Source of the DNA: Candidatus Solirubrobacter pratensis
Lineage (GTDB): Bacteria > Actinomycetota > Thermoleophilia > Solirubrobacterales > Solirubrobacteraceae
Direction: 5' to 3'
NCBI RefSeq assembly: GCF_000425945.1
Contig: NZ_AUEK01000009.1
Coordinates: forward strand, 186,001-250,000
DNA length: 64,000 nucleotides
Positions 1 to 64,000 of the stretch are shown in pieces. How positions within the stretch are numbered: the first letter of the stretch is position 1; each line of letters opens with the position of its first letter. The notes beneath the pieces were generated by a model. That model searched no databases and was not told where the DNA came from. It was given only the letters and a program-made list of their open reading frames with translations. Position numbers and translations under genes: made by a program.

Positions 1-2
1 GC

Positions 3-59
3 CTGGTCGGCCGCTCGATCGCGCCCGCCGCGCTGGGGCGCCCGCTCGAGCGGTCGTAG
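3..59 (+). CDS. 3' end of an unidentified gene (partial)
   Basis: An open frame enters from the left edge and stops with TAG at 57-59, ending in LERS. The eighteen visible residues (beginning LVGRSIAP) are hydrophobic and alanine-rich, but they are too few to name a family. The other plus frames give no comparably placed stop, and a clear gene starts 36 bases later on the same strand. That makes this the likely upstream neighbour. Real but partial, or chance; the sequence cannot decide. Confidence 0.35.
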   Translation: MVGRSIAPAALGRPLERS

Positions 60-95
60 TTTTCAACTCGCACAGACGGTGGGATCATCAAGGGC

Positions 96-680
96 ATGAA
101 GTCCGCCGTGCGCCTGGCAGCGCTCGCCTTCGTGCTGGCCGCCTGCGGCGGAGCGCCGGCCAAGCGAACGGACCTGCGCACGCCGGACGCCGAGACCGGG
201 CACGGCGTGAACATCTTCCCGCTGGTGAACCCCACGCCGACGCCCACCGCCAGCCCGCAGCCGACGCCCAAGCCGGAGGGCGGCCCGGTCACGCGCGAGG
301 AGAAGCGCATCATCCGCGGGTGGTCGGACGAGCTGCGCGCGGGCCACGTCGACGCGGCGTCGCGCTACTTCACCGTGCCCAGCCTCGTCTCCAACTCGGG
401 CATCGACGCGATGCTCTCGAGCCCCGCCGACGTCAAGCACTTCAACAAGACGCTGCCGTGCGGGGCGAAGCTGGTCAAGACGCGCCGCTCGGCCAACCAC
501 TTCGTGGTCGGGACGTTCGAGCTGACCAGGCGCCCGGGCGCCGACTGCGGCACCGGCACCGGGCACCTCGCCGAGGTCGCGTTCCTGATCCGGCGCCACC
601 ACATCACGCAGTGGGTGCGCGGGCCCGATCCCGCGCCCGAGCCGAAGACGCCGAAGCCGCCGCCGGCGGACAAGACCTGA
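96..680 (+). CDS. Predicted lipoprotein, function unknown
   Basis: The 194-residue product starts with a short lipoprotein signal: a basic Met-Lys start, a hydrophobic stretch and the lipobox LAAC with the acylated Cys near residue 17. A Thr/Pro-rich linker (TPTPTASPQPTPKPE) follows, and then a globular domain from about residue 65 to 175 with two cysteines (LPCGAK and GADCGTG) that could form a disulfide. The C-terminus is again Pro/Lys-rich. The ATG is preceded by AAGGG at a usable distance. The domain shape (about 110 residues with a helical start REEKRIIRGW) recalls small NTF2-like lipoproteins, but no family motif can be named. It faces the next gene tail to tail. Confidence 0.8.
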   Translation: MKSAVRLAALAFVLAACGGAPAKRTDLRTPDAETGHGVNIFPLVNPTPTPTASPQPTPKPEGGPVTREEKRIIRGWSDELRAGHVDAASRYFTVPSLVSNSGIDAMLSSPADVKHFNKTLPCGAKLVKTRRSANHFVVGTFELTRRPGADCGTGTGHLAEVAFLIRRHHITQWVRGPDPAPEPKTPKPPPADKT

Positions 681-735
681 GGAGCGGTGCCGGCGATGCC
701 GGTCGCCTCCCAGCCGAGGCGGCGACCATACGCCT

Positions 736-1755
736 CTAGCCGACCCGCGTGCGCCGGATGCGCACCTTCTGGGTGACGGTGCCGCGCGCGACCGTCGCCG
801 AGCCCTTGAACGAGTAGCGCAGCCGGTAGACGCCGAGCTCCTTGAGCCGGAAGCGCAGCTTGAAGACGCCCTTGCCGTTGACCTTCGCCCGGCCGAGCGT
901 GCGGTAGCGGCCGCCCTTGGAGCCCTTGGCGGCGGCGACGGTCACGCGCCCGCCGGCGCTCGTCTCGCCGACGATCCCCCGCAGCTGGTAGCTCGGCCCG
1001 CGCGAGTCGGGGAACGAGGTGCTCGTGAGGTCGAACGGCGCGATCAGCTTGATCGCGATCGGCGGGCTCCACGGCGTGTAGTAGCTGCCGGAGCGCGCGC
1101 GGGCGACCATCAGGTAGGTGCCCGGGATGTGCTCGAGCATCTGCACGCGTCCGGTCGTCGAGTCCACGTAGGCGTCCTTCACCGGGCCGGAGATGCTGCC
1201 GTCGGGCGCCGGCACGCCGCCGAGCGCGTACTTGATCTCGTACGACGACGCACCAGGGTTGCCGGCGAAGCCGAGCGCCTGCGTGATCGTGCTGAAGGAG
1301 TTCGCGGCGCGCGTGAGCAGCGGGCCCGCGGGCTGGGCGAGCCCGACCGACGCCCCCACGTTCCACTGGTAGCTCACCGTGCGCTTCAGCGTCGTGCAGT
1401 TCTTGTCGGTGAACAGGCTCAGCGTGAGCGTGTAGGCCATGTTGCCGTGGTAGTCGACGTACTTCTTGTCGTCGTTGATCGCGCTCGTCGGCCAGCACAT
1501 GCCCGCCGTGGCCGCGCCGGTGCCGTTCTGGTCGACGACGGCCATCTTGAACGAGCCCGCATCGCCGGCGTCGACGTGGACCAGCGCCTGCACGTCCATG
1601 TTCCTGATCGCGAGCGGCTGGCCAGGCGTCAGCGCCACCGGAGCGCCGCCGTCGCCGGTCACCGAGCCCGTCACCGCGGCCTGCGCCGCCGCGGGGGCGC
1701 TCGCCGCGCACACGACCGCCGCGGCCATGGCCGCGAGCCTCTTCCCTGACTTCAT
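736..1755 (-). CDS. Secreted protein with Ig-like C-terminal part
   Basis: The start is set at 1755 because GGAGGG lies about seven bases upstream and the product then begins with a normal signal peptide (MKSGKRLAAM, hydrophobic core, cleavage near AQAAV). An in-frame ATG at 1794 lacks both. The mature part of about 310 residues is beta-rich. Two cysteines (GMCWPT and KNCTTL) may pair. The last 90 residues (GRYRTLGRAKVNGKGVF onward) resemble Ig-like repeat tails of actinobacterial exported proteins, which often mediate surface display. No catalytic motif is visible. Function unknown; export is well supported by the signal peptide. Confidence 0.8.
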   Translation of the reverse strand: MKSGKRLAAMAAAVVCAASAPAAAQAAVTGSVTGDGGAPVALTPGQPLAIRNMDVQALVHVDAGDAGSFKMAVVDQNGTGAATAGMCWPTSAINDDKKYVDYHGNMAYTLTLSLFTDKNCTTLKRTVSYQWNVGASVGLAQPAGPLLTRAANSFSTITQALGFAGNPGASSYEIKYALGGVPAPDGSISGPVKDAYVDSTTGRVQMLEHIPGTYLMVARARSGSYYTPWSPPIAIKLIAPFDLTSTSFPDSRGPSYQLRGIVGETSAGGRVTVAAAKGSKGGRYRTLGRAKVNGKGVFKLRFRLKELGVYRLRYSFKGSATVARGTVTQKVRIRRTRVG

Positions 1756-1855
1756 CTTCTGTGATCCCTCCGTTGGTCTGCCCTGGACCTGCATCCTTAC
1801 TCACGCCCGCGACTCGCGGAAGTTCCCCCAACCGGCAAGATGGGACCCGCGACCC

Positions 1856-2146
1856 ATGGCCGTCCTCGTCGATCCAGCGCGGGAGTACCCGCACGTCCCG
1901 TACGCGGTGAAGTGCTGGTGCCACATGGCCGTCGACGGCGACTTCGAGGAGTTGCACGCGTTCGCGGCGCGGCTCGGCATCCCGCGCCACCGCTTCCAGG
2001 GCGACCACTACGACCTGCCGCCGTGGGTGCGCGAGCGCGCCGTCGCGCTCGGCGCGCGGGAGGTCTCCACGGGCGAGCTGCTGCAGCGCATGGCCGGTCC
2101 GCGCGGCGACCGCGCGCGCCGGCGCCGTGCGGCGGCGCGGCCGTGA
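1856..2146 (+). CDS. DUF4031 family protein
   Basis: The 96-residue product matches the small DUF4031 family. It has the typical opening MAVLVDPAREYP, the WCHMAVDGDFEELHAFA helix, the GIPRHRFQGDHYD segment and the closing helix ending in GELLQRM. The family has no established reaction. Conserved His, Asp and Tyr residues in GDHYD suggest a metal or ligand site. The start is the ATG at 1856, which fits the usual family N-terminus. Its TGA overlaps a GTG (GTGA) that opens the broken dehydrogenase gene downstream, so the two were once translationally coupled. Confidence 0.8.
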   Translation: MAVLVDPAREYPHVPYAVKCWCHMAVDGDFEELHAFAARLGIPRHRFQGDHYDLPPWVRERAVALGAREVSTGELLQRMAGPRGDRARRRRAAARP

Positions 2147-2282
2147 CGTCCGACCTCGGCGGGCAGCTCGCAGTGGTGACCGGTGCGCGGCGCGGGATCG
2201 GGCTCGCGTTCGCCGAGGCGCTCGCGGCGGCGGGCGCGGACGTCGCCGCCGTCAGCCGGTCGCTCGAGCCCGAGGGCAGCGA
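2143..2282 (+). pseudogene. N-terminal remnant of a short-chain dehydrogenase (SDR)
   Basis: GTG at 2143 opens a frame whose first 45 residues are an unmistakable SDR nucleotide-binding start: GQLAVVTGARRGIGLAFAEA, then ADVAAVSRSLEPEG. The TGxxxGIG motif is intact. After about 2282 the homology stops; the frame runs on to 2454 with unrelated sequence. The Tyr-xxx-Lys catalytic core and the C-terminus are absent. The fragment looks most like KduD-type gluconate dehydrogenases. The GTGA overlap with the DUF4031 stop shows a former operon. A deletion that removed about four fifths of the gene is the simplest explanation. Confidence 0.7.
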
Positions 2283-2467
2283 GCCGTCAGCGCCGCGCGG
2301 GCGCGCCGCTGTTCGAGTCGGTCGCCAAGACATCGACCGCCCGCCGGCGGGCTTCGTCCCCGATCGCACGCGGCTGCACCGCGGCAGCCACTCCGCGACC
2401 GTGGTCCCATCCATCGCGTCCGACAGGCGGCATGACGAGTTCGTGCGGCTGTGATGGACTGGGCCTC

Positions 2468-3046
2468 GTGTACGCGACACTCGTGCCGGCGGGACTGCTG
2501 CAAACGATTGCGGTCTGGCTAGCCCTGGCCGCGCCCGCCGCCGCGCAGTCCCCGTTCGAGCCGGTCCCGATCGGCCCCGGGGCCCAGTACCAGCCGCCCG
2601 CCCGCTGGCCGCTCGCCGGCGCCGCGGCGTTCCGGGGGATCCACGGCGACGTCCGCTCGGGCATCCGCGTCCACCTCGAGCTCTTCGCCGATCGCCTCGT
2701 CGTCGTCGTGCCCGGCGGGATCGGCGTATCCGGCGGCCGCACCACGCGCTACGGCTTCGTCACCGCCGCGCTCTGGCACGCGCCCGCGTGGACGACCGAG
2801 GCCGGCGGCGTCATCCACCTCGCCCGGCCGGGAATGCGTCTCGGCGACGTCTTCTCCGTCTGGGGCGAGGCGCTCGGGCGCGACCGCCTGCTCACCTTCA
2901 CGGGCCGCGTCCGAACCTTCGTCAACGGCACCGAGGTCGCCGGCGACCCCGCCGCGGTCGAGCTCCGGGATCGCGACCAAGTCGTCGTCGAGGTCGGCGG
3001 GTACGTCCCGCCGCACCCCTCGTTCACGTTTACGCCGCTGTCATAG
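2468..3046 (+). CDS. Secreted protein of a small beta-rich extracellular family
   Basis: The product is about 192 residues from a GTG at 2468; the frame is open further upstream, so the start is the least certain point. It begins with a signal peptide ending near AAAQ. The mature domain recalls secreted actinobacterial proteins with the pattern 'short beta strands, H-x-H-D, G-x-I-H-L, F-x-x-W-G, V-N-G, G-D-P, V-x-V-G-x-x-V-P-P'. Here GGVIHLARPG, VFSVWGEAL, FVNGTEVAGDP and VEVGGYVPPHPSF are recognisable. The usual His-x-His-Asp is replaced by LWHAPAW, so a metal site may be lost. It sits inside a run of broken genes but has a complete frame. Confidence 0.65.
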   Translation: MYATLVPAGLLQTIAVWLALAAPAAAQSPFEPVPIGPGAQYQPPARWPLAGAAAFRGIHGDVRSGIRVHLELFADRLVVVVPGGIGVSGGRTTRYGFVTAALWHAPAWTTEAGGVIHLARPGMRLGDVFSVWGEALGRDRLLTFTGRVRTFVNGTEVAGDPAAVELRDRDQVVVEVGGYVPPHPSFTFTPLS

Positions 3047-3086
3047 GCCCCGCAGGAAGGCGAGCGAGGGCATCAAGAAGCACGTC

Positions 3087-3287
3087 CTAGCTTGCCGAGG
3101 GGGGCGACGCGCCGCCGCCGTCGCCGCTGAGCGCGTCGATCTCGCGCCGGAGCTCGGCGACGCGCTCGACGACCCACTCGAGCCGGGGGTCGCGACCCAG
3201 CGTCCGCGAGTGACCCATCGCGTACGCGAACTCCATCGAGTGCAGGAGGCGGTGGTGCTCGGCGCGCAGCTCGTCCAGACGGGACAC
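3087..3287 (-). CDS. Small helical protein, function unknown
   Basis: A 66-residue frame starting at GTG 3287 encodes an amphipathic helical protein (RLDELRAEHHRLLHSMEF, then VVERVAELRREID) with a short disordered tail. The regular heptad-like spacing of Leu and the charged surface favour real coding over a shadow. The upstream extension to 3413 is antisense to the broken sigma factor and has poor composition, so the short start is preferred. No family recognised. It could be a coiled-coil partner or a remnant. Confidence 0.5.
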   Translation of the reverse strand: MSRLDELRAEHHRLLHSMEFAYAMGHSRTLGRDPRLEWVVERVAELRREIDALSGDGGGASPPSAS

Positions 3288-3330
3288 TGGTCCTACGGTA
3301 GACCGCGCGGCGGGTGCAACCCCAGTGTCG

Positions 3331-3627
3331 ATGACGCGCCCGCTCAGCGACCTCACGGACGATTCGCTCGCCGAGCGTGCGTGGCGGGTGGCCCACCGGG
3401 CGGCGCTCGGCATCGTGGGCGCCCACGACGCCGCCCGGGAGGCCGCGGTCGGCGCTGCGCCGGCGGCGCCGCGATCGCGCGCGAGCGCAGCCGGCGCGAG
3501 CGCGAGGGCGCAGCCGCACGCTGACGCGCCGGGCGATTCCCTCCCGGAGCGTCGGAGCTCGACGACACGCCGTTCCGCAGCGCCGGCCCGCGGCGCTGAC
3601 GCTGCGATACGTCTGCGATCTCCTGGC
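3331..3627 (+). pseudogene. Decayed ECF sigma factor gene
   Basis: Three pieces of one sigma factor lie in order but in three frames. MTRPLSDLTDDSLAERAW through GIVGAHDAAREA (frame of 3331) corresponds to region 2 of ECF factors. ELDDTPFRSA appears at 3555-3584 in another frame, and PAALTLRYVCDLL (to 3627) in the third. The last is the classical region 4 'A-A-L-x-L-R-Y-x-x-D-L' helix. At least two frameshifts and a lost C-terminal recognition helix show that the gene is dead. The middle (Arg/Ala-rich) is probably scrambled by small indels. Confidence 0.65.
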
Positions 3628-3739
3628 TTCGTCCCGCGCTGGGTTACGTTCAGCGCGGCCGACCTGCTCGTCGCGGCGCCGCTGCGCCCCGATCAGCGGG
3701 CCGGCCGCTTCCAGTCCTCGCCGCCGCGCCCGCACCAGG

Positions 3740-4099
3740 CGCCTCGGCACCGTCACCACGACGCCGGCGCCGATCGGCCAGACGCTGAGCCGTCCGTTCG
3801 TGCGCGTCAACGGGTCGCGCGTGGGCATCGTGAACTCACGCTACGGCTTCTCGTCCGGCGCGTTCGACCAGGTGCTCCAGTTCACCTCCACGCGCGGGCA
3901 GTACGGCGCGGCGACGGTCCGCGGGACGCGCCGGCTCGTGCAGGACTCCTGCTCGGGGACGCTGCCGCGCGTGAGCAAGGGCGCGCGTGCTCCGGATCGC
4001 GCGCTCGACGCGGTGCTCGCCGCCGCGGTGACCGTGCGCGACGTCCGCCGGAAGAAGAGCGTGGTCGTCGCGCCGGCAAGTCGTACCTCGAAGCGCTGA
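3740..4099 (+). pseudogene. Remnant of a secreted FecR-like C-terminal domain
   Basis: The frame from about 3740 to 4099 encodes SRPFVRVNGSRVGIVNSRYG, QFTSTRGQYGAATVRGTRR, SCSGTLPRVSKG and then VTVRDVRRKKSVVV. This is the pattern that ends many exported actinobacterial proteins ('ATVRGT...C-x-G-T-x-T-x-V-x-x-G-x-V-x-V-R-D...V-x-A-G-x-x-Y-L'). About 13 foreign residues (RAPDRALDAVLAA) interrupt the line. The final GKSYLEAL lies in a different frame at 4075-4098. No signal peptide or N-terminal part remains. It is a C-terminal fragment with an insertion and a frameshift. Confidence 0.6.
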
Positions 4100-4238
4100 C
4101 GCGGCGCCGCCGCCGCGGATCGGCGAACTGCGCGGGTAAGGGATGCGGGTCCATCGGCCGCGGCGGCCTGACGGACACGCTCGATCACCGGCGCGGCCGG
4201 TTCGCGCACGAACGATCATCGCCGCGCACGAGCCGAAG

Positions 4239-4287
4239 GGGGTGCCCTACGAACCTTCGAACTATTCGAAGGTTCGTCGCACACCCC
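4239..4287. repeat. Long interrupted inverted repeat in a gene-free stretch
   Basis: ACGAACCTTCGAA (4249-4261) is followed after a three-base loop by its exact reverse complement (4265-4277). Outside a four-base internal loop, GGGGTG (4239-4244) pairs with CACCCC (4282-4287). The inner stem is unusually AT-rich for this genome. No T-run follows on either strand, so it is not a standard terminator; it might be an operator or the end of a lost element. The rest of 4100-4489 shows no gene, only short non-coding frames and CGGCG-rich sequence. Confidence 0.6.
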
Positions 4288-4489
4288 TCGTCACGCCCGG
4301 CCAGAACGATCACGCGGCCTCGCGAACCGCGCAGCCACCACGGACGCACTGGCACGTTCGGGGCGGGCGGTCGAGCTCGGAGCCCGAAGGTCTCCGCGGC
4401 AGCCGGCGGCTCACCGTCGACCCGGATACCGCCCCACCTCGACGCCTATGTGTACGTTCACGGCGGCAGCGTTGACTTTAACTCAGGGC

Positions 4490-5116
4490 TCAGCTCGGCT
4501 CGACGATGAACAGTGTGTCGTCCGGCTTGTTCGCGTCGGCCAGCGCACCTTCGGGCAGGCTGAACGTGTCGGTGAACGTGTGCGTCGGCATCCCTCCGAA
4601 TGTCGTCGACAGACCGATGTCATCCGGATAGGTGTTGTTGAAGACGACGACCCAGCGCATGTCCTCTGACCCGACGTTCTCGATGTAGTGGGCGTACCCT
4701 TGGGGAATGAACCCGATCTGACCCGGCAGGATGTCCTGGACGCTGAACGTGGAGTCCGGGTTGGCGATTCCGAGCCGTCCGCGCCCCGAGAGAGGGACGT
4801 CGACCTCCCAGGCGTTGGGATGCCAGTGGGGCTCGCGAACGGCTCCCGGCTTGAGCACGAGCAGAAACGACGCGGCGTTGTTGCCCACCAGCACCGGGAA
4901 GTTGTCACCAGTGCACTCTGTGACCGTACCCCCGTCGCGCACGACCTGTGGTTCTTTGTTCGAGAAGTCGAACCGGTTGGTCTCGCTGGACCTTGGCAAG
5001 GTTGGCGCATCGCCCGCCGCCTGGGTGGCGGCTCCGGCCGCCACGGCAGGTACCAATCCAGCTCCGGCGATGACACCCGCTGCGCCCAGCAACTGGCGAC
5101 GGTTCATCTCAGACAT
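4490..5116 (-). CDS. Tat-exported cupin (oxalate-decarboxylase type)
   Basis: The 208-residue protein carries a Tat-type leader (MNRRQLLGAAGVIAGAGLVP), so it is probably exported folded. A single cupin barrel follows. The metal-binding motif 1 is seen as PHWHPNAWEVDVPLSGRGRLG (two His, one Glu) and motif 2 as PQGYAHYIENVG (third His). This arrangement is typical of one half of bicupin oxalate decarboxylases, normally about 380 residues. A manganese-binding oxidoreductase or sugar-binding role is equally possible. The start at 5116 is chosen for GAGGAG at the right distance. It is flanked by non-coding sequence and pseudogenes and has its own transcription unit. Confidence 0.85.
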   Translation of the reverse strand: MSEMNRRQLLGAAGVIAGAGLVPAVAAGAATQAAGDAPTLPRSSETNRFDFSNKEPQVVRDGGTVTECTGDNFPVLVGNNAASFLLVLKPGAVREPHWHPNAWEVDVPLSGRGRLGIANPDSTFSVQDILPGQIGFIPQGYAHYIENVGSEDMRWVVVFNNTYPDDIGLSTTFGGMPTHTFTDTFSLPEGALADANKPDDTLFIVEPS

Positions 5117-5255
5117 CTCTGCTCCTCGCGTGGACGACCGATAGAGCGCGGCCAGTATCCCGGCATCCGAATCGCGCCGCAAGTGTTGAGCACCCGTTCT
5201 GACAGGTGAACCGAGTAGACCGCGGAGGTCACCTGTCGGGAGTCATGGAACTCGC

Positions 5256-5569
5256 ATGGGGACCCGCGTCGGGCTGCTCGTGCGCGCCTCGCACGAGCGC
5301 TACGACGGCGGCGGCTACCCGGACGGCCTGCGCGGCGAGGAGGTCCCGCTCGGCGCCCGCATCGTCGCCGCCTGAACGCGATGATCACGACGCGCACCTA
5401 CCGCAGGGCGCTGCCCGTGTCGCACGCCGTCGCGGAGCTCGAGCGCTGCTCGGGCACGCAGTTCGACCCCGCCGTGGTCGACGCGCTGCCGGCCGTGATC
5501 GGCGACCCCGGGTGGACGGTCACCGTCAGGGAGGCGGCGCAGAAGCCCGCCGCGGCGACGCGCGCCTAG
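5256..5569 (+). pseudogene. C-terminal remnant of an HD-GYP domain gene
   Basis: From 5256 the frame reads VRASHERYDGGGYPDGLRG, the HD-GYP signature (H-E-x-x-D-G-x-G-Y-P), then EEVPLGARIVAA and TGA at 5373. Two codons on, in another frame, ITTRTYRRALPVSHAVAELE and SGTQFDPAVVDAL continue the same domain to the stop at 5569. Normal proteins have about 'C-D-A-F-N-A-M' at the junction. The offset fits loss of ten bases after GCCGCCTG. The first half of the domain, with the HD metal ligands, is missing as well. The original enzyme would have degraded cyclic di-GMP. Confidence 0.75.
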
Positions 5570-5774
5570 GCGAGGCCTGGCGAACGTCCACGGCGCGATA
5601 CGGGCGTGAGCCCGGTCACGGGCGGGCGCGGCGATTCGCGATCGTCACCCCCTCGCCCGGCGCTTGGCCTCCGTTACCCGCCGCCGTTGACGTTCGCAGG
5701 CGCCAACAGCGCATGCGAGCCTGACGAGGACGCCGGTGTAGGCCCTTCGCGGTTGCCGTCGCGGCTTGCCGTCG

Positions 5775-5890
5775 CCGGCCTGCGCCCCGGCCGGTGCCGT
5801 CGGGCTTGATCTGCTCGACGGCCTTGAGCTCGTTGAGGACGAGCCGGATGGTCTGGTCGCTGGTGCCCGGGACGGCCTTCGCCGCGCATC
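5775..5890 (-). pseudogene. Winged-helix fragment
   Basis: On the minus strand, AAKAVPGTSDQTIRLVLNEL and KAVEQIKPDGTGRGAGRR form a helix-turn-helix plus wing with proper spacing. No start codon or N-terminal domain is present, and the reading frame after it is low-complexity. It is the tail of a DNA-binding protein cut off next to the tRNA gene. The rest of 5570-5907 shows no gene. Confidence 0.45.
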
Positions 5891-5907
5891 CTTGGAACCG
5901 TGGCGAG

Positions 5908-5980
<73 letters not shown>

Positions 5981-6044
5981 GCGGGTCGTCAGTGTATGCC
6001 CAGATACCGGTAAAGCCCTGCGACGTCCGTCCGATGTAGGTGGC

Positions 6045-8327
6045 GTGAATGCACAGTCGCGTCCCGAGGCCGGCTCCGGGTCGGCGCTGGAGGCGCTCGT
6101 CGACGCCGCGGCCGGCATCCTCGCCGCCGATTCGCTCGAGGGGACGCTCGGGCGCATCGCGCACCATCTGCGGGCGCTGCTGGCCTATGACGATCTGACG
6201 GTCTACGAGATCGACGAGGAGGCCGCGGTGCTGCGGCCGGTGTTCGCGGTCGGGAACTGGGTCGAGGAGATCATGGCCGGGGTGATCCCGCTCGGGACCG
6301 GGACGACCGGCTGGGCGGTCGCCAACCGGCGGACGCGCAACGTGCCGAACACGATGCTCGACGAGCTGTCCAACGTCGTCGCCGGCACGCCGGACGAGGC
6401 GGAGGCGTTCGTGTGCGTCCCGCTGCTCGCGGAGGGCCGTGTACTTGGGGCGCTGAACGTCTACCGGGCCGGCGCCGACGTCGCGTTCACCGACGCCGAG
6501 GTCGAGCTGGTCGAGCGCTTCGCGACGATGGCGGCGCTCGCCTACGACTCCGCGCGCCAGCGCGAGACGCTGCGCGAGCAGGTCAAGACCGACGGACTGA
6601 CGGGGCTGCTCAATCACCGCGCGTGCCAGGAGCGCCTGAAGGCGGAGCTCGACGCGGCGCTCGCGAGCAACCGGACTGTCGGCGTCGTGCTGATCGACCT
6701 CGACCACTTCAAGGTCATCAACGACGTGCACGGCCACGCCGAGGGCGATCGCATCCTCCAGGCGGCGGCCGCGCGCCTGCGGTCGGTCGTGCGCGAGACC
6801 GACGCGGTCGGCCGGCTCGGCGGCGAGGAGTTCGTGCTGATCCTTCCGGGCGTCGACGCCGACGGCGCCGAGGACGCGGCCGAGCGCGCCCGCGCCGCGC
6901 TCGCCGAGCTGACCGTGCGCGGGCGCCCGCTCGCCGCCTCCGCGGGCGTGGCCGTCGCGCCCGACGACGGCGTCGACGGACCCGCGCTGCTCGAGTCGGG
7001 CGACGCCGCCCTGTACTGGGCCAAGCGCTCGGGCCGCGACCAGACGCGCCGCTACGGCGCGGGCGCCGCCCGCCCGGAGACCGAGCAGCGTGCCGAGGTC
7101 GCGGGCCTGCTCGAGGCGCGCGCCGTCCGAATCGTCTTCCAGCCGCTGCTCGAGCTCGCCACGGGCCGCCCCGCCGGCTACGAGGCGCTCGCGCGCTTCG
7201 ACGCCGAGCCGCAACGCGGCCCCGACGAGTGGCTCGCGCAGGCGCACCGCGCCGGGCTCGGCGACGAGCTCGAGGCGCTCGCGATCGAGGTCGCCCTGCA
7301 AGCGCCCGGCCGCCCCGACAACGCGTTCCTCGCGCTCAACGTCTCACCGCGCGCGCTGCTCTCCGCGCCCGTCAAGGCTGCGCTCCCCGAGGACCTGCGC
7401 GGCATCGTGATCGAGCTGACCGAGCACGAGGTCTTCGGCGCCGAGGGCCAGCTCGAGGGCGAGCTCGCGCGCCTCCGCGCCCGCGGCGCGCGCGTCGCGC
7501 TCGACGACGCCGGCGCCGGGTACGCGGGCCTGCAGCAGCTGATCCGCGTCGCGCCCGACATCCTCAAGCTCGACCGCGCGCTCGTGCACGGCGCCCACGC
7601 CGACCGCAGCCGCCAGGCGCTGCTCGCGGCGCTGATCAGCTTCGCCACCGACACCGGCGCCGCGGTGTGCGCGGAGGGCGTCGAGGACCTGGAGGACCTG
7701 CGCGCCCTCGTCGCGCTCGACGTGACCTACGCCCAGGGCTACGGCATCGCCCGCCCCGCGGCGGACTGGCCGGCGCCCAAGCCGGACGCGACCGCCGCGT
7801 CGAGCGCCGACATCCGCGCCGGCCTGCGCGTCGCGAGCGTCGCGCGCGCGGGCGCCTTCGCGCACGCGCTCGCCGACCTCGCCGACCATCTCTCGGGCAT
7901 CAGCCGCATGTGCGAGCTGCCCGAGGCGATCCGCCGCGCCGCCGCGCTCCTGCGCGCCGACGACGTCGCGTTGATGCGGGTCGATCGCGACGCGGGCCGG
8001 CTCCTGCTGCTGACCGACCACGCGGGGTTCCATCGCGGGCAGAGCTGGCGGCTCGCCGACTTCCCCGCGACCGAGCACGTGCTCGCGCAGCGGACGCCCG
8101 GGCAGGTGGTCGCCGGCGACTCGGCCAGCGATCGCGCCGAGCTGCGCGCGCTCGAGGAGGCCGGCTTCCAGGCGATGCTGATGCTGCCGGTGATCTGCGG
8201 CGGCCGCGAGCTCGCGGTGCTGGAGGTCTACCGCGCGCTGCCGCAGGCGTTCACGGGCGCCGAGGTCGACCGCGCGCGGGTCGTCGCGCAGCAGTTCGGC
8301 GCGGCGCTGGACCGGCTCACCGCGTAG
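6045..8327 (+). CDS. GAF-GGDEF-EAL-GAF cyclic-di-GMP enzyme
   Basis: The 760-residue cytosolic protein has four modules. The first is GAF (about 15-170). The second is a GGDEF diguanylate cyclase (about 180-345) with DGLTGLLNHRA, IDLDHFKVINDVHGH and an intact GGEEF near 259. The third is an EAL phosphodiesterase (about 360-575) with YEALARF, IELTEHE, DDAGAGYAGL, PDILKLDRAL, CAEGVE and AQGYGIARP. The last is a second GAF (about 605-755). Both catalytic sites look complete, so it may synthesise or degrade cyclic di-GMP depending on ligands bound by the GAFs. There is no membrane segment. The start is GTG at 6045; the stop overlaps the convergent next gene by 11 bases. Confidence 0.93.
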   Translation: MNAQSRPEAGSGSALEALVDAAAGILAADSLEGTLGRIAHHLRALLAYDDLTVYEIDEEAAVLRPVFAVGNWVEEIMAGVIPLGTGTTGWAVANRRTRNVPNTMLDELSNVVAGTPDEAEAFVCVPLLAEGRVLGALNVYRAGADVAFTDAEVELVERFATMAALAYDSARQRETLREQVKTDGLTGLLNHRACQERLKAELDAALASNRTVGVVLIDLDHFKVINDVHGHAEGDRILQAAAARLRSVVRETDAVGRLGGEEFVLILPGVDADGAEDAAERARAALAELTVRGRPLAASAGVAVAPDDGVDGPALLESGDAALYWAKRSGRDQTRRYGAGAARPETEQRAEVAGLLEARAVRIVFQPLLELATGRPAGYEALARFDAEPQRGPDEWLAQAHRAGLGDELEALAIEVALQAPGRPDNAFLALNVSPRALLSAPVKAALPEDLRGIVIELTEHEVFGAEGQLEGELARLRARGARVALDDAGAGYAGLQQLIRVAPDILKLDRALVHGAHADRSRQALLAALISFATDTGAAVCAEGVEDLEDLRALVALDVTYAQGYGIARPAADWPAPKPDATAASSADIRAGLRVASVARAGAFAHALADLADHLSGISRMCELPEAIRRAAALLRADDVALMRVDRDAGRLLLLTDHAGFHRGQSWRLADFPATEHVLAQRTPGQVVAGDSASDRAELRALEEAGFQAMLMLPVICGGRELAVLEVYRALPQAFTGAEVDRARVVAQQFGAALDRLTA

Positions 8328-9216
8328 CGCGCCAGAACTCGACGCTGTCGCGCAGCGTCTGCTCGAGGGGGATCTGCGGCTCCCAGCCCGTGGCCGCGCG
8401 CAGGCGCTCGTGCGAGCCGCGCACCTCCATCACCTCGTGCGCGCGCACGAGCGCGGGATTGACCTCGAACTCGACCGCCACGCCGGTCACGCGGCCAAGC
8501 GACTCCAGCAGCTCGCGCGCCGAGTGCGACACGCCGGAGCAGACGTTGAAGACGCCCGGCTCGCCTCTCGCCGCGAGCAGCCGGTACGCGCGCACGATGT
8601 CGCGCACGTCGGTGAAGTCGCGCCGCGTGTCGGGGTTCCCAGTGGTCAGGTGGACCGGGTCGTCGCCGCGATCGAGCCCTTCGGCGACCTGCTTGGCGAA
8701 GCTGGCGATCGCGTAGATCGGCTCCTGCCCCGGCCCGGAATGGTTGAACGCCCGCGCGCGCACGACCCGCAGCCCGTGCGCGCTCGCGTACATGCCGCCG
8801 AGCAGGTCCGCCGACGCCTTCGAGACCGCGTACGGGTTCTGCGGCCGCAGCGGCGCGTCCTCACCGGTCGGCAGCACGTCCGGCGGCCCGTACAGCTCGC
8901 CCGAGCCGACCAGCAGGACCACCGCGTCGCGCGCCGCCGCCCGCATCGCCTCGAGCACGTTGAGCGTCATCGCGACGTTGCCCGAGATCGTCTCCGCCGG
9001 CTGCTCCCACGAGCGCCCGACGTGCGCCTGCGCGGCGAGGTGGTAGATGACGTCCGGCCGCGCGCCGGCGACGACTCGCAGCACCGCGCCCGGGTCGCGC
9101 AGGTCGGCCTCGGAGGCGGGCGGCGCGGGGATCACCTCATCGCCGGCGGCGGCGCAGGCGTCGACCAGATGGCGCCCCGCGAACCCCGAGGCGCCCGTGA
9201 TCAGTACCCGCGCCAC
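8317..9216 (-). CDS. NAD-dependent sugar-nucleotide reductase (GDP-4-keto-6-deoxymannose reductase type)
   Basis: The 299-residue extended SDR has the Rossmann motif TGASGFAGRHL at the N-terminus and the HLAAQAHVG segment. The catalytic pair sits in NPYAVSKASA (Tyr and Lys), with the Ser in VGSGELYG. RAFNHSGPGQ and PDTRRDFTDVRDIV are diagnostic of GDP-mannose-derived sugar enzymes (Rmd-like, forming GDP-rhamnose), and the length matches. A dTDP-rhamnose RmlD or a 4,6-dehydratase is less likely: the dehydratase would be about 340 residues. No other sugar pathway gene is adjacent. Confidence 0.85.
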   Translation of the reverse strand: MARVLITGASGFAGRHLVDACAAAGDEVIPAPPASEADLRDPGAVLRVVAGARPDVIYHLAAQAHVGRSWEQPAETISGNVAMTLNVLEAMRAAARDAVVLLVGSGELYGPPDVLPTGEDAPLRPQNPYAVSKASADLLGGMYASAHGLRVVRARAFNHSGPGQEPIYAIASFAKQVAEGLDRGDDPVHLTTGNPDTRRDFTDVRDIVRAYRLLAARGEPGVFNVCSGVSHSARELLESLGRVTGVAVEFEVNPALVRAHEVMEVRGSHERLRAATGWEPQIPLEQTLRDSVEFWRATR

Positions 9217-9314
9217 CTAGCGGACCCGTCCGGGAGTACGACCCTGTCCCGCAAGCTCGCCACCGCTTCGCTCGCCGGCGGGCGAGGCATTCGCCCTACT
9301 GACGGCCGCGCGCA

Positions 9315-9842
9315 CTAGTTGGGCGAGAACGTGACGAGGTGTTCCGCCGACCCGTGGCCGTTGGAGGCCGCCGTGGTCGCGTCCACGGGGCGCGGCTCGC
9401 TGTCAGGCGGGTTCAGGCGCCGCTCGACCTCGCCGAGCACGGCGCCGAAGAGCAGGTGCCGCCACGTGGCCTGGGCGAACGCGCGGCCTGAGCCCCAGAG
9501 CGGCGGCAGCTGCGGCTGCGCGCGGCCGATCGCGGCCGTGCCGGGCCACGTCGCGAGATGCTCCACGAGTCCGGCGAGCGGACCGCGCAGCGCCGCGGGC
9601 GCGGGCAGCGAGGAGCGCACGTTCGCGTAGATCGCACCGAACACCGCGCCGTTGACGAGGTGCAGCGAGAGTCCGATCGGATACGCCGCGCGGCTGCGCG
9701 TCACGAAGCGCCCGAGCAGGTCGGCGTCGTCGTACGCGACGCCGAAGACCCGCCTGTCGAGCGGCTGCTGCGCCGCCCACACGGCGGCCGCGGTCGCCCC
9801 GGCGAGGGCTCCGCGCACTGTCCTCGTCCGGTCCACGGCCAT
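9315..9842 (-). CDS. Small integral membrane protein, function unknown
   Basis: The roughly 175-residue product has three or four hydrophobic stretches: GALAGATAAAVWAA, YPIGLSLHLVNGAVFGAIYA, LAGLVEHLATWPG, and WRHLLFGAVLGEVERRL. The last two are separated by an Arg-rich loop. The pattern recalls small membrane proteins related to DUF1440/YagU, but no conserved motif is certain. The ATG at 9842 is chosen; a GTG at 9851 is also possible. It is divergent from the plsC-gpsA fusion, with about 70 bases between the starts, so both promoters sit in this gap. Confidence 0.7.
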   Translation of the reverse strand: MAVDRTRTVRGALAGATAAAVWAAQQPLDRRVFGVAYDDADLLGRFVTRSRAAYPIGLSLHLVNGAVFGAIYANVRSSLPAPAALRGPLAGLVEHLATWPGTAAIGRAQPQLPPLWGSGRAFAQATWRHLLFGAVLGEVERRLNPPDSEPRPVDATTAASNGHGSAEHLVTFSPN

Positions 9843-9915
9843 GAAGGCCACTGTAACGACCCCGAGACGCCCGGTGTACGAAGCACCGAGGAGCAGGAAG
9901 CAAGACCGGAGTCCA

Positions 9916-11583
9916 ATGGATCACGCCCATTTCCACAAGCGCGCGCGCAGCCGCGGCGTCAACCCGATCGTCTACTGGATCATGCGCATGCTGCTGCAGC
10001 CGTTCGCGCATCTCTACTGGCGGCTGTCGCGCATCGGGCGCGAGCACATCCCCGAGCGCGGGGCGGTGATCCTGGCGTCCAACCACCGCTCGTTCCTGGA
10101 CCCGTTCATCATCGGCCTGATGAGCCGCCGGCCCGTCTATTACGTGGCCAAGGAAGAGCTCTTCCACAACCGCCTCTTCGGCTGGTTCATCAGCTCGCTC
10201 GGCGCGTTCCCCGTCAACCGCGGCGCCGCCGACGCGGAGATGGTCCAGACCGCGCGCGCGATCCTGGACCGCGGCGATCCGCTGCTGATCTTCCCTGAGG
10301 GCACGCGCATCCGCCCCGGCGCGCTCGGCAAGCCCAAGCGAGGCGTCGGGCGCCTCGTGCTCGAGTCCGGCGCGCCCGTCGTCCCGATCGCGGTGATCGG
10401 CACGGAGGCGGTGCGCAAGGGCTGGCGCATCCGCCCGCACAAGATCCGCGTGCGCGCCGGCAGCCCGCTGCGCTTCCCGAAGATGGAGGCGGCGACCGGC
10501 CCGATCGCCGCCCGCGTCACCGACCGCATCTGGCCGAACATCATGCTCCAGTGGGAGTGGCTCGGCGGCCTGCCGCCGCTGCGCCGCGCCGCGATCGTCG
10601 GCGGCGGCTCGTGGGGAACGGCCTTCGCCGTCATGCTCGCCCGCGCCGGGATCGACGCCGACCTCGGCTGCCGCACCGCGGTGCAGGCCGAGCTGCTCGC
10701 GGGCGCGCGCACCAATGAGCGCTATCTCCCGGGCGTCGACCTCCCGGCGCGCGTGCATCCGGTGCGCGCGTCCGAGCTCGAGCTCGGCCGCTACGACCTC
10801 GTCGTGTTCGCCGTGCCCGCCGCCGAGCTCCCCGCCGCGGTCGCCGAGCACGCGCCGGGGATCGCGCCGCGCACCGGCGTGCTGATGCTCGCCAAGGGGC
10901 TCGTCCCGCCGCTGGGCTCGCTGCCGAGCGCCTTCGTCGCCGAGCGGACGCGCAGCTGGGCGATCGGCGCGCTCGGCGGCCCCGGGCACGCGGGCGGCGC
11001 GCTCGAGGCCGGCGCCTCGCTCGTGCTCGCGACGCACAACGCCGCGTTCGCGCGCCAGGTGATCGACGCGCTCGCCGCCGCGGGGCTCGACGTCACGCAC
11101 ACCGGCGACGTGGTAGGCGTGGAGCTCGCCGGCTGCGCGAAGAACGCGGCCGCGCTCGCCGCCGCCGCGGCCGGCTCCGCCGGCCCCAACGCCGCGGGCG
11201 CCGCCGCCGGGAAGGTCTTCGCCGAGGTCGACGCCTACGCGCGCCGGGCCGGCTCGCGTCCGGGGACGTTCGCGGGCCTCGCCGGCGCCGGGGACCTCGT
11301 GGCGACCGTGCTCGCCGAGGGCTCGCGCAACCGCCGCGCCGGCGAGCTGCTCGCGACCGGCGTGCCCGCCGACGAGATCTGCGCCGCGCTGGGGCAGACG
11401 GCGGAGGCGGTCGCGGCCGTGCCGCTGCTGTCCGAGCGGCTGCGGGAGGCGGGCGTCGCGGCACCCGTGCTGCACGGCCTCGCCGGGATCATCGCCGGCA
11501 GCGTCGAGCCCGAGCGCTGGAGGGCGTCGTTGACGGCGCCGGTGGTTGCGACCAAGGCGAACGCGAAGGCGTCGGCTGCCTAG
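9916..11583 (+). CDS. Fused 1-acyl-glycerol-3-phosphate acyltransferase / glycerol-3-phosphate dehydrogenase
   Basis: One 555-residue frame joins two enzymes of phospholipid synthesis. Residues 1-215 are a PlsC-type acyltransferase: NHRSFLD (H-x4-D) near 55, the glycerol-phosphate motif FPEGTRIRPG near 125, and VVPIAVIG. Residues 222-545 are a GpsA-type NAD(P) dehydrogenase: VGGGSWGTAFAVMLARAG, MLAKGL, the catalytic Lys in GCAKNAAAL near 407 and GLAGAGDL near 454. GpsA makes sn-glycerol-3-phosphate; PlsC acylates its monoacyl derivative. The junction (WEWLGGLPPLRRAA) has no stop or internal SD. CCGGAG precedes the ATG. Confidence 0.92.
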   Translation: MDHAHFHKRARSRGVNPIVYWIMRMLLQPFAHLYWRLSRIGREHIPERGAVILASNHRSFLDPFIIGLMSRRPVYYVAKEELFHNRLFGWFISSLGAFPVNRGAADAEMVQTARAILDRGDPLLIFPEGTRIRPGALGKPKRGVGRLVLESGAPVVPIAVIGTEAVRKGWRIRPHKIRVRAGSPLRFPKMEAATGPIAARVTDRIWPNIMLQWEWLGGLPPLRRAAIVGGGSWGTAFAVMLARAGIDADLGCRTAVQAELLAGARTNERYLPGVDLPARVHPVRASELELGRYDLVVFAVPAAELPAAVAEHAPGIAPRTGVLMLAKGLVPPLGSLPSAFVAERTRSWAIGALGGPGHAGGALEAGASLVLATHNAAFARQVIDALAAAGLDVTHTGDVVGVELAGCAKNAAALAAAAAGSAGPNAAGAAAGKVFAEVDAYARRAGSRPGTFAGLAGAGDLVATVLAEGSRNRRAGELLATGVPADEICAALGQTAEAVAAVPLLSERLREAGVAAPVLHGLAGIIAGSVEPERWRASLTAPVVATKANAKASAA

Positions 11584-11619
11584 CGCCGGCTGGTAGACCA
11601 GGGGTAGTGTCCGTGGGAG

Positions 11620-12186
11620 ATGTCCGCTGCACCCGACTCCGCGCGCAGGGACAAAGCGACGCTCGACGCCGCCTTCGCGGAGCTCTACAAGGCGCACCTG
11701 CGGGACGTCTACTCCTACTCGTACTACCGGGTGGGCAACCACCACGACGCCGAGGACCTGACCGAGCAGACGTTCCTGCAGGCGTACCGGCACTTCGAGC
11801 GCGCGCAGAAGGAGTCGCAGGGGCGGCCGCTGCGCCCGTGGCTGATCCGGATCGCGCACAACCTCGCGGCGAACTACTACCGCGACCGCTCGCGCCGTCC
11901 GCAGACGAACATCGACGACGCGGGCGCGATCTCGACGCCGCACACGACCGAGGCGCTGGTGCAGGATCGCGACGACCTGGCGCGCATCCTGCGCGGCGTC
12001 CAGCAACTGCCGGACGACCGCCGCGAGGCGCTGATCATGCGCTTCGCGCTGGGGATGGACAACCGCGAGATCGCGCGGGCGCTTGGCCGCACCGACGGCG
12101 CGACGAAGGTGCTGCTGCACCGTGCCATCCGGCAGCTCGAGGAGATCGTCCACAAGGACGCCAACGGCGCGAGGCCCGCGGGGTGA
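11620..12186 (+). CDS. ECF-type sigma-70 factor
   Basis: The 188-residue protein has sigma region 2 (AFAELYKAHLRDVYSYSYY through AEDLTEQTFLQAYRHF, with RPWLIRIAHNLAANYYRD) and region 4 (LPDDRREALIMRFALGMDNR, then EIARALGRTDGATKVLLHRA). Spacing and length are those of ECF factors. No cysteine-rich anti-sigma factor with the H-x3-C-x2-C motif follows; the next gene is a small one-pass membrane protein with no such motif. Start at ATG 11620, with GGGAG just upstream. The sigma factor is intact and is distinct from the dead copy at 3.3 kb. Confidence 0.93.
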   Translation: MSAAPDSARRDKATLDAAFAELYKAHLRDVYSYSYYRVGNHHDAEDLTEQTFLQAYRHFERAQKESQGRPLRPWLIRIAHNLAANYYRDRSRRPQTNIDDAGAISTPHTTEALVQDRDDLARILRGVQQLPDDRREALIMRFALGMDNREIARALGRTDGATKVLLHRAIRQLEEIVHKDANGARPAG

Positions 12187-12249
12187 CCGCATGAGCATCT
12201 GCGAAGCGATGCTCGAAGCGGCCGTCGCGACGAGCGACGGTGGTCGCCG

Positions 12250-12627
12250 GTGAGCCCGGACACGTTCGGCGACCTCGAGGCCGCGCTCAGGCGCGCGCTC
12301 GCGCCGGTCGACCCGCCGGTCGAGCTGCAGGAGCGCGTCGAGCGGACGCTGGACTCGATCGTCGAGCTGGCCGCCGACGAGCTCGAGGGCTGGGAGCTGG
12401 CGGGCCTGAAGGACCCGCGCAACTGGCCGCGCGCCGCGATCGGCCCGGCCGCCGCGGTCGTGGTCGGCGGCGGCGCCGCGGCCGGCCTCGTCGTGCTGCG
12501 CACGCAGCGCCGCCGGCACAAGCGCCGCGCCGCCGCGCGCGGTGTGGTCGACCTCGCGGGCCGGACCGCGCGCGACGTCGCGCGTGAGGCCCTGCGCGTG
12601 TTCGACGATCTGGCGCCCGACCGCTGA
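12250..12627 (+). CDS. One-pass membrane protein next to the ECF sigma factor
   Basis: The 125-residue product begins at GTG 12250. A cytosolic helix-rich part (LEAALRRALAPVDPPVELQE, then LDSIVELAADELEGWEL) is followed by one membrane segment (AAAVVVGGGAAAGLVVL), an Arg/His-rich stretch (RTQRRRHKRRAAAR) and a helical tail. Position and topology suggest a partner of the sigma factor, but the zinc-binding anti-sigma motif is absent. Whether it binds the sigma factor is inference from position only. About 60 bases separate the two genes, so they may be co-transcribed. Confidence 0.7.
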   Translation: MSPDTFGDLEAALRRALAPVDPPVELQERVERTLDSIVELAADELEGWELAGLKDPRNWPRAAIGPAAAVVVGGGAAAGLVVLRTQRRRHKRRAAARGVVDLAGRTARDVAREALRVFDDLAPDR

Positions 12628-12693
12628 TCCGCGTGGGCGCGCCGCGCGCACGGCCGCGGTCGTCGCTGCCAAGATGACCTGGTGGTCCCGCTG

Positions 12694-13248
12694 ATGCGCC
12701 GCTACTTCGCCTCCCGCCAGGAGCTCGAGGCATGGCTGGAGGACGACCCGCCGGCGGAGGGCGTGTGGGTCCTGTTCCCGCGCGCGCGGTCCGGCGCTCC
12801 GGGCATCTCGCACGCCGAGGCGCTCGAGGCCGCGCTGTGCTTCGGCTGGATCGACGCGCAGAAGGGCGTCGGCGACGAGACGCACTGGTGCCAGCGCTTC
12901 ATGCCTCGCACGAAGCGCAGCATCTGGTCGAAGGTCAACCGCGCCAAGGCCGAGGCGCTGATCGCGAGCGGCGCGATGCGGCCGTCCGGGCTCGCCGAGG
13001 TCGAGCGCGCGAAGGCCGACGGCCGCTGGGACGGGGCCTACGACGCCGCGAGCACGGCGACGGTCCCGGACGACCTCGCGGAGGCGCTCGAGGGGGCCGG
13101 CGGCCGCGCGTTCTTCGACGCGCTCAACTCCCGCAACCGCTATGCGATCCTCCATCGCGTGCAGACGGCCAAGAAGCCCGAGACACGCGCCCGCCGGATC
13201 GGCAAGTTCGCCGCGATGTGCGCGGCGGGTGAGCGAATCTACCCTTAA
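12694..13248 (+). CDS. YdeI/OmpD-associated family protein
   Basis: The roughly 184-residue protein matches the YdeI family: FASRQELEAWLEDD at the start, GISHAEALEAALCFGWIDAQ, and the signature QRFMPRTKRSIWSKVNRAKA. The C-terminal YdeI helix region includes RNRYAILHRVQTAKKPETRA. Family members are small cytosolic proteins; the E. coli member was linked to stress and peptide resistance, but no reaction is known. The start is ATG 12694; GTG 12682 in the same frame would add four residues. It is a single gene between the sigma pair and the rhomboid gene. Confidence 0.87.
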   Translation: MRRYFASRQELEAWLEDDPPAEGVWVLFPRARSGAPGISHAEALEAALCFGWIDAQKGVGDETHWCQRFMPRTKRSIWSKVNRAKAEALIASGAMRPSGLAEVERAKADGRWDGAYDAASTATVPDDLAEALEGAGGRAFFDALNSRNRYAILHRVQTAKKPETRARRIGKFAAMCAAGERIYP

Positions 13249-13274
13249 AGCACCACTGCTAGCGTCGCCCGCGA

Positions 13275-14075
13275 ATGGCCACCTGCTACCGCCACCCGAG
13301 CCGCGAGACGGGCGTGTCCTGCTCGAACTGCGGGAACCCGATCTGTCCGGACTGCATGACCGCGACGCCGGTCGGCATGCGCTGCCCCGAGTGCGCGCGC
13401 CAGAAGACCCGGGTGCGGAGCGCGCGCACGATCGCCGTGGACCCGATCGTGACCTACGCGCTGATCGCGATCAACGTGCTGGTCTACATCGGCACGAGCT
13501 CCAGCGGCTCGGCGCTCGGCGGGTCCCAGGGCGGCTCGGTGTACCAGAACTTCGCGCTCAACGGGCCCGACGTCGCGGCGGGCGACTGGTGGCGGCTCGT
13601 CACCAGCGGCTTCCTGCACTACGGGCTGCTGCACATCGCGTTGAACATGTACGTGCTGTGGTGGCTGGGGCGCGAGCTCGAGCCGTCGCTCGGGCACGTG
13701 CGCTTCGCGGCGATCTACTTCGCCTCGATGCTGTGCGGCTCGTTCGGCGCCCTGCTGATCACGCCGGACTCGCTCACCGCGGGCGCCTCCGGCGCGATCT
13801 TCGGCCTCTTCGGCGCCGCATTCATGATCGGCCGCGCACGCGGGATCGACGTGATGCGCAACGGCATCGGGCCGTTGATCCTGTTCAACCTGGTCTTCAC
13901 GTTCCTGGTCGGCGGGATCTCGATCGGCGGCCATATCGGCGGGCTGATCGGCGGCGGCATCGCCGGCGCGGTGATGGAGTACTTCGCGCAGCGACGCGGG
14001 TCGACGATCCCCGGCCTCGCGGCGTGCGTCGTGCTGAGCGCGGCGGCGATCGCCGCGTCGTTCGCGGTCGCCTAG
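13275..14075 (+). CDS. Rhomboid family intramembrane serine protease with N-terminal zinc finger
   Basis: The 266-residue membrane protein has a B-box-like zinc finger at its N-terminus (CYRHPSRETGVSCSNCGNPI followed by CPDC and CPEC). Six hydrophobic segments follow. The rhomboid signatures are present: HYGLLHIALNMYVLWWLG for the H-x-x-x-N motif, the catalytic Ser in AGASGAIFGLFGA, and the catalytic His in SIGGHIGGLIGG. It cleaves other membrane proteins within the bilayer; its substrate here is unknown. The zinc finger fusion is common in actinobacterial members. The 3' end overlaps the convergent BtuF-like gene by four bases. Confidence 0.93.
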   Translation: MATCYRHPSRETGVSCSNCGNPICPDCMTATPVGMRCPECARQKTRVRSARTIAVDPIVTYALIAINVLVYIGTSSSGSALGGSQGGSVYQNFALNGPDVAAGDWWRLVTSGFLHYGLLHIALNMYVLWWLGRELEPSLGHVRFAAIYFASMLCGSFGALLITPDSLTAGASGAIFGLFGAAFMIGRARGIDVMRNGIGPLILFNLVFTFLVGGISIGGHIGGLIGGGIAGAVMEYFAQRRGSTIPGLAACVVLSAAAIAASFAVA

Positions 14076-14965
14076 GCCAGGACCAGCTCGCGCACGCCCG
14101 CGGGCGGCTCGGGCATGCGGTCCGGGTGCAGCACGTGCGCCAGCCACTCCAGCCCGTCGACGAGCCGCGGGCCGGGCCGGGAGAACCACGCCGAGGCGTC
14201 GGCGATCACGACCTTGCGGGCGCCGAGCTCCTCGAGCTCGTCGCCGTAGTACTGGGCCTCCTCGAACCCGCGCTCGACGTCATAGCCGCACGGCATCACG
14301 ACGACGACCTCGGGCCGCGCGGCCTTGAGCTCGTCCCAGGAGCGCTCCTCCGACGGCTCACCGGGGAGGCCGAGGAGGTCCTCGCCGCCGGCGTAGTCGA
14401 TCAGCTGCGGGACCCAGTGGCCGCCGACGAACACGGGGTCCAGCCACTCGATCGCGGCGACGCGCACGCGGTCCACGCCGCCCATCGCGACGCGCACGCG
14501 GTCGATCCGGGCCGCGGCCTGCTGCACGAGGTCGACGCCGGCGTCCTTGGTGCCGATGGCCTGCGCGAGGGTGCGGACGTCGCCGAGCACCTCGCCGATG
14601 GTGTGCGGATCGAGCGAGACGATCTCCGGCACCGGGTCCATCCGCTCGGCGATCGCCCGCACGTCATCCACGGACACGGCGCAGACGGAGCACAGCGCCT
14701 GCGTGACGATCAGGTCCGGCTGCAGGCGGCGCAGCTCCTCCTCGTCGAGCTCGTAGATCGAGCGACCCTCCGCGGTCAGCTCTTTGACCGCGCGGTCGAT
14801 CTCGTCCGGGGGCAGCCCCGGGCCGATCACGTCGCGCGTGACCTTGGGTAGATTCAGCACCGCGGACGGGTAGTCGCACTCGTGCGTGACGGCGACGACG
14901 TCGTCGCCGGCGCCGAGCGCGAACAGGGTCTCGGTGGCGGAAGGAACGAGGGAGACGATTCTCAT
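14072..14965 (-). CDS. BtuF-like cobalamin/metal-chelate binding protein without signal peptide
   Basis: The 297-residue protein begins directly with RIVSLVPSATETLFALGAGD, the usual start of the mature BtuF/TroA-type fold. It continues with GVTHECDYP-like VAVTHECDYP, PDLIVTQALCSVCAVS, RVAAIEWLDPVFVGGHWVP and PGPRLVDGLEWLAHVLHP. This is the cytosolic 'cobalamin-binding protein' branch, which lacks an export signal and an ABC partner, so transport is doubtful; a vitamin-handling role is only inferred. CSVCAVS provides two Cys that may bind a ligand. Its ATG shares bases with the ATG of the divergent next gene, so no separate 5' spacer exists. Confidence 0.88.
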   Translation of the reverse strand: MRIVSLVPSATETLFALGAGDDVVAVTHECDYPSAVLNLPKVTRDVIGPGLPPDEIDRAVKELTAEGRSIYELDEEELRRLQPDLIVTQALCSVCAVSVDDVRAIAERMDPVPEIVSLDPHTIGEVLGDVRTLAQAIGTKDAGVDLVQQAAARIDRVRVAMGGVDRVRVAAIEWLDPVFVGGHWVPQLIDYAGGEDLLGLPGEPSEERSWDELKAARPEVVVVMPCGYDVERGFEEAQYYGDELEELGARKVVIADASAWFSRPGPRLVDGLEWLAHVLHPDRMPEPPAGVRELVLA

Positions 14966-15224
14966 GGCCCCAGAGGCAGTATGGCGACAGGAGGGCGAGT
15001 CCCTCGTTCGCGACTACGAATTCAAGGACTTCGCGGAGGCGATCGCGTTCGTGAATCGCGTCGCGGGCGCCGCCGAGGAGGCCAATCACCATCCGGACAT
15101 CCTGATCCACGGGTGGAACAGGGTCCGTCTGGAGCTCACCACGCACTCCGCGGGCAAGCTCACGGACAACGATCGTGCGATGGCCGAGCGCATCGACGGG
15201 CTACCATTGCGCTCGTCGCCTTGA
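14964..15224 (+). CDS. Pterin-4a-carbinolamine dehydratase (short form)
   Basis: The 86-residue enzyme carries the family signatures EFKDFAEAIAFVNRVAG, EEANHHPDILIHGWNRVRLE and THSAGKLTDNDRAMAERID; the two His of NHHPD are the catalytic residues. It dehydrates 4a-hydroxytetrahydrobiopterin and may also be a dimerization factor. The usual N-terminal helix (about 14 residues) is missing: the first ATG that keeps family homology is at 14964, and upstream sequence is antisense to the BtuF-like gene. The start codon overlaps that gene's start codon on the other strand (CATG at 14963-14966). Only 55 bases separate it from the CNNM gene. Confidence 0.88.
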   Translation: MAPEAVWRQEGESLVRDYEFKDFAEAIAFVNRVAGAAEEANHHPDILIHGWNRVRLELTTHSAGKLTDNDRAMAERIDGLPLRSSP

Positions 15225-15239
15225 TGAACGACGACGATC

Positions 15240-15275
15240 CCTCCCGAAGTAGGCGCCCCGCGCGGGCGCGGGAGG
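15240..15275 (+). promoter_or_regulatory. Hairpin hiding the ribosome binding site of the CNNM gene
   Basis: CCTCCCG (15240-15246) is complementary to CGGGAGG (15269-15275), the Shine-Dalgarno sequence of the gene starting at 15280. Between them GCGCCC (15253-15258) pairs with GGGCGC (15264-15269), sharing one base. In RNA the SD would be closed in a stem, which implies control of translation initiation. Predicted by eye only. Confidence 0.5.
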
Positions 15276-15279
15276 ACCG

Positions 15280-16584
15280 ATGATCGCCCTGCTCCTGGCG
15301 GCGGTCCTGGTCCTCGTCCTCCTGAACGCGTTCTTCGTGGCCGCCGAGTTCGCGCTGGTCCGATCGCGCAAGGCGCATCTCCAGACCGACGCCGACGAGG
15401 GCAAGCGCGGCTCCGCGACCGCGGTCGCGCTGATGGACGACCTCTCTCGCTACCTCTCGGCGGCGCAGGTCGGGATCACGCTCACCTCGCTGGGCCTCGG
15501 CTTCCTCGGCGAGCCGTCGATCGGCAGGCTGATCGAGAACATCATCGGCACCGACGTGCCGCACTGGGTCTCGACGACCGTCTCGGTCACGCTGGCGTAC
15601 CTGATCACGACGGCGATCCACATCACGTTCGGAGAGCAGGTCCCGAAGATCTTCGCCATCCAGCACGCGGAGGGCGTCGCGCGCCGCGTCGCCCCGCCCC
15701 TGTTGGTCTTCTCGAAGATCTTCAGCCCGTTCATCGCGGTCCTCAACGCCGCGTCCAACGGCATCCTGCGCATGATCGGCGTGCGGACCTCCGGGCAGCT
15801 CGACGAGGGCGAGTCGCCCGAGGAGCTGCGTGTGCTGATCCAGGAATCGGTCACGGGGGGCAAGCTGGACCCGGGCGAGGCGGGGATGCTGACGGGCGTC
15901 TTCCACCTGCACGAGCAGCAGGCGCGCCAGGTGATGACGCCGGCGCCGGCGGTGATCACGGTCGACCTGTCCGAGGACGTCGAGACCGCGATGCGCCGCT
16001 GCGTGAGCTCCGGCCACACCCGCCTGGTCGTCACCGAGGACGACAACCGCGACCGCGTCACGGGCATCGTCCACACCAACGCGCTGGCGCAGCTGCTGCT
16101 GGTCGAGGGCCCGCACGCCTCGATCGACGGGCTCGTCCGCGAGGTGCCGATCGTCCCGGAGACCAAGCCGCTCGACGACCTGCTGGCCGACCTCCAGCGC
16201 CAGCGCTCCTCGCTCGCGGTCGTGATCGACGAGTACGGCCGCACGGCCGGCATCGTGACCGTCGAGGACATCATCGAGGAGGTCGTCGGGGAGATCGACG
16301 ACGAGACCGACCCGCAGGGCGGCGAGGTCCGCAGGCTCGCCAACGGCGACTGGTTCGTGCGCGGCCACGTCGCGATCACCGATCTCGTCGACTACGGGCT
16401 GCACCTGCCGGTCGACACCGACGCCTACAACTCCGTCGGCGGCTTCGTCTTCGGCGAGCTCGGCCGGTTGCCCAAGCGCGGCGACGTCGTGACGCATAAC
16501 GGCTATTCGATCCGCGTGGAATCGGTGCGTGAGAACCGGATCGAGGCCGTGCGCATCCGCGAGCGGCGCCTCCAGCAGACATAG
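15280..16584 (+). CDS. CNNM/CBS-domain transporter (CorC/HlyC-like, magnesium or cobalt efflux type)
   Basis: The 434-residue protein has an N-terminal CNNM domain with four membrane segments (LLLAAVLVLVLLNAFFVAAEF and TLAYLITTAIHITFGEQVPK are clear), with the conserved NAFFVAAEFALV and GEQVPK motifs. Two CBS domains follow (about residues 215-330: DLSEDVETAMRRCVSSGHTR and VVIDEYGRTAGIVTVEDIIE), then a CorC_HlyC domain ending in VESVRENRIEAVRI. Family members move Mg2+ and other divalent cations or protect against them; older names call them hemolysins. The ATG has an SD (GGGAGGACC) which may be closed in the hairpin just upstream. The gene is followed by a terminator region. Confidence 0.93.
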   Translation: MIALLLAAVLVLVLLNAFFVAAEFALVRSRKAHLQTDADEGKRGSATAVALMDDLSRYLSAAQVGITLTSLGLGFLGEPSIGRLIENIIGTDVPHWVSTTVSVTLAYLITTAIHITFGEQVPKIFAIQHAEGVARRVAPPLLVFSKIFSPFIAVLNAASNGILRMIGVRTSGQLDEGESPEELRVLIQESVTGGKLDPGEAGMLTGVFHLHEQQARQVMTPAPAVITVDLSEDVETAMRRCVSSGHTRLVVTEDDNRDRVTGIVHTNALAQLLLVEGPHASIDGLVREVPIVPETKPLDDLLADLQRQRSSLAVVIDEYGRTAGIVTVEDIIEEVVGEIDDETDPQGGEVRRLANGDWFVRGHVAITDLVDYGLHLPVDTDAYNSVGGFVFGELGRLPKRGDVVTHNGYSIRVESVRENRIEAVRIRERRLQQT

Positions 16585-16622
16585 ATTTCCGTACAGGTTG
16601 CGAAAAACAACTGTGTGCTGAA

Positions 16623-16651
16623 TTGCACATTGGCCCACAACGCGCTACCTT
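16623..16651 (+). promoter_or_regulatory. Candidate sigma-70 promoter for a small RNA
   Basis: TTGCAC (16623-16628) and TACCTT (16646-16651) are separated by exactly 17 bases. Both hexamers are close to TTGACA/TATAAT in a genome where such AT-rich pairs are rare. No open frame with a start codon follows before the hairpin. Confidence 0.45.
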
Positions 16652-16657
16652 GCCGCA

Positions 16658-16774
16658 AGCCAACTTGCCGCCGAACGGCGGTTGAGGAGGAGAGAGAGGG
16701 AGATCCTGGGGAGGATCGACCGAGTAAGCACGAAGCGCCCGGCTCAGGGGAGCGAGCCGGGCGCCTCGTGTTTA
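16658..16774 (+). ncRNA. Candidate small RNA of about 115 bases
   Basis: Sequence downstream of the promoter at 16623-16651 contains the small stem GCCGC...GCGGT and two G-rich stretches (TTGAGGAGGAG and GGGGAGG) that resemble ribosome-binding sites. It ends in a strong terminator: the 11-bp stem at 16735-16764, extended outside by CACGA/TCGTG, followed by TTTAAC. No coding frame fits. It could titrate anti-SD or act on mRNAs, but a function cannot be read from sequence. Confidence 0.4.
16735..16764. terminator. GC-rich terminator hairpin, copy 1
   Basis: GCGCCCGGCTC and GAGCCGGGCGC form an 11-bp perfect stem with loop AGGGGAGC. CACGA/TCGTG extends it outside. TTTAA follows on the plus strand. 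An identical 30-base copy lies 104 bases downstream. Confidence 0.7.
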
Positions 16775-16838
16775 ACGACCCGCTCTCATGGCGGCGCGCG
16801 AGGCTGGACGGCGCGCTTTGCAGGTCCTTAAAGCACTC

Positions 16839-16868
16839 GCGCCCGGCTCAGGGGAGCGAGCCGGGCGC
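16839..16868. terminator. GC-rich terminator hairpin, copy 2
   Basis: Identical to the hairpin at 16735-16764 (11-bp stem, loop AGGGGAGC). On the minus strand it is followed by GAGTGCTTTAAGG, so it probably terminates the 3-hydroxyacyl-CoA dehydrogenase transcript coming from the right. Apart from the small RNA candidate and these hairpins, the rest of 16585-16960 holds no gene. Confidence 0.65.
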
Positions 16869-16960
16869 AAATGACTGGAGGAGGGGTGCGATGAGAACTC
16901 GTCGCAAACGAGATGTTCCCAATCGCGTCTCAATCTTAGCTAAACATTCGCCCGCCGGGC

Positions 16961-17746
16961 TTAATAGACGTGGAAGCCGCGGCCGGTCTTGCGCCCGAGC
17001 GCGCCCTCCTCGATCAGCCGGCGCACAAGGACCGGCACTTCGGTGCCTATGGTCTCGCCGATCGCCGCCGCCACGTCCAGCCCGACCAGGTCGAGCAGCG
17101 CGAGCGGCCCCATCGGATGCCCGGCGCCGAGACGCATGCACATGTCGATCGACTCGGCGTCGAGCCCGGTCCGCTCCTTCAACCGCACGGCCTCGAAGAG
17201 GAACGGGAACAGCACGCGATTGACGACGAAGCCCGGCGTGTCCGGGACCTCGACGGCGGTCTTGCCGAGCGCCGCGCAGAGCGCGCGGGCGCGGTCGCGG
17301 GTCGCGGCGGTCGCCTCGTCCGGGAACGCGAGCTCGACGAGGTCCATCTTCGGCACGGGGTTGAAGACGTGCAGCCCGACGAAGCGCTCCGGGTGCCCGC
17401 TCGCGCGCGCGAGCGCGCCGATCGGCAGTGAGGACGTCGTCGTGGCGAGCACCGTGTCGTGACCCAGGTGCCCGTTGAGGGAGCGCCAGACCGCCGCCTT
17501 GGCCTCGGCGTCCTCGACGACCGCCTCGACTATGAAGGTCGCGCCGGCCAGGACGTCGGGGTCGCGGCTCACCGTCACGTCAGGCTCGGTGCCGAGCCGC
17601 TCGCAGAGCTTGTTGACCTTCTCGCTCGCGCGCGCGCACGAGCCGTCGGAGCGGGCCCATACGGATACCGGGCCGCGCGAGGCGGCGACGGCCGCCAGGC
17701 CGCATGCAATGGCCCCGGATCCCGCGATAGCCAAACGCTCCGACAC
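16961..17746 (-). CDS. 3-hydroxyacyl-CoA (3-hydroxybutyryl-CoA) dehydrogenase
   Basis: The 261-residue protein fits the HBDH/PaaH family: an N-terminal NAD site (LAIAGSGAIACGLAAVA), TFIVEAVVEDAEAK, the catalytic His in GLHVFNPVPKMDLVEL, and the C-terminal helical domain with DTPGFVVNRVLFPFLFEAV and PLALLDLVGLDVA. It oxidises (S)-3-hydroxyacyl-CoA in beta-oxidation or short-chain CoA metabolism. GGAGGACA lies before the GTG start at 17746. It is divergent from a thiolase, with a 16-bp palindrome in the shared gap, which suggests joint control by one repressor. Confidence 0.92.
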   Translation of the reverse strand: MSERLAIAGSGAIACGLAAVAASRGPVSVWARSDGSCARASEKVNKLCERLGTEPDVTVSRDPDVLAGATFIVEAVVEDAEAKAAVWRSLNGHLGHDTVLATTTSSLPIGALARASGHPERFVGLHVFNPVPKMDLVELAFPDEATAATRDRARALCAALGKTAVEVPDTPGFVVNRVLFPFLFEAVRLKERTGLDAESIDMCMRLGAGHPMGPLALLDLVGLDVAAAIGETIGTEVPVLVRRLIEEGALGRKTGRGFHVY

Positions 17747-17764
17747 GACTGTCCTCCGTGTTGA

Positions 17765-17780
17765 TTGACTGGCCAGTCAA
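17765..17780. promoter_or_regulatory. Palindromic operator between divergent fatty-acid genes
   Basis: TTGACTGGCCAGTCAA is a perfect 16-bp palindrome. Its left half TTGACT also reads as a -35 for the thiolase gene, with GACTAC 17 bases on. Position and symmetry suggest a TetR-type repressor site; the regulator gene is not in the window. Confidence 0.65.
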
Positions 17781-17819
17781 CGTCGTAGACTACGGCTTAG
17801 ATCTCCCGGAGGAGCCGAT

Positions 17820-18989
17820 ATGCCGCAGTCCGGCCGTGAAGTCGTGATCGTCGAAGCCGCCCGCACGCCCGTGGGGCGCGGGCACCCGGAGAAGGGCTAC
17901 TACAAGGACGTCCATCCGAACGAGCTGCTCGGGCGCACGTTCGCCGAGGTGGTCTCGCGCGCGGGGATCGATCCGTCCGAGGTCGAGGACGTGATCGGCG
18001 GCTGCGTGCAGCAGTACGGCGAGCAGATGTTCAACGTCACGCGCAACGCGTGGCTGCAGGCCGGCCTGCCGATGGAGACGCCGGCGACCACCGTGGACCG
18101 CCAGTGCGGCTCGGCGCAGCAGGCGGTGAACTTCGCCGCGGCGCTGATCGCGTCCGGCGTGCACGACGTCGCGATCGGCGGCGGCGTCGAGCACATGGGC
18201 CATATTCCAATGGGGATCGGCTTCAAGTGGACCGAGGACGTCGGTTCGCCGTACCCGCCGGAGTTGCTGGAGCGCTACGCGCTCGTGCCGCAGGGCCTCT
18301 CGGCGGAGATGATCGCCGACAAGTGGGAGCTGCCCCGCCACGAGCTGGACGAGCTCGCGCTGCGCTCGCACCAGCTCGCCCACCGCGCGACCGAGGAGGG
18401 CCGCTTCGAGCGCGAGACGATCCCGTTCAGGGTCAATGGCGACACCTACGTGTCCGACCAGGGCATCCGCCCGGACACCTCGCTGGAGGCGCTCGCGGCG
18501 CTCAAGCCGGCCTTCAAGGCGGACGGGAAGGTCACCGCCGGCAACTCGTCGCAGATCTCCGACGGCGCGGCCGCCGTGCTGCTGATGTCGGCCGACAAGG
18601 CGAAGGAGCTCGGCGTCACGCCGCGCGCGCGGATCGTCGACCAGACGACGGTCGGCGTGGACCCGGTGATCATGCTCACCGGGCCGATCCCCGCGACGCG
18701 CAAGCTGCTCGAGCGCAACAGGATGCAGATCGGCGACATCGACCTGATCGAGATCAACGAGGCGTTCGCCCCGGTCGTGCTGGCGTGGCAGCGCGAGCTC
18801 GGACCCGACATGGACCGCGTCAACGTCAACGGCGGCGCGATGGCGATCGGGCACCCGCTCGGCTCGACCGGCGCGCGGCTGATCACGACCCTGCTGCACG
18901 AGCTCGAGCGCTCCGACAAGGAGACCGGCCTCGTGACGATGTGCTGCGGCGGCGGCCTCGGTACCGGCACGCTCATCCAGCGCGTCTAG
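17820..18989 (+). CDS. Acetyl-CoA C-acyltransferase (thiolase)
   Basis: The 389-residue protein is a full thiolase II. The acylated Cys is in DRQCGSAQQAV (near 95), the second domain has EINEAFAPV, the base His is in GHPLGSTGARL, and the second catalytic Cys is in CCGGGLGTG near the end. It cleaves 3-ketoacyl-CoA (or condenses acetyl-CoA) and pairs functionally with the divergent 3-hydroxyacyl-CoA dehydrogenase. The SD GGAGG is just ahead of the ATG. Chain-length preference (acetoacetyl versus longer) cannot be read from the sequence. Confidence 0.93.
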   Translation: MPQSGREVVIVEAARTPVGRGHPEKGYYKDVHPNELLGRTFAEVVSRAGIDPSEVEDVIGGCVQQYGEQMFNVTRNAWLQAGLPMETPATTVDRQCGSAQQAVNFAAALIASGVHDVAIGGGVEHMGHIPMGIGFKWTEDVGSPYPPELLERYALVPQGLSAEMIADKWELPRHELDELALRSHQLAHRATEEGRFERETIPFRVNGDTYVSDQGIRPDTSLEALAALKPAFKADGKVTAGNSSQISDGAAAVLLMSADKAKELGVTPRARIVDQTTVGVDPVIMLTGPIPATRKLLERNRMQIGDIDLIEINEAFAPVVLAWQRELGPDMDRVNVNGGAMAIGHPLGSTGARLITTLLHELERSDKETGLVTMCCGGGLGTGTLIQRV

Positions 18990-19073
18990 TTCTTCCCGCG
19001 CCCGGCGCCGGCCGCCCGGCCGGCGCCCGGCTGACTTGCCCGCGCGAGGCGTCGGGCGTAGGGTCACCGGCTC

Positions 19074-19763
19074 ATGGAGTCGCCCGTCACGCTCGGAAGC
19101 CGGACCCCTGAGGAAGTCGAGGAGCGCCGCGCGGCGCTGGAGCGCGGGCACCCGTTCCTGCTCTTCCGCGACGGCGACGGGCAGCAGCGGATCTTCACGC
19201 TCGACGAGGACGCGGACGCGATCACCGTCGGCCGCCGCTACGAGGCGGACATCTCGCTGCCGTGGGACCCGGAGGCCTCGCGGCTGCACGCCGAGCTGTC
19301 GCTGCGCGCGGGCGAGTGGACGATCTGCGACGACGGCTGGTCGCAGAACGGCACCTGGGTCAACGGGCTGCGGCTCGCCGGCCGCCGCCGGCTCGCCGAC
19401 GGCGACCTGGTGAAGATCGGCCGCACGATCATCGGCTTCCACCGGCCGGGCGAACCCGGGCCGGGGCCGACGATGGTGCAGGGCGAGCTGAGCGCCGCGC
19501 CGCGCTTCTCCGACCAGCAGCAGCGCATCCTGCGCGCGCTCTGCAAGCCGCTGTTCGCCGACGGCGACGGGTTCAACCCGGCGAGCGACCTCGAGGTCGC
19601 CGACGCGACCGGGATCGCTCCCGCGGTCGTCACGCAGGAGCTCGACCTGCTCGCGCGGCTGTTCGGCCTCGAGGACATGCCGCGTCCCGAGCGGCGTGCC
19701 GAGGTCGCGCTGCTGGCCGTCCGCTCCGGGCTGGTCGGCGCCGACGACGGCACGCAGGCCTAG
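19074..19763 (+). CDS. FHA domain protein with C-terminal helical domain
   Basis: Residues about 45-115 form a forkhead-associated domain: ITVGRRYEADISLPWDPEAS, then RLHAELSLRAGEW, and SQNGTWVNGLRL. These carry the conserved G-R, S-R-x-H and N-G-x-x-V-N-G elements that bind phosphothreonine. The C-terminal part (FSDQQQRILRALCKPLF to VTQELDLLARLFGL) looks like a winged-helix or DNA-binding tail. This combination is seen in actinobacterial FHA proteins controlled by Ser/Thr kinases; no kinase gene is adjacent. Cytosolic. Confidence 0.85.
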   Translation: MESPVTLGSRTPEEVEERRAALERGHPFLLFRDGDGQQRIFTLDEDADAITVGRRYEADISLPWDPEASRLHAELSLRAGEWTICDDGWSQNGTWVNGLRLAGRRRLADGDLVKIGRTIIGFHRPGEPGPGPTMVQGELSAAPRFSDQQQRILRALCKPLFADGDGFNPASDLEVADATGIAPAVVTQELDLLARLFGLEDMPRPERRAEVALLAVRSGLVGADDGTQA

Positions 19764-19842
19764 AGCGAGATCGCCCCCCGGCTGTGCCTGCCCAAGCGGG
19801 CTCCGGCGCCTCGCGCGCTCCGACGGCGTAGTCTCCGCGCCC

Positions 19843-20817
19843 GTGCGGGCGTTCGTTGCGGAGAAGGGCGATGACGGGGTCGCGCGCGGCGTGCGCGAGC
19901 TCGAGGAGCTCGGCGACGGCGACGTGCTGGTGCGCGTCGCATGGTCGAGCGTGAACTACAAGGACGCGCTGGCGACGATCCCGAGGGGCGGCGTCGCGCG
20001 CGTCTCGCCGCTCGTGCCGGGGATCGACCTCGCGGGCGTGGTCGAGGAGGCGCCCACCGGCGCCGCGTTCGCGGAGGGCGAGGAGGTGCTCGCCCACGGC
20101 TATGAGCTCGGCATGTCGCACCACGGCGGCTTCGCGGAGTACGCGCGCGTGCCGGCGGCTTGGGTCGTGCCGCTGCCGCCGGGGCTCTCGGCGCGCGACG
20201 CGATGGCGATCGGCACCGCCGGATACACGGCGGCGCTGTCGATCCTCAGCCTGGAGCGACGCGGCCTGACGCCCGAGGACGGGCCCGTGCTGGTGACGGG
20301 CGCGACCGGCGGCGTCGGCTCGATGGCCGTCGACATGCTGGCGGGCCGTGGCTACGAGGTCGTGGCGTCATCGGGCAAGGACGCGGACGACTTCCTGCGC
20401 GAGCTCGGCGCGACCTCGGTCATCTCGCGCGAGGACGTCATCGGCGACGCTTCGCGGCCGCTGGCGAAGTCGCAGTGGGCCGGCGCGGTCGACTGCGTCG
20501 GCGGCGCCATGCTCCCCGGCGTGCTGCGCGGGCTCCAGTACGGCGGCGCGGTCGCGGCGTCGGGCAACACCGGCGGGATCGCGCTCGAGGGCCTGACGGT
20601 CCTGCCGTTCATCCTGCGCGCGGTCGCCCTGCTCGGCATCGACTCGGCGCAGACGCCGATCGGCGACCGGATCGAGACGTGGATGCGGATCGCGGGCGAC
20701 CTGCGCCCGCGCCACCTCGACGCGCGCGAAGTCGGGCTCGACGACCTCGAGGACGCGCTCTCGGCGATCCTGCGCGGCGAGAACCGGGGCCGGACGATCG
20801 TGCGCGTCGGCGGCTAG
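19843..20817 (+). CDS. NADPH quinone/acrylyl-CoA reductase (YhdH/AcuI family)
   Basis: The 324-residue zinc-free medium-chain reductase shows VAWSSVNYKDALATIP, PGIDLAGVVEEA, GGFAEYARVPA, GTAGYTAALSILSLE, VTGATGGVGSMAVDML and VASSGKDADDFLRELGA. These are diagnostic of YhdH/AcuI. It reduces an activated double bond, acryloyl-CoA in characterised AcuI members, with NADPH. The start is GTG 19843, which gives the usual length. Upstream in-frame sequence is the non-coding gap after the FHA gene. The 3' end overlaps the convergent xseB by four bases. Confidence 0.9.
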   Translation: MRAFVAEKGDDGVARGVRELEELGDGDVLVRVAWSSVNYKDALATIPRGGVARVSPLVPGIDLAGVVEEAPTGAAFAEGEEVLAHGYELGMSHHGGFAEYARVPAAWVVPLPPGLSARDAMAIGTAGYTAALSILSLERRGLTPEDGPVLVTGATGGVGSMAVDMLAGRGYEVVASSGKDADDFLRELGATSVISREDVIGDASRPLAKSQWAGAVDCVGGAMLPGVLRGLQYGGAVAASGNTGGIALEGLTVLPFILRAVALLGIDSAQTPIGDRIETWMRIAGDLRPRHLDAREVGLDDLEDALSAILRGENRGRTIVRVGG

Positions 20818-21044
20818 GTCCGGCCGGCCTCGAGCCGCGCGACGAGCTCGTCGAGCCGCAGCTCCTCGAGCCCCTGGCCGACCGCCTCCAGCTCGGTGGC
20901 GCAGAACTCCACGAGCGTCCGCCCCTCGCGGCACAGCTCGAGCGTCTCCCGCAGGCCGGCCTCGCCGGAGTCCAGCCGCGCGATGATCGCCTCCAGCCGT
21001 GCGCCGGCGGCCTCGTAGGTGAGCGTGTCCGCGCCGTCAGCCAT
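20814..21044 (-). CDS. xseB: Exodeoxyribonuclease VII small subunit
   Basis: The 76-residue helical protein has the XseB pattern: LTYEAAGARLEAIIARLDSG, then LRETLELCREGRTLVEFCAT, then LEAVGQGLEEL. It forms the small subunit that stabilises the XseA hexamer in the nuclease that trims single-stranded DNA. It lies directly downstream of xseA (90 bases), in the same operon, and its end overlaps the convergent reductase gene. Confidence 0.93.
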   Translation of the reverse strand: MADGADTLTYEAAGARLEAIIARLDSGEAGLRETLELCREGRTLVEFCATELEAVGQGLEELRLDELVARLEAGRT

Positions 21045-21133
21045 CGATCACCGAGAGTACCCGCCGCACGGACGGACTCGCCCCCTTAAGACGCAACGAC
21101 GCCGGCTGCGGCGACGATGCGCGTGTCGGTCGG

Positions 21134-22492
21134 TCAGAAGAGCGAGCGCCCGTCCGGCTTCACGTCGACCCGCCCGTCGTGCAGCCGGACCACGAGCGCG
21201 TCCTGCTCGCGCGCGGCGGCCGCCGAGGTGACCGGCTCGCCGGCGGCGTCCTCGACGAGCGCGTACCCGCGCTCGAGCGTGCGCTGCGGGTCGTGGGCGG
21301 CGAGCGTGGCGAGCATGCGGTCCAGCTCGCGCCGGCGGCGCTCACGCGCGGTGGCCGCGGCGCGCTCGAGCGCCGGCGCCGGCAGCTCCGCCCGCGCGAT
21401 GCGGACGCCCTCCGCGCCGGCCTTGCGCGCCAGGCTCGCCGCCCGGGCCGTCGTCGCGCGATCGCCCTCGGCGACCGTCCGCCGCGTGACGGCGCGCAGC
21501 TCGCGCGCGAGCTGGTGCAGCCGAGTGCGGTGGCGCGCGACGTGGTGCGCGGGCGCGCGCGAGAGGCGGGCAAGGATGCGCGCACGGTCGACCACGGCGC
21601 GGCGGCCCTGGCGCTCGAGCCGTGCGGCGGCGAGCGCGAGCCCCGCGCGGGCGGCGGCGCAGTCGACGGGCACGGCCGCCTCGGCGGCGTGCGTCGGCGT
21701 GGAGCACGCGACGGCCGCGACGTCGTCGAGCAGCGTGCGGTCCGTGTGGTGGCCGACCGACGCGATCACCGGCACGCGCAGCAGCGCGACCGTCCGGCAC
21801 AGCGTCTCGTCGCAGAACGCGAACAGGTCGGCGAGCGAGCCGCCGCCGCGCGCGACCACGACGACCTCGACCTCCGCGCACGCCGCCAGATCCTGCAGCG
21901 CGCGCGTGACGGCCGGTGCCGCGTGGCGGTCCTGCACCGGCGCGAACGCCCACACGACGCGGCCCTGCCAGCCGCGACGGCGCAACCCGGCCAGCACGTC
22001 GTCGCGCGCCTTGCCCGACTCGCCGGTGACGACGCCGATGCAGCGCGGCAGCGTCGCGCGGGGAAGCCGCTTCTGCGGCTCGAACAGGCCTTCGGCGTGC
22101 AGTTGCCGGCGCAGCTGCTCGAGCTGCGCCAGCAGGTCGCCCTCGCCCGCCACGCGCAGGCCCGTGACCGCGAACGAGAACGACGGCGACGCCGTGCGCG
22201 AGCCGGGGTAGTAGTCGCAGCCGCCGGCCGCCACGACCTGCGCGCCGTCGGCGAGCGCGCCGATCCCGAGCGCGTCGAAGTCCTTGCGCCACATCGAGCA
22301 CGCGAGCGCCCCGGTGGCGTCGCGCAGCTCGAACCACACCTTCGCGCGCCCGGCCTTGAAGCCGAAGACCTCGCCGAAGACCTGCACGCGCGTGAACTCG
22401 CGCAGGCGCTCGCGAAGCCGCGCCGCGTAGTGCCCGACGGCCCACGGCCCGGTCAGCTCCAGCCCTGGGATCCCGTCAGGCCGCTCCAGCAT
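21134..22492 (-). CDS. xseA: Exodeoxyribonuclease VII large subunit
   Basis: The 452-residue product has the N-terminal OB fold (VQVFGEVFGFKAGRAKVWFE, then RDATGALACSMWR) and the XseA catalytic core: PRCIGVVTGESGKARDDVL, VVVARGGGSLADLFAFCDET, VPVIASVGHHTDRTLLDDVA and ACSTPTHAAEA. A long coiled-coil of about 120 residues follows, with LERGYALVEDAAGEPV at the C-terminus. ATG 22492 gives a normal length; the frame continues upstream without homology. It cuts single-stranded DNA to oligonucleotides in repair. Transcribed with xseB; a strong hairpin lies just upstream of the gene. Confidence 0.95.
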   Translation of the reverse strand: MLERPDGIPGLELTGPWAVGHYAARLRERLREFTRVQVFGEVFGFKAGRAKVWFELRDATGALACSMWRKDFDALGIGALADGAQVVAAGGCDYYPGSRTASPSFSFAVTGLRVAGEGDLLAQLEQLRRQLHAEGLFEPQKRLPRATLPRCIGVVTGESGKARDDVLAGLRRRGWQGRVVWAFAPVQDRHAAPAVTRALQDLAACAEVEVVVVARGGGSLADLFAFCDETLCRTVALLRVPVIASVGHHTDRTLLDDVAAVACSTPTHAAEAAVPVDCAAARAGLALAAARLERQGRRAVVDRARILARLSRAPAHHVARHRTRLHQLARELRAVTRRTVAEGDRATTARAASLARKAGAEGVRIARAELPAPALERAAATARERRRRELDRMLATLAAHDPQRTLERGYALVEDAAGEPVTSAAAAREQDALVVRLHDGRVDVKPDGRSLF

Positions 22493-22520
22493 CGCCAAGA
22501 CGCTAGTGCGCGCACCCGAC

Positions 22521-22554
22521 GGCCTCGCCCCCGGGTCCGCCCGGGGGCGAGGCC
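22521..22554. terminator. Strong GC hairpin between xseA and the EAL-HDOD gene
   Basis: GGCCTCGCCCCCGGG and CCCGGGGGCGAGGCC form a 15-bp perfect stem with loop TCCG. Both flanking genes are on the minus strand, so it separates the upstream EAL-HDOD transcript from xseA. A U-tail is weak. Confidence 0.6.
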
Positions 22555-22599
22555 GAGGCGGGGTCCTACGGGTTGGTGGTGGGGAGAAGCGGACAGGAA

Positions 22600-23838
22600 T
22601 TAGACGAGATGCGGCGCGGTGGCCTCCGTCCAGGCCAACGCCTCGCGGTACGTCCGGCCGATCTCGGCCAGCGCGAGCCCTTGGCGGGCGCAGACCTCGA
22701 AGTGGCCGTTCTCGTAGGCGACCACGGCGTCGAGCAGCCCGCCCTCGGGCCCGTCGCGGCGTGTCAGGGCGTCGGTGGTCCGCGCGTCGAACGGCAGCTC
22801 GGCGAGCACGTCGTCCATCGGCGTGTCCAGCAGCGCGTCGACGACGGAGAAGAGGCCGACGGTGAACGCCCGCTCGGGCTCGGCCCCGCGGCCCGCCAGC
22901 AGCTCGCACAGCCGTGCGCGCAACAGCCCGACCGCGAGCAGGTGGTGCGGGCGGTCGTTGAGGCCGGCGAGCACGAGCAGCATCGCCCACCGGCGCACCG
23001 CGACCGTGCCGAGCAGCATCAGCGCCTGGCGGACCGATGAGATCTCGTGCCGGACGCCGATGAAGGCGGAGTTCGAGAGGCGCACGAGCTTGTGGGCGAG
23101 CCCGGCGTCCTGGGAGATCATCTGCTCGAGCTGCTCGAAGCCGACGCGCGCGCCGGGCGCGACGAGCGACGCGAGCGTGCCGAGCCGGTGCGTCGGCCCC
23201 GAGCGCCCCGCGACGAGCGCCGGCTGCGCGAAGAACAGGCCCTGGAAGGCGTCGAAGCCGAGCGCGCGGCAGACGTCGTAGTCCTCGCGCGTGTCGACCC
23301 CGCGCGCGATCAGCGTGAGCTCGCGCGCGCGCAGGAAGTCGAGCGTCCGCAGCAGCCCGTCGCCGGTGACCTCGCGGATGTCGAGCTTGACCATGCGCGC
23401 GTGCCGCGAGAGCGACTCCCAGGCGGCGCCGGAGCGGAATCCGTCGAGCGCGACCGTGAAGCCCGCCTCGCGCAGCTCCGACAGCACCGCCAGCAGCGCG
23501 ATGTCGGCGCCGTGGTTGCCGTCGAGCCCGACCACGACGCGCTCGGGCGGCAGGGGCAGCGGCCGCACCGCCACGAGCACCTCGCGCGTGAGCTTGACGT
23601 GCGCGGGATGGTCCTCGGCGACGTGCTCGAGCCCGACGTCGGCGACGGACTGCACGAGCACCCGGGCCGTCGCGTCGTGCGCGTGGGCCGCCACCGCGCG
23701 GCCGGAGGACGCGGAGAAGAGCAGCTCGTAGCCGGCGATCTGCTCGTCGCGGTCGAGGATCGGCTGGCGCGCCACCACCACCTCGGCGGCAGCGGCGGTG
23801 TCGAGGACTGGGGCGGTCACATCAAGGACATCGGCCAT
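22600..23838 (-). CDS. EAL-HDOD signalling protein (YuxH type)
   Basis: The 412-residue protein joins a degenerate EAL domain (about 20-215: VVARQPILDRDEQIAGYELLF, TVALDGFRSG, RMVKLDIREV, LIARGVDT, FQGLFFAQP) to an HDOD domain (about 220-400: MISQDAGLAHKLVRLSNSAF, then VRQALMLLGTVAVRRWAML). The catalytic Glu of EAL is replaced (YELLF) and the D-D pair is lost, so it is likely a cyclic-di-GMP receptor rather than a phosphodiesterase. HDOD domains couple such input to regulatory output. ATG at 23838. The 3' end precedes the GC hairpin. Confidence 0.9.
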   Translation of the reverse strand: MADVLDVTAPVLDTAAAAEVVVARQPILDRDEQIAGYELLFSASSGRAVAAHAHDATARVLVQSVADVGLEHVAEDHPAHVKLTREVLVAVRPLPLPPERVVVGLDGNHGADIALLAVLSELREAGFTVALDGFRSGAAWESLSRHARMVKLDIREVTGDGLLRTLDFLRARELTLIARGVDTREDYDVCRALGFDAFQGLFFAQPALVAGRSGPTHRLGTLASLVAPGARVGFEQLEQMISQDAGLAHKLVRLSNSAFIGVRHEISSVRQALMLLGTVAVRRWAMLLVLAGLNDRPHHLLAVGLLRARLCELLAGRGAEPERAFTVGLFSVVDALLDTPMDDVLAELPFDARTTDALTRRDGPEGGLLDAVVAYENGHFEVCARQGLALAEIGRTYREALAWTEATAPHLV

Positions 23839-24140
23839 GACCGCCGACCGGTTGAGCTTCGGTCAGCCGCGAGGGCGACGTCCTGACAAAGTGTCGCGAT
23901 GCGGCTGCCGGTGGCGGCGCGGGCGGTCGTGGCGCGGGGCGCGCATCGCGGCATGCGGCGGGCCGTCGTGGCCGGCGCCCGCGAGCAGCTGCGCGAGCAG
24001 GATCGCGAGCACGACGTTGCGGGCGGCCTCGGCGTGCGGGCCGCGCCCGGAGGAGGCGCGCAGGGCGAAGGCGAAGAGCGCGCGCAACTCGCGTGCGGCG
24101 CGCGTCTCGTTCCCGCTGTGCGGCTGCGCGGCGGCCTCCC
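23839..24140. other. Stretch without a supported gene
   Basis: No frame here has a convincing start and composition. A minus-strand frame (TTG at 24087, then ALFAFALRASSGRGP and VVLAILLAQLLAGAG) looks partly protein-like and follows an SD-like GGGAGG after the 24141 gene, but has no normal start codon near it. Confidence 0.4.
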
Positions 24141-24446
24141 TCAGCCTCGCGTCGCGCCCGGGATGTAGCGCGGCTGCTCGTGCTCGCTCACGCTGGCCAG
24201 CGCGGGGACGCCCGGCTGCGCCGGCTCGCCGCGGACCTCGCCCGTGAACCCGAGCCGCTCCAGCCGCGCGATCTCGCCCTCGCCCAGCAGGCGCGCCGGA
24301 TCGTCGGGCGGCAGGCCCGCGATCAGCGTGCGGATGCGGTTGCGCAGCTGCAGCGCGAAGTGCGGCGTCGAGCTGCCCATCAGCTGGCGCACGTCGTCCA
24401 CCGTGACGGGACGGTTCGCACGCTCAGGCTGCTCGGCTTCGGCCAT
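24141..24446 (-). CDS. Small conserved-looking protein, function unknown
   Basis: The 101-residue protein has a helical core (VTVDDVRQLMGSSTPHFALQ, then LRNRIRTLIAGLPPDDPARL, then LGEGEIARLERLGF) and a disordered tail. Its ATG follows the TGA of the lipoprotein gene by a single base, so the two are co-translated. No family recognised. The helical part might form a coiled-coil dimer. Cytosolic. Confidence 0.75.
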   Translation of the reverse strand: MAEAEQPERANRPVTVDDVRQLMGSSTPHFALQLRNRIRTLIAGLPPDDPARLLGEGEIARLERLGFTGEVRGEPAQPGVPALASVSEHEQPRYIPGATRG

Positions 24447-24447
24447 T

Positions 24448-25662
24448 TCAGGGGGCTCCGGTGTCGACGGGCTGGATCTCCAGCAGGGTATCGATGCGCG
24501 CCTGTACGGCGGCCGCGATCGCGCTCTCGTCGCCGACGATCCAGCCGTGGTTGTAGACGCCGCGCACGGGGTCGTCGGTGTAGCCGGGCTGGATGTCGAG
24601 CAGGTAGTCCTGAAGCGGCTGGGGCAGGACGCCCGCGTCGGTGAGCAGCAGCAGCGGCCCGTAGGTGCCCGAGGCCGAGAGCGCCGCGGCCGCCGCCGCG
24701 TCCTGCGGGCGGCGGGTGGACGCGAAGACGAGGCCGTGCCCGGGATCGACGACGTTCCAGCCGAATCCGGAGTCGGAGTAGCGCGCGAACGCGATCGCCG
24801 TGGCGATCGGATCCCCACCCGCGATCCGCTTCGTCTTCCCGAGCTTGCCGAGCTGGCCGAGCACCGCGTCCGACACGGAGTCCGCCGGCCCGAGCACGTA
24901 CAGCTTGACCTTGCGGTGCGTGCGCAGCGCGGCCGCCGTCTCGGGCGGGATCGCGTCGCGCGTGACCCAGAGGATCGGGTCGCCGGCCTTCGCCGCCCAA
25001 CCGGCGAGCGGCATCGCGTACTCCGGCCGGTCGGCCGAGGCGAGCAGCACGACGTCCGACGGCGCGCCCACCGCGGCCGCCTGCAGCCGGTCCACCGCCG
25101 CCGCCAGCGCCGCCGGGTCGGCCGCCGCGATGTCGGTCGTGCGGAAGCCCTCGACCGGCGCCTTGGTCCCGATGCGGATCACCTGCGCGCCGCCGGCCTG
25201 CTTGGCTCCCGTCGGGGCGAGCCGGTCCAGCGCCGCCTTTGTCGCGTCGGGCAGCTTGTCGCCGCTCGCGAACAGGACGGGCGCCTTGATCGGCGCGCTC
25301 GCCAGCACCGCGGCGGCGATGCCCATCCGCCAGTCGTTGACGTCGACGACGACGACCGCCTGCGGCTTGGCCTCCGGGAACGCCGCGAGCGCGACGCCGG
25401 CCGCGTCGGCGATGGCGTCGCCGCCCGCCACGCGCGTGGTGTTCTTGCTCGCGACGACCGGGTAACCGAGCGGCGGCCCCTGCTGCGGGACCTCGTCGCC
25501 GGTCGCGCCGATCACCGGCGCGTCCGCGGCGGTGCCCTTCTTGTCCGAGCCGCCGCCACCGCAGCCGGCCGGCGCAAGCGCGCAGAGCAGCGCGAGGATT
25601 CCCAGGAATCGCACGGCCACGAGGCTAGTGGACGACCGGGAGATCCGGGCCAGAGCGTTCAT
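24448..25662 (-). CDS. Lipoprotein with cell-wall-binding (CWB2-like) repeats
   Basis: The 404-residue protein carries a lipoprotein signal with lipobox LAPAGC. The mature part has tandem Rossmann-like units ending in repeated hydrophobic strands: PQAVVVVDVNDWRMGIAAAV, PVLFASGDKLPDATKAALDR, DVVLLASADRPEYAMPLAGW and GPLLLLTDAGVLPQPLQDYL. 'V-L-L-A-S-A-D...' and 'P-I-L...L-P-x-x-T...L' are typical of cell-wall binding repeat 2 proteins, which anchor exported proteins to wall polymers. The start at 25662 is the longest; GTG nearer the signal is possible. It is translated together with the small gene downstream. Confidence 0.8.
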   Translation of the reverse strand: MNALARISRSSTSLVAVRFLGILALLCALAPAGCGGGGSDKKGTAADAPVIGATGDEVPQQGPPLGYPVVASKNTTRVAGGDAIADAAGVALAAFPEAKPQAVVVVDVNDWRMGIAAAVLASAPIKAPVLFASGDKLPDATKAALDRLAPTGAKQAGGAQVIRIGTKAPVEGFRTTDIAAADPAALAAAVDRLQAAAVGAPSDVVLLASADRPEYAMPLAGWAAKAGDPILWVTRDAIPPETAAALRTHRKVKLYVLGPADSVSDAVLGQLGKLGKTKRIAGGDPIATAIAFARYSDSGFGWNVVDPGHGLVFASTRRPQDAAAAAALSASGTYGPLLLLTDAGVLPQPLQDYLLDIQPGYTDDPVRGVYNHGWIVGDESAIAAAVQARIDTLLEIQPVDTGAP

Positions 25663-25779
25663 GCGCCAGCTTTGGAACGCGGCTAAAGCCAGGCGCAGTC
25701 AGGACCGATGACGCTTGGAAGTGGCGCCCGCCGACCTGTGGGTGTCAGCGACTGGACATAAGACCGCGGCTTCGTATAA

Positions 25780-25922
25780 CTTGCCGCGCACGCCGAGCCC
25801 CGGTTGGTCTCCGGGGGCGGGGGACCCAAGTTGTTTGGGGCGAATCGCATCCTGGTCGATGCGAAGCGCATGCTCTTTCAGCGCTAGCCCGTCAGCTAAC
25901 CCCGCAGGCCGACGAAAGAGGA
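25780..25922 (+). promoter_or_regulatory. ydaO-yuaA cyclic di-AMP riboswitch
   Basis: The leader shows the family's conserved blocks in order: CCGAGCCCCGG near 25792, GGGGGACCCAA near 25819, TTGGGGCGAATC near 25835, and CTAGCCCGTCAGCTAACCCC then GCAGGCC near 25884-25910, with GAAAGAGGAA before the start. It lies directly upstream of an NlpC/P60-like gene, the usual actinobacterial target. Cyclic di-AMP normally lowers expression of such cell-wall hydrolase genes. The remainder of 25663-25779 holds no gene. Confidence 0.9.
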
Positions 25923-25929
25923 ATACGGC

Positions 25930-26538
25930 TTGTTCTCCCTGCGGGCGCTCGCGCTCACCCTGACATCGATGTCATTGCTGTTCGTTCCTGCCGCCGCGAT
26001 GGCGCAGGCACCGGCACCTTCCGCCGCGGGCGGCGCGCAGTTCCCGCCGCCTCCGCCGCCGATGGTCGACCTGACGACGCCCGGCGCCGTCGCGAAGCTG
26101 CTGCCCGACGGCACGGCCGCGGCCCCGGCCGATGCGCCGCCGCAGGTCCAGGCCGCCGTCTGGACCGCCAACAAGATCCAGGACAAGCCCTACATCTACG
26201 GCGGGGGGCACGGAAGCTTCGAAGACGACGGCTACGACTGCTCCGGCACCGTCTCCTACGCGCTGCACGGCGGTGGGCTGCTCGACACGCCGCTGGACTC
26301 CAGCTCGTTCCTGAAGTGGGGCGAGGCGGGCGCCGGCCAGTGGATCACCGTCTACACGAACCCGGGCCACGCGTTCGCCGTGATCGCGGGCCTGCGGCTC
26401 GACACGAGCGCGGCCGGCGTGACGGCGCGGGCGATGAAGGCGGCCGGCTTCAAGAAGGCGCTCCAGCGCGGTCCGCGCTGGCGCCCGACACCCCGCACCA
26501 CGCGCGGGTTCAAGCGGCGCCACCCCGTCGGGTTCTAG
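25930..26538 (+). CDS. Secreted NlpC/P60-type peptidoglycan hydrolase
   Basis: The 202-residue product starts at TTG 25930 behind GAGGAA and has a signal peptide (ALALTLTSMSLLFVPAAAMA). After a Pro-rich linker a papain-like domain follows: YIYGGGHGSFEDDGYDCSGT with the catalytic Cys, and NPGHAFAVIAGLRLDT with the catalytic His. It cuts peptide cross-links of the cell wall. The C-terminus is basic (RWRPTPRTTRGFKRRH), useful for wall attachment. Its mRNA is controlled by the cyclic-di-AMP riboswitch just upstream. Confidence 0.9.
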   Translation: MFSLRALALTLTSMSLLFVPAAAMAQAPAPSAAGGAQFPPPPPPMVDLTTPGAVAKLLPDGTAAAPADAPPQVQAAVWTANKIQDKPYIYGGGHGSFEDDGYDCSGTVSYALHGGGLLDTPLDSSSFLKWGEAGAGQWITVYTNPGHAFAVIAGLRLDTSAAGVTARAMKAAGFKKALQRGPRWRPTPRTTRGFKRRHPVGF

Positions 26539-26556
26539 CCTCGCTCATCTAGGTAC
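26532..26556 (+). promoter_or_regulatory. Candidate SigB-type promoter of the psp operon
   Basis: GTTC (26532-26535), a 15-base spacer and AGGTAC (26551-26556) resemble the GTTT-N15-GGGTAT consensus of SigB/SigF promoters. It lies 40 bases before pspA, partly inside the end of the NlpC/P60 gene. Confidence 0.4.
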
Positions 26557-26560
26557 CCTT

Positions 26561-26580
26561 GTCGGACCCCAAAGTCCGAC
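26561..26580 (+). promoter_or_regulatory. Small leader hairpin before pspA
   Basis: GTCGGAC and GTCCGAC form a 7-bp stem with loop CCCAAA, ending seven bases before the SD-containing GGGAGG of pspA. It could be the tail of a terminator for the preceding gene or a translation control element. Confidence 0.45.
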
Positions 26581-26595
26581 CATGAGGGAGGTGCC

Positions 26596-27366
26596 GTGGC
26601 CGGCATGTCCGGACGGTTCTCCACCGTTATCAAGGCGAAGATCAATAAGCTGCTCGACAGGGCGGAAGACCCGAGCGAGACGCTGGAGTACAGCTACCAG
26701 AAGCAGATGGAGCTGCTCCAGAACGTCAAGAAGGGCATCGCCGACGTCGTCACCTCCAAGAAGCGCCTCCAGCTGCAGCAGCAGAAGCTCGAGCAGCAGG
26801 TCGTCAAGCTCGACACGCAGGCGCGTCAGGCGCTCGCGCAGAACCGCGAGGATCTCGCGCGCGTGGCGCTGGAGCGCAAGCAGTTCGCCCAGGGCGAGCT
26901 GCAGTCGCTCGACGGCCAGGTCCAGGAGCTCGAGAGCCAGCAGCAGCAGCTCGTCGCCAAGGAGCAGACGCTGCGCACGAAGATCGACCAGTTCCGGACC
27001 AAGAAGGAGGTCATCAAGGCGCAGTACTCCGCCGCCGAGGCCTCCGTGAAGATCTCCGAGGCCGCGTCGGGCGTGGGCGAGGAGATGGCGGACGTCGGGA
27101 TGGCGATGCAGCGCGCGGTCGACAAGACCGAGAACATGCGCGCCCGTGCGAACGCGATGGACGAGCTCGAGGCCTCGGGCGCGTTCGACGACCAGCTCTC
27201 GCTCACCGCGGGGCAGGACGACATCGACCGTCAGCTGCATGAGCTGACCTCGTCATCCGCGGTGGACGACGACCTGGCGAAGATGAAGGCAGAGCTCGGC
27301 CAGGGTTCCGCGCCGCAGGCGCTGGAGTCCGGCGAAGGAACACCCCAGCAGGAGCGTCCCGCGTGA
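26596..27366 (+). CDS. pspA: PspA/IM30 envelope-stress protein
   Basis: The 256-residue helical protein has the PspA core: FSTVIKAKINKLLDRAEDPS at the amphipathic start that binds membranes, YSYQKQMELLQNVKKGIADV, a long coiled-coil, and the C-terminal AMQRAVDKTENMRARANAMD. It oligomerises on stressed inner membranes and preserves the proton gradient. The SD GGGAGG precedes the GTG at 26596. It is followed by pspAA with a four-base overlap and then a two-component pair, which fits an actinobacterial Psp operon. Confidence 0.95.
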   Translation: MAGMSGRFSTVIKAKINKLLDRAEDPSETLEYSYQKQMELLQNVKKGIADVVTSKKRLQLQQQKLEQQVVKLDTQARQALAQNREDLARVALERKQFAQGELQSLDGQVQELESQQQQLVAKEQTLRTKIDQFRTKKEVIKAQYSAAEASVKISEAASGVGEEMADVGMAMQRAVDKTENMRARANAMDELEASGAFDDQLSLTAGQDDIDRQLHELTSSSAVDDDLAKMKAELGQGSAPQALESGEGTPQQERPA

Positions 27367-27641
27367 TCGTACGGATCTCGACGGAGGGCCAGTACCGCTT
27401 GCCCGACGGAGATGCCGACCGGCTCAATGACCTCGACAACGAGGCGGTGGCCGCCGTCGAGGCGGGCGAGGAAGAGCGCTTCCACGAGATCTTCGAGCAG
27501 TTGCTCGAGCTCGTGCGCTCCGACGGCACGCCGCTGGGTGAGGACGAGCTCGAGGAGTCCGACGTGATCCTGCCGCCGCCGGACCTCACGTTCGACGAGG
27601 CGGGACACCAGTTCACGGGCGACGGGCTGATCCCCGACTGA
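27363..27641 (+). CDS. pspAA: PspA-associated protein PspAA
   Basis: The 92-residue protein starts with MIVRISTEGQYRLPDGDADR, the hallmark of PspAA, followed by LNDLDNEAVAAVEAGEEERF and DVILPPPDLTFDEAG. PspAA accompanies PspA in actinobacteria and several archaea; its binding to PspA is inferred from conserved linkage. The start GTG overlaps the pspA stop by GTGA, so translation is coupled. No membrane segment; it is acidic in the C-terminal third. Confidence 0.9.
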   Translation: MIVRISTEGQYRLPDGDADRLNDLDNEAVAAVEAGEEERFHEIFEQLLELVRSDGTPLGEDELEESDVILPPPDLTFDEAGHQFTGDGLIPD

Positions 27642-27720
27642 GCACCTCCAGCTAGCCCCCGCTGGAATCGACGTGGTGGCTCGCCCGCCGGGGCATCCCG
27701 GCGGGCTTACCGTTTCCGGC

Positions 27721-28965
27721 GTGGTCAGCACGGTTCCAGCTCGCACCTTCGCCTCCGAGGCGTGGACGGCGACCGCGTACGTCGCGCTCAGCGGCGCGCT
27801 CGGCACCGTCTCCTTCCTCGTCGCGCTGATCGGCGTGTGCGTCGGCACGCCGCTGCTGATCGTCGCGCTCGCCGGCCTGCCGATCCTGTGGTTCGTGTTC
27901 GCGTTCGACCACACCCTGGCCAAGCTCGAGCGCAACCGCGCCGCCTCGATGCTCGGCGTCGACTTCCCCGTCCGCCGCTTCCCCGGGACGGGCTCCCCGC
28001 CGCGCCGGATGCTCAACTGGATGGGCTCGCGCGGCTGCTGGCTGGAGCTCACCTACGCGCTCGTCGCGCTGCCGCTGCTCGGCTGGCTCGGCGGCTTCCT
28101 CACCTTCTGCGCCTGGGGCGGCGGCCTCGCGTTCATCAGCTTCCCGGCCTGGGGCTGGGCCGCCGCGGGCGCGGGCAGCCTGCTCGGCGCAGACGTCGGC
28201 TTCGCCGCCTCGGCGGTGATCCACGTCGTCACCGGCGTCGCGCTGCTGTGCGCGGCGCCCTGGGTCTCGCGAGGCGTGGCGGCCGTGCAGTTCGCGATGG
28301 CGCGGCTGCTGCTGGAGCCGAGCGACCGCGAGCGGTTGACCGCCCGCGTGGACACGCTCGAGCAGACCCGCGCGGGCATGGTCGCCGCCGCCGACGCCGA
28401 GCGCCGGCGGATCGAGCGCGACCTGCACGACGGCGCGCAGCAGCGGCTCGTCGCGCTGGCGATGACGCTCGGGCGCGCGAAGGCGGCCGAGGATCCCGAC
28501 TCGGCGCGCGAGCTGCTCGACGAGGCCCACCGCGAGTCCAAGGAGGCGCTGGTGGAGCTGCGCAACCTCGCGCGCGGCATCCATCCCGCCGTGCTGACCG
28601 ACCGCGGGCTCGACGCCGCGGTGTCCGCGCTCGCCGCGCGCTGCTCCGTGCCGGTGGCGGTGGACGTCGACCTGCCGAGTCGCGCGGCGCCCACGGTCGA
28701 GGCGATCGCCTACTTCGTCGTCGCCGAGGCGCTGACCAACGTCGCCAAGCACTCGCACGCGACGCGCGCGCGGCTGGAGGTCAAGATCCTCGGCGAGGAG
28801 CTGTCGGTCGAGGTGTGCGACAACGGCCGCGGCGGCGCGGACGCCGACGGCGCCGGCCTGCGCGGCCTGCGCGACCGCGTGCGCGCCGTAGACGGCATCC
28901 TGATGGTCGTGAGCCCTCCAGGCGAGGGGACGACCCTGCGAGTGGAGCTGCCATGCGAGCCGTGA
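27721..28965 (+). CDS. Membrane sensor histidine kinase (LiaS/NarL-type) of the psp operon
   Basis: The roughly 414-residue kinase has about four to six membrane segments in its first 190 residues (LLIVALAGLPILWFVFAF, WLELTYALVALPLLGWLGGF and HVVTGVALLCAAPWVS are clear), matching the 'putative sensor' input domain. A HisKA_3 dimerisation domain follows with the phosphorylated His in ERDLHDGAQQRLVALAMTL. The HATPase_c N-box is VAEALTNVAKHSH and the G-box is DNGRGGADADGAGLRGLRDR. The start at GTG 27721 suits the sensor. Its stop overlaps the regulator gene by 13 bases. The probable input is envelope stress. Confidence 0.92.
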   Translation: MVSTVPARTFASEAWTATAYVALSGALGTVSFLVALIGVCVGTPLLIVALAGLPILWFVFAFDHTLAKLERNRAASMLGVDFPVRRFPGTGSPPRRMLNWMGSRGCWLELTYALVALPLLGWLGGFLTFCAWGGGLAFISFPAWGWAAAGAGSLLGADVGFAASAVIHVVTGVALLCAAPWVSRGVAAVQFAMARLLLEPSDRERLTARVDTLEQTRAGMVAAADAERRRIERDLHDGAQQRLVALAMTLGRAKAAEDPDSARELLDEAHRESKEALVELRNLARGIHPAVLTDRGLDAAVSALAARCSVPVAVDVDLPSRAAPTVEAIAYFVVAEALTNVAKHSHATRARLEVKILGEELSVEVCDNGRGGADADGAGLRGLRDRVRAVDGILMVVSPPGEGTTLRVELPCEP

Positions 28966-29606
28966 TCGCCGAAGACGCCGTGCTGCTGCGCGAGGGGCTG
29001 ACGCGCCTGTTGCGCGAGGGCGGCTTCGACGTCGTCGACGCCGTCGACAACCCCGAAGGGCTCCTGCGCGCGGTCGAGCGGCACAAGCCCGACATCTGCG
29101 TGATCGACGTGCGGATGCCGCCGACCTTCAACGACGAGGGCGTCCGCGCCGCGCTCGTGATCCGCCGCCAGTGGCCGGAGGTGAACCTGCTGATGCTGTC
29201 CCAGTACGTGGAGGAGCGCTATGCGGTCGACCTGCTGGCCGGCGACAGCCGCGGCATCGGCTACCTGCTCAAGGACCGAGTGGCGGACGTCGGCGACTTC
29301 CTCGACACGCTGCGGCGCGTGGCGGCCGGCGGCGCGGCGCTCGACCCCGAGGTCGTCTCGCAGCTGCTCGTGCGCTCCGGCCGCCAGGACCCGCTCGAGC
29401 AGCTCTCCCCGCGCGAGCGCGAGGTGCTGGAGCTGATGGCCGAGGGCCGTACGAACAACTCGATCGCCGGCGCGCTGGTGGTGACCGAGGGCGCCGTCGA
29501 GAAGCACGTGACGAGCATCTTCGGCAAGCTCGGGCTCCCGCCCGCCGACCAGGCGCACCGCCGCGTGCTCGCCGTCCTGCGCTTCCTCGAGGCGGCCGCG
29601 CGATGA
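28953..29606 (+). CDS. NarL/LiaR-type response regulator of the psp operon
   Basis: The 217-residue regulator has a receiver (VIAEDAVLLREGLTRLL; phosphorylated Asp in CVIDVRMPP; Lys in YLLKDRV) and a LuxR-type DNA-binding domain (LSPREREVLELMAEGRTNNS, IAGALVVTEGAVEKHVTSIF). It partners with the kinase upstream, sharing a 13-base overlap, and is expected to activate the psp genes. Its stop overlaps the DUF4097 start by ATGA. Variation in the linker is normal. Confidence 0.94.
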   Translation: MRAVIAEDAVLLREGLTRLLREGGFDVVDAVDNPEGLLRAVERHKPDICVIDVRMPPTFNDEGVRAALVIRRQWPEVNLLMLSQYVEERYAVDLLAGDSRGIGYLLKDRVADVGDFLDTLRRVAAGGAALDPEVVSQLLVRSGRQDPLEQLSPREREVLELMAEGRTNNSIAGALVVTEGAVEKHVTSIFGKLGLPPADQAHRRVLAVLRFLEAAAR

Positions 29607-30424
29607 AGACGGCCTCGCCGCTCTGGCTCGCGGGTGGCGGCCTGCTCGCCGCGTGCCTGACGCTGTGGGCCGGCATCAGCCTCGTGGGCTGGACGGTCGG
29701 CGCGGTCGAGCACGACGAGCACCACGTGCTGCGCGGCGCCGTCAGCGAGGTGCGGGTCGACGGGGCGTTCAGCGACGTGCGGCTCGTGCCGGCCACCGGC
29801 CGCGACGTCATCGTCGACAGCCACGCCGAGGGCTCGCTGTGGCTTCCGCGGATGCAGACGCGCATCGACGGCGGCCACGTGACCGTGAGCGGCTCCTGCG
29901 GCATCGTGGTCTTCGGACACTGCAGCGCGAGCTTCGTCGTGCGCGTGCCGAAGGGCACGCCGGTGAGCGTCAGCGGCGGGGCGGGCGACGTGCACGTGAG
30001 CGACCTCGACGGCCCGGTCGACGTGAAGGTCGCCTCGGGCGACATCGAGCTCGCGGACGTCTCGGGCGACGTGTCGGCGAAGCTCTCCTCCGGCGACATC
30101 ACCGCCCGTGGACTCGGCAGCCGCGCAGAGCTGGAGACCACCTCGGGCGACATCGACGCGCTCGAGCTCTCCTCGGACGTCGTGAACGCACGCGCCGCCA
30201 GCGGTGACGTCACCGTCGACCTGATCGCCGCGCCCAAGCGCGTGAACGCGGCATCCTCGTCCGGCGACGTCGCGATCGCCGTGCCGCGCGGTAGCGAGGA
30301 CTACGACACGCAGGTCGCGACGTCCTCCGGCGACCGCCGGCTCGGCGTGCGCAGCAACCCCGACGCCGGCCGCAGCCTGACCGCGGTCACCAGTTCCGGC
30401 GACGCCTCCATCCGCTACCGCTGA
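29603..30424 (+). CDS. DUF4097 ('toastrack') membrane-anchored beta-helix protein
   Basis: The 273-residue protein has one N-terminal membrane segment (PLWLAGGGLLAACLTLWAG) and then a right-handed beta-solenoid built of short repeats ending in S-G-D: VKVASGDIELADVSGDV, AKLSSGDITARGL, ELETTSGDIDALELSS, RAASGDVTVDL, SSSGDVAIAV. DUF4097 is linked to Psp and Lia envelope-stress operons; its role is probably to sense or scaffold membrane damage outside the cell. ATG overlaps the regulator stop (ATGA). A bidirectional hairpin follows immediately. Confidence 0.88.
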   Translation: MKTASPLWLAGGGLLAACLTLWAGISLVGWTVGAVEHDEHHVLRGAVSEVRVDGAFSDVRLVPATGRDVIVDSHAEGSLWLPRMQTRIDGGHVTVSGSCGIVVFGHCSASFVVRVPKGTPVSVSGGAGDVHVSDLDGPVDVKVASGDIELADVSGDVSAKLSSGDITARGLGSRAELETTSGDIDALELSSDVVNARAASGDVTVDLIAAPKRVNAASSSGDVAIAVPRGSEDYDTQVATSSGDRRLGVRSNPDAGRSLTAVTSSGDASIRYR

Positions 30425-30426
30425 AC

Positions 30427-30449
30427 CTGAATCCCTCTGAGGGATTCAG
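30427..30449. terminator. Bidirectional terminator between convergent psp transcripts
   Basis: CTGAATCCCTC and GAGGGATTCAG form an 11-bp perfect repeat around one base. It lies two bases after the DUF4097 stop and overlaps the stop codon of pspAB on the other strand (30446-30448). Confidence 0.7.
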
Positions 30450-31018
30450 ATCGGGGCGCCCCAGAGGGGGAACCAGCGCTCGAGCTCGGCCTCGACCGGG
30501 AGATCGGCGCCGATCTGGGCCTTCAGCCGCAGCTCGCGCTCGTTGTCGCGCGACTGCGGGCCGCCCGCCGGCGCGAACGGGTAGAACGCGCCGCGCTTGA
30601 AGTTGTAGATCCAGTACACGCGCCGCCCGCGCTCATCGCGGAACGAGAACACGGCGGCGAGCAGCCGTTCGCCGTAGCCGCCGCCCTGGATCTCGGTCGA
30701 GACCGCGTTGATCCCGACGACGAGGTCCTCCATGTCCGGATCCGAGAGGACCATCCAGCGGTAGCCGAACTCGTCGTCACGCGCCTGGATCGTCGTCCCG
30801 GTCTCCTCGCCGGTCCCCTTGAGGACATCCTCCATGTCCTTGACGATGCCCTCGAAGTCGGCCGTGGCGAGCGGCTGGAAGACGATCGCGGCCTCTCCGG
30901 AGGTCTTCAGGCCCATGCCCGACTGCATCGACTCGTACGCCGTGGACATGGCAAACAGCCGGTCCATGGCCGGCTGCTTGATCTCGCGCTTGCCGCGGAG
31001 GATGTCGAACAGGCCCAT
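30446..31018 (-). CDS. pspAB: PspA-associated protein PspAB
   Basis: The 190-residue protein matches PspAB: MGLFDILRGKREIKQPAMDR at the N-terminus, then AAIVFQPLATADFEGIVKDM, DDEFGYRWMVLSDPDMEDLV, and RRVYWIYNFKRGAFYPFAP. PspAB is found with PspA and HtpX in actinobacteria, and its exact action is unknown. ATG at 31018 is 11 bases after the htpX stop, so htpX-pspAB is one operon. Convergent to the pspA operon, with the terminator covering its stop codon. Confidence 0.88.
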   Translation of the reverse strand: MGLFDILRGKREIKQPAMDRLFAMSTAYESMQSGMGLKTSGEAAIVFQPLATADFEGIVKDMEDVLKGTGEETGTTIQARDDEFGYRWMVLSDPDMEDLVVGINAVSTEIQGGGYGERLLAAVFSFRDERGRRVYWIYNFKRGAFYPFAPAGGPQSRDNERELRLKAQIGADLPVEAELERWFPLWGAPI

Positions 31019-31029
31019 GGGCCTTAAGG

Positions 31030-31929
31030 CTACGCGGTGCCCTGCAGCTGCGCCTCGAGGCGCGCGAGGCGCTCGATCCGCTTCTCCAGCGGCGGGTGCG
31101 TCGCGAACAGGTTGCCGACCGCCTTGCCGGCTCCCGCCGGGAAGATGAAGAACGCCTGCAGCTCCGACGCCGAGCGCAGGTCCTGCTGCGGGATCCGGTG
31201 CATGCCGCTGGAGATCTTGTTCAGCGCGCTCGCGAGCGCGCTCGGCCGCCCGGTGATCAGCGCCGCGCCGCGGTCGGCCGAGAACTCGCGGTAGCGCGAC
31301 AGCGCCTGCATCAGGAAGAACGAGACGACGTAGACCGCGAGCGAGACGAGCAGCAGCACCATGAAGCTGGGGCCGTCGTCGTCGTCGGACTGCGACGTGC
31401 CGCCGAAGAAGAAGCCGAACTGCACGATGTAGGCCGCGATCGTCGCGAAGAAGCCGGCGAGCGTCATCACCATCACGTCGCGGTTCGCGACGTGCGTGAG
31501 CTCGTGCGCCATCACGCCCTCGAGCTCGGCGGGGGAGAGCAGATCCATGATGCCCGTCGTCGCGCACACGGTCGCCGACTTCGGCGAGCGGCCGAGCGCG
31601 AACGCGTTCGGCATCGAGGTGTTGGCGACGGCGACCTTCGGCTTCGGCAGATCGGCCTGCACGCACAGGCGCTCGATCATCGCGTGCAGCTGCGGCGCCT
31701 CCTGCGGGGACACGACGCGCGCGCCCATCGCGGCCAGCGCCAGCTTGTCGGAGGCGAACAGGTTCAGCGCGGCGAGCCCGCCGGCGATGATCGCCACCAT
31801 GATCCCGCTCGCCCCGACGGCGAGCAGCACGACGATCAGCACGACGTAGATCGCGCCGAGCAGGAGCAACGTGAACGTCATCCGGACCTGCAGCCCGGTG
31901 TCCTTGCCGAAGGAGGGGGGTCTGGGCAT
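31030..31929 (-). CDS. htpX: HtpX family zinc metalloprotease
   Basis: The 299-residue membrane protease has two N-terminal membrane segments (LLLLGAIYVVLIVVLLAVGA and the next), the zinc motif HELTH near 143 with EFSADRGAALITG for the third ligand, two more hydrophobic stretches (TLAGFFATIAAYIVQFGFFF and VLLLVSLAVYVVSFFLMQAL), and LFATHPPLEKRIERL at the C-terminus. It degrades damaged membrane proteins. ATG 31929 is preferred over 31998 because the longer form has no homology. It is co-transcribed with pspAB and forms part of the envelope-stress island. Confidence 0.95.
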   Translation of the reverse strand: MPRPPSFGKDTGLQVRMTFTLLLLGAIYVVLIVVLLAVGASGIMVAIIAGGLAALNLFASDKLALAAMGARVVSPQEAPQLHAMIERLCVQADLPKPKVAVANTSMPNAFALGRSPKSATVCATTGIMDLLSPAELEGVMAHELTHVANRDVMVMTLAGFFATIAAYIVQFGFFFGGTSQSDDDDGPSFMVLLLVSLAVYVVSFFLMQALSRYREFSADRGAALITGRPSALASALNKISSGMHRIPQQDLRSASELQAFFIFPAGAGKAVGNLFATHPPLEKRIERLARLEAQLQGTA

Positions 31930-32068
31930 CTCATGAAAGATGGTGGCAGACCCGCCGACCGGCTTATCAAGATTTACCCGCTCTGGAAACCCCTGCACGC
32001 TGCAGGATTCGGTGCACGCTCCATAACGACAGCCTCAAGCGTGGCCCACCGCGAACGCGCCTCGTAGG

Positions 32069-33286
32069 ATGCCCCGTCGCATGCGCTCGCGCCTGACGCT
32101 GCTCCTCCTCGCCGTGGTCGTCCCGGTCGCCCTCTGGGCGGCGCTGCCCGTGGGCTCCTCCGCCGGGCAGACGCCTGGGCAGCTCCAGAGCAAGATCGAT
32201 CGCAAGCAGTCGCTGATCGGCGGTCATAAGGCGCGCGAGCGCGTGCTGACGACCGATATCGCGGGCTACACCTCCAAGATCCGCACGCTGCAGTCCGACA
32301 TCACGCGGCTGAGCGCGCGCCAGCAGAAGCTGCAGACGAGCCTGGACGCCAAGCGCGCCGAGCTCGCCAAGGTGCAGGCCGAGCTGAACTCCGAGCGCGC
32401 GCGGCTGGCCCGCCTGAAGGCGCGCCTGCTGGTGGTCCGCCGCACGCTCGCGCAGCGGCTCGTCGATCTCTACAAGGCCGACCGGCCGGACGTCGTGACC
32501 GTCGTCCTGAACTCCAACGGCTTCGAGGACCTGCTCGAGCGCACCGAGTTCATGCACCGCATCTCCCAGCAGGACTCGCGCATCATGACCGTCGTGCGCG
32601 ACGCCAAGGCGGAGGCGACCGCGACCGAGGCCCGGCTCAACACGCTCGAGCGCAAGCAGGCGAGCGTCGCGAAGGCGATCGAGACCCAGCGCGACCAGGT
32701 GTCGACGGTCCGCGTCAGCCTCGTCGACCGGCGCGACAGCATCCAGAGCGTGCGCTCGCGCAAGACGACGCTGCTGCACTCCTCGCGCGACCGCCGGCAC
32801 AAGCTCGAGGACGACGTCGAGGTGCTGCACAAGGCGCAGGCGAAGATCCAGGCCAAGCTCGCGAACTTCTCCGGCTCGCTGCCGGCCGGCCCGATCAAGG
32901 GCGGCTCCGGCGGGCTGATCTGGCCGGTCAACGGGCCGATCACGTCGCCGTTCTGCGAGTCGCGCGCGTGGGAGAGCTGCCACCCCGGCATCGACATCGG
33001 CGTCCCGTCGGGCACGCCGATCCGCGCGGCCGCCGCCGGCAAGGTCGTCCTGATGCAGCCTGAGGCGGCCTCGGGCGGCTACGGCAACTTCACCTGCATC
33101 CAGCACACCGCCTCGCTGTCGACCTGTTACGCCCACCAGTCGCGCTTCGGCACGTCGATGGGCGCGCACGTCAGCCAGGGCCAGGTGATCGGCTACTCCG
33201 GCTGCACGGGACGCTGCTTCGGGCCCCACCTGCACTTCGAGACGCGCATCAACGGCAGCGTCGTGAACCCGATGAACTACCTGTAG
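32069..33286 (+). CDS. Secreted M23 peptidase with coiled-coil (EnvC/NlpD-like)
   Basis: The 405-residue protein has a signal peptide (LTLLLLAVVVPVALWAALPV), a long coiled-coil of about 190 residues with Arg/Lys/Gln-rich heptads (LQSKIDRKQSLIGGHKARER through KAQAKIQAKLANF), and a C-terminal lysostaphin-type M23 domain. The zinc ligands appear in CHPGIDIGVPSG (H and D) and GPHLHFETRI (H-x-H). It cleaves or activates cell-wall hydrolysis at division. Five Cys in the M23 region (FCESRAWESCHPG, CIQ, TCYAH, GCTGRC) suggest disulfides. Confidence 0.93.
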   Translation: MPRRMRSRLTLLLLAVVVPVALWAALPVGSSAGQTPGQLQSKIDRKQSLIGGHKARERVLTTDIAGYTSKIRTLQSDITRLSARQQKLQTSLDAKRAELAKVQAELNSERARLARLKARLLVVRRTLAQRLVDLYKADRPDVVTVVLNSNGFEDLLERTEFMHRISQQDSRIMTVVRDAKAEATATEARLNTLERKQASVAKAIETQRDQVSTVRVSLVDRRDSIQSVRSRKTTLLHSSRDRRHKLEDDVEVLHKAQAKIQAKLANFSGSLPAGPIKGGSGGLIWPVNGPITSPFCESRAWESCHPGIDIGVPSGTPIRAAAAGKVVLMQPEAASGGYGNFTCIQHTASLSTCYAHQSRFGTSMGAHVSQGQVIGYSGCTGRCFGPHLHFETRINGSVVNPMNYL

Positions 33287-33313
33287 GGCCGCGTCCTCGT
33301 AGAGTCCCCGCCC

Positions 33314-34555
33314 GTGACAACCGCGGTCGGCACTCTCTACCCCGAGCATTCGGCGATCCGCGACGGTCGCCTGAGCATCGGCGGCTGCGACGCGGCCGAG
33401 CTCGCGCAGCGCTACGGCACGCCCCTCTACGCCGTCGCCGAGGACGACCTGCGGGCCCGCGCGCGCGAGTTCACGGCGGCGATGCCGGGCGAGGTCGTGT
33501 TCGCCTCGAAGGCGTTCCCGTGCACCGCGGTGCTGCGCGTCTTCCACGAGGAAGGCCTGTCGGTCGACGTCGCGTCGGGAGGCGAGCTGGCGCTGGCGCA
33601 GCGTGCCGGGTTCGACGGCCCACGCATCATCCTGCACGGCAACGCCAAGTCGGAGGCCGAGCTGCGCGCGGCGACGCGCGCCGGCGCGCGGATCGTGGTC
33701 GACAACTTCGACGAGCTGGACAAGCTCGAGCGCATCGAGGCGCCGTGCGAGGTGATGATCCGGGTCACGCCGGGCGTCGTCGCCGACACGCACGCGGCGA
33801 TCCTCACAGGCCACGCGGGCTCGAAGTTCGGCTTCTCGCTCGCCGACGCGCCGCGCGCGATCGAGCGCCTGCGCGCCTCCGGCTGGGCCGACCTGCGCGG
33901 CCTGCACATGCACATCGGCTCGCAGCTGTTCGACCTCGCGCCCTGGCGCGCCGCGGTCGAGGCGATCGCCGGCCTCGGCGACTTCGAGGCCTACGACCTC
34001 GGCGGCGGCCTCGCCGTGGCCTACACGCCCGACCGCCGCCCGCCGAGCGTGGCGGAGTACGTCGAGTCGATGGTCGCGACCGCCGACGAGGTCCTCGGGC
34101 CCGGCAGGGCGCTCTCGATCGAGCCCGGCCGCGCGCTCACCGCGACCGCCGGCGTGACGCTCTACACCGTCGAGTCGGTCAAGGACGTCCCGCTCAAGGA
34201 CGGCGACATCCGCTTCGTCGCCGTCGACGGGGGCATGTCGGACAACCTGCGCCCGATGCTCTACGACGCCCCCTACGAAGCGGACCTGATCGACCGCGTC
34301 GGCAAGGCCGGCACCCCCTGCACGGTCGTCGGCAAGCACTGCGAGTCCGGCGACGTGCTGATCCGCGAGACCACGCTGCCCGATCCCAAGCCCGGCGAGG
34401 TCCTCGTCACGCCGGTGACGGGCGCGTACGTGTACGCCATGGCCAACAACTACAACGGCGTCCCGCGCCCGCCGGTCGTGTTCTGCTCCGGCGGCCGCGC
34501 GCGCGAGGTCGTGCGCCGCGAGACCTTCGAGGACCTGTATGGCCGAGACGTTTAG
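33314..34555 (+). CDS. lysA: Diaminopimelate decarboxylase
   Basis: The 413-residue PLP enzyme has the Lys that binds PLP in VVFASKAFPC (near 66), the phosphate-binding GGGLAVAYT, HGNAKSEAELRAA, the signature GLHMHIGSQLFDL, and KHCESGDVLI of the partner-subunit active site. It converts meso-diaminopimelate to lysine, the last step of the pathway. It starts at GTG 33314, 27 bases after the M23 gene, and overlaps the homoserine dehydrogenase start by 17 bases, heading a four-gene amino-acid operon. Confidence 0.96.
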   Translation: MTTAVGTLYPEHSAIRDGRLSIGGCDAAELAQRYGTPLYAVAEDDLRARAREFTAAMPGEVVFASKAFPCTAVLRVFHEEGLSVDVASGGELALAQRAGFDGPRIILHGNAKSEAELRAATRAGARIVVDNFDELDKLERIEAPCEVMIRVTPGVVADTHAAILTGHAGSKFGFSLADAPRAIERLRASGWADLRGLHMHIGSQLFDLAPWRAAVEAIAGLGDFEAYDLGGGLAVAYTPDRRPPSVAEYVESMVATADEVLGPGRALSIEPGRALTATAGVTLYTVESVKDVPLKDGDIRFVAVDGGMSDNLRPMLYDAPYEADLIDRVGKAGTPCTVVGKHCESGDVLIRETTLPDPKPGEVLVTPVTGAYVYAMANNYNGVPRPPVVFCSGGRAREVVRRETFEDLYGRDV

Positions 34556-35762
34556 GGTCGGGCTGCTCGGCCACGGCACGGTCGGCGCCGCGTTCGAGAC
34601 GCTGCTCGGCCAGCGCGCGGACGCGATCGCGGCGGTGACCGGGCTGCGGCCGCAGGTCAGCGGCGTGCTGACCCGCTCCCGCGGCGCCTACGAGGAGATC
34701 CTCGACGGCTCGGACCTGATCGTCGAGCTGATCGGCGGCATCGAGCCCGCGCGCGAGTACGTCCTCGGTGCGATGAGCCGCGGCAAGCACGTGGTGACCG
34801 CCAACAAGCTGCTGCTCGCGCAGCACGGCGAGGAGCTGTGGCGCAGTGCGCGAGAGCACGGCGTGCAACTGCGCTTCGAAGGCGCGGTGGCCGGCGTCGT
34901 CCCCGTCATCCGCGTGCTCCAGGAGACGCTCGCGGCGGCGCACGTCGAGCGCATCCACGGGATCGTCAACGGCACGACCAACTTCATCCTGTCCGAGATG
35001 GCGCGCGGCGGCACGTCCTACGCCGAGGCGCTCGCGCGCGCCCAGCAGCTCGGCTACGCCGAGGCCGACCCGACCGACGACGTGACCGGCCGCGACGCCG
35101 CGGCCAAGATGGCGATCCTCGCTCGCCTGGCGTTCTCCACGCCGGTCCACCTCGACCAGGTGACCTACGAGGGGATCGAGGAGATCACTGCCGACGACAT
35201 GGCGTTCGCGCGCGATCTCGGCCTCGGCCTGAAGCTGATCGGCACCGCCGAGCGCGTCGACGGCGGCATCTCGGTGCGCGTGCACCCGGCCTTCCTCTAC
35301 CCGGGCCATCCGCTCGCGTCGGTCAACGGGCCGTTCAACGCGGTCACCCTCGAGTCCGACGCGATCACCGAGATCACGCTCTCAGGCCCCGGCGCCGGCG
35401 GGCCGCAGACCGCGAGCGCGGTGCTCGGCGACGTGATCTCGGCGATGATCCCGCCGGCGATGACGCCGGAGACCACGCACTCGCTGCCGGTCGTCGGCGA
35501 CGTGAAGTCGGCGTTCTACCTCGCGATGGAGGTCGACGACGAGCCCGGCGTGCTGGCCCAGGTCGCGGAGGTCCTCGGGATGCAGGGCGCGTCGATCAAG
35601 TCGGTGGTCCAGAAGGGTCTCGGCGCGCATGCGCGGCTCGTGATGGTCCTGCATCCGCTGCTCGAGTCGCGCCTGTACGCGGCGGTTCAGCTGATCTCGC
35701 AGATGGCGTTCGTCCGTTCCCGCCCGCGCGCGATCCGCGTGCTCGACGAGGAGTTCGAGTGA
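34539..35762 (+). CDS. hom: Homoserine dehydrogenase
   Basis: The 407-residue enzyme has the NAD(P) site (RVGLLGHGTVGAAFETLL), the catalytic segment with GIVNGTTNFILSEM, YAEALARAQQLGYAEADPTD and VTGRDAAAKMAILARLAF, and a C-terminal ACT domain (AMEVDDEPGVLAQVAEVLGM) for threonine feedback control. It reduces aspartate semialdehyde to homoserine. The ATG lies inside the end of lysA (17-base overlap), so translation is coupled. thrC follows by six bases. Confidence 0.96.
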   Translation: MAETFRVGLLGHGTVGAAFETLLGQRADAIAAVTGLRPQVSGVLTRSRGAYEEILDGSDLIVELIGGIEPAREYVLGAMSRGKHVVTANKLLLAQHGEELWRSAREHGVQLRFEGAVAGVVPVIRVLQETLAAAHVERIHGIVNGTTNFILSEMARGGTSYAEALARAQQLGYAEADPTDDVTGRDAAAKMAILARLAFSTPVHLDQVTYEGIEEITADDMAFARDLGLGLKLIGTAERVDGGISVRVHPAFLYPGHPLASVNGPFNAVTLESDAITEITLSGPGAGGPQTASAVLGDVISAMIPPAMTPETTHSLPVVGDVKSAFYLAMEVDDEPGVLAQVAEVLGMQGASIKSVVQKGLGAHARLVMVLHPLLESRLYAAVQLISQMAFVRSRPRAIRVLDEEFE

Positions 35763-35768
35763 GATGAG

Positions 35769-36776
35769 ATGGGGCTGATCGCCCGCTACCAGGAGCGGCT
35801 GCCGTTCGCTCCCGGAGACCCCGTCGTGTCGCTCGAGGAGGGCTCGACGCCGCTCGTGCTGGCCGAGCGCGTGTCCGAGCGCGCCGGCACCGAGGTGTGG
35901 CTGAAGCTCGAGGGCGCGAACCCCACCGGCTCCTTCAAGGACCGCGGGATGACGTGCGCGGTCTCGGCGGCGGTGCGCGAGGGGGCCGAGGCGGTGATCT
36001 GCGCGTCGACCGGCAACACGGCGGCGAGCGCGGCGGCCTACGCGGCCCGCGCGGGGCTGACCGGCGCCGTGATCGTCCCGGAGGGCAAGATCGCGACCGG
36101 CAAGCTCGCCCAGGCGCTGATGCACGGCGCGAAGGTGATCGCGCTGCGCGGCAACTTCGACCAGGCGCTCAAGCTCGTTCGCGAGCTGGCCGAGCGGCAT
36201 CCGATCGCGCTCGTGAACTCGGTCAACCCGTTCCGGCTGGAGGGGCAGAAGACGGCGGCGTTCGAGGTGCTCGACGCGCTCGGCGAGCTGGACGCGCTGT
36301 GCATCCCGGTCGGCAACGCGGGCAACGTGACCGCGTACTGGAAGGGCTTCCGCGAGATGGACTCGCGGCCGCGGCTGTTCGGCTTCCAGGCCGAGGGCTC
36401 CGCGCCGCTGGTCCACGGCGCGCCGGTCGAGCACCCGGAGACGATCGCGAGCGCGATCCGGATCGGCAACCCGGCCCGCTGGGAGGAGGCGATGGAGGCG
36501 TTCACCGGCTCCCACGGCGGCGTCGCGGCCGTCTCCGATGCGCAGATCCTCGACGCCTACCGCTTCCTGGCCGCCAACGAGGGCGTGTTCTGCGAGCCGG
36601 CCAGCGCGGCCAGCGTCGCGGGGCTGCTGGCGCACGGGGCGCGCGACGCCGAGCGCGTCGTGTGCGTGCTCACCGGCCACGGGCTCAAGGATCCGCAGAC
36701 GGCGCTCTCGCAGGCCGGCGCGGTGGTGCCGTGCGAGCCCGACATCGCCGCCGTGGAGCGCGCAGTACTTGCATAG
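35769..36776 (+). CDS. thrC: Threonine synthase
   Basis: The 335-residue PLP enzyme has [16 protein letters not shown], where the Lys of SFKDRG holds [35 protein letters not shown], and [10 protein letters not shown]. It turns O-phosphohomoserine into threonine. It is only six bases after hom and is followed by homoserine kinase, whose TTG start overlaps the stop. The shorter form without the large N-terminal domain is the class common in Gram-positives. Confidence 0.96.
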
Positions 36777-37620
36777 ACGCAGGCTCGTGCGCGTGCCGGC
36801 ATCCTCGGCGAACCTCGGGCCGGGGTTCGACGTGCTGGCCGCGGCGCTGGACCTGCACATGGAGCTGGAGGTCGTCGAGACGGGGACGTTCGCCGTCCAC
36901 ACCGACCTCGCGATCGCGCGCGACCGCCGCAACCTCGCCGTGCGCGGGTTCGCCGCGCTGCACCCGGTCGACGAGCTCGAGTTCACGATCCGCAGCGACA
37001 TCCCGCTCTCCGGCGGCCTCGGGACCAGCGCGGCGGCGATCGTCGCCGGGCTCGTCGCGGCCGACTCGATGTTCGAGCTCGGCGCGGACGTGCTCGCCCA
37101 GGCGATCGCCATGGAGGGCCATCCGGACAACGTCGCGGCGGCGCTGCTCGGCGGCTTCGTGCTCTGCTGCGAAGGGGCTGTGGAGCGGCTCGATCCCGTG
37201 CCGGGCCTGGAGGCGCTGCTCGTCGTTCCCGACCAGCACGTGCGCACCGCGCGGGCCCGGGCCGCGCTGCCGGGGCGGGTGCCGCTGAAGGACGCGGTGT
37301 TCAACGTCGCGCACGCCTCGCTGCTGGTGCTCGGGCTTGCGCGCCGGGATCTCGGGCTAATCGCGCGCGGGCTCGCGGACCGGCTGCACCAGCCGCGTCG
37401 CGCGCACCTGTATCCACGCTCGTGGGAGCTCGTGCAGCGGGCGCGGGACCTGGGCGCGGTCGGCGCGACGATCTCCGGCGCCGGCCCGACGGTGCTCGTG
37501 TGGTGCGACTTCGAGTCCACGGGCGCCGTCGCGGCGCGGCTGCGCGCCGAGGTGGGGGAGTGGGCCGAGGTGCTGCGCGTGCCCTTCACGGGCGCCGGAG
37601 CGACCGTCAGCGCCTTCTAG
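36769..37620 (+). CDS. thrB: Homoserine kinase
   Basis: The roughly 283-residue GHMP kinase has [20 protein letters not shown] at the N-terminus, the ATP-binding glycine loop [33 protein letters not shown] and the C-terminal [13 protein letters not shown]. It phosphorylates homoserine for threonine synthase. The start is uncertain: TTG 36769 (with GGAG ahead, overlapping the thrC stop) or GTG 36787. Its end overlaps the convergent receiver gene by 14 bases. It closes the lysA-hom-thrC-thrB operon. Confidence 0.94.
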
Positions 37621-37972
37621 CGACCTCGCGGATCAGCGCGACGAGCGCCGCGTCGTCGTCGCCCTTGGCGAGATAGGCGTCGGCGTGCATGCCGAGCGCG
37701 TCGTCGCGCGTCGCCCGCACGTAACCGGAGTAGACGATCACGCGCGCGCCCGGAGCGGCGCCGCGGATCGACTCGAGCAGCGCCTCGTCGCCCGGCCGCC
37801 CCATGGTGTCGAGCAGGACGACGTCCGGGCGAGCGCCCGGAAGGGCCGCGACCGCGGCCTCCGCCGTCCGGGCGTCGCCGACGTGCTCGATGTCGGGATG
37901 GTCGTCGAGCCAGAACGCCACCAGCCGCGTGAACGCCTCCGAGTCGTCGCAATGGAAGACGCGGATCCGCAT
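37607..37972 (-). CDS. Stand-alone receiver-domain protein
   Basis: The 121-residue protein is a single response-regulator receiver: acidic pair in FHCDDSEAFTRL, phosphorylated Asp in VVLLDTMGRPGD, Thr/Ser position in IVYSGYV and Lys in AYLAKGDDD. There is no output domain. It lies 13 bases after the ParA-like gene, so it is in the same operon as ParA. Such a single-domain regulator may control ParA-based positioning or a kinase elsewhere. No histidine kinase is adjacent. Confidence 0.88.
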   Translation of the reverse strand: MRIRVFHCDDSEAFTRLVAFWLDDHPDIEHVGDARTAEAAVAALPGARPDVVLLDTMGRPGDEALLESIRGAAPGARVIVYSGYVRATRDDALGMHADAYLAKGDDDAALVALIREVARRR

Positions 37973-37985
37973 GCGGCGCGGCAGT

Positions 37986-38774
37986 CTACGAGGTGGCCTC
38001 GGCCCGCAGGGGCTGGAGCCTGCGGCGCGCGGCGTCCTGCCCGATGCGCGCGAGCACCTCGTCGGCGAGCGCGACGTAGTCGGCCCCGAGGTCGGGCCGG
38101 TAGTCGAGAATCGAGGTGGCGCGCTCGGCCGACTCCGCATAGGCGATCGACGAGCGGATCACGCTGTCGAAGACCTTCTCGGCGAACGCCTCCTTGAGCT
38201 GCTCGTAGGCGTCGCGCGAGTGGACGGTGCGCATGTCGGCGATGTTCATCACCACGCCGAGGAACTCGAGGCCGGCGTTGTAGTACTCCTTCGCCTGCTC
38301 GATCACCTCCAGCGCGCCCTGGACGCCCTGCAGGGCGAAATACTGCGCCTCGGAGGAGATCAGCGCCCAGTCGGCGGCCACGAGGCCGTTGACCGTCAGC
38401 AGCCCGAGCGCCGGCGGGCAGTCGATCAGGACGACGTCGTGCTGCCTGCGGGCGTCCCGGAGCGCCTTCTTGAGGACCAGCTCGCGGCCCATCCTGCCCG
38501 ACATCGCCCGCTCGACCTCCGCCAGGATCGGGGAGGCGGGGACGATGCCGTCGTGCTCGGCGGCCTTGACCTTGGCGTCGCCCGACAGGACATCGGCGAT
38601 CGTCGGCGCGGCGTCGGCGGGAACGTCGAAGTAGTCGGACAGGTTGCCCTGGGGATCGAGATCGATCGCCAGGACGTCGAGGCCGACGCGCCGGAGCACG
38701 TCGGCCAGGGTGCGGACGGTCGTCGTCTTGCCCGTGCCGCCCTTGAGCGACAGCACGGCGATCGTGTCGGCCAT
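37986..38774 (-). CDS. ParA/Soj family ATPase without ParB partner
   Basis: The 262-residue protein has the deviant Walker A motif LSLKGGTGKTTTVRTLADVL, Walker A' (DVLAIDLDPQGNLSDYF), Walker B (HDVVLIDCPPALGLLTVNGL) and the ParA-type SSEAQYFALQGVQGALEVIE. It is a positioning ATPase that could act on chromosome, pili or signalling complexes. ParB is not adjacent; the neighbours are a receiver protein downstream and an FHA protein upstream. The ATG at 38774 has family-like context (MADTIAVLSLKGG). Confidence 0.9.
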   Translation of the reverse strand: MADTIAVLSLKGGTGKTTTVRTLADVLRRVGLDVLAIDLDPQGNLSDYFDVPADAAPTIADVLSGDAKVKAAEHDGIVPASPILAEVERAMSGRMGRELVLKKALRDARRQHDVVLIDCPPALGLLTVNGLVAADWALISSEAQYFALQGVQGALEVIEQAKEYYNAGLEFLGVVMNIADMRTVHSRDAYEQLKEAFAEKVFDSVIRSSIAYAESAERATSILDYRPDLGADYVALADEVLARIGQDAARRRLQPLRAEATS

Positions 38775-38801
38775 CCGGCCGGACGATACCGGCGCGACCG
38801 G

Positions 38802-39275
38802 CTATTCGGCGCTGATGGGGACCCCGTCGCCGGGACCGGATGCGGCGGACGCCGGCTCCGAGACGGTGTCGAGGAAGTACAGGACGTGGCGGCCGATGGT
38901 GAGCTCGTCGCCGTCGGCCAGCGGGCTCCATTCGACGCGGCGCCCGTTGACCCGGATGCCGTTCAGCGAGCGGTCATCCAGGACGCGTACACCGCCCGCT
39001 TCGCTCGCCAGCAGGGCATGACGGCGCGAGACCGTCGCATCGTCGAAGCGGATGTCGGCGGCGAGCGATCTGCCGATCCGCGTCCATTCGCGCGAGAGCG
39101 GGATCACGACTTGGCCCCCGTCCTGCTCGAAGGCGAGGTAGCGGCCCGGCGTCGTAAGCCCGGACCGCGCCTCGGATAGCCACGCAGGAGGCTGCGGTCG
39201 CAGCGACGCCGGGTCGCCCGTCTCCAGCCCCGGCAGCGTGCCGGTCTGCGCGTCGATCTCGAAACGTGGGTCCAT
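38802..39275 (-). CDS. FHA domain protein upstream of ParA
   Basis: The 157-residue protein has an FHA domain in its second half: TRIGRSLAADIRFDDATVSR, RHALLASEAGG, DDRSLNGIRVNG and LADGDELTIGRHVLYF. These contain the expected G-R, S-R-R-H and N-G-x-x-V-N-G signatures, so it binds phosphothreonine peptides. The N-terminal 60 residues are low in structure. ATG 39275 sits behind AGGGAGGAAG; the frame extends upstream without homology. It precedes ParA in the same direction, 27 bases apart. Confidence 0.87.
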   Translation of the reverse strand: MDPRFEIDAQTGTLPGLETGDPASLRPQPPAWLSEARSGLTTPGRYLAFEQDGGQVVIPLSREWTRIGRSLAADIRFDDATVSRRHALLASEAGGVRVLDDRSLNGIRVNGRRVEWSPLADGDELTIGRHVLYFLDTVSEPASAASGPGDGVPISAE

Positions 39276-39410
39276 CAGACAGCTTCCTCCCTGGGTCCGT
39301 CGACCCCTCCGCGCGCACAGCATACGGATCGAGCGGTGGAGTCGCGACCCCGATCTGGGTCGCCTATTGCAAAGGCAGGGCGCGGCGCCGCCCCGCCGAA
39401 TTCCGGCTGC

Positions 39411-39662
39411 ATGCCCGTCCTAACCAAGCCGCGAACCGTTTCTGAGATCAACCTGGTTCGCCCCAGCATGCGGGCATTGCGCAATCGCCGCACGGGATGC
39501 CTGCACTGCCACCGGACCCCGCTGATCGGCGAGTTGGTGTTCTACTACGGCGATCGGATGGTATGCGAGCTGTGCCGGCCGCTGCGCCGGGAGCGTCCGA
39601 GCCACCAGGAGATCGTCCACTCGGGCGAGCACACGCTGACGGTCAAGCGCCTCCAGCGTTGA
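39411..39662 (+). CDS. Small zinc-ribbon protein
   Basis: The roughly 83-residue protein has a four-cysteine ribbon (CLHCHRTPLIGELVFYYGDR followed by MVCELCRPLRR) typical of small actinobacterial zinc-ribbon proteins, then HSGEHTLTVKRLQR. The start at ATG 39411 is one choice; ATG 39468 gives a 64-residue form. Function unknown; such proteins often bind ribosomes or nucleic acids. It is divergent from the FHA-ParA operon and followed within 20 bases by the SRPBCC gene. Confidence 0.75.
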   Translation: MPVLTKPRTVSEINLVRPSMRALRNRRTGCLHCHRTPLIGELVFYYGDRMVCELCRPLRRERPSHQEIVHSGEHTLTVKRLQR

Positions 39663-39679
39663 TCTATGCTGCGCGGGCG

Positions 39680-40177
39680 ATGGACCCCATCACCGCGAAA
39701 GTCACGATCGACCGCCCTCGCGAGGAGGTCTTCGACTACCTCGCGGACATCGCCAACCACCAGGAGTTCTCCGACCACTACCTGAAGCAGTGGCGGCTGA
39801 CGCGGGTGGACTCCTACGGCCGCGGAGCCGGCGCCCGCTTCAAGATCGACGCGCCGCTGGACCGCTATGGCTGGGGCGACATGACGTTCATCGAGGTCGA
39901 GCGCCCGTATCGGATCGTCGCGGCCGGGCGCGCGGGCAAGTTCAACCGCAACAAGACCTGGACGGAGTGGAGGCTGGAGCCCGAGGGGCCGAGCACCACC
40001 CGCGTCGAGGTCACCACCGAGAGCGAGCCGGCGCTGCCGACCGACAAGCTCATGGAGGCGCTCACGCGCCGGCGCGGATGGTTCAGGCGGGGGCTCAACC
40101 GGTCGCTGCGGCGGCTGCAGTCGATCCTCGAAGAGGACCACGATCGCGGCGCGCGCGCCACCGTCGGCGGGCTGTAA
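39680..40177 (+). CDS. SRPBCC family protein
   Basis: The 165-residue protein begins MDPITAKVTIDRPREEVFDY, continues LADIANHQEFSDHYLKQWR and WGDMTFIEVERPYRIVAAGR, and ends in a helical, basic tail. This is the START/SRPBCC (polyketide-cyclase-like) lipid-binding fold: a hydrophobic pocket that binds lipids or aromatics. The characteristic N-terminal I-D-R-P-R-E-E-V-F-D-Y is present. Substrate unknown. It is in line with the zinc-ribbon and lipoprotein genes; gaps are 17 and 13 bases. Confidence 0.87.
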   Translation: MDPITAKVTIDRPREEVFDYLADIANHQEFSDHYLKQWRLTRVDSYGRGAGARFKIDAPLDRYGWGDMTFIEVERPYRIVAAGRAGKFNRNKTWTEWRLEPEGPSTTRVEVTTESEPALPTDKLMEALTRRRGWFRRGLNRSLRRLQSILEEDHDRGARATVGGL

Positions 40178-40190
40178 CCTGCGGTTCCGG

Positions 40191-40748
40191 ATGCGCCGCC
40201 TCACCCTGATCCTCTCCCTCCTCGCCGCCGTTGCGGCGATCGCCGGCTGCGGCGACAAGCTGTCGGTCGTCAAGTTCGCCGACACGGAGGGCACCTCCGT
40301 CGACGTCGCGGGCCTCACCTACCAGGTGCAGATCTCGCGCTACCTGAACCCGAACGATCCCGAGGACAAGTTCTATCTGCGCGGGATGCCGCAGGGCACC
40401 GACCTCGATCCCGGCAAGGACTCGGTCTGGTTCGGGATCTTCATGCGCGTGAAGAACCAGAGCGGCGGGACGCTGACGCCGACGACGCAGTTCACGATCA
40501 CCGACACCGAGAAGAACAAGTTCCAGCCGCTCCCGCTCAACGAGCAGGAGAACCCGTTCGTCTACGTGCCGGTGGCGATCCCGCACGCCGGCGTCCTGCC
40601 CGAGCCGGAGTCGCCCGCGGCGACCGGGCCGATCCAGGGCTCGATGCTGCTCTTCCGGATCAAGGCCGACTCGCTCCAGAACCGCCCGCTCGTCCTGCAC
40701 ATCGTGGGCGCGGGTGGCGACGAGGCGACGGTCGACCTGGACTTGTAA
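40191..40748 (+). CDS. Lipoprotein (DUF4352-like)
   Basis: The 185-residue protein has a lipoprotein signal (LILSLLAAVAAIAGC with the lipobox Cys) and a beta-rich mature domain: VDVAGLTYQVQISRYLNPND, SVWFGIFMRVKNQSGGTLTP, FTITDTEKNKFQPLPLNEQE. 'F-x-x-x-V-x-V-x-N-x-S' with the later D-T-x-x-N matches DUF4352-type immunoglobulin-like exported proteins. It sits on the outer side of the membrane. Its 3' end is convergent to the penicillin-binding protein gene. Confidence 0.83.
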   Translation: MRRLTLILSLLAAVAAIAGCGDKLSVVKFADTEGTSVDVAGLTYQVQISRYLNPNDPEDKFYLRGMPQGTDLDPGKDSVWFGIFMRVKNQSGGTLTPTTQFTITDTEKNKFQPLPLNEQENPFVYVPVAIPHAGVLPEPESPAATGPIQGSMLLFRIKADSLQNRPLVLHIVGAGGDEATVDLDL

Positions 40749-40797
40749 GCGGGTTTCGCCCTCCGGTCGTCGGACTGTCGAGGCACTCCGTGCGACG

Positions 40798-42549
40798 TTA
40801 CGCAAGTGCGGCTTGCAGCACGAGCTTGGCGGCGGGCGCCGCGGTGTCGCCGCCGGCGCCCTGACCGACCAGCAGCACGCAGACCGCCACGCGCGGGTTC
40901 GCGAGCGGCGCGAACGCGGTGAACCATGCGTCGGTGTCGGCGGCGTCGTCCTGCTCGGGCGGCGGCTGCTCGGGATCGGTCTGATCGGGCGGCGGCTGCT
41001 CCTTGACCGTCGTGCGCAGCTCGGCGGTGCCGGTCTTGCCGGCCACCTTCACGCCCGGCACCGCGGCCCCCGCGCCCGTCCCGTCCACCACGACCGAGCG
41101 CATGTAGCGGCCGATCGTGCGCGCGACCGGCGCCGTGGTGGCCTGCACGCGCTTGGGATCGGCGCCCTTGAGCAGCGTCGGGAGCGGGCGCCGGCCGTCC
41201 TCGCCGATCGCCGCCGCCACGAGCGCCATCTGCAGCGGCGTCGCGAGCACCCGGCCCTGGCCGATCGCCGATGAGCCGACCGCGAGGTCGTCGCCGATCT
41301 CACCGGCGGCGGGGATCGTCGAGCGCGCGGCGCCCGCCAGCCCAGGGTCCTCGTTGAAGCCGAACCGCTCCGCCGTCGACACCAGCCGCCTGGCGCCGAG
41401 CTTCGCGCCCAGCGGCGCGAAGACCGAGTTGCACGAGTGCGCGAAGGAGGACTCGAGCGAGCCGCCGCACGACTCGCCGTTGGCGTTCTGGATCTCGACG
41501 CCCTCGATCTCGGCCGCATTCCGGACCGGGTAGGTGTCGCTGCGCTTGGCGACGTGCTGCTGGAGCACGCCGGCCAGCGTCACGATCTTGAACGTCGAGC
41601 CCGGCGGCTGCGGAGCCGAGAGCGCGATGCCGGCCAGCGCGAGCACCTCGCCGGTCTCCGGCCGCACCGCCGCGATCCCGCCGTAGCGGCCCGCGAGCGC
41701 CTCGACGGCGGCGCGCTGGACGGCGGGGTCGATCGTGGAGCGGATCGAGTGCCCGGCGACCGGCGGCTTGCGCGCCAGCTCGCGGTCGCCGGCGTAGAGC
41801 GTCCCGCCCGGCGTGCCGGTGAGGCGCTCGTCGAACTCGCGCTCGAGCCCCGTGAGGCCGACCGCCGCGCCGTCCGGCACGCCGCGCGCCTTCAGCTCGG
41901 CGGCCCGCTCCGGCGGCGCGGGTCCGATCCGCCCTGCGATGTCGGCGGCCAGCTGGCCGAGGCTCGGGTCGGGCAGCCGGTCCGGGCCCTCGGCGAGCGC
42001 GGTCCCGTCGCGCGCCTCGATCGCCGCACGCGGCGGCAGGTCGGTCTGGCGGCGCAGCTTCTCGCCCCGCCGCAGGCCGGGATAGACGAGCTGGGAGGTC
42101 CAGTCGACACCCGCGCCGCCGTCGTCGCGGTCGCCGGTGGGCACGGCCAGGGTCCCGCTGAGCCGGCCGAAGACGCGCGTCTCCATCACCACGGGGACGT
42201 CGACGACGTCGCCGTGCTCGGAGACGTGTCCGGTCGTGAGCTTCGTGAGCGTGAGCACGTCCGCCGCCTGCTCGTACGTGCGCTTCAGGCGCGCGAGCGA
42301 GGTGCGCCGGCGCGCGGCGTCCGAGAGCGTGGCGTACATCGCCGGATAGTCGGCGCGTTGCCAGCCGGCCGCGAAGCGGGCGACCGCCTTGCGCTCGGAG
42401 GGGACGTGGTGCGCGCCGACCACGATCCCGGCCGTCAACGCCGCCAGCGCCGTCACCGCGATCGGCGCGAAGCGCCGCGGCTCGGCGATCGCTCGCCGGC
42501 GCCTGCGAGGCGGCCGGGCGGCGGAGGGCGACGTCGGTTGCGTGGTCAT
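40798..42549 (-). CDS. Penicillin-binding protein with NTF2-like N-terminal domain (transpeptidase)
   Basis: The 583-residue protein has an Arg-rich cytosolic start, one membrane segment (FAPIAVTALAALTAGIVVGA), an NTF2-like MecA_N domain (PSERKAVARFAAGWQRADYP...), a dimerisation region and a transpeptidase domain with the Ser-x-x-Lys of PPGSTFKIVTL (near 316), Ser-x-Asn in AHSCNSVFAPLG (near 371) and Lys-Thr-Gly in VAGKTGTAEL (near 504). It crosslinks cell-wall peptides and belongs to the class B group with MecA_N. A Pro/Gln-rich insert (EQPPPDQTDPEQPPPEQDD) lies after KTG. ATG 42549 matches MTTQPTS. Confidence 0.93.
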   Translation of the reverse strand: MTTQPTSPSAARPPRRRRRAIAEPRRFAPIAVTALAALTAGIVVGAHHVPSERKAVARFAAGWQRADYPAMYATLSDAARRRTSLARLKRTYEQAADVLTLTKLTTGHVSEHGDVVDVPVVMETRVFGRLSGTLAVPTGDRDDGGAGVDWTSQLVYPGLRRGEKLRRQTDLPPRAAIEARDGTALAEGPDRLPDPSLGQLAADIAGRIGPAPPERAAELKARGVPDGAAVGLTGLEREFDERLTGTPGGTLYAGDRELARKPPVAGHSIRSTIDPAVQRAAVEALAGRYGGIAAVRPETGEVLALAGIALSAPQPPGSTFKIVTLAGVLQQHVAKRSDTYPVRNAAEIEGVEIQNANGESCGGSLESSFAHSCNSVFAPLGAKLGARRLVSTAERFGFNEDPGLAGAARSTIPAAGEIGDDLAVGSSAIGQGRVLATPLQMALVAAAIGEDGRRPLPTLLKGADPKRVQATTAPVARTIGRYMRSVVVDGTGAGAAVPGVKVAGKTGTAELRTTVKEQPPPDQTDPEQPPPEQDDAADTDAWFTAFAPLANPRVAVCVLLVGQGAGGDTAAPAAKLVLQAALA

Positions 42550-42627
42550 CGTGGGGCTCGTGGGGACTCTAGGGCGCCACGGGCCTACCCCGGAGGGGTG
42601 AGTGCACTCCACTACGCTCGGGTGCGG

Positions 42628-43773
42628 ATGACGGGCATCGACTGGCTGATCGTTGGCATCGTCGTGCTGCTCGCCCTGTTCGGCTGGGCCCAGGGCTTCG
42701 TAGCGGGCGCGCTGGCGCTGGCCGGGTTCGCCGTCGGCGCCTGGATCGGGACCAGGCTCGGCCCGCTCCTGCTCAGCGACGGCCGGCGCTCGCCGTGGGC
42801 GCCGGCGTTCGCGCTCACCGGCGCGCTCGCCGCCGGCGCGGTGTTCGCGCTCGGACTCGAGGGGATCGGCGCGCGCCTGCGCGGCCGGGTGCGCTCGCCC
42901 GCCGCGACCGCCGTCGACGGGTTCCTCGGCGCCGTCCTCACGGGCTGCGTCGGCCTTGGGCTGGCGTGGGTGCTTGGCGCGATCGCGCTCGCCAACGGCG
43001 GCGACGCCCGCCGCGAGGTGCAGAAGTCGGCGATCCTGGGCCGGCTCAACGACGTCGTGCCGCCCTCCAGCGGCCTGCTGGCGACGCTCGCGCGCCTGGA
43101 CCCGTTCCCCCGCATCGACGGGCCGTCGGCGCGCGTGGCGCCGCCCCGGGCCGGGATCGCGCGCGCATCCGGCGTACGCGCGGCGGCCGACAGCGTCGTC
43201 AAGATCCTCGGCACCGCATGCGGGCTCGGCGTCGAAGGATCGGGCTGGGTGGCCGGCGACGGGCTCGTGGTCACCAACGCACACGTCGTCGCGGGGCAGA
43301 AGGACACGGAGGTGCTGCTGCGCGGCCGCCCGCCCGGCGCGGACGCGACGGTCGTCGCCTTCGATCCGCGCAACGACGTCGCCATCCTGCGCGTGGCCGG
43401 CCTGAAAGCGCCTGCTTTGGCGATCGAGGGCGACCCGCGCACCGGCACCGCCGCGGCCATCCTCGGATTCCCCGGCAACGGGCCGTACGACGTCCGCGCC
43501 GGCCGCCTCGGCGAGACGCGCGAGGTCATCACCCAGGACGCCTACGGGAACGGCCCCGTCAGGCGCTCGATCACGTCATTACGCGGCGCAGTGCGGTCCG
43601 GGAACTCCGGCGGGCCCATGGTCGACGGCGACGGCAAGGTCGTCACCACGGTCTTCGCGGCGACGACGAGCGGGCCGCGCGGCGGCTTCGGCGTGCCCAA
43701 CGCGATCGTGCGCGAACGGCTCGGTCAGGCACGTGCCTCCAACGGCGTGTCGACCGGCCCCTGCGCGGGATGA
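42628..43773 (+). CDS. CvpA-type membrane serine protease (MarP-like)
   Basis: The 381-residue protein joins a CvpA-like membrane part of four segments (LIVGIVVLLALFGWAQGFVA, ALAGFAVGAWIGTRL, FALTGALAAGAVFALGL, FLGAVLTGCVGLGLAWVLGA) to a periplasmic trypsin-like domain. The triad appears as His in VTNAHVVAGQ (near 216), Asp in PRNDVAILRVAG (near 248), and Ser in RSGNSGGPMVDG (near 325). This is the architecture of mycobacterial MarP, which confers acid and oxidative resistance. It is divergent from the penicillin-binding protein gene by about 80 bases. Confidence 0.92.
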   Translation: MTGIDWLIVGIVVLLALFGWAQGFVAGALALAGFAVGAWIGTRLGPLLLSDGRRSPWAPAFALTGALAAGAVFALGLEGIGARLRGRVRSPAATAVDGFLGAVLTGCVGLGLAWVLGAIALANGGDARREVQKSAILGRLNDVVPPSSGLLATLARLDPFPRIDGPSARVAPPRAGIARASGVRAAADSVVKILGTACGLGVEGSGWVAGDGLVVTNAHVVAGQKDTEVLLRGRPPGADATVVAFDPRNDVAILRVAGLKAPALAIEGDPRTGTAAAILGFPGNGPYDVRAGRLGETREVITQDAYGNGPVRRSITSLRGAVRSGNSGGPMVDGDGKVVTTVFAATTSGPRGGFGVPNAIVRERLGQARASNGVSTGPCAG

Positions 43774-43874
43774 TCGCCCAGGCGGCGGGCATCCTGTCGA
43801 GCTCGGCGGACGCTTCGCGATCCGGCCGAGCTCGCGGTACATATCGGGACAGGCGCTAGGCTGCGCCGTCGTTC

Positions 43875-46106
<2,232 letters not shown>

Positions 46107-46108
46107 GC

Positions 46109-46429
46109 TTAGGCGCTCGACTCCTCGGTGGTGCGCGGCTCCGCCCGGCGCGGCGCGGGCAGCTCGGCGCGCGTCGACGGCGGCTGCAGGATCGCGTGCC
46201 AGAGCGCGGCGATCCCCTGCACCATCGCGAAGACGACCTCGGCGAACGGGGACAGCGGCCCGGGCTCGTCGTCCTCGCGGACGATCGCCTCCACCTCGGG
46301 CGGAAGGCCCGGTCCCTCGCCGTGCGTCCACGTCACGTAGAGCTCGTGACTCCCGACGATGGTCGCGAGCTCTGCGGCGAGTGCGACGTCGGTATCGGTG
46401 TGGGCGGCGGGAAGGTGCAGCGTCGGCAT
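46109..46429 (-). CDS. Small protein, function unknown
   Basis: The 106-residue protein begins MPTLHLPAAHTDTDVALAAE with GGAGG ahead. A central hydrophobic helix (SPFAEVVFAMVQGIAALWHA) may insert in the membrane or pack in a core, and the tail is Pro/Arg-rich. The acidic middle (EVEAIVREDDEPGPL) and the order of secondary structure are protein-like. No family recognised. It is convergent with topB, with two bases between the stops. A 12-bp palindrome lies upstream of the start. Confidence 0.65.
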   Translation of the reverse strand: MPTLHLPAAHTDTDVALAAELATIVGSHELYVTWTHGEGPGLPPEVEAIVREDDEPGPLSPFAEVVFAMVQGIAALWHAILQPPSTRAELPAPRRAEPRTTEESSA

Positions 46430-46449
46430 CACGGCCTCCGGGGAGGTGT

Positions 46450-46518
46450 TAAGAGCTCTTAGTCGGAGTTGACGGCCACCAGCGTCGCAACTTGAGGCGG
46501 CGACGGCGCCCGTATATT
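46450..46518. promoter_or_regulatory. Palindrome and candidate promoter ahead of addB
   Basis: TAAGAGCTCTTA (46450-46461) is a perfect 12-bp palindrome, a possible operator for the small minus gene or for addB. Farther right CTTGAG (46491-46496) and TATATT (46513-46518), 16 bases apart, form a candidate plus-strand promoter. The remaining sequence to 46735 (about 220 bases) shows no supported gene. Confidence 0.4.
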
Positions 46519-46735
46519 CGTCCAGGCGTTGTTTCGTGACCGCGCGGACGGGGCACAGGCGGCGGACGGCCGCTCGTGCGCGATCACGCGTCGGGCGATG
46601 GTCGCTCGTGATCGCGAGCCCGGCGGGCGAGACAGATCTGCATCCCCTCACCCGCGCAGTTCGCCGACCCGGGAGCGGCCACGAGGTGTCCGCGGCCGGC
46701 TCGTCCGGTCCACGCGCGACCCTGTGAGGTCGCAG

Positions 46736-49700
46736 ATGGGGCTGACACTGATCACCGGACCGGCCAACGCGGCCAAGGCCGGCGCCGTTCTCGACCGTTT
46801 GCGGGCGGTCCTGACGCGCGACCCCGTGCTCGTCGTGCCCACGTCGGCCGACGCGGGGCACTACTCGCGTGAGCTCGCGGGGGCCGGCCTGGTCTTCGGC
46901 GCGGACGTCTGGACCTTTGGTCGTCTGATGGCCGACATCGCGCGCCGGTGCGGCGTGGGAGCGCGCCCGATCGGGCGGCTGACGCGCGAGCGGGTGGTGC
47001 GCGCGTGCGTCGCCGACGTGTCGCTGAGCGCCCTGGCCGGGTCGGCTCGCGGGCCCGGGTTCGCCGCCGCGCTGGGCGACCTGTTCGCGGAGCTGCAGCG
47101 GTCGCTCGCGGGGCCGGGCCGGTTCGCGGCCGCGGTGCGCGCCTGGGGCGCGGCCGCGCCGCCGCACGCCGCCGAGCTGGCGGCGCTCTACTCGGCGTAC
47201 CACCGGCGCCTCGAGGCGCTGGAGGCGGTCGACTTCGACGGGCAGGCGCGGGCGGCGCTGGACGCCCTGCGGGCCGATCCGCGAGCCTGGGGCGGGCGCC
47301 CTGTCTTCTTCTACGGGTTCGACGAGTTCACGCGCTCGCAGCTGGACGCGGTGGAGACCCTGTTGCGCGAGGCGGACATCTGCGTCGCGCTGCCCTACGA
47401 ACCGGGGCGTGCCGCTCTGGCGGGGAGCGCGGAGACGGTCGAGCTGCTCAAGCCGCTCGCGTCCGAGCACGTCGTGCTCGAGGCTCGCTCGGAGCACTAC
47501 GCCGGCTCCGCCCGCGGGGCGCTGCACCACCTCGAGCGCGGCCTGTTCGAGGAGGTCGCGGCGCGCGTGCCGCCCAACGGGGCGGTGCGGCTGCTGGAGG
47601 CGGGCGGCGAGCGCGCGGAGGCCGAGCTCGTCGGCGCCTCGGTGCTGGAGCTGTGGCGGGACGGGATGGCGTTCGAGGACATCGCGGTCCTGGTCCGCGG
47701 GCAGGAGGCGACCGAGCTCACGGCGCAGGTGCTCTCGGACTACGGGATCCCGGTGGCCCGGGAGCGCCGGGCCGTGCTCGCGTCCACCCGGCTCGGCGCG
47801 GGGCTGCTCGCGTTCGCGCGCGCCGCGCTCGGGACCGGCGCCGCGCAGGACGTCGTGCGCTGGCTGCGTACGCCGGGCAAGCTGGCCGCCGGCGCGTCGC
47901 CGGAGATCACCGCGGCGCGGCTGCCGGGGGCCGAGGAGCGCTCCGGGGAGCCCGGGGCGGCGACACGCGACGTCGCCGCCGCCGCATCCGATCTCGCCGG
48001 CGGCCCACTCGCGGGCCCCGGCGCGGCGGATCGCCTGGAGGCGGCGGTCCTGCGCAACGAGGCGCGGACCGCGGCCGAGGCGCGGCGCCTCTGGGAGCGC
48101 GGCGGCGGGCGCCCGCTCGCCGAGCTCGATCTCCTCGCCGCCGCGGCCGAGGAGGGCGCCGCGGCGTTCCTGGCCGCCCTCCAGGCCGAAGCCGACGCGA
48201 TCTGGACCGGACCGCACATCCGCCGGGCGGATGTGCTCTCGCCCGACGCGGAGGCCGATGCGCGCGCCGCCGCCGCGCTGCGGTCCGCGGTGAGCGAGCT
48301 GACGCGGCTCGCCGCGCTGGACGAGGCGCTGGCGGGAAGCCCGGCGGAGCTGCTGGAGGCGCTCGCGGCGGTCGAGGTCCGCGAGGGGCCGGCTGCGGCG
48401 GAGGGCGCGCCCGGCGTGCTGCTCGCCGACCCGCTGGCGATCCGCGCCCGCCGGTTCCGCGCGGTGTTCGTCTGCGGGCTGCAGGACGGCGAGCTGCCGC
48501 GCCGGCCGCAGCCCGAGCCGTTCCTGGACGACGACGCACGCCGCGCGCTCGCGACCGTCTCAGGGCTCGTCCTGCCGCGTCATGAGGACACGCTGACGCG
48601 CGAGCGGTCGCTCTTCTACGCGGCCGTCTCGCGGCCCGAGGAGGCGCTGTTCCTCTCGTTCCGCACGTCCGACGAGGAGGGCGCGCCGCTGCAGCCGTCG
48701 CCGTTCGTCGACGACGTCCGCTCGCTCTTCACCGACGAGCTGTGGACCGGCCGCGGGCGGCGCCTGCTGGCCGAGGTCACGTGGCCGCCGGCCGAGGCGC
48801 CGACGCCGCACGAGCTGCGCCGCGCGCAGGCGGCGGTGGAGGAACGGCCTGACCCGGCGCCGCTGGCCGCGCCTTCGGCTCCGTCCGTGCTCGCGGCGCT
48901 GGCGGCGCGCGACCGCGAGTCCGCCCGCGGCCTCGAGGCGTTCGCGGCCTGCGGCGTGCGCTGGGTCGTCGAGCAGCTGCTGCGCCCGGACGCCGTGGAC
49001 CCAGATCCGGAGGCGATGCGCCGCGGCTCGCTCGTCCACGCGGTGCTCGAGCGCACGCTGCGGGGGCTCAAGGCGCGGACCGGCTCGGCCCGCATCACGC
49101 CGGTCACGCTCGGCGAGGCGCTCGAGGAGATGCACCGCGCGATCGCCGGGATCGTCACGTCCGGCGGCAGCGCGCACGCGAAGGCCGCGGCGCGCGCGCT
49201 GGAGGTCGATCTCGAGCGCTACCTGCGCCACGAGGCCGAGTGCGGCGCGGGCTACGAGCCGGTCCAGCTCGAATGGGGCTTCGGCGGCGACCACGACGAG
49301 GCGCCGGCGCTCGAGCTCGACGGCGTCTCGGTCAGCGGCCGCGTGGACCGCGTCGACGTCGGCCCGGCGGGCGCCGTCGTGCGCGACTACAAGGGCCGCA
49401 CGGTCCACGCGGGAGCGCGCTGGGGGGAGGACGGGCGGCTGCAGGCGGCGCTCTACGCGCTGGCGGTGCAGGAGCGGCTCGGCCTCGACGTCGCCGGCGC
49501 GCTCTACCAGCCGATCGGCCGCGCCGACCAGCGCCCCCGCGGCCTGGTCCGCGACGACGTCCCGGGCCGCTACGTCAACGGCGACGTCGTCGACGCGGAG
49601 TCGTTCGAGGCGGGGCTCGAAGAGGCCCGGGCGGCCGCCACCCGAGCCGCCGCCGAGCTCCGCTCCGGCCGCATCCGCCCGTGCCCGGAGCGCTGCGGCT

Positions 49701-49741
49701 ACGGCGGCGTCTGCGCCTACCCGGGGATCTGCCGCTCATGA
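46736..49741 (+). CDS. addB: AddB-like subunit of an ATP-dependent helicase-nuclease
   Basis: The roughly 1001-residue protein begins MGLTLITGPANAAKAGAVLD, a helicase-like start without the Walker A lysine loop, as in AddB. UvrD-like segments occur mid-protein (VFVCGLQDGELPRRPQPEPF, FYAAVSRPEEALFLSF). The C-terminus is a RecB-type nuclease (GSLVHAVLERTL, VSGRVDRVDVGPAGAVVRDY with the D-Y-K near 883) with iron-sulfur cysteines (AACGVRW near 737 and CPERCGYGGVC, YPGIC at the end). With AddA it resects broken DNA for recombination. An ATGA links it to the next ORF. Confidence 0.9.
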   Translation: MGLTLITGPANAAKAGAVLDRLRAVLTRDPVLVVPTSADAGHYSRELAGAGLVFGADVWTFGRLMADIARRCGVGARPIGRLTRERVVRACVADVSLSALAGSARGPGFAAALGDLFAELQRSLAGPGRFAAAVRAWGAAAPPHAAELAALYSAYHRRLEALEAVDFDGQARAALDALRADPRAWGGRPVFFYGFDEFTRSQLDAVETLLREADICVALPYEPGRAALAGSAETVELLKPLASEHVVLEARSEHYAGSARGALHHLERGLFEEVAARVPPNGAVRLLEAGGERAEAELVGASVLELWRDGMAFEDIAVLVRGQEATELTAQVLSDYGIPVARERRAVLASTRLGAGLLAFARAALGTGAAQDVVRWLRTPGKLAAGASPEITAARLPGAEERSGEPGAATRDVAAAASDLAGGPLAGPGAADRLEAAVLRNEARTAAEARRLWERGGGRPLAELDLLAAAAEEGAAAFLAALQAEADAIWTGPHIRRADVLSPDAEADARAAAALRSAVSELTRLAALDEALAGSPAELLEALAAVEVREGPAAAEGAPGVLLADPLAIRARRFRAVFVCGLQDGELPRRPQPEPFLDDDARRALATVSGLVLPRHEDTLTRERSLFYAAVSRPEEALFLSFRTSDEEGAPLQPSPFVDDVRSLFTDELWTGRGRRLLAEVTWPPAEAPTPHELRRAQAAVEERPDPAPLAAPSAPSVLAALAARDRESARGLEAFAACGVRWVVEQLLRPDAVDPDPEAMRRGSLVHAVLERTLRGLKARTGSARITPVTLGEALEEMHRAIAGIVTSGGSAHAKAAARALEVDLERYLRHEAECGAGYEPVQLEWGFGGDHDEAPALELDGVSVSGRVDRVDVGPAGAVVRDYKGRTVHAGARWGEDGRLQAALYALAVQERLGLDVAGALYQPIGRADQRPRGLVRDDVPGRYVNGDVVDAESFEAGLEEARAAATRAAAELRSGRIRPCPERCGYGGVCAYPGICRS

Positions 49742-49998
49742 GGCTCCCGCGCGGCCTCCGCCGGCTCCTGCCGGCCTCCGGGCTGCCGACGGTCTTCGTC
49801 GCCGGCGCTGCACCCGCCGGGCGCGGGCGGGCGATCGCCGCCGCGCGCCCGGCGGCAGCGGGCCACGATCGCGCCGCCATGCCCGACCGCGCCGACCACG
49901 AGGCCCCCGCGCGGCTCTCCGCGGCCGATCACGTGGCCGCTTCTGCCGCCCCCGCGCGGCTCTCCGCTGCCGACGACGAGCGGGCCTCCGCCGCATGA
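49738..49998 (+). CDS. Small ORF coupled to addB and addA
   Basis: An 86-residue frame starts at ATG 49738, overlapping the addB stop (ATGA), and ends in TGA overlapping the addA start (ATGA at 49995). It is Ala/Arg-rich, with a repeat: APARLSAADHVAASA, then APARLSAADDERASA. Its exact fit between two translationally coupled genes argues for coding; the low complexity argues for a repeat expansion that preserved frame. No family recognised. It may be an expressed linker peptide or a by-product of repeat growth. Confidence 0.45.
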   Translation: MRLPRGLRRLLPASGLPTVFVAGAAPAGRGRAIAAARPAAAGHDRAAMPDRADHEAPARLSAADHVAASAAPARLSAADDERASAA

Positions 49999-52900
49999 GC
50001 CGCCCCGCCTTCACGCCGGAGCAGCGCGCGGCGATCCGGTCGCGCACCGGCGCGTCGCTGCTCGCCGCCAACGCCGGCTCCGGCAAGACGGCCGTCATGG
50101 TCGAGCGGTTCGCGGCGGCCGTGATCGAGGACGGCGTGCCCGTCGGCGGGATCCTCGCGCTGACCTTCACCGAGAAGGCGGCGGGCGAGTTCGCCGAGCG
50201 CCTCAAGCGGCGGCTGTCCGAGCTGGGGGAGACCGAGCACGCTCGCGCCGTCGATGCCGCCTGGATCGGCACGATCCACGGCTTCTGCGCCCGAGTGCTG
50301 CGCACGCAGCCGCTCGCGGCGGGCCTCGATCCGCGCTTCGAGGTGCTCGACGAGCCCGCTGCCGCGCGCGTCGCCGGGGCGGCCTACGAGGAGGCGCTGA
50401 ACGCGTGGGCGCGCGGGCCGGAGGCGATCGACCTGGCCGCCTCCTACGGCGCTTCGCTGCGCGATCTCCTCCTGGGCGCCTACGCGTCGCTGCGCGCCCG
50501 TGGCCACAACCGCCCTCGCCTGGCGATCCCGGCAGAGAAGCCTTCGCCCGATCCTGCGGTCCTCATGGCGGCCTGCGAGGCCGCCGTGTACGACCTGCGG
50601 CTCGCCGGCTCGGGAGTCCGCGTCTCCGCCGCCCGCGACGCCCTGGCCGCCTGCCGCGACCTGCTCGCGCCGGCCGCGGACGGCGCCGCCGCGCCGGCGT
50701 TCACCGCGACGCGCGTCCCGTGGCCGGGCGAGCTCGGCCCGGCCGAGCTCAAGCGCGGTGCGAAGGCGCTCGAGAGCGAGGCGTGCGAGGCCTACCGCGA
50801 GGCGTGGGCCGCCTATCGCGCCGCGTGCGGGGAGCATCACGCGCGCTCGGCGCTCGCGCTCCTCGACGGGCTGCTCGATCGCTTCGGGCACACCTACGAG
50901 GCGGCCAAGGCGGCGCGCGCGGCGGTCGACTTCGAGGACCTCGAGCTGCGGGTGCGCGACCTGCTCGCGGACCCCGTGACGCGCGACCGCTGGGCGGAGC
51001 GGTTCTCGATGATCATGGTCGACGAGTTCCAGGACACCAACGGCGTCCAGTTGGAGATCCTGGAGGCGCTCGAGCGCGACAACCTCTTCGCCGTCGGCGA
51101 CGAGTTCCAGTCGATCTACCGCTTCCGGCACGCCGACGTCGGCATCTTCCGCGCCCGCGCCGCGACGCTCGGCGCGGACCGCGTGCGCGGCCTCGCCGTC
51201 AACTTCCGCTCCCGCGAGGAGCTGCTGGACGTCCTCAACGCGACGTTCGCGCGGGAGCTGGGGGAGCGGTTCTCGCCACTGCGTGCCGGGCGGGTCGAGG
51301 TACCCGAGGACGGCGTGCTGCGGCTCTTCGACCTCGCGCCCCCGAGCGGCGCGCCGCCCGTCGAGCTGCTGGTGACCGACACCAAGGGCTGGGACGGCCT
51401 CGAAGAGCGCCTAGGCCTTGCCGGCGGCGGAGACAACCCGTGGCGGCGCGCCGAGGCCCGGCTGGTCGCGCACCGGCTGCGCGAGGAGGTCGACGCGGGA
51501 CGGCGCCCCGGCGACTGCGTCGTGCTCGTGCGCGCGACCGGCTCGCTGCGACTGCTCGAGCAGGCGCTCGAGGAGCAGGGCCTGCCGACGTACGTCGTCG
51601 GCGGCCGCGGCTACTGGTCGCAGGAGCAGGTCCGCGACGGCCTCGCGTGGCTGCGGGTCCTCGCGAACCCGCGCGACGAGGCCGCGCTCCTCACCGTCCT
51701 CGCGTCCCCGTTCTGCGGCGCGGGAGCCGATGCGCTGATCCTCCTGGCCGAGGCCGGCCGCGAGCGCGAGGGAGGCGAGCGCCGCGGCCTGTGGGACGCG
51801 CTCCAGGAGATCGCCGCGCAGACGGAAGGAGCGGAGATCGCCGCGGCGCGCGGCGGCCCAGCGGACGCGGAGATCGCGGCGGCGCGCGGCGGCCCAGCGG
51901 ACGCGGAGATCGCGGCGCTGCGCGGCGGCCCGGCGGACGCGGAGATCGCGGCGGCGCGCGGCGGCCCAGCGGACGCGGAGATCGCGGCGCCGCGCGGCGT
52001 CATCGCGCGGTTGTCGGCGGTCGCGTCCGCGGAGGTCGCGCGGATCGGGGCGGTCGGGAGGCTGCTGGCGGCGGAGCGGGAGCAGGCCGAGCGGGCTCCG
52101 CTCGAGGTGCTGCTCGAGCGGGCGATCGCGGCGACCGGGTACGACCTCGCGGTGCTGGCGCGGCCCGGCGGCGACCGCCGCCTCGCGAACCTGCGCAAGC
52201 TGATGCGGCTGGCGCGCGAGTACGAGCGGGCGGAGGGGCGCGATCTGCGCGGGTTCCTGGCCGACGCCGCGGCGCGGGACCTCGCCGAGGCGCGTGAGGG
52301 GGAGGCGGCGCTCGAGTCCGAGGGACTGGACGCCGTGCGGCTGATGACGATCCACCGCGCCAAGGGGCTCGAGTTCCCCGTCGTCTGCGTCGCCGACCTC
52401 GGGCGCCAGGCCGGCGGCCGGCGGTCGCCGCTGCTGGTCGGCCGTGACGGCTCGCCCGGACTGCGGCTCTACGCGCTCGGCGGCGGCGACAGCGTCCCCA
52501 CGCCCGCGTGGGAGCGCCTTGCCGAGGAGGAGGCGCGGGCGGACGCCGAGGAGGAGCGGCGGCTGTTCTACGTCGCGATGACCCGCGCCCGCGAGCTGCT
52601 GATCCTGTCCGGCGGCACCGACACCGAGAAATGGCCCGCCGCTCGCCCGGGCGGTCCGCCGATCGACTGGATCGCCCGCGCGGTCGCGGGAGATCCCGCG
52701 ACGGTGCTGGGCGCGGCCGGCGACGCCGCCGCCGGCGGCGTCCTCGTCACGCGCCACTGGGACCACCGGCCCGCGCGCGTCCTGTGCCGCCTGAACTCGC
52801 CCGCGACGCTCTCCGAGGCGGCGCTCTCGCCGAAGCCGCCAGCCCGGTCGGCGCCGACGACCGCGCTGCCCGCCAAGCCCGCCGCCGTGCCGCGCTCGCC

Positions 52901-53762
52901 CGCGCGGCCCCGGCCGGTGCCGCAGCGGCTCTCGTACTCGCAGGTCTCCGACTACGCCAAGTGCGGCTACCGCTTCTACCTGCGCCGGGTCCTGCGGCTC
53001 CCCGAGCTGACCCCGCCGCCGCCCCTGGACGAGCACGGCCGCGAGCGCGAGCCTGGGCTGGACCCGCGCGTGCGCGGCTCGATCGTGCACGCGGCGCTCG
53101 AGGAGATGGACCTCGCCGATCCGCGCATCCCGGGCGAAGACGCGATCCGCGAGCTCTCGAAGCGCTTCGGCGCGGACCTCACGGGCGCCGACGTCGAGGA
53201 CATCCGCGAGCTGACGCGGGCCTTCGCCGCCTCCCCGCTGCGGCAGCGGCTCGCGAGCGCCACGCGGATCCGCCGCGAGGCCGGGTTCGCGTTCACGCTC
53301 GACCAGGACGGCGCCGGCCCGCTCGTCAACGGCTTCGTCGACGTCGTCGCGCAGGAGCCCGACGGCACGACGCTCGTCGTCGACTACAAGTCCGACCGCC
53401 TCAATGACGACACGCCGCAGTCACTCGTCGAGCGCGAATACGAGACCCAGCGGATCGTGTACGCGCTCGCCGCGCTGCGCGACGGCGCGCCGAGGGTCGA
53501 GGTCGCGCATCTGCTGCTCGAGCGCCCCGACGAGCCCGTCACGGCCACCTACACGCAGGACCAGGCACCCGACCTCGCGGCGAGGCTCGCACGCCTCGCC
53601 AAGGGCATCCTCGAGCACCGCTACCCGGTCACCGACCGCCCGCACCGAGAGCTGTGCGGCGAGTGCCCAGGAAGGACGGCGCTCTGCTCGCACCCGGAGT
53701 CGCGGACGCTCAGCCCGCTTCCGCCGGCGCCTTCGCCGGCAGTACCGGTCCGTCGTAGCTGA
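49995..53762 (+). CDS. addA: AddA-like helicase-nuclease (UvrD family)
   Basis: The 1255-residue protein has a complete UvrD helicase core: Walker A in ANAGSGKTAVMVERF (near 28), Walker B in MVDEFQDTNG (near 342), motif III/IV (FRSREELLDVLN), HRAKGLEFPVVC (near 787) and FYVAMTRARELLIL. A RecB-type nuclease follows (LSYSQVSDYAKCGYRFYL, GSIVHAALEEMDL, FVDVV, VVDYKSDRLND near 1129). Four Cys (AKCGY, CGECPGRTALC) could bind iron-sulfur. A tandem 12-residue repeat is inserted near 613-668. With AddB it repairs double-strand breaks. The 3' end overlaps the BrkB gene by 53 bases. Confidence 0.92.
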   Translation: MSRPAFTPEQRAAIRSRTGASLLAANAGSGKTAVMVERFAAAVIEDGVPVGGILALTFTEKAAGEFAERLKRRLSELGETEHARAVDAAWIGTIHGFCARVLRTQPLAAGLDPRFEVLDEPAAARVAGAAYEEALNAWARGPEAIDLAASYGASLRDLLLGAYASLRARGHNRPRLAIPAEKPSPDPAVLMAACEAAVYDLRLAGSGVRVSAARDALAACRDLLAPAADGAAAPAFTATRVPWPGELGPAELKRGAKALESEACEAYREAWAAYRAACGEHHARSALALLDGLLDRFGHTYEAAKAARAAVDFEDLELRVRDLLADPVTRDRWAERFSMIMVDEFQDTNGVQLEILEALERDNLFAVGDEFQSIYRFRHADVGIFRARAATLGADRVRGLAVNFRSREELLDVLNATFARELGERFSPLRAGRVEVPEDGVLRLFDLAPPSGAPPVELLVTDTKGWDGLEERLGLAGGGDNPWRRAEARLVAHRLREEVDAGRRPGDCVVLVRATGSLRLLEQALEEQGLPTYVVGGRGYWSQEQVRDGLAWLRVLANPRDEAALLTVLASPFCGAGADALILLAEAGREREGGERRGLWDALQEIAAQTEGAEIAAARGGPADAEIAAARGGPADAEIAALRGGPADAEIAAARGGPADAEIAAPRGVIARLSAVASAEVARIGAVGRLLAAEREQAERAPLEVLLERAIAATGYDLAVLARPGGDRRLANLRKLMRLAREYERAEGRDLRGFLADAAARDLAEAREGEAALESEGLDAVRLMTIHRAKGLEFPVVCVADLGRQAGGRRSPLLVGRDGSPGLRLYALGGGDSVPTPAWERLAEEEARADAEEERRLFYVAMTRARELLILSGGTDTEKWPAARPGGPPIDWIARAVAGDPATVLGAAGDAAAGGVLVTRHWDHRPARVLCRLNSPATLSEAALSPKPPARSAPTTALPAKPAAVPRSPARPRPVPQRLSYSQVSDYAKCGYRFYLRRVLRLPELTPPPPLDEHGREREPGLDPRVRGSIVHAALEEMDLADPRIPGEDAIRELSKRFGADLTGADVEDIRELTRAFAASPLRQRLASATRIRREAGFAFTLDQDGAGPLVNGFVDVVAQEPDGTTLVVDYKSDRLNDDTPQSLVEREYETQRIVYALAALRDGAPRVEVAHLLLERPDEPVTATYTQDQAPDLAARLARLAKGILEHRYPVTDRPHRELCGECPGRTALCSHPESRTLSPLPPAPSPAVPVRRS
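51831..51998 (+). repeat. In-frame 36-bp tandem repeat inside addA
   Basis: Four full copies (51831-51866, 51867-51902, 51903-51938, 51939-51974) and a partial fifth encode AEIAAARGGPAD with one Leu variant. Copies are nearly identical in DNA, so expansion is recent. The repeat keeps the helicase frame and lies between conserved blocks, probably in a surface loop. Confidence 0.85.
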
Positions 53763-54660
53763 GCGGCAGGTAGGGGGAGCGCCGAATGTCGATGACGGCG
53801 TTCAACTCCGCCCCGAACAGCAGCGCGACGTTCGTCAGCCACAGCCAGAAGAGCAGGATCACGGCGCCCGCGAACGCGCCGTACGTCGCCGAGTAGGACG
53901 AGAAGTTCGACACGTAGACGAAGAACACGGCCGAGGCCATGATCCACAGCAGCACGGCGGCGACCGCGCCCGGCGTGATCCAGCGGAACCGCCGCACCTC
54001 GACGTTGGGCGACGCGTAGTAGACGATCGCGTAGATCGTCATCGCCACCACCAGCGCCGCCGGCCAGCGGACGATCCGCCATGCGGTCGCGGCGCCCTCG
54101 CCGAGCCCGATCTTGCCCAGCACGTCGGAGGCGAGCCCGCCGCCGAGGAAGATCAGCACGAACGTGATCAGCCCGAGCGCCGCCACGATCAGCGTCCACA
54201 GCAGGTCGTTGAGCTTGTGGTGCACGAAGCCGCGCCCCTCCTGCACCCGGAAGATCCGGTTGAGCGCCCGCCCCGCGGCGCCGAACGCCCCTGACGCGCC
54301 GTTCAGCGACAGCGCGAGTCCGATGACCAGCGCGGCGACGGCGGTCCCTCGATGATCCTGCGCCGACCGCAGCGCGGACGTGACCGCGTCGACCGTCGCG
54401 GGCGGGGCGCCGGCGTCCTTGAGGTAGGACGCGGCGTGCGAGATCAGCCCAGCCTGCCCGAACACGCCGAGCAGGGCGGCGCCGAACAGCAGCGCGGGGA
54501 ACAGCGACAGCAGCGAGTAGTAGGTCAGCGCCGCCGCGTAGTCGGTGACCTCGTCCTTGCGGAAGCGCGCGAAGGCGCGCTTGAAGTCACCAAGCTCGAT
54601 GGCCGGCCCGGCTTGGCGACCGTCGCCGACGGCCGCCGTGCTGCCGGCGTCCTTGCTCAG
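53710..54660 (-). CDS. YihY/BrkB-type inner-membrane protein, likely CTG start
   Basis: The 316-residue protein has six membrane segments with the YihY pattern: DYAAALTYYSLLSLFPALLF, GFVHHKLNDLLWTLIVAALG, VVAMTIYAIVYYASPNVEVR, WITPGAVAAVLLWIMASAVF and YGAFAGAVILLFWLWLTNVA, with LLFGAELNAV. Function unknown; once called virulence factor BrkB or ribonuclease BN. No ATG/GTG/TTG occurs in frame between 54780 and the conserved start. CTG at 54660 has GGGAGGGAGG eight bases upstream and overlaps the TGA of the small gene (CTGA). The 3' end overlaps addA. Confidence 0.88.
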   Translation of the reverse strand: MSKDAGSTAAVGDGRQAGPAIELGDFKRAFARFRKDEVTDYAAALTYYSLLSLFPALLFGAALLGVFGQAGLISHAASYLKDAGAPPATVDAVTSALRSAQDHRGTAVAALVIGLALSLNGASGAFGAAGRALNRIFRVQEGRGFVHHKLNDLLWTLIVAALGLITFVLIFLGGGLASDVLGKIGLGEGAATAWRIVRWPAALVVAMTIYAIVYYASPNVEVRRFRWITPGAVAAVLLWIMASAVFFVYVSNFSSYSATYGAFAGAVILLFWLWLTNVALLFGAELNAVIDIRRSPYLPLSYDGPVLPAKAPAEAG

Positions 54661-54830
54661 AAGCCGCGCCTCCCTCCCCAGCGCGAGCCGAGGCCGTAGC
54701 CGCCTGACGGGATGCCGGCCAGCAGGACCAGCATCGCGGCCGCGATGGCGACGATCGCCGGAAGACCGAGGGCCACGCACAGTGCGTAGACGAGTGCCGC
54801 GAGCAGCACGGCGATGAGGACTCCGATCAC
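54657..54830 (-). CDS. Small membrane protein upstream of BrkB
   Basis: A 57-residue frame starting at GTG 54830 with GGAAGGG ahead encodes two membrane helices: MIGVLIAVLLAALVYALCVA and LPAIVAIAAAMLVLLAGI, then a basic tail (SGGYGLGSRWGGRRGF). Its TGA shares bases with the CTG that starts the BrkB gene, so both are read from one mRNA. It is too short for most gene finders. Hydrophobicity and the SD make it a real candidate. Function unknown. Confidence 0.65.
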   Translation of the reverse strand: MIGVLIAVLLAALVYALCVALGLPAIVAIAAAMLVLLAGIPSGGYGLGSRWGGRRGF

Positions 54831-54856
54831 GAGAAGCTTCCCTTCCGTCTCGTAGT

Positions 54857-54869
54857 TGACGTTACGTCA
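54857..54869. promoter_or_regulatory. Palindromic element in the divergent brkB / imp promoter region
   Basis: TGACGTTACGTCA is a 13-base palindrome (6+1+6). The nearby TTGACG and TAGATT could be part of a promoter. It lies between the small membrane protein and the inositol phosphatase genes. Confidence 0.4.
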
Positions 54870-54881
54870 TAGATTCCCGGC

Positions 54882-55634
54882 GTGCGCCCCCCTCAGTCGT
54901 CGCTCCGCGACCTGGACGTCGCGATCCAGGCGGTGCATGCCGCCGTCGAGGCGGCCCGCCAAGCCCGCCGCGAACCGCTCAATCCCCGCGCCAAGTCCGT
55001 CGCCGCCGACCTCGTCACCGAGGCGGACGCCCGCGCCGAGCACGCCGCCGCGACCGTGATCTCCGCCCACCGCCCCGACGACGGAATCCTCGGTGAGGAG
55101 GGCACCAACCGGTCGGGCGGAGACCGCCGCTGGGTGATCGACGGCATCGACGGGACGGTCGCGTTCGCGAGCGGCCTCCCGGGGTGGTGCAGCGCGGTCG
55201 CGCTCGCGGACGGCGACGGACCCGCGGTCGCCGCCGTGCTCGACGCCACCACCGAGGAGCTGCACACCGCCGTGCGCGGCGCGCAGAGCGTCAACCGCGT
55301 GCGACGCGCATGTCCGCTCGACGACGCCCACATCGCCACGTTCGTGCGTCGCGACCGGCTCGTGCTCCCGGGCGTCCGCGAGCTCGCGCACCGCCTGCTC
55401 GACCGCGCGGGCCTCGTCCGCCACGCCGGCCCCGGGTCACTGGAGCTCGCCTGGGTCGCCGGCGGCCGGCTCGACGGCTGGCTGCAACCCGACGTCGACC
55501 CGTGGGACTGGCTCCCCGGGGCGCTGCTCGTCACCCAGGCGGGCGGCGAGGCTCGGGTGATCGAGGGCGAGACCCGCTGGCACATCGCGGGCCCGCACGA
55601 GCTGGTCGAGGAGCTAGCCGGGCTGCTTCGGTAG
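54882..55634 (+). CDS. Inositol monophosphatase family protein
   Basis: The 250-residue enzyme has the metal-binding signatures: GEEG in DDGILGEEGTN, the core DGIDGT in VIDGIDGTVAFASGLPG, and the third in QPDVDPWDWLPGALLVTQAG. It removes phosphate from inositol or related sugar phosphates with Mg2+. SVAADLVTEADARAEHAA at the N-terminus is typical. Substrate cannot be fixed from sequence: inositol-1-phosphate, histidinol phosphate or PAP are all known within the family. Its end overlaps the convergent ANTAR gene by 21 bases. Confidence 0.9.
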   Translation: MRPPQSSLRDLDVAIQAVHAAVEAARQARREPLNPRAKSVAADLVTEADARAEHAAATVISAHRPDDGILGEEGTNRSGGDRRWVIDGIDGTVAFASGLPGWCSAVALADGDGPAVAAVLDATTEELHTAVRGAQSVNRVRRACPLDDAHIATFVRRDRLVLPGVRELAHRLLDRAGLVRHAGPGSLELAWVAGGRLDGWLQPDVDPWDWLPGALLVTQAGGEARVIEGETRWHIAGPHELVEELAGLLR

Positions 55635-56231
55635 CAGCGCGTGTCCGTCGAGCACCGACTGCGCCACGTCGACCACCCGCCGGCCGCCGGCGCGCGCATG
55701 CTCGCGGAGCCGCTGGAAGGCCTCGATCTCGCCGATCTGGTGGCGCTCCATGAGCACGCCCTTGGCGCGCTCGATGACCGTCCGGCGCTCCAGCGCCGTC
55801 TGCAGCTGCTCGACCTTCTCCGTCAGCCGCGCCTCCTCGCGATAGCGCCGCAGCGCCACCTCGATCGCCGACTGCACGTCGTGCGGCGCCCAGGAGTCCA
55901 CGTAGCCGGCGATCCCCATGTCCGCCGCGCGGGCGATCAGCGCCGGGTCCTTCGCCTCGCGCACGGTCACGAGCACCGGCCCTGAGGCGAACTCGACGGT
56001 CTCGGAGATCAGCGCCAGCCCGTGCTCGTCGTCGCTGTCGATGACGACGAACGCGACGTCCGGATCCTCGCGAGCGATCAGCTCGATCGCCTCGGCGACG
56101 GAGACCGCGAACGGCGCCACTTCGTGGCCGAGCGAGGCCAGCACTTCGCCGAGCACCCTGAGGTCCTCTTCCCGCTCGTTCGCGAGCAGGACTCGCAGGC
56201 TTCGCTCGCTCGTCGTTCCGATCGTCGTCAT
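55614..56231 (-). CDS. ANTAR-domain response regulator
   Basis: The 205-residue protein has a receiver-like first part (RVLLANEREEDLRVLGEVLA, AFVVIDSDDEHGLALI, AGYVDSWAPHDVQSA), where the usual acidic pair is replaced by Asn-Glu, so phosphorylation may be altered. A coiled-coil is followed by the ANTAR motif RRTVIERAKGVLMERHQIGE, AFQRLREHARAGG. ANTAR domains bind dual hairpins in mRNA leaders and prevent termination. Its target is not evident nearby. It is divergent from the sigma factor gene by about 90 bases. Confidence 0.9.
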   Translation of the reverse strand: MTTIGTTSERSLRVLLANEREEDLRVLGEVLASLGHEVAPFAVSVAEAIELIAREDPDVAFVVIDSDDEHGLALISETVEFASGPVLVTVREAKDPALIARAADMGIAGYVDSWAPHDVQSAIEVALRRYREEARLTEKVEQLQTALERRTVIERAKGVLMERHQIGEIEAFQRLREHARAGGRRVVDVAQSVLDGHALLPKQPG

Positions 56232-56320
56232 GCGCTCTACAATCCGTTGGTCCGCGGCCCTGAACCCCGTTGCGGCATTCGAAGCGCCCCTGCAACCCGG
56301 CGCCGACCCTTCCGGACTTG

Positions 56321-57133
56321 GTGTTGGGCTTGCAGAACCTCGAAGACCGCGACTCGGGATCCCGAGCATATCCGCAGGACCGCGACGGCCGCGAGGCGCG
56401 CGCCCGCGCCGACCGCCGCCTGCTGGAGCGCGCCCACCTGGGCGACCAGGAGGCACGCGCCGCGCTGGTGGACCGCTTCCTGCCGCTCGCCCGCCAGCTC
56501 GCGCGCCGATACCAGCGCGGGGGCGAGCAGCTCGACGACCTCAACCAGGTGGCCTCACTCGGCCTGCTGAAGGCGATCGACCGCTTCGATCCGGCGCGCC
56601 AGACCGCGTTCTCGAGCTTCGCGGTGCCGACGATCCTGGGAGAGCTCAAGCGCCACTTCCGCGACCGCGGCTGGTCGGTGCGCGTCCCTCGCGACCTGCA
56701 GGAGCTGGCCGTCAAGCTCGAGCCGACCACCGAGTCGCTGCAGCGCGAGCTCGGGCGGGCGCCGACGCTCGCGGAGCTCGCCCGCCGGCTCGACACCACG
56801 ATCGAGCTGGTGCTCGAGGCGCGGGAGGCGGCCGCCGCCTATCGCGCCGTCTCGCTCGACCGCCCGCGCGACGATGACGACGATGGCACCGACCCGCTCG
56901 GCGACGCGGTCGGCGCGGAGGACCCCGGCTTCGCGGTGGCCGAGAACGCCGCGACCGTCGAGCGGCTGATGCGCGTGCTGAGCGAGCGCGAGCGAGAGGT
57001 GCTGCGCCTGCGCTTCGCGGAGGACCTCACGCAGGCCGAGATCGGGATGCGGGTGGGCGTCTCCCAGATGCACGTCTCGCGCCTCATCCGGCAGGCGGTC
57101 AGGCGGCTGCGGGAAGCGGCCGAGGAGGCGTAG
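56321..57133 (+). CDS. SigB/SigF-type sigma factor (first)
   Basis: The roughly 270-residue sigma factor has region 2 (RRLLERAHLGDQEARAALVD, LPLARQLARRYQRGGEQLDD, LNQVASLGLLKAIDRFDPA, FSSFAVPTILGELKRHFRDR), region 3 (LGRAPTLAELARRLD) and region 4 (LSEREREVLRLRFAEDLTQA, EIGMRVGVSQMHVSRLIRQA). It belongs to the general-stress SigB/SigF group. The start is uncertain (GTG 56321 or TTG upstream at 56270). No anti-sigma gene is adjacent; the RsbW-like genes are 2-3 kb away. A cupin gene follows by 12 bases. Confidence 0.92.
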   Translation: MLGLQNLEDRDSGSRAYPQDRDGREARARADRRLLERAHLGDQEARAALVDRFLPLARQLARRYQRGGEQLDDLNQVASLGLLKAIDRFDPARQTAFSSFAVPTILGELKRHFRDRGWSVRVPRDLQELAVKLEPTTESLQRELGRAPTLAELARRLDTTIELVLEAREAAAAYRAVSLDRPRDDDDDGTDPLGDAVGAEDPGFAVAENAATVERLMRVLSEREREVLRLRFAEDLTQAEIGMRVGVSQMHVSRLIRQAVRRLREAAEEA

Positions 57134-57144
57134 GCTCCCGCTCC

Positions 57145-57462
57145 ATGGAGCACTGGGACCTGCGCGAGCTCGACGTCGCGCCGCACCATCCGAGGATCCT
57201 GCACTCCGCGCGCGGCGAGGCGCGCTCGATCCTGATCTCGCTGCCCGCGGGCGAGGAGCTGCAGGAGCATCAGGTACACGAACGTGCCTATGTCGTCGTC
57301 GTCGACGGCGAGGTCGACCTCGCGGGACAGCACGCCGGCGCCGGCGCGGCGGCCGTCTTCGAGCCCAACGAGCGCCATGCCGTGCGCGCCACCAGCGACG
57401 CGCGGCTGCTGCTCGTGCTCGCCCCGTGGCCCGGCAACGGGCACCCGGGCGCACGGGACTGA
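57145..57462 (+). CDS. Small cupin-domain protein
   Basis: The 105-residue protein is one cupin barrel: HSARGEARSILISLPAGEEL, QEHQVHERAYVVVVDGEVDL and VFEPNERHAVRATSDARLLL. Motif 1 keeps QEHQVHERAY (H, H, E) and motif 2 keeps NERHAV (H), so metal binding is likely. The enzyme activity is unknown. It is 12 bases after the sigma factor, in the same operon, and may be a stress protein made with it. Confidence 0.85.
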   Translation: MEHWDLRELDVAPHHPRILHSARGEARSILISLPAGEELQEHQVHERAYVVVVDGEVDLAGQHAGAGAAAVFEPNERHAVRATSDARLLLVLAPWPGNGHPGARD

Positions 57463-57518
57463 CGAAGCCCGCGCTTGGCGCTCGTTTCGTCGGGAGCGCT
57501 TGCCGGCCCCGCGTTCGG

Positions 57519-58013
57519 TCAGCTCGAATGAAGGCGCTCGGCGGCCAGGCCGCGCGGCTCGGCGTCGGGCGCGGGCGTGCCGGGCGTATGCAGCAGGTTC
57601 TGCACGCCCTTGATCCCGTCGACGTGACCCGCCTGGTCGCCGAGCCGCTCGATCCACGACTGCTCCTCGACCTCGCCGCGCAGCGTCGCGACGCCCGCCT
57701 GGACGTCGACCGAGACGCTGCCCTTGGGCGCGTCGGCGGCGCGGAAGATCTCGGTCTCCACCTTGCGCGCGAGCGTGACGTCGTCGGCGTCCGCCGGCCG
57801 CGTCGCGGTCGGCGCGGCGGTGTGCGCGGCGCCCTTGGCGACCTGCGCGGCGTGCGTCGCCTGCGTCTGCATCGCGGAGGCGACGTGCGAAGCCTTCGAC
57901 TGCGCCTGGTCGCGCATCGTGTTGCGGCGCCGCCGGCCGCTCTGAGGATCGAGGAAGTGCGCCGCGGCGGCTCCTGCTGCGAGCCCGAGCGCGAAGCTGA
58001 TCGGGGTTCTCAT
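57519..58013 (-). CDS. BON-domain protein with YtxH-like start
   Basis: The 164-residue protein begins with a Gly/Ala-rich helix (FALGLAAGAAAAHFLDPQSG, RRRRNTMRDQAQSKASHVAS) as in YtxH-type general-stress proteins, then an Ala-rich linker and a C-terminal BON domain (VTLARKVETEIFRAADAPKG, VDVQAGVATLRGEVEEQSWI, VDGIKGVQNLLHTPG). BON domains bind membranes or phospholipid. Ten bases upstream of its ATG lies a near-perfect SigB promoter, supporting stress induction. Confidence 0.87.
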   Translation of the reverse strand: MRTPISFALGLAAGAAAAHFLDPQSGRRRRNTMRDQAQSKASHVASAMQTQATHAAQVAKGAAHTAAPTATRPADADDVTLARKVETEIFRAADAPKGSVSVDVQAGVATLRGEVEEQSWIERLGDQAGHVDGIKGVQNLLHTPGTPAPDAEPRGLAAERLHSS

Positions 58014-58023
58014 ACGACCTCGG

Positions 58024-58048
58024 CTACCCGGGCCCGGATGCCGGAAAC
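58024..58048 (-). promoter_or_regulatory. SigB/SigF-type promoter of the BON gene
   Basis: On the minus strand GTTT (58048-58045), a 15-base spacer and GGGTAG (58029-58024) match the GTTT-N15-GGGTAT consensus of general-stress sigma factors. The ATG is ten bases downstream of the -10, so the message has a very short leader. Confidence 0.7.
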
Positions 58049-58053
58049 GCCGC

Positions 58054-58950
58054 TCAGTACGGCCAGCGGCGGGGACGCCGCGGGGGCAGCCGGTGGCGCC
58101 GCCGGTAGCGCCGCTGCTCGGCCTGGCGCAGGCGATCGAGCACGTCGTCGGACCATTCGTGGGTGCGCAGGAGCAGGTAGCGGTCGGCGGCGACGCGCAG
58201 GTAGGCGTCGGCCTCGGTCTCGCCGCGCTCGACGAGGTCGCCCGAGGAGATCAGCTCCGAGACCGGCACGTACTCCTCGTCGAACCAGATCCGGGCGACC
58301 TCGGCACGCTCGTAGAAATGGCCGCGCTCCTGCATCAGCCGGAAGCCCCATGCCTCGACGGCCTCGGCGAGCGTGCCGAAGTCCCACGGATCCGACAGCC
58401 TGATCCGCGCGCGGCGCTGCGCGTCGAGCGGGACGCGCTCGCGGAACAGCCGCTCGTGGTCCTTGAGCGGCAGCTGCGACACGCGCAGGTCGGCGCCGAG
58501 CTTGAGCCGGGTCGTGACCTCGGTGACGTAGGCGTCGATGTCCTCATGGCCGAGCGACTTGGCCACCGAGACGCGATGGTGGCCGTCGCGCACGAAGTAG
58601 AGGTCGCCGACCTGGAAGAGCGAGATCGGCGGCAGCGCCTCGCCGCGCCGCTGGGCGGCGGCGATCCGCTCCCAGCGCGAGCGCAGGCGCGCCGAGGTGG
58701 GGCGGAAGCCGCGATCGAAGTCGACCGCGCGGTCGACGGTGCCGACGATCGCGTCCAGCGGCACGATCTGGAGTCCGCGGTCGACCTGCCCGGTCCGGCC
58801 GAGCGCGTCGACGACCTCCTCGAACGGCAGGATGAGCCCGACGTCGTCGGGCTCCCGGCGCAACCTCCGCGCGACGTCGGACAGCAGCCGCGCCCGCCGG
58901 GCGCGGCTGAAGTCGTGCTGGGCGTCGGAGGCGGAGAACCCGGAGCTCAC
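58054..58950 (-). CDS. ParB/Srx-type nuclease-domain protein in the rsb operon
   Basis: The 298-residue protein has a ParB-N-like core: LQIVPLDAIVGTVDRAVDFD, PPISLFQVGDLYFVRDGHHR, VSVAKSLGHEDIDAYVTEVT. The GHHR (as in G-x-H-R of Srx/ParB) could be the catalytic or CTP-binding site. The C-terminal half (DPWDFGTLAEAVEAWGFRLM, EYVPVSELISSGDLV) is of unknown function and ends in a very basic tail (RRYRRRHRLPPRRPRRWPY). It is 16 bases after the STAS gene and shares its strand, so it is a probable member of the rsb operon. Chromosome partitioning is unlikely. Confidence 0.75.
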   Translation of the reverse strand: MSSGFSASDAQHDFSRARRARLLSDVARRLRREPDDVGLILPFEEVVDALGRTGQVDRGLQIVPLDAIVGTVDRAVDFDRGFRPTSARLRSRWERIAAAQRRGEALPPISLFQVGDLYFVRDGHHRVSVAKSLGHEDIDAYVTEVTTRLKLGADLRVSQLPLKDHERLFRERVPLDAQRRARIRLSDPWDFGTLAEAVEAWGFRLMQERGHFYERAEVARIWFDEEYVPVSELISSGDLVERGETEADAYLRVAADRYLLLRTHEWSDDVLDRLRQAEQRRYRRRHRLPPRRPRRWPY

Positions 58951-58966
58951 CGCCGACCGAGGCTAC

Positions 58967-59329
58967 CTATCCTGCGCCGACCGCATCGCCGTTGAGCGCC
59001 TCGTCGAGCGAGCCGACGATCGTGAAGACGCTGTCCAGGCCCGTGATCCGGAACGTCTTCGCGATCGCGTCACTTGTGCAGACGATGACCAGCGATCCGC
59101 CTTGGCGGCGGAGTCGGCGGTGCGCCCCGATCAGGACGCCGAGCGACGAGGAGTCGATGAAGGTGGTCGCGGACAGGTCCACGACCACGTGCAGCCGGCC
59201 GGCATCGATCGGTGCCGCGACGCGCTGCTTGAACTCGGGTGCGGTGAAGAGGTCGATCTCGCCCGCGACCGCGACGACATGGGTGTCGTCGCCGATCGGG
59301 CGATCGTCGATTTCGAAGTCGATGGCCAT
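58967..59329 (-). CDS. STAS-domain anti-sigma factor antagonist (RsbV-like)
   Basis: The 120-residue protein matches SpoIIAA/RsbV: VVAVAGEIDLFTAPEFKQRV, HVVVDLSATTFIDSSSLGVL with the phosphorylatable Ser cluster, and IGAHRRLRRQGGSLVIVCTS. Unphosphorylated antagonist binds the RsbW kinase and frees the sigma factor. It lies between two RsbW-like genes and the ParB-like gene. ATG 59329 gives the usual length; the frame is open upstream. Expected target: one of the two SigB-like factors in this window. Confidence 0.93.
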   Translation of the reverse strand: MAIDFEIDDRPIGDDTHVVAVAGEIDLFTAPEFKQRVAAPIDAGRLHVVVDLSATTFIDSSSLGVLIGAHRRLRRQGGSLVIVCTSDAIAKTFRITGLDSVFTIVGSLDEALNGDAVGAG

Positions 59330-59402
59330 GCGCGAGGGGTCATCCCCCCTCAGCGCGATTCTCAATCGCATGGGGTCCGAGCGCTGGCCCGGCAAGCCGC
59401 CT

Positions 59403-59810
59403 TCACTCGCCCGCGCCCGCGTACTCCAGGCGGACGTGGAGGAACTCGCGCTCCCCCTCGGGCGACACGCGCAGCTCGTCGGCGAGCTGCTCGATCACGT
59501 TGCCCACTCCTGGCACGGCGGCGTCCACCACCAGGGCGTCGCCGCCGCCGGGGCGCAGCGGCCCGACGCGCAGCGAGAGCGTGCGCGGGCCGGGCTCGAA
59601 CGCGACGTCGACCGTCCCGTGCAGCACGTGCGCGGGGGCGCGCGCGGCGATCAGGTCGGCGACGAGCACCGCGTCGTCCAGGCGGTCCAGCGGCAGGTCG
59701 GCGCGGGCGGCGAGCATGCCCACGACGCGCCGCAGGATCGGGCCGACGAGGGGGCCGGCTGCGATCGACACCGTCGTCGGCGCGTCGCTTCCCGTGCCGC
59801 CCCGCGTCAC
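59403..59810 (-). CDS. Degenerate RsbW-like protein
   Basis: The 135-residue protein has the helical beginning of RsbW-type kinases (LVGPILRRVVGMLAARADLP, LDRLDDAVLVADLIAARAPA) and a beta-sheet C-terminal half (LSLRVGPLRPGGGDALVVDA, LADELRVSPEGEREFLHVRL). The ATP-binding N-box Asn and the D-x-G-x-G are missing, so it probably cannot phosphorylate. Its GTG overlaps the stop of the intact RsbW-like gene (GTGA). It may be a pseudokinase that modulates the partner switch. Confidence 0.75.
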   Translation of the reverse strand: MTRGGTGSDAPTTVSIAAGPLVGPILRRVVGMLAARADLPLDRLDDAVLVADLIAARAPAHVLHGTVDVAFEPGPRTLSLRVGPLRPGGGDALVVDAAVPGVGNVIEQLADELRVSPEGEREFLHVRLEYAGAGE

Positions 59811-60268
59811 GCCGCTTCACCCGGCGCCCGCCGCGCGAAGGTCATCGCCACACGGCTGCCTCCGCCCGGCGCGGACTGCAGGTCGACGGTGTCGGCGATG
59901 GCGGCGATCAGCGGCAGGCCCAGGCCCGGGCCGGACGTGTCCGAGCTCGTGCCGATGCCGCGGCCGGTGTCGGCCACGATGACCTGCACCAGCTCGTCAC
60001 CGGGCTCGATGGTGACCTCCACGGCGCCGGGAACTCCGGCCGCGTACGCGTGGCGCACGACGTTCGTGCATGCCTCGGTGACCGCCAGCCGGAGGTCCTC
60101 GATCAGTTCGTCGGACAGCTGCATGGACTCGGCGAACGCCCCCAGGACGTGACGGACGACCGCGACGTTCTCCGGCAGCGCGGGAAGCGTGAGCGTGACG
60201 TCCGTGCGCGGCGCCTCGAAGCGGTCCATCACGTCGACCGAGCAGAGCTGGTGCTGTGCGTTGCCCAT
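59807..60268 (-). CDS. RsbW-like anti-sigma kinase
   Basis: The 153-residue protein is a compact HATPase: DLRLAVTEACTNVVRHAYAA (N-box, near 64), VQVIVADTGRGIGTSSDTSG (G1) and GPGLGLPLIAAIADTVDLQS (G2). It binds the sigma factor and phosphorylates the STAS antagonist; release occurs when ATP is low or stress phosphatases act. It is the first gene of the operon, just downstream of a SigB-type promoter, so a feedback loop is likely. Start at ATG 60268 (M14 is an alternative). Confidence 0.92.
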   Translation of the reverse strand: MGNAQHQLCSVDVMDRFEAPRTDVTLTLPALPENVAVVRHVLGAFAESMQLSDELIEDLRLAVTEACTNVVRHAYAAGVPGAVEVTIEPGDELVQVIVADTGRGIGTSSDTSGPGLGLPLIAAIADTVDLQSAPGGGSRVAMTFARRAPGEAA

Positions 60269-60283
60269 GGTTCTCGCGTCCTG

Positions 60284-60309
60284 ATACCCGGGCCCCAGCG
60301 CGGGCTAAC
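60284..60309 (-). promoter_or_regulatory. SigB/SigF-type promoter of the rsb operon
   Basis: On the minus strand GTTA (60309-60306), a 16-base spacer and GGGTAT (60289-60284) fit the SigB consensus (-10 perfect). It is 15 bases before the RsbW-like ATG. It implies that the sigma factor drives its own regulators. Confidence 0.65.
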
Positions 60310-60382
60310 CGTGCCGGCGGCGCGAATCAGCGCGTCTGGAGCATGACACGTGCTCGGTCGGACGCGCCGCGCCGCGGACAAC

Positions 60383-60520
60383 TCAGATCGGGCGCGGGTT
60401 GGGGTCCGGCGGCAGCGGGATGGGATCCGGGGTCGGCGTCGGCGGCTGGGGATCCGGCGGAGCCGGCGGACGCGGGTCGGGCGTCGGTCCGGGCCCGGGA
60501 GCGGTGAGGCGATCGGCCAT
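60383..60520 (-). CDS. Small proline-rich protein
   Basis: A 45-residue frame starting at ATG 60520 encodes MADRLTAPGPGPTPDPRPPA, PPDPQPPTPTPDPIPLPPDP, NPRPI. About 45 percent is proline, with regular P-x-P spacing, so it may form a polyproline II spacer or bind a partner. GAGAG lies near the start. The other five frames here give Gly/Arg-rich sequence. It is too short to be sure; conservation is not testable here. Confidence 0.5.
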   Translation of the reverse strand: MADRLTAPGPGPTPDPRPPAPPDPQPPTPTPDPIPLPPDPNPRPI

Positions 60521-60544
60521 CTCTCAATGTCTACCGCTTAAGCA

Positions 60545-60572
60545 CGAACGGGGCGCCGCGGCGCCCCGTTCG
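60545..60572. terminator. Perfect 28-bp palindromic terminator
   Basis: CGAACGGGGCGCCG and its reverse complement meet without a loop. On the minus strand it is followed by TGCTTAAG, the same tail seen after the hairpins at 16.7-16.9 kb. It follows the minus gene ending at 60717. Confidence 0.6.
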
Positions 60573-60716
60573 CTGAGGAGGAGGGTTTGGCGCGCCTGCC
60601 GGAGAGTGGAGGGCATCCGTTCGACGCGTCACCCAGTATCTGCCCTTGGTTGACGAGATTCAAACCAACGCGAACTCAATCTGCGCTCAAGACGTCCAAA
60701 ATGTCCGTGGGCGGAC

Positions 60717-61001
60717 CTAAATGGAGCGGCGACCTTCGGCTTCCCCGCCGGAGACCGGCCGCGCGACGTCAGGACGATCGTCGTGCGACGGGCCGGCGTT
60801 GAGGCCGTCGGGGTCGGCGTGCTGCGGCGTGTCTCCCACGGGCGTCTCGCTGTCGGACCCGATGATCCCGAGCGAGTTCTGGTCCGCGCCCGGGTCGCTC
60901 GCGTCCGAGACGTTCCCCTTCCGCGTCGAGTTGGTGACGAGGAAGGTGATGAACCCGGCCACGATCAGCACGACGATGACTGCGGCGATGACGTAACCCA
61001 T
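60717..61001 (-). CDS. Small single-pass membrane protein
   Basis: The 94-residue protein has one N-terminal membrane helix (MGYVIAAVIVVLIVAGFITF, LVTN) and an acidic, Ser/Asp-rich exposed tail (TRKGNVSDASDPGADQNSLG, IIGSDSETPVGDTPQHADPD) with no other structure. Topology suggests an anchored, disordered outside tail. Function unknown. The upstream gap holds a GGGTA-type -10 shared with the DJ-1 gene but no clear -35. Confidence 0.75.
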   Translation of the reverse strand: MGYVIAAVIVVLIVAGFITFLVTNSTRKGNVSDASDPGADQNSLGIIGSDSETPVGDTPQHADPDGLNAGPSHDDRPDVARPVSGGEAEGRRSI

Positions 61002-61033
61002 ATCCAGAGGCGTACCCGGGTAGCGCCTGCGAT

Positions 61034-61600
61034 ATGGACCTCAAAGGCAAGACAGTCGCGTTCCTCGCGGCCGAAGGCGTCGAGCAGGTCGAGCTGACCG
61101 AGCCGTGGAAGGCCGTCGAGCAGGCGGGCGGAACGCCCCAGCTGATCTCGGTCGAGGACGGCGAGGTGCAGGCGTTCAACCACCTCGACAAGGCCGACAC
61201 GTTCCCCGTCGATCGCACCGCCGCCGACGCGGACGCGTCCGATTACGACGGCCTGGTGCTGCCGGGCGGCGTCGCCAACCCTGACTTCCTGCGCACCGAC
61301 GAGAACGCCGTCGCGTTCGTGCGCTCGTTCTTCGAGCAGGCCAAGCCGGTCGCCGTGATCTGCCACGGCCCGTGGACCCTGATCGAGGCCGACGTCGTGC
61401 GCGGGCGCACGCTCACGTCATGGCCGTCGGTGCAGACCGACCTGCGCAACGCCGGCGCCAAGTGGGTCGACGAGGAGGTCGTGGTCGACGAGGGGCTCGT
61501 CTCCTCGCGCAAGCCCGACGACCTGCCGGCGTTCTGCGCCAAGCTCGTCGAGGAGATCGCCGAAGGCAAGCACGCCGATCAGGCGCGCAGCGCGGTCTGA
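61034..61600 (+). CDS. DJ-1/PfpI family protein
   Basis: The 188-residue protein has the class I glutamine amidotransferase-like fold: KTVAFLAAEGVEQVELTEPW, DYDGLVLPGGVANPDFLRTD, the nucleophile Cys in AVICHGPWTLIEADVVRGR, and PDDLPAFCAKLVEEI. Members repair glycated proteins or act as stress chaperones. GGGTAG lies ten bases before the ATG, as in the BON gene, but no convincing -35 is present. It is followed by the HAD gene after two bases, so both belong to one operon. Confidence 0.92.
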   Translation: MDLKGKTVAFLAAEGVEQVELTEPWKAVEQAGGTPQLISVEDGEVQAFNHLDKADTFPVDRTAADADASDYDGLVLPGGVANPDFLRTDENAVAFVRSFFEQAKPVAVICHGPWTLIEADVVRGRTLTSWPSVQTDLRNAGAKWVDEEVVVDEGLVSSRKPDDLPAFCAKLVEEIAEGKHADQARSAV

Positions 61601-61602
61601 CC

Positions 61603-62259
61603 ATGGCCACCGCGGTCCTGGACATCGACGGCACCCTGGTCGACACCAACTACCACCATGCCGTCGCGTGGTACAGGGCGTTCCGGCAGCACGGGTTCGT
61701 GCTGCCGCTGTGGTGGATCCACCGGCACATCGGGATGGGCGGCGACCAGCTCGTCGCCGCCCTCGCCGGTGACGGCTTCGAGCGCGAGCAGGGCGACGAG
61801 GTCCGCACCGCCGAGAAGGTCCTCTACATGGAGCTGATCCACGAGGTGCAGCCGCTCGAGGGCGCGCGCGCCGTGATCGAGGACCTCAAGAGCTCGGGCC
61901 ACGTCGTCGTGCTCGCCTCCTCGGCCAAGCCCGAGGAGCTCGAGCACTACCTCACGCTGCTCGACGCGCGGTCGCTCGTCGACGGCTGGACCGACTCGGG
62001 CGACGTCGAGTCGACCAAGCCCGAGCCCGACCTCGTGCTGGCCGCGCTGGAGAAGTCCGGCGCCGAGCCGGGCGACGCCGTGATGATCGGCGACTCGACA
62101 TGGGATTGCCGCGCCGCCGAGCGCGCGGGCGTGCGCTCGATCGGCGTGCTCACGGGCGGGTTCTCCGAGCAGGAGCTGACGGAGGCCGGCGCGTCGGAGG
62201 TCTTCTCCTCGGTCAACGAGCTGCGCGAGCACCTCTCCGACATGCCGTTGCGGGCGTGA
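61603..62259 (+). CDS. HAD superfamily hydrolase (phosphoglycolate-phosphatase-like)
   Basis: The 218-residue enzyme has motif I ATAVLDIDGTLVDTNYHHAV (D-x-D-G-T), a cap helical region, motif II VVVLASSAKPEELEHYLTLL, motif III Lys near ESTKPEPDLVLAALEK and motif IV VMIGDSTWDCRAAERAG (G-D-S-x-x-D). It removes phosphate from a small sugar or glycolate phosphate; the substrate is not defined. The ATG is two bases after the DJ-1 stop. A SigB-like sigma factor gene follows. Confidence 0.92.
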   Translation: MATAVLDIDGTLVDTNYHHAVAWYRAFRQHGFVLPLWWIHRHIGMGGDQLVAALAGDGFEREQGDEVRTAEKVLYMELIHEVQPLEGARAVIEDLKSSGHVVVLASSAKPEELEHYLTLLDARSLVDGWTDSGDVESTKPEPDLVLAALEKSGAEPGDAVMIGDSTWDCRAAERAGVRSIGVLTGGFSEQELTEAGASEVFSSVNELREHLSDMPLRA

Positions 62260-62314
62260 GCCCGCGGCCATGCGTTTGAACCAGGACGCGGGCGGTAATG
62301 ACTGCGTCCGACCG

Positions 62315-63184
62315 ATGACCACGGTGGACGCTGCTATGGATACTGTCGAAGCGAGTTCGCCGGTCGTCGCGCCGGCGCGAGAGGAGAAGACGCCCGTCCC
62401 GATGACATCGGTCCCGCCGGCCCGCTCCGAAGACGGTCCGAGCCGCTCCGAAGAGGACCGCAGGCTCCTCATCCGCTACCACCGCCACGGCGACCAGGCT
62501 GCACGCGAGCAGCTCGTGCAGCGCCTGCTCCCGCTGGCGCGGCGGATGGCCCGGCGCTACCGGCGCTCCGATGAGCCGCTCGACGACCTCGTGCAGGTCG
62601 CCACGCTCGGCCTGATCAAGGCGATCGACCGCTTCGATCCCGCGCGCGAGACGGCGTTCTCCTCCTATGCGGTGCCGACGATGCTCGGGGAGCTCAAGCG
62701 CTACTTCCGCGACAACGGCTGGGCGGTCCACGTGCCGCGCGGGATGCAGGAGCGCGTGATGCAGGTGGACACCACGGTCAAGGACCTGTCGCGGCGGCTC
62801 GGGCGCTCGCCGTCGGCGAAGGAGGTCGCCGAGTCGCTGCAGCTGACGACCGAGCAGGTGCTCGAGGCGATGGAGGCGGCATCGGCCTACGACGCGGTCT
62901 CGCTCGAGTCCTACCGCTTCGGCGACGAGGGCGACGGCGAGACCTACGCCGAGTCCATCGGCGAGGTCGACGAGCGCTTCGAGCTGGTCGAGTACGGCGC
63001 CACGATCGCGCCGACGCTGCAGGCCCTGCCGGCGCGCGACCGCATCGTGCTGCACCTGCGCTTCGTCGAGGACATGACGCAGGCGGAGATCGCCGAGCGC
63101 GTCGGCGTCTCCCAGATGCACGTCTCGCGGCTGATCCGGCGGGCGCTCGAGCGCCTGCGCACGGTCGCCGATCACGCGGGCTGA
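62315..63184 (+). CDS. SigB/SigF-type sigma factor (second)
   Basis: The roughly 289-residue factor has a long disordered, acidic start and then region 2 (RRLLIRYHRHGDQAAREQLV, LPLARRMARRYRRSDEPLDD, LVQVATLGLIKAIDRFDPAR, FSSYAVPTMLGELKRYFRDN), region 3 (LGRSPSAKEVAESLQLT) and region 4 (LPARDRIVLHLRFVEDMTQA, EIAERVGVSQMHVSRLIRRA). It is closely related to the factor at 56.3 kb. The start is open: ATG 62315 or 62270. An RsbW-like gene lies 32 bases away, convergent. Confidence 0.92.
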   Translation: MTTVDAAMDTVEASSPVVAPAREEKTPVPMTSVPPARSEDGPSRSEEDRRLLIRYHRHGDQAAREQLVQRLLPLARRMARRYRRSDEPLDDLVQVATLGLIKAIDRFDPARETAFSSYAVPTMLGELKRYFRDNGWAVHVPRGMQERVMQVDTTVKDLSRRLGRSPSAKEVAESLQLTTEQVLEAMEAASAYDAVSLESYRFGDEGDGETYAESIGEVDERFELVEYGATIAPTLQALPARDRIVLHLRFVEDMTQAEIAERVGVSQMHVSRLIRRALERLRTVADHAG

Positions 63185-63216
63185 GCCCTGCGTCGCGAAG
63201 GACGCAAGGAGGAGCG

Positions 63217-63597
63217 CTACGCGCGGCGTCGCGGTCCGACCTCGAACCACACGTGCGTCGAGCCCTCGTGGACGCCCCAGCACGTCGCGACCCGCTCCAC
63301 CAGGTGCAGCCCCCAGCCGCCCTCGAGGCTCGGCTCGGGCGTCATCTCGATCTTGGCGCGCTCGCCGTCGCCCTGGTCGATCACCTCGCCGCGCACCTTG
63401 CCCTCAGCGCCGACCTCGAGCGAAAGCGTGATCGAGCGCTTGGGCCCGAACTTGACGCTGTTCGTGACGAGCTCGGACACGACGAGCTGGAGATCTTCCA
63501 GCACCTCTGGAGCGAGGATCTGATCGAAGACCTCAAGGGCACCGCGCGCCTGTGCAGGCGCGTCGTCTGCCGGGGGAAATTGGAAGCTGAACTGCAT
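63217..63597 (-). CDS. Second RsbW-like ATP-binding protein
   Basis: The 126-residue protein is another compact HATPase: EDLQLVVSELVTNSVKFGPK (N-box), VRGEVIDQGDGERAKIE (D-x-G-D-G) and EGGWGLHLVERVATCWG (G2). It may bind the sigma factor whose gene ends 32 bases away. GGAGGGG lies upstream of ATG 63597. Convergent arrangement suggests it is expressed separately. It lacks a STAS partner nearby, so the switch may use the antagonist at 59 kb or one elsewhere. Confidence 0.9.
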   Translation of the reverse strand: MQFSFQFPPADDAPAQARGALEVFDQILAPEVLEDLQLVVSELVTNSVKFGPKRSITLSLEVGAEGKVRGEVIDQGDGERAKIEMTPEPSLEGGWGLHLVERVATCWGVHEGSTHVWFEVGPRRRA

Positions 63598-63688
63598 CGG
63601 GGGCGGTCGGCCCCTCCCTGACCGCCATGGAGAGTACGCGTTCCGGCTAAAGCATGGGCGGGCACCGGTCCGGGGTACGACCGTTTCC

Positions 63689-63853
63689 ATGGAGACCAGC
63701 GAATCAGACGTCGGATATCCCGAGGAGCAGCCCGGCGAGGTCGGCGACGAGACGACCGAGCCCGACCGCCCGCGCAAGGGCGGCCACGGCGAGGGCAAGA
63801 CGCCCGAGACCGAGAGCGGCGACGGCAAGGCGACCGGGAATCCGAACACCTAG
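63689..63853 (+). CDS. Small acidic disordered protein
   Basis: A 54-residue frame from ATG 63689 encodes METSESDVGYPEEQPGEVGD, ETTEPDRPRKGGHGEGKTPE, TESGDGKATGNPNT. It is rich in Glu, Gly and Pro, with no hydrophobic core, so it is disordered in solution. The opening (S-D-V-G-Y-P-E-E) resembles short stress-induced proteins seen in related actinobacteria, but this rests on memory. Divergent from the RsbW-like gene. Confidence 0.6.
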   Translation: METSESDVGYPEEQPGEVGDETTEPDRPRKGGHGEGKTPETESGDGKATGNPNT

Positions 63854-63862
63854 AGGACCTCC

Positions 63863-64000
63863 GTGGGAGCCGTGGAGGAGACCGTCGAGGTCGAGGCTCC
63901 GCTGGAGACCGTCTACGACGCATGGACGCGGTTCGAGCAGTTCCCGCAGTTCATGGAAGGGGTCGAGCGCGTCGCCCGCAGCGACGAGACGCACCTCCGC
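63863..64000 (+). CDS. 5' part of an SRPBCC/COQ10-like protein
   Basis: From GTG 63863, 46 codons run to the right edge. The sequence MGAVEETVEVEAPLETVYDA, WTRFEQFPQFMEGVERVARS is the start of an SRPBCC (polyketide-cyclase/COQ10) domain, like the one at 39.7 kb. It is cut by the window. AGAGGACCT lies before the start, and only nine bases separate it from the small disordered protein. Confidence 0.85.
   Translation, partial: MGAVEETVEVEAPLETVYDAWTRFEQFPQFMEGVERVARSDETHLR

What the first reader, a model, noticed from the sequence alone, without database searches (positions are those of the whole stretch)
9916..11583. PlsC-GpsA fusion protein
One polypeptide combines glycerol-3-phosphate synthesis (GpsA) with acylglycerol-phosphate acylation (PlsC). 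The product of the C-terminal enzyme is one step away from the substrate of the N-terminal one, with PlsB/PlsY missing, suggesting either a larger complex or substrate channelling.
Basis: partly seen in the sequence, partly recalled or inferred. Interest (0 to 1): 0.6.

Follow-up and report, generated by a model that had tools for sequence, protein, structure and literature searches.

The report
GpsA–PlsC fused phospholipid-precursor enzyme
In one order of soil bacteria (Solirubrobacterales) the enzyme that makes the glycerol-phosphate backbone of membrane lipids is fused to an enzyme that attaches fatty acids to it, in a lineage that has lost the usual enzyme for the step in between, so how these bacteria start a phospholipid becomes a concrete, testable question.

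Summary
Window 9916-11583 (+) is one open frame of 555 aa with a PlsC-type acyltransferase (Pfam 41-160) and a complete GpsA (226-534), both with intact active-site motifs. It is not an assembly accident. The fusion is full length in about 65 of 103 sampled genomes of the order, including isolates and closed chromosomes, joined by a nearly invariant, fixed-length linker. It was not found elsewhere in the class or phylum samples. In two families of the order the fused GpsA is the only GpsA, so it must work there. In the other two families a stand-alone copy exists, and the fused half has repeatedly been lost or has lost catalytic residues; in this window it is intact. PlsB is absent from 97 of 99 class genomes. 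PlsY, nearly universal in the rest of the class, is missing from 48 of 53 genomes of the order, while PlsX is kept. The missing first acylation is most simply done by a PF01553 protein. The best candidate is a sister paralogue, often beside glycerol kinase, with a PlsB-like EGGRSRTG motif; the fused PlsC half is the alternative. No assay settles this. It is a new architecture of known enzymes, clade-wide and apparently undescribed.

The parts
9908..9911 (+). GGAG, possible ribosome-binding site 4 nt before the ATG
   Evidence: read in the sequence
9916..11583 (+). fused PlsC-type acyltransferase / GpsA coding sequence, 555 aa
10036..10395 (+). PF01553 acyltransferase domain (residues 41-160)
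10084..10101 (+). block I HX4D motif (HRSFLD, residues 57-62); NHRSF[LMIFV]D in 75 of 75 fusion-type proteins
10291..10308 (+). block III FPEGTR (residues 126-131)
10498..10581 (+). linker: predicted helix 195-215 plus junction VTDRIWPxxxLQWEWLGGxPxxRR, fixed length and near invariant
10591..11037 (+). GpsA N-terminal NAD(P)-binding domain PF01210 (226-374)
11107..11517 (+). GpsA C-terminal domain PF07479 (398-534) with K409, N410, D460, T464, R471, N472, Q494 intact
11620..12186 (+). downstream ECF-type sigma factor, recurrent neighbour of the fusion; not part of the enzyme

Best explanation
A bifunctional enzyme of phospholipid precursor synthesis, fixed in the ancestor of the order. The C-terminal GpsA half reduces dihydroxyacetone phosphate to sn-glycerol-3-phosphate. 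The N-terminal PF01553 half, tied to it by a short conserved helix, is an acyltransferase of the PlsC kind, most likely acylating lysophosphatidate to phosphatidate. The step between, lost with PlsY, is most likely done by a separate PF01553 paralogue (own genome G000:C7:3308-4021), universal in the genomes of the order examined for it, often next to glycerol kinase and with a PlsB-like EGGRSRTG block. Shown: the fusion, its conservation, intact motifs, sole-GpsA status in two families, loss of PlsY and absence of PlsB. Inferred: the activities, the division of labour, and any benefit from physical coupling.
For: Domains and active-site residues. Fixed 14-aa gap between the two profile matches in 54 of 58 fused frames and a near-invariant junction. 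In f2 and f4 all 43 genomes with a GpsA match have exactly one, 42 of them in fusion-sized frames and one a fragment, and catalytic residues are essentially kept in the f2 and f4 fusions checked. Where the fused GpsA is lost or dead, a stand-alone GpsA is present in nearly all genomes examined. PlsY 5/53 in the order vs 137/146 outside, Fisher p 5e-31; PlsX 53/53; PlsB domain PF19277 over the cut-off in 2 of 99. Fusion-type PlsC (75) and its sister 'L003-type' (19) form one clade, support 0.99. L003-type lies beside glpK in 9 of 17 genomes from all four families (three of these GlpKs checked, TIGR01311 over cut-off), and its block III EGGRSR[TS]G equals that of PlsB in G081, G056 and PDB 9vuq, whereas the fusion keeps the PlsC-like FPEGTR.
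Against: No activity was measured. The fusion's block I (HRS) is the one that resembles PlsB, so motif evidence points both ways. Some genomes of the order (G139, G194, G218, G180, G236, G244) have no fusion, and those of them tested for PlsY (G139, G194, G180) lack it too; three of them (G180, G194, G244) show a single PF01553 protein, so the division of labour cannot be the same everywhere unless those drafts are incomplete. PlsX is kept without PlsY, which leaves its acyl-phosphate product unexplained.
Confidence: 0.5

Rival explanations
1. The PlsC half is itself the missing G3P acyltransferase (or dual, like mycobacterial PlsM), so the fusion carries out DHAP to lysophosphatidate, or on to phosphatidate, in one polypeptide.
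For: It is fused to the enzyme that makes its would-be substrate, in the clade that lost PlsY. PlsM, annotated as a PlsC, acylates both G3P and LPA in a lineage without PlsX/PlsY (PMC10593935). Its block I is invariantly HRS, as in PlsB.
Against: Block III is the PlsC-like FPEGTR. The fusion is missing from several genomes that also lack PlsY. The L003-type paralogue is more universal, often sits beside glycerol kinase and has the PlsB block III.
Confidence: 0.33
2. The two halves act as separate proteins, through internal initiation or proteolysis, and the fusion has no functional meaning.
For: In families f2 and f4 many sequences have an ATG at the first residue of the GpsA domain, with a GG-rich stretch upstream. 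Unfused PlsC exists at the same locus in genus g9.
Against: In the window that residue is encoded by CTG; the only ATG nearby (-13) is not conserved (M, Q or E among others in relatives) and has a poor ribosome-site match. The junction is among the most conserved parts and forms one predicted helix.
Confidence: 0.07
3. The GpsA half in this genome is a redundant, decaying leftover; the stand-alone GpsA (G000:C4:580432-581421) does the work.
For: The stand-alone paralogue is present here. In other genomes with two copies the fused GpsA has lost catalytic residues (e.g. G103, G118, G206, G210) or is broken.
Against: All eight catalytic-type residues checked are intact here and its profile score equals that of the stand-alone copy (442 vs 444 bits). 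In f2 and f4 the fused form is the only one.
Confidence: 0.1

Closest known systems
GpsA, NAD(P)H-dependent glycerol-3-phosphate dehydrogenase (e.g. 3k96, 1z82)
   Same: Both Pfam domains, fold (Z 38 to 3k96 over 321 residues) and active-site residues
   Different: Fused behind an acyltransferase; scores below the NCBIfam subfamily cut-offs (185 of 257 bits)
[quoted passage not shown] maritima 5kym)
   Same: HX4D, FPEGTR and the other blocks; sequence match over 21-185
   Different: C-terminal GpsA; TIGR00530 score just under cut-off (98.7 of 102.95); belongs to an order-specific paralogue pair
PlsM of mycobacteria (PMC10593935)
   Same: PF01553-type protein in an actinobacterial lineage without PlsY, where a 'PlsC' takes G3P
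   Different: PlsM is not fused; mycobacteria also lack PlsX and have PlsB2; orthology not tested
der-plsY-gpsA and cmk-plsC-ispH gene groups of the rest of the class
   Same: Same enzymes, encoded together
   Different: Separate genes, with PlsY present
Dunaliella DsGPDH (6iuy), a two-domain GPDH
   Same: A GpsA-type dehydrogenase fused to another domain (appears)
   Different: The partner is not an acyltransferase (my knowledge: a phosphatase-type HAD domain, giving glycerol from DHAP)

Membership tests
GpsA (NAD(P)H-dependent G3P dehydrogenase) | PF01210 and PF07479 domains in order | tested here: met
GpsA (NAD(P)H-dependent G3P dehydrogenase) | catalytic Lys/Asn/Asp/Thr/Arg set kept | tested here: met
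   K327, K409, N410, D460, T464, R471, N472, Q494; residue roles from general knowledge of GPDH structures
GpsA (NAD(P)H-dependent G3P dehydrogenase) | DHAP reduction with NAD(P)H | not testable with these tools
   needs an assay; indirectly supported by sole-copy status in f2 and f4
PlsC / LPAAT (TIGR00530) | PF01553 with HX4D and EGTR blocks | tested here: met
PlsC / LPAAT (TIGR00530) | curated TIGR00530 score | tested here: inconclusive
   98.7 bits against a cut-off of 102.95
PlsC / LPAAT (TIGR00530) | acyl transfer to sn-2 of lysophosphatidate | not testable with these tools
   needs an assay
PlsM-type G3P acyltransferase | acyl transfer to G3P by a PlsC-like protein | not testable with these tools
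   analogy only, PMC10593935
PlsM-type G3P acyltransferase | orthology to Rv2182c | not tested
   sequence not at hand
PlsB G3P acyltransferase | GPAT_C domain PF19277 and about 800 aa length | tested here: not met
   no PF19277 in this genome; the L003-type paralogue shares only the EGGRSRTG block

The most novel reading that the evidence does not exclude
The fusion is a self-contained DHAP-to-lysophosphatidate (or phosphatidate) synthase: its PlsC-like half has become the G3P acyltransferase that replaced PlsY across a bacterial order, another solution to the first step of phospholipid synthesis besides PlsB and PlsX/PlsY.
Probability: 0.3. Interest if true: 0.7.

Novelty: new variant of a known kind. 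Interest (0 to 1): 0.5.

Why it matters
PlsY and PlsB are the two textbook enzymes that start phospholipid synthesis in bacteria. Here a whole order has nearly lost the first and lacks the second, keeps PlsX, and carries two related PlsC-like proteins: one fused to GpsA, the other often beside glycerol kinase, the two usual sources of G3P. Whichever takes G3P, the order is another lineage-level answer to the first acylation, and the fusion is a natural test of whether backbone synthesis is coupled to membrane lipid synthesis. It also shows that annotation by halves (PlsC, GpsA) hides a pathway gap.

Tried and rejected
Assembly or frameshift artefact: rejected. Chance ORF: rejected by domains and conservation. 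PlsY missed for divergence: a divergent PlsY from the same genus found no match in this genome at E 0.1; four genomes in that sample have it, so absence is not absolute in the order. PlsB: PF19277 absent here. Fusions elsewhere in the phylum: none spanned both domains outside the order among the listed matches of 396 genomes, though the match list was cut. Literature: no paper on the fusion found; subscription journals are not held. The Paenarthrobacter hit (L026) shows no gpsA beside plsC; its next genes are uvrC and rapZ. VIA-align and Foldseek lists are filled by the GpsA half, so the PlsC half was not tested by fold.

Full report
The observation. The frame at 9916-11583 encodes 555 residues without interruption. 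Pfam finds an acyltransferase domain at 41-160 and both GpsA domains at 226-374 and 398-534. Sequence matches to solved structures divide the same way: T. maritima PlsC (5kym) at 21-185, GpsA (3k96, 1z82) at 224-530. An AlphaFold2 model (mean pLDDT 80.9, pTM 0.68, 16-sequence alignment) gives two domains joined through helix 195-215; the GpsA half aligns to 3k96 with Z 38, rmsd 2.1 over 321 residues.

Distribution. Relatives with the same full layout were found in 15 loci of the GTDB species collection, all Solirubrobacteraceae or -ales by their titles except three MAG labels (two plain Actinobacteria/Actinomycetota, one 'Bifidobacterium breve'). In a class-wide sample of 299 genomes about 65 of 103 genomes of the order (four families, f1-f4) have a full-length fused frame at 49-75% identity (my count); several more are cut by contig ends. 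Outside the order only separate halves match, and no listed match in 396 genomes of the phylum spans both halves outside the order. The loci next to the fusion usually hold an ECF-type sigma factor and a small protein.

The junction. The gap between the two profile matches is 14 aa in 54 of 58 fused frames, and the linker (V..RIWP...LQWEWLGG.P..RR) is among the most conserved stretches. No start codon is conserved there in the window's family. The window has CTG where many f2 and f4 sequences carry an ATG at the first residue of GpsA; internal starts therefore cannot be excluded in f2 and f4.

Is the fused GpsA active? The window's copy keeps all eight catalytic-type residues checked. In families f2 and f4, 43 genomes have exactly one GpsA each; 42 of these matches lie in fusion-sized frames and one is a fragment (my count). 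The f2 and f4 fusions checked keep the catalytic residues, apart from Thr to Ser in one and Gln to His in f4. Families f1 and f3 mostly have a second, stand-alone GpsA, about 43-53% identical, from a duplication within the order (support 0.98 for all GpsA of the order together; the clade of fused copies itself is weakly supported, 0.28). There the fused half has been lost or inactivated repeatedly: unfused PlsC in genera g9, g13 and g15 and in G220, G226, G163 and G254; in-frame but dead GpsA in G103 and G118; K409T in G206, G252 and G294. The placement of the two basal unfused pairs (G163/G254 and G121/G142) leaves open that these are ancestral rather than lost. Nearly all such genomes keep the stand-alone copy. 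The exceptions are genus g14 members G139, G163, G194 and G218 and a few others with no GpsA match at all. This pattern supports real activity where the fused copy is the only one and shows that the physical coupling is dispensable.

The missing step. PlsY is found in 137 of 146 sampled class genomes outside the order and 5 of 53 inside it (p 5e-31; genomes are related, so the p-value overstates independence); this genome has none. PlsB's GPAT_C domain is over cut-off in 2 of 99 class genomes, not in this one. PlsX is in 53 of 53 genomes of the order. Outside the order the class has der-plsY-gpsA and cmk-plsC-ispH gene groups (der assigned by position and my reading of its sequence). Within it, PF01553 proteins of the fusion type form a clade with a sister 'L003-type' (support 0.99). 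The L003-type was found in nearly every genome of the order examined for it, including those without the fusion. It lies beside glycerol kinase in 9 of 17 genomes and carries EGGRSR[TS]G, the block III of PlsB as read in G081, G056 and PDB 9vuq. The fusion type keeps FPEGTR but has HRS in block I, as PlsB does. Motifs therefore favour the L003-type as the G3P acyltransferase, without excluding the fused half.

Mechanism. The rival is that the fused half takes G3P directly, as mycobacterial PlsM does (PMC10593935, read). Genomes without the fusion and with a single PF01553 protein (G180, G194, G244, all about 90% complete drafts) need either a dual enzyme or are incomplete. No result here shows channelling.

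Novelty. The enzymes are known; the architecture, its restriction to one order and its link with loss of PlsY were not found in the open literature searched. I rate it a new variant of a known kind.

Noticed in passing
G139 (C1, single contig), also G163, G194, G218: These genus g14 genomes lack GpsA; G139, G194 and G218 also lack the fusion, and PlsY was not found in the members tested, so their G3P source and first acylation are unknown.
   Followed up: partly
class sample: PlsX is kept in all 53 sampled genomes of the order although its partner PlsY is absent from 48; the use of its acyl-phosphate product is unexplained.
   Followed up: partly
L101 4880-6730 (G103) and L147 (G118): The fused GpsA half stays in frame over its length but has lost its catalytic residues, a possible pseudoenzyme kept as a domain.
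   Followed up: partly
L019 (CAMCUD010000003.1): A MAG titled Bifidobacterium breve carries a Solirubrobacterales-type fusion, so the record's organism label is probably wrong.
   Followed up: no
L215 5082-7349, L216 5154-7415: glpK followed directly by a PlsC-like gene with a PlsB-type EGGRSR block, seen in all four families; a candidate unrecognised G3P acyltransferase.
   Followed up: partly
G017, G107, G157, G166, G184, G301, G302: A divergent PlsY-like protein is present sporadically in the order, including one genome of the window's own genus.
   Followed up: partly
window 11620-14075: An ECF sigma factor, a 125-aa protein without a Pfam match and a further downstream protein (266 aa, 13275-14075) have counterparts near the fusion in several genomes.
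   Followed up: no

What the first reader, a model, noticed from the sequence alone, without database searches (positions are those of the whole stretch)
59403..59810. Pseudokinase version of RsbW coupled to an intact one
The protein keeps the fold but lost the N-box Asn and D-x-G-x-G, and its start overlaps the intact kinase's stop. It could act as a decoy or hetero-dimer partner that sets the threshold of the stress switch.
Basis: partly seen in the sequence, partly recalled or inferred. Interest (0 to 1): 0.55.

Follow-up and report, generated by a model that had tools for sequence, protein, structure and literature searches.

The report
Dead RsbW twin tied to live RsbW
A bacterial stress-switch kinase is made together with a degenerate twin that has lost its ATP site, and in many related bacteria the two are one fused protein, which suggests a permanently lopsided pair rather than a decaying gene or a free-floating decoy.

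Summary
On the minus strand, 59403-59810 encodes a 135-aa protein whose GTG start overlaps the stop of an intact RsbW (59807-60268) by 4 nt; a STAS antagonist gene follows. It matches no Pfam, NCBIfam or PDB sequence alone, but its family profile aligns end to end with RsbW (hhalign E 1.5e-4; above all 200 column-shuffled controls). ATP-site residues are gone: none of 148 relatives has catalytic Glu, N-box Asn and G1 Asp together, against 132 of 134 adjoining RsbWs. It is not a relic: dN/dS within Solirubrobacter is 0.05, below RsbW (0.14) and STAS (0.12). In a census of 150 loci from Solirubrobacterales and their class, 69 degenerate domains lie just downstream of an intact RsbW (56 with the same 4-nt overlap), 65 are fused to it, and 13 stand without it, 12 of them near a SigB-type sigma gene. 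Fusion fixes a 1:1 ratio, so I favour an obligate asymmetric anti-sigma dimer (one live, one dead protomer) over a titrating decoy. Dimerisation, sigma binding and STAS binding are inferred, not shown. The nearest experimental precedent is M. smegmatis RsbW3. A new variant of a known kind; interest 0.55.

The parts
59403..59810 (-). degenerate RsbW-like protein (P0002), 135 aa, GTG start
   Evidence: no family hit; profile homology to RsbW
59807..60268 (-). intact RsbW-type anti-sigma serine kinase (P0003), 153 aa, with N-box and both Gly boxes
   Evidence: PF13581 93.1 bits, RsbW NCBIfam models below their cut-offs; PDB 6m36 RsbW E 3.3e-14
59807..59810 (-). GTGA overlap: stop of the RsbW gene and start of the degenerate gene; likely translational coupling
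   Evidence: sequence; same overlap in 56 of 69 adjacent pairs
58967..59395 (-). STAS anti-sigma-factor antagonist (P0004), same direction, start codon uncertain; carries a D-S-S-S-L phosphorylation-site-like motif (motif recalled)
   Evidence: PF01740 82.5 bits; TIGR00377 86.7 bits over its cut-off 53.45
56270..57133 (+). SigB/SigF/SigG-type sigma factor, a candidate target
   Evidence: TIGR02980 270.6 bits over its cut-off 234.35
62270..63184 (+). second SigB/SigF/SigG-type sigma factor, the other candidate target
   Evidence: TIGR02980 274.7 bits over its cut-off 234.35

Best explanation
P0002 is the catalytically dead half of an obligate asymmetric anti-sigma dimer. Known RsbW/SpoIIAB proteins are homodimers that hold one sigma factor and phosphorylate their STAS antagonist. 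Here one protomer (P0003) keeps the ATP site and should phosphorylate the STAS protein; the other (P0002) has lost the ATP site and should serve as the structural partner that completes the dimer and the sigma-holding surface. Coupled translation, or fusion in relatives, keeps the two at 1:1, so each captured sigma factor would be governed by a single kinase site. Shown: homology, motif loss, purifying selection, gene overlap, fusion, widespread pairing. Inferred: dimerisation, sigma holding, STAS phosphorylation, which sigma is the target.
For: 65 of 148 degenerate domains are C-terminal halves of a polypeptide whose N-terminal half is an intact RsbW; 69 of 148 are the next gene, 56 of 69 with the 4-nt overlap. 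In the pairs all three catalytic residues are present in 132 of 134 RsbWs (the other two have gaps), while 0 of 148 degenerate domains have all three and 133 of 148 have none. dN/dS 0.048 (mean of 20 pairs) against 0.144 for RsbW and 0.123 for STAS in the same 7 Solirubrobacter loci. Helix alpha1, which with beta1 makes the RsbW homodimer interface (PMC7340262, passages read), is the best conserved segment of the degenerate domain (mean JSD 0.531, about that of RsbW, 0.543). Heterodimer precedent: M. smegmatis RsbW3 copurifies with the anti-SigF RsbW1 (PMC7693655, passages read).
Against: No interaction is shown; no complex could be modelled. Beta1, the other half of the known interface, is poorly conserved in the degenerate domain (JSD 0.289 against 0.546). 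The Arg that aligns with R20 of SpoIIAB (a sigma contact, recalled) is mostly absent (9 of 55 in A1); an Arg one residue on is present in 52 of 55. 13 of 148 degenerate domains have no intact RsbW just upstream; one of them, 68% identical to P0002, keeps the STAS gene but not RsbW (L031/L150). RsbW may still form homodimers too.
Confidence: 0.55

Rival explanations
1. Antagonist or titrator: the dead protein competes with RsbW self-pairing and makes inactive heterodimers, releasing sigma, as proposed for M. smegmatis RsbW3.
For: RsbW3 does not bind SigF, copurifies with RsbW1, and its overexpression raises SigF output; the authors assume a heterodimer (PMC7693655, passages; restated in PMC10950880, passages). 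Two RsbW-type proteins encoded together fit.
Against: 65 of 148 are fused to RsbW and cannot titrate it; coupled translation does not allow independent dosage. RsbW3 is a separate gene of the SigF regulon.
Confidence: 0.15
2. Split function without an obligate dimer: the dead protein is the sigma-binding anti-sigma factor, and the intact RsbW is only the kinase of the STAS protein, like RsbW1 and RsbW2 of M. smegmatis.
For: 12 of 13 relatives without an upstream RsbW lie within 1.5 kb of a SigB-type sigma gene and point the same way; M. smegmatis RsbW1 binds SigF but is no kinase, RsbW2 is the reverse.
Against: Fusion and overlap tie it to RsbW rather than to sigma; the partner RsbW keeps its own R20-equivalent in 133 of 134.
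Confidence: 0.15
3. STAS sponge or adaptor: the dead domain binds the STAS protein without phosphorylating it.
For: STAS gene within 1.5 kb of 51 of 69 adjacent and 32 of 65 fused copies; L031/L150 keeps the gene plus STAS without RsbW nearby.
Against: Only 1 of 13 relatives without an upstream RsbW has a STAS gene nearby, against 12 with a sigma gene.
Confidence: 0.07
4. Decaying duplicate or chance frame in GC-rich DNA.
For: No catalytic residues; no family hit.
Against: dN/dS 0.048, homologues in 153 of 232 genomes of the order, recurrent overlap and fusion.
Confidence: 0.01

Closest known systems
RsbW / SpoIIAB anti-sigma serine kinases (Pfam PF13581 HATPase_c_2)
   Same: Profile homology over the whole domain, context (SigB-type sigma, STAS antagonist), likely fold
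   Different: ATP-site residues lost; too divergent for the Pfam model; paired with or fused to an intact RsbW in most loci
Mycobacterium smegmatis RsbW3 (MSMEG_1787)
   Same: RsbW homologue without detected kinase activity that binds the anti-sigma RsbW1 and is thought to form a heterodimer (PMC7693655, passages)
   Different: Separate SigF-dependent gene, not coupled or fused to RsbW1; acts as antagonist; its sequence was not compared here
Mycobacterium tuberculosis UsfX (PDB 8ih8, 8jzt)
   Same: Among the top structural neighbours of the model (Z 10.0 and 8.7); a divergent RsbW
   Different: Is itself the SigF anti-sigma factor; no intact kinase twin fused to it in what I read

Membership tests
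RsbW/SpoIIAB anti-sigma kinase | PF13581 match above gathering score | tested here: not met
   P0002: no hit at E<=1; of 55 relatives 8 give sub-threshold hits, best E 0.058
RsbW/SpoIIAB anti-sigma kinase | catalytic Glu, N-box Asn, G1 D-x-G-x-G | tested here: not met
   0 of 148 have Glu, Asn and Asp together
RsbW/SpoIIAB anti-sigma kinase | common ancestry with RsbW | tested here: met
   hhalign E 1.5e-4 over 107 columns; 0 of 200 column shuffles reach its score
RsbW/SpoIIAB anti-sigma kinase | GHKL fold | tested here: inconclusive
   pLDDT 40 without RsbW rows; RsbW-like model at pLDDT 60 with RsbW rows
RsbW/SpoIIAB anti-sigma kinase | binds sigma factor and phosphorylates STAS protein | not testable with these tools
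   needs biochemistry
RsbW3-type RsbW antagonist | binds the anti-sigma RsbW and raises sigma activity | not testable with these tools
   needs copurification and a reporter assay
RsbW3-type RsbW antagonist | separately expressed gene whose dosage can vary | tested here: not met
   overlapping gene here; fused in 65 of 148

The most novel reading that the evidence does not exclude
Across Solirubrobacterales and part of their class, SigB-type sigma factors are held by a built-in asymmetric anti-sigma unit, one live and one dead GHKL protomer, often as one polypeptide, in which holding sigma and reading the STAS antagonist are permanently divided between the two; the dead pocket, rebuilt around a conserved G-P-L motif, may even bind a different ligand.
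Probability: 0.4. Interest if true: 0.72.

Novelty: new variant of a known kind. Interest (0 to 1): 0.55.

Why it matters
Partner switching by SpoIIAB/RsbW uses a symmetric homodimer on a single sigma factor, and it is hard to ask there which protomer does what. A natural dimer with one dead half, available even as a single chain, would let each role be mutated separately. It also points to an unannotated domain: in the 8 fused proteins scanned, Pfam sees only the N-terminal half.

Tried and rejected
Pseudogene or chance frame: rejected by dN/dS and distribution. Single-sequence searches against Pfam, NCBIfam and PDB gave nothing; the profile search of the PDB gave only RsbW 6m36 at E 0.95 and an unrelated chain at 0.67. 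Viral contigs: no relative. AlphaFold with three orthologues: uninformative. A search of 396 genomes of the phylum found strong places (E below 1e-10) only within the class; 14 weak places (E 1e-8 to 1e-5) are listed, 2 in the class and 12 outside it; the 12 were not examined. Weak hits of the class search were fetched only in part, so the 13 copies without an upstream RsbW under-represent that type. The overlap and fusion counts come from 150 loci that I fetched (best hits, then chosen and then most remaining stronger hits), not from all hits; two loci, L087 and L090, fell below the census score and were not counted (both have a degenerate domain beside a sigma gene). Duplicates L023, L025, L029 and L031 were left out because the window, L021, L022 and L150 stand for them; L001-L020, L093-L122, L143-L149 and L151 were not in the census either (other searches or repeats). 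L074, counted as without an upstream RsbW, has an intact RsbW that points towards it from the other strand. Literature: in nine searches no listed title or abstract start described an RsbW fused to a degenerate twin; 'Thermoleophilia' with 'partner switching' gave no paper. Only open-licence PMC papers were covered.

Full report
What is there. The finding's interval is a minus-strand ORF of 135 codons with a GTG start. It follows an intact RsbW gene whose TGA stop shares four bases with that GTG (GTGA, 59807-59810). A STAS anti-sigma antagonist gene follows in the same direction. Two SigB/SigF/SigG-type sigma genes lie on the plus strand on either side, both over the NCBIfam cut-off. Named relatives are Solirubrobacter soli (95% identity) and S. 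taibaiensis (89%).

Is it an RsbW relative? The single sequence hits nothing in Pfam, NCBIfam or the PDB. A profile from 55 relatives (A1) aligned with one from 47 adjoining RsbWs (A2) over 107 columns, E 1.5e-4, probability 52%. Rerun in a script the score was 28.6; 200 column-shuffled versions reached at most 21.5, and five unrelated profiles and the reversed profile at most 15.5. Of 55 relatives 8 gave sub-threshold HATPase_c_2 hits, as did 3 of 10 other class or order relatives (best E 0.0055). AlphaFold with three near-identical orthologues failed (pLDDT 40). With RsbW rows in the alignment it gave pLDDT 60, pTM 0.55, and the best structural matches were RsbW, UsfX and SpoIIAB (Foldseek best E 9e-4; VIA-align Z 10.0 to 8.6); since RsbW rows guided that model it shows compatibility, not proof.

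Is it dead? In the merged alignment of A1 and A2 the catalytic Glu column has Glu in 0 of 55, the N-box column Asn in 1 of 55, the G1 column Asp in 3 of 55; RsbW has each in 47 of 47. The G1 Asp is replaced by Pro in 43 of 55, in a conserved G-P-L motif; the second G1 Gly (39 of 55) and a G2 Gly (50 of 55) persist. In the census, 133 of 148 lack all three residues and none has all three; 132 of 134 partner RsbWs have all three, the other two showing gaps. That the protein cannot bind ATP is an inference from this.

Is it used? In 7 Solirubrobacter loci the degenerate domain is on average 97.1% identical with dN/dS 0.048 (20 of 21 pairs; one without a usable dS left out), against 87.4% and 0.144 for RsbW and 87.6% and 0.123 for STAS. 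The dead protein is the most constrained of the three.

Where is it found? A homologue occurs in 153 of 232 genomes of the order (E<=0.01). With the profile, 159 of 399 genomes of the class match at E<=1e-5, many weakly, and 26 of 396 of the phylum, strongly only within the class. Of 150 fetched loci, 148 degenerate domains passed my score threshold: 69 adjacent to an upstream intact RsbW, 65 fused to it, 13 without one, 1 too near a contig end to tell. Among the adjacent pairs 56 of 69 have the 4-nt overlap. A fused call means that the RsbW frame has no stop before the degenerate domain ends, so chance open frames do not explain it; a sequencing error could in single cases, but the fused state sorts by clade, with two changes of state on a tree of 134 pairs. 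Pfam recognises only the N-terminal half of the 8 fused proteins scanned. A sigma gene lies within 1.5 kb of 47 of 65 fused, 34 of 69 adjacent and 12 of 13 copies without an upstream RsbW; many loci are short, so these are lower bounds. In family f5 of the class the order sigma - RsbW - degenerate domain, all in one direction, occurs (for example L123, L125, L126).

How it may work. In B. subtilis RsbW, helix alpha1 and strand beta1 make the dimer, and two RsbW hold one SigB (PMC7340262, passages). Fusion of two domains that elsewhere are separate neighbours is a classic sign of physical partnership, and coupled translation serves the same end (general knowledge). I therefore read the unit as an asymmetric dimer: P0003 kinase-competent, P0002 structural. 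Conservation on alpha1 agrees, weak conservation of beta1 does not. The titrating-decoy reading fits M. smegmatis RsbW3 but not a fused protein. The type that sits beside sigma genes without RsbW keeps alive the idea that the dead domain handles sigma.

Exceptions. In genome G112 the gene (68% identical) sits with a STAS gene but without RsbW nearby (L031/L150); a partner-type RsbW lies about 20 kb away on that contig. The window's own genome also has a second partner-type RsbW about 7 kb from P0003, with a STAS gene upstream and no degenerate twin found beside it, so RsbW of this kind may work without one.

Novelty. Kinase-dead RsbW homologues and a presumed RsbW heterodimer are in print. A widespread family of degenerate twins coupled or fused to an intact RsbW did not turn up in nine searches of the open-licence library, of which only listings and the named passages were read. 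I file it as a new variant of a known kind.

Noticed in passing
58025-58048 minus strand: The only GTTT-N15-GGGTA match in the window (SigB-type consensus recalled; 0.08 expected, 7 of 100 shuffles had one or more) lies just upstream of a BON/YtxH-domain gene (57519-58013 minus), a plausible target of one of the sigma factors.
   Followed up: partly
G000:C7:252816-253190 (just beyond the window's end; L144, L149): A second partner-type RsbW with a STAS gene upstream and a sigma-like gene nearby, without a degenerate twin; 74% identical to a copy in genome G112.
   Followed up: partly
L133, L134, L136-L141, L085, L086: Degenerate RsbW-like proteins directly upstream of and co-directional with a SigB-type sigma gene, with no intact RsbW directly upstream; most share the G-P-L/F motif.
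   Followed up: partly
58054-58950 minus strand: A 298-aa protein behind the STAS gene, without Pfam hit, found in the same place in S. soli (L021) and in L030.
   Followed up: no
63217-63849 minus strand: A further divergent RsbW-type ATPase beside the second sigma gene (PF13581 38.0 bits).
   Followed up: no
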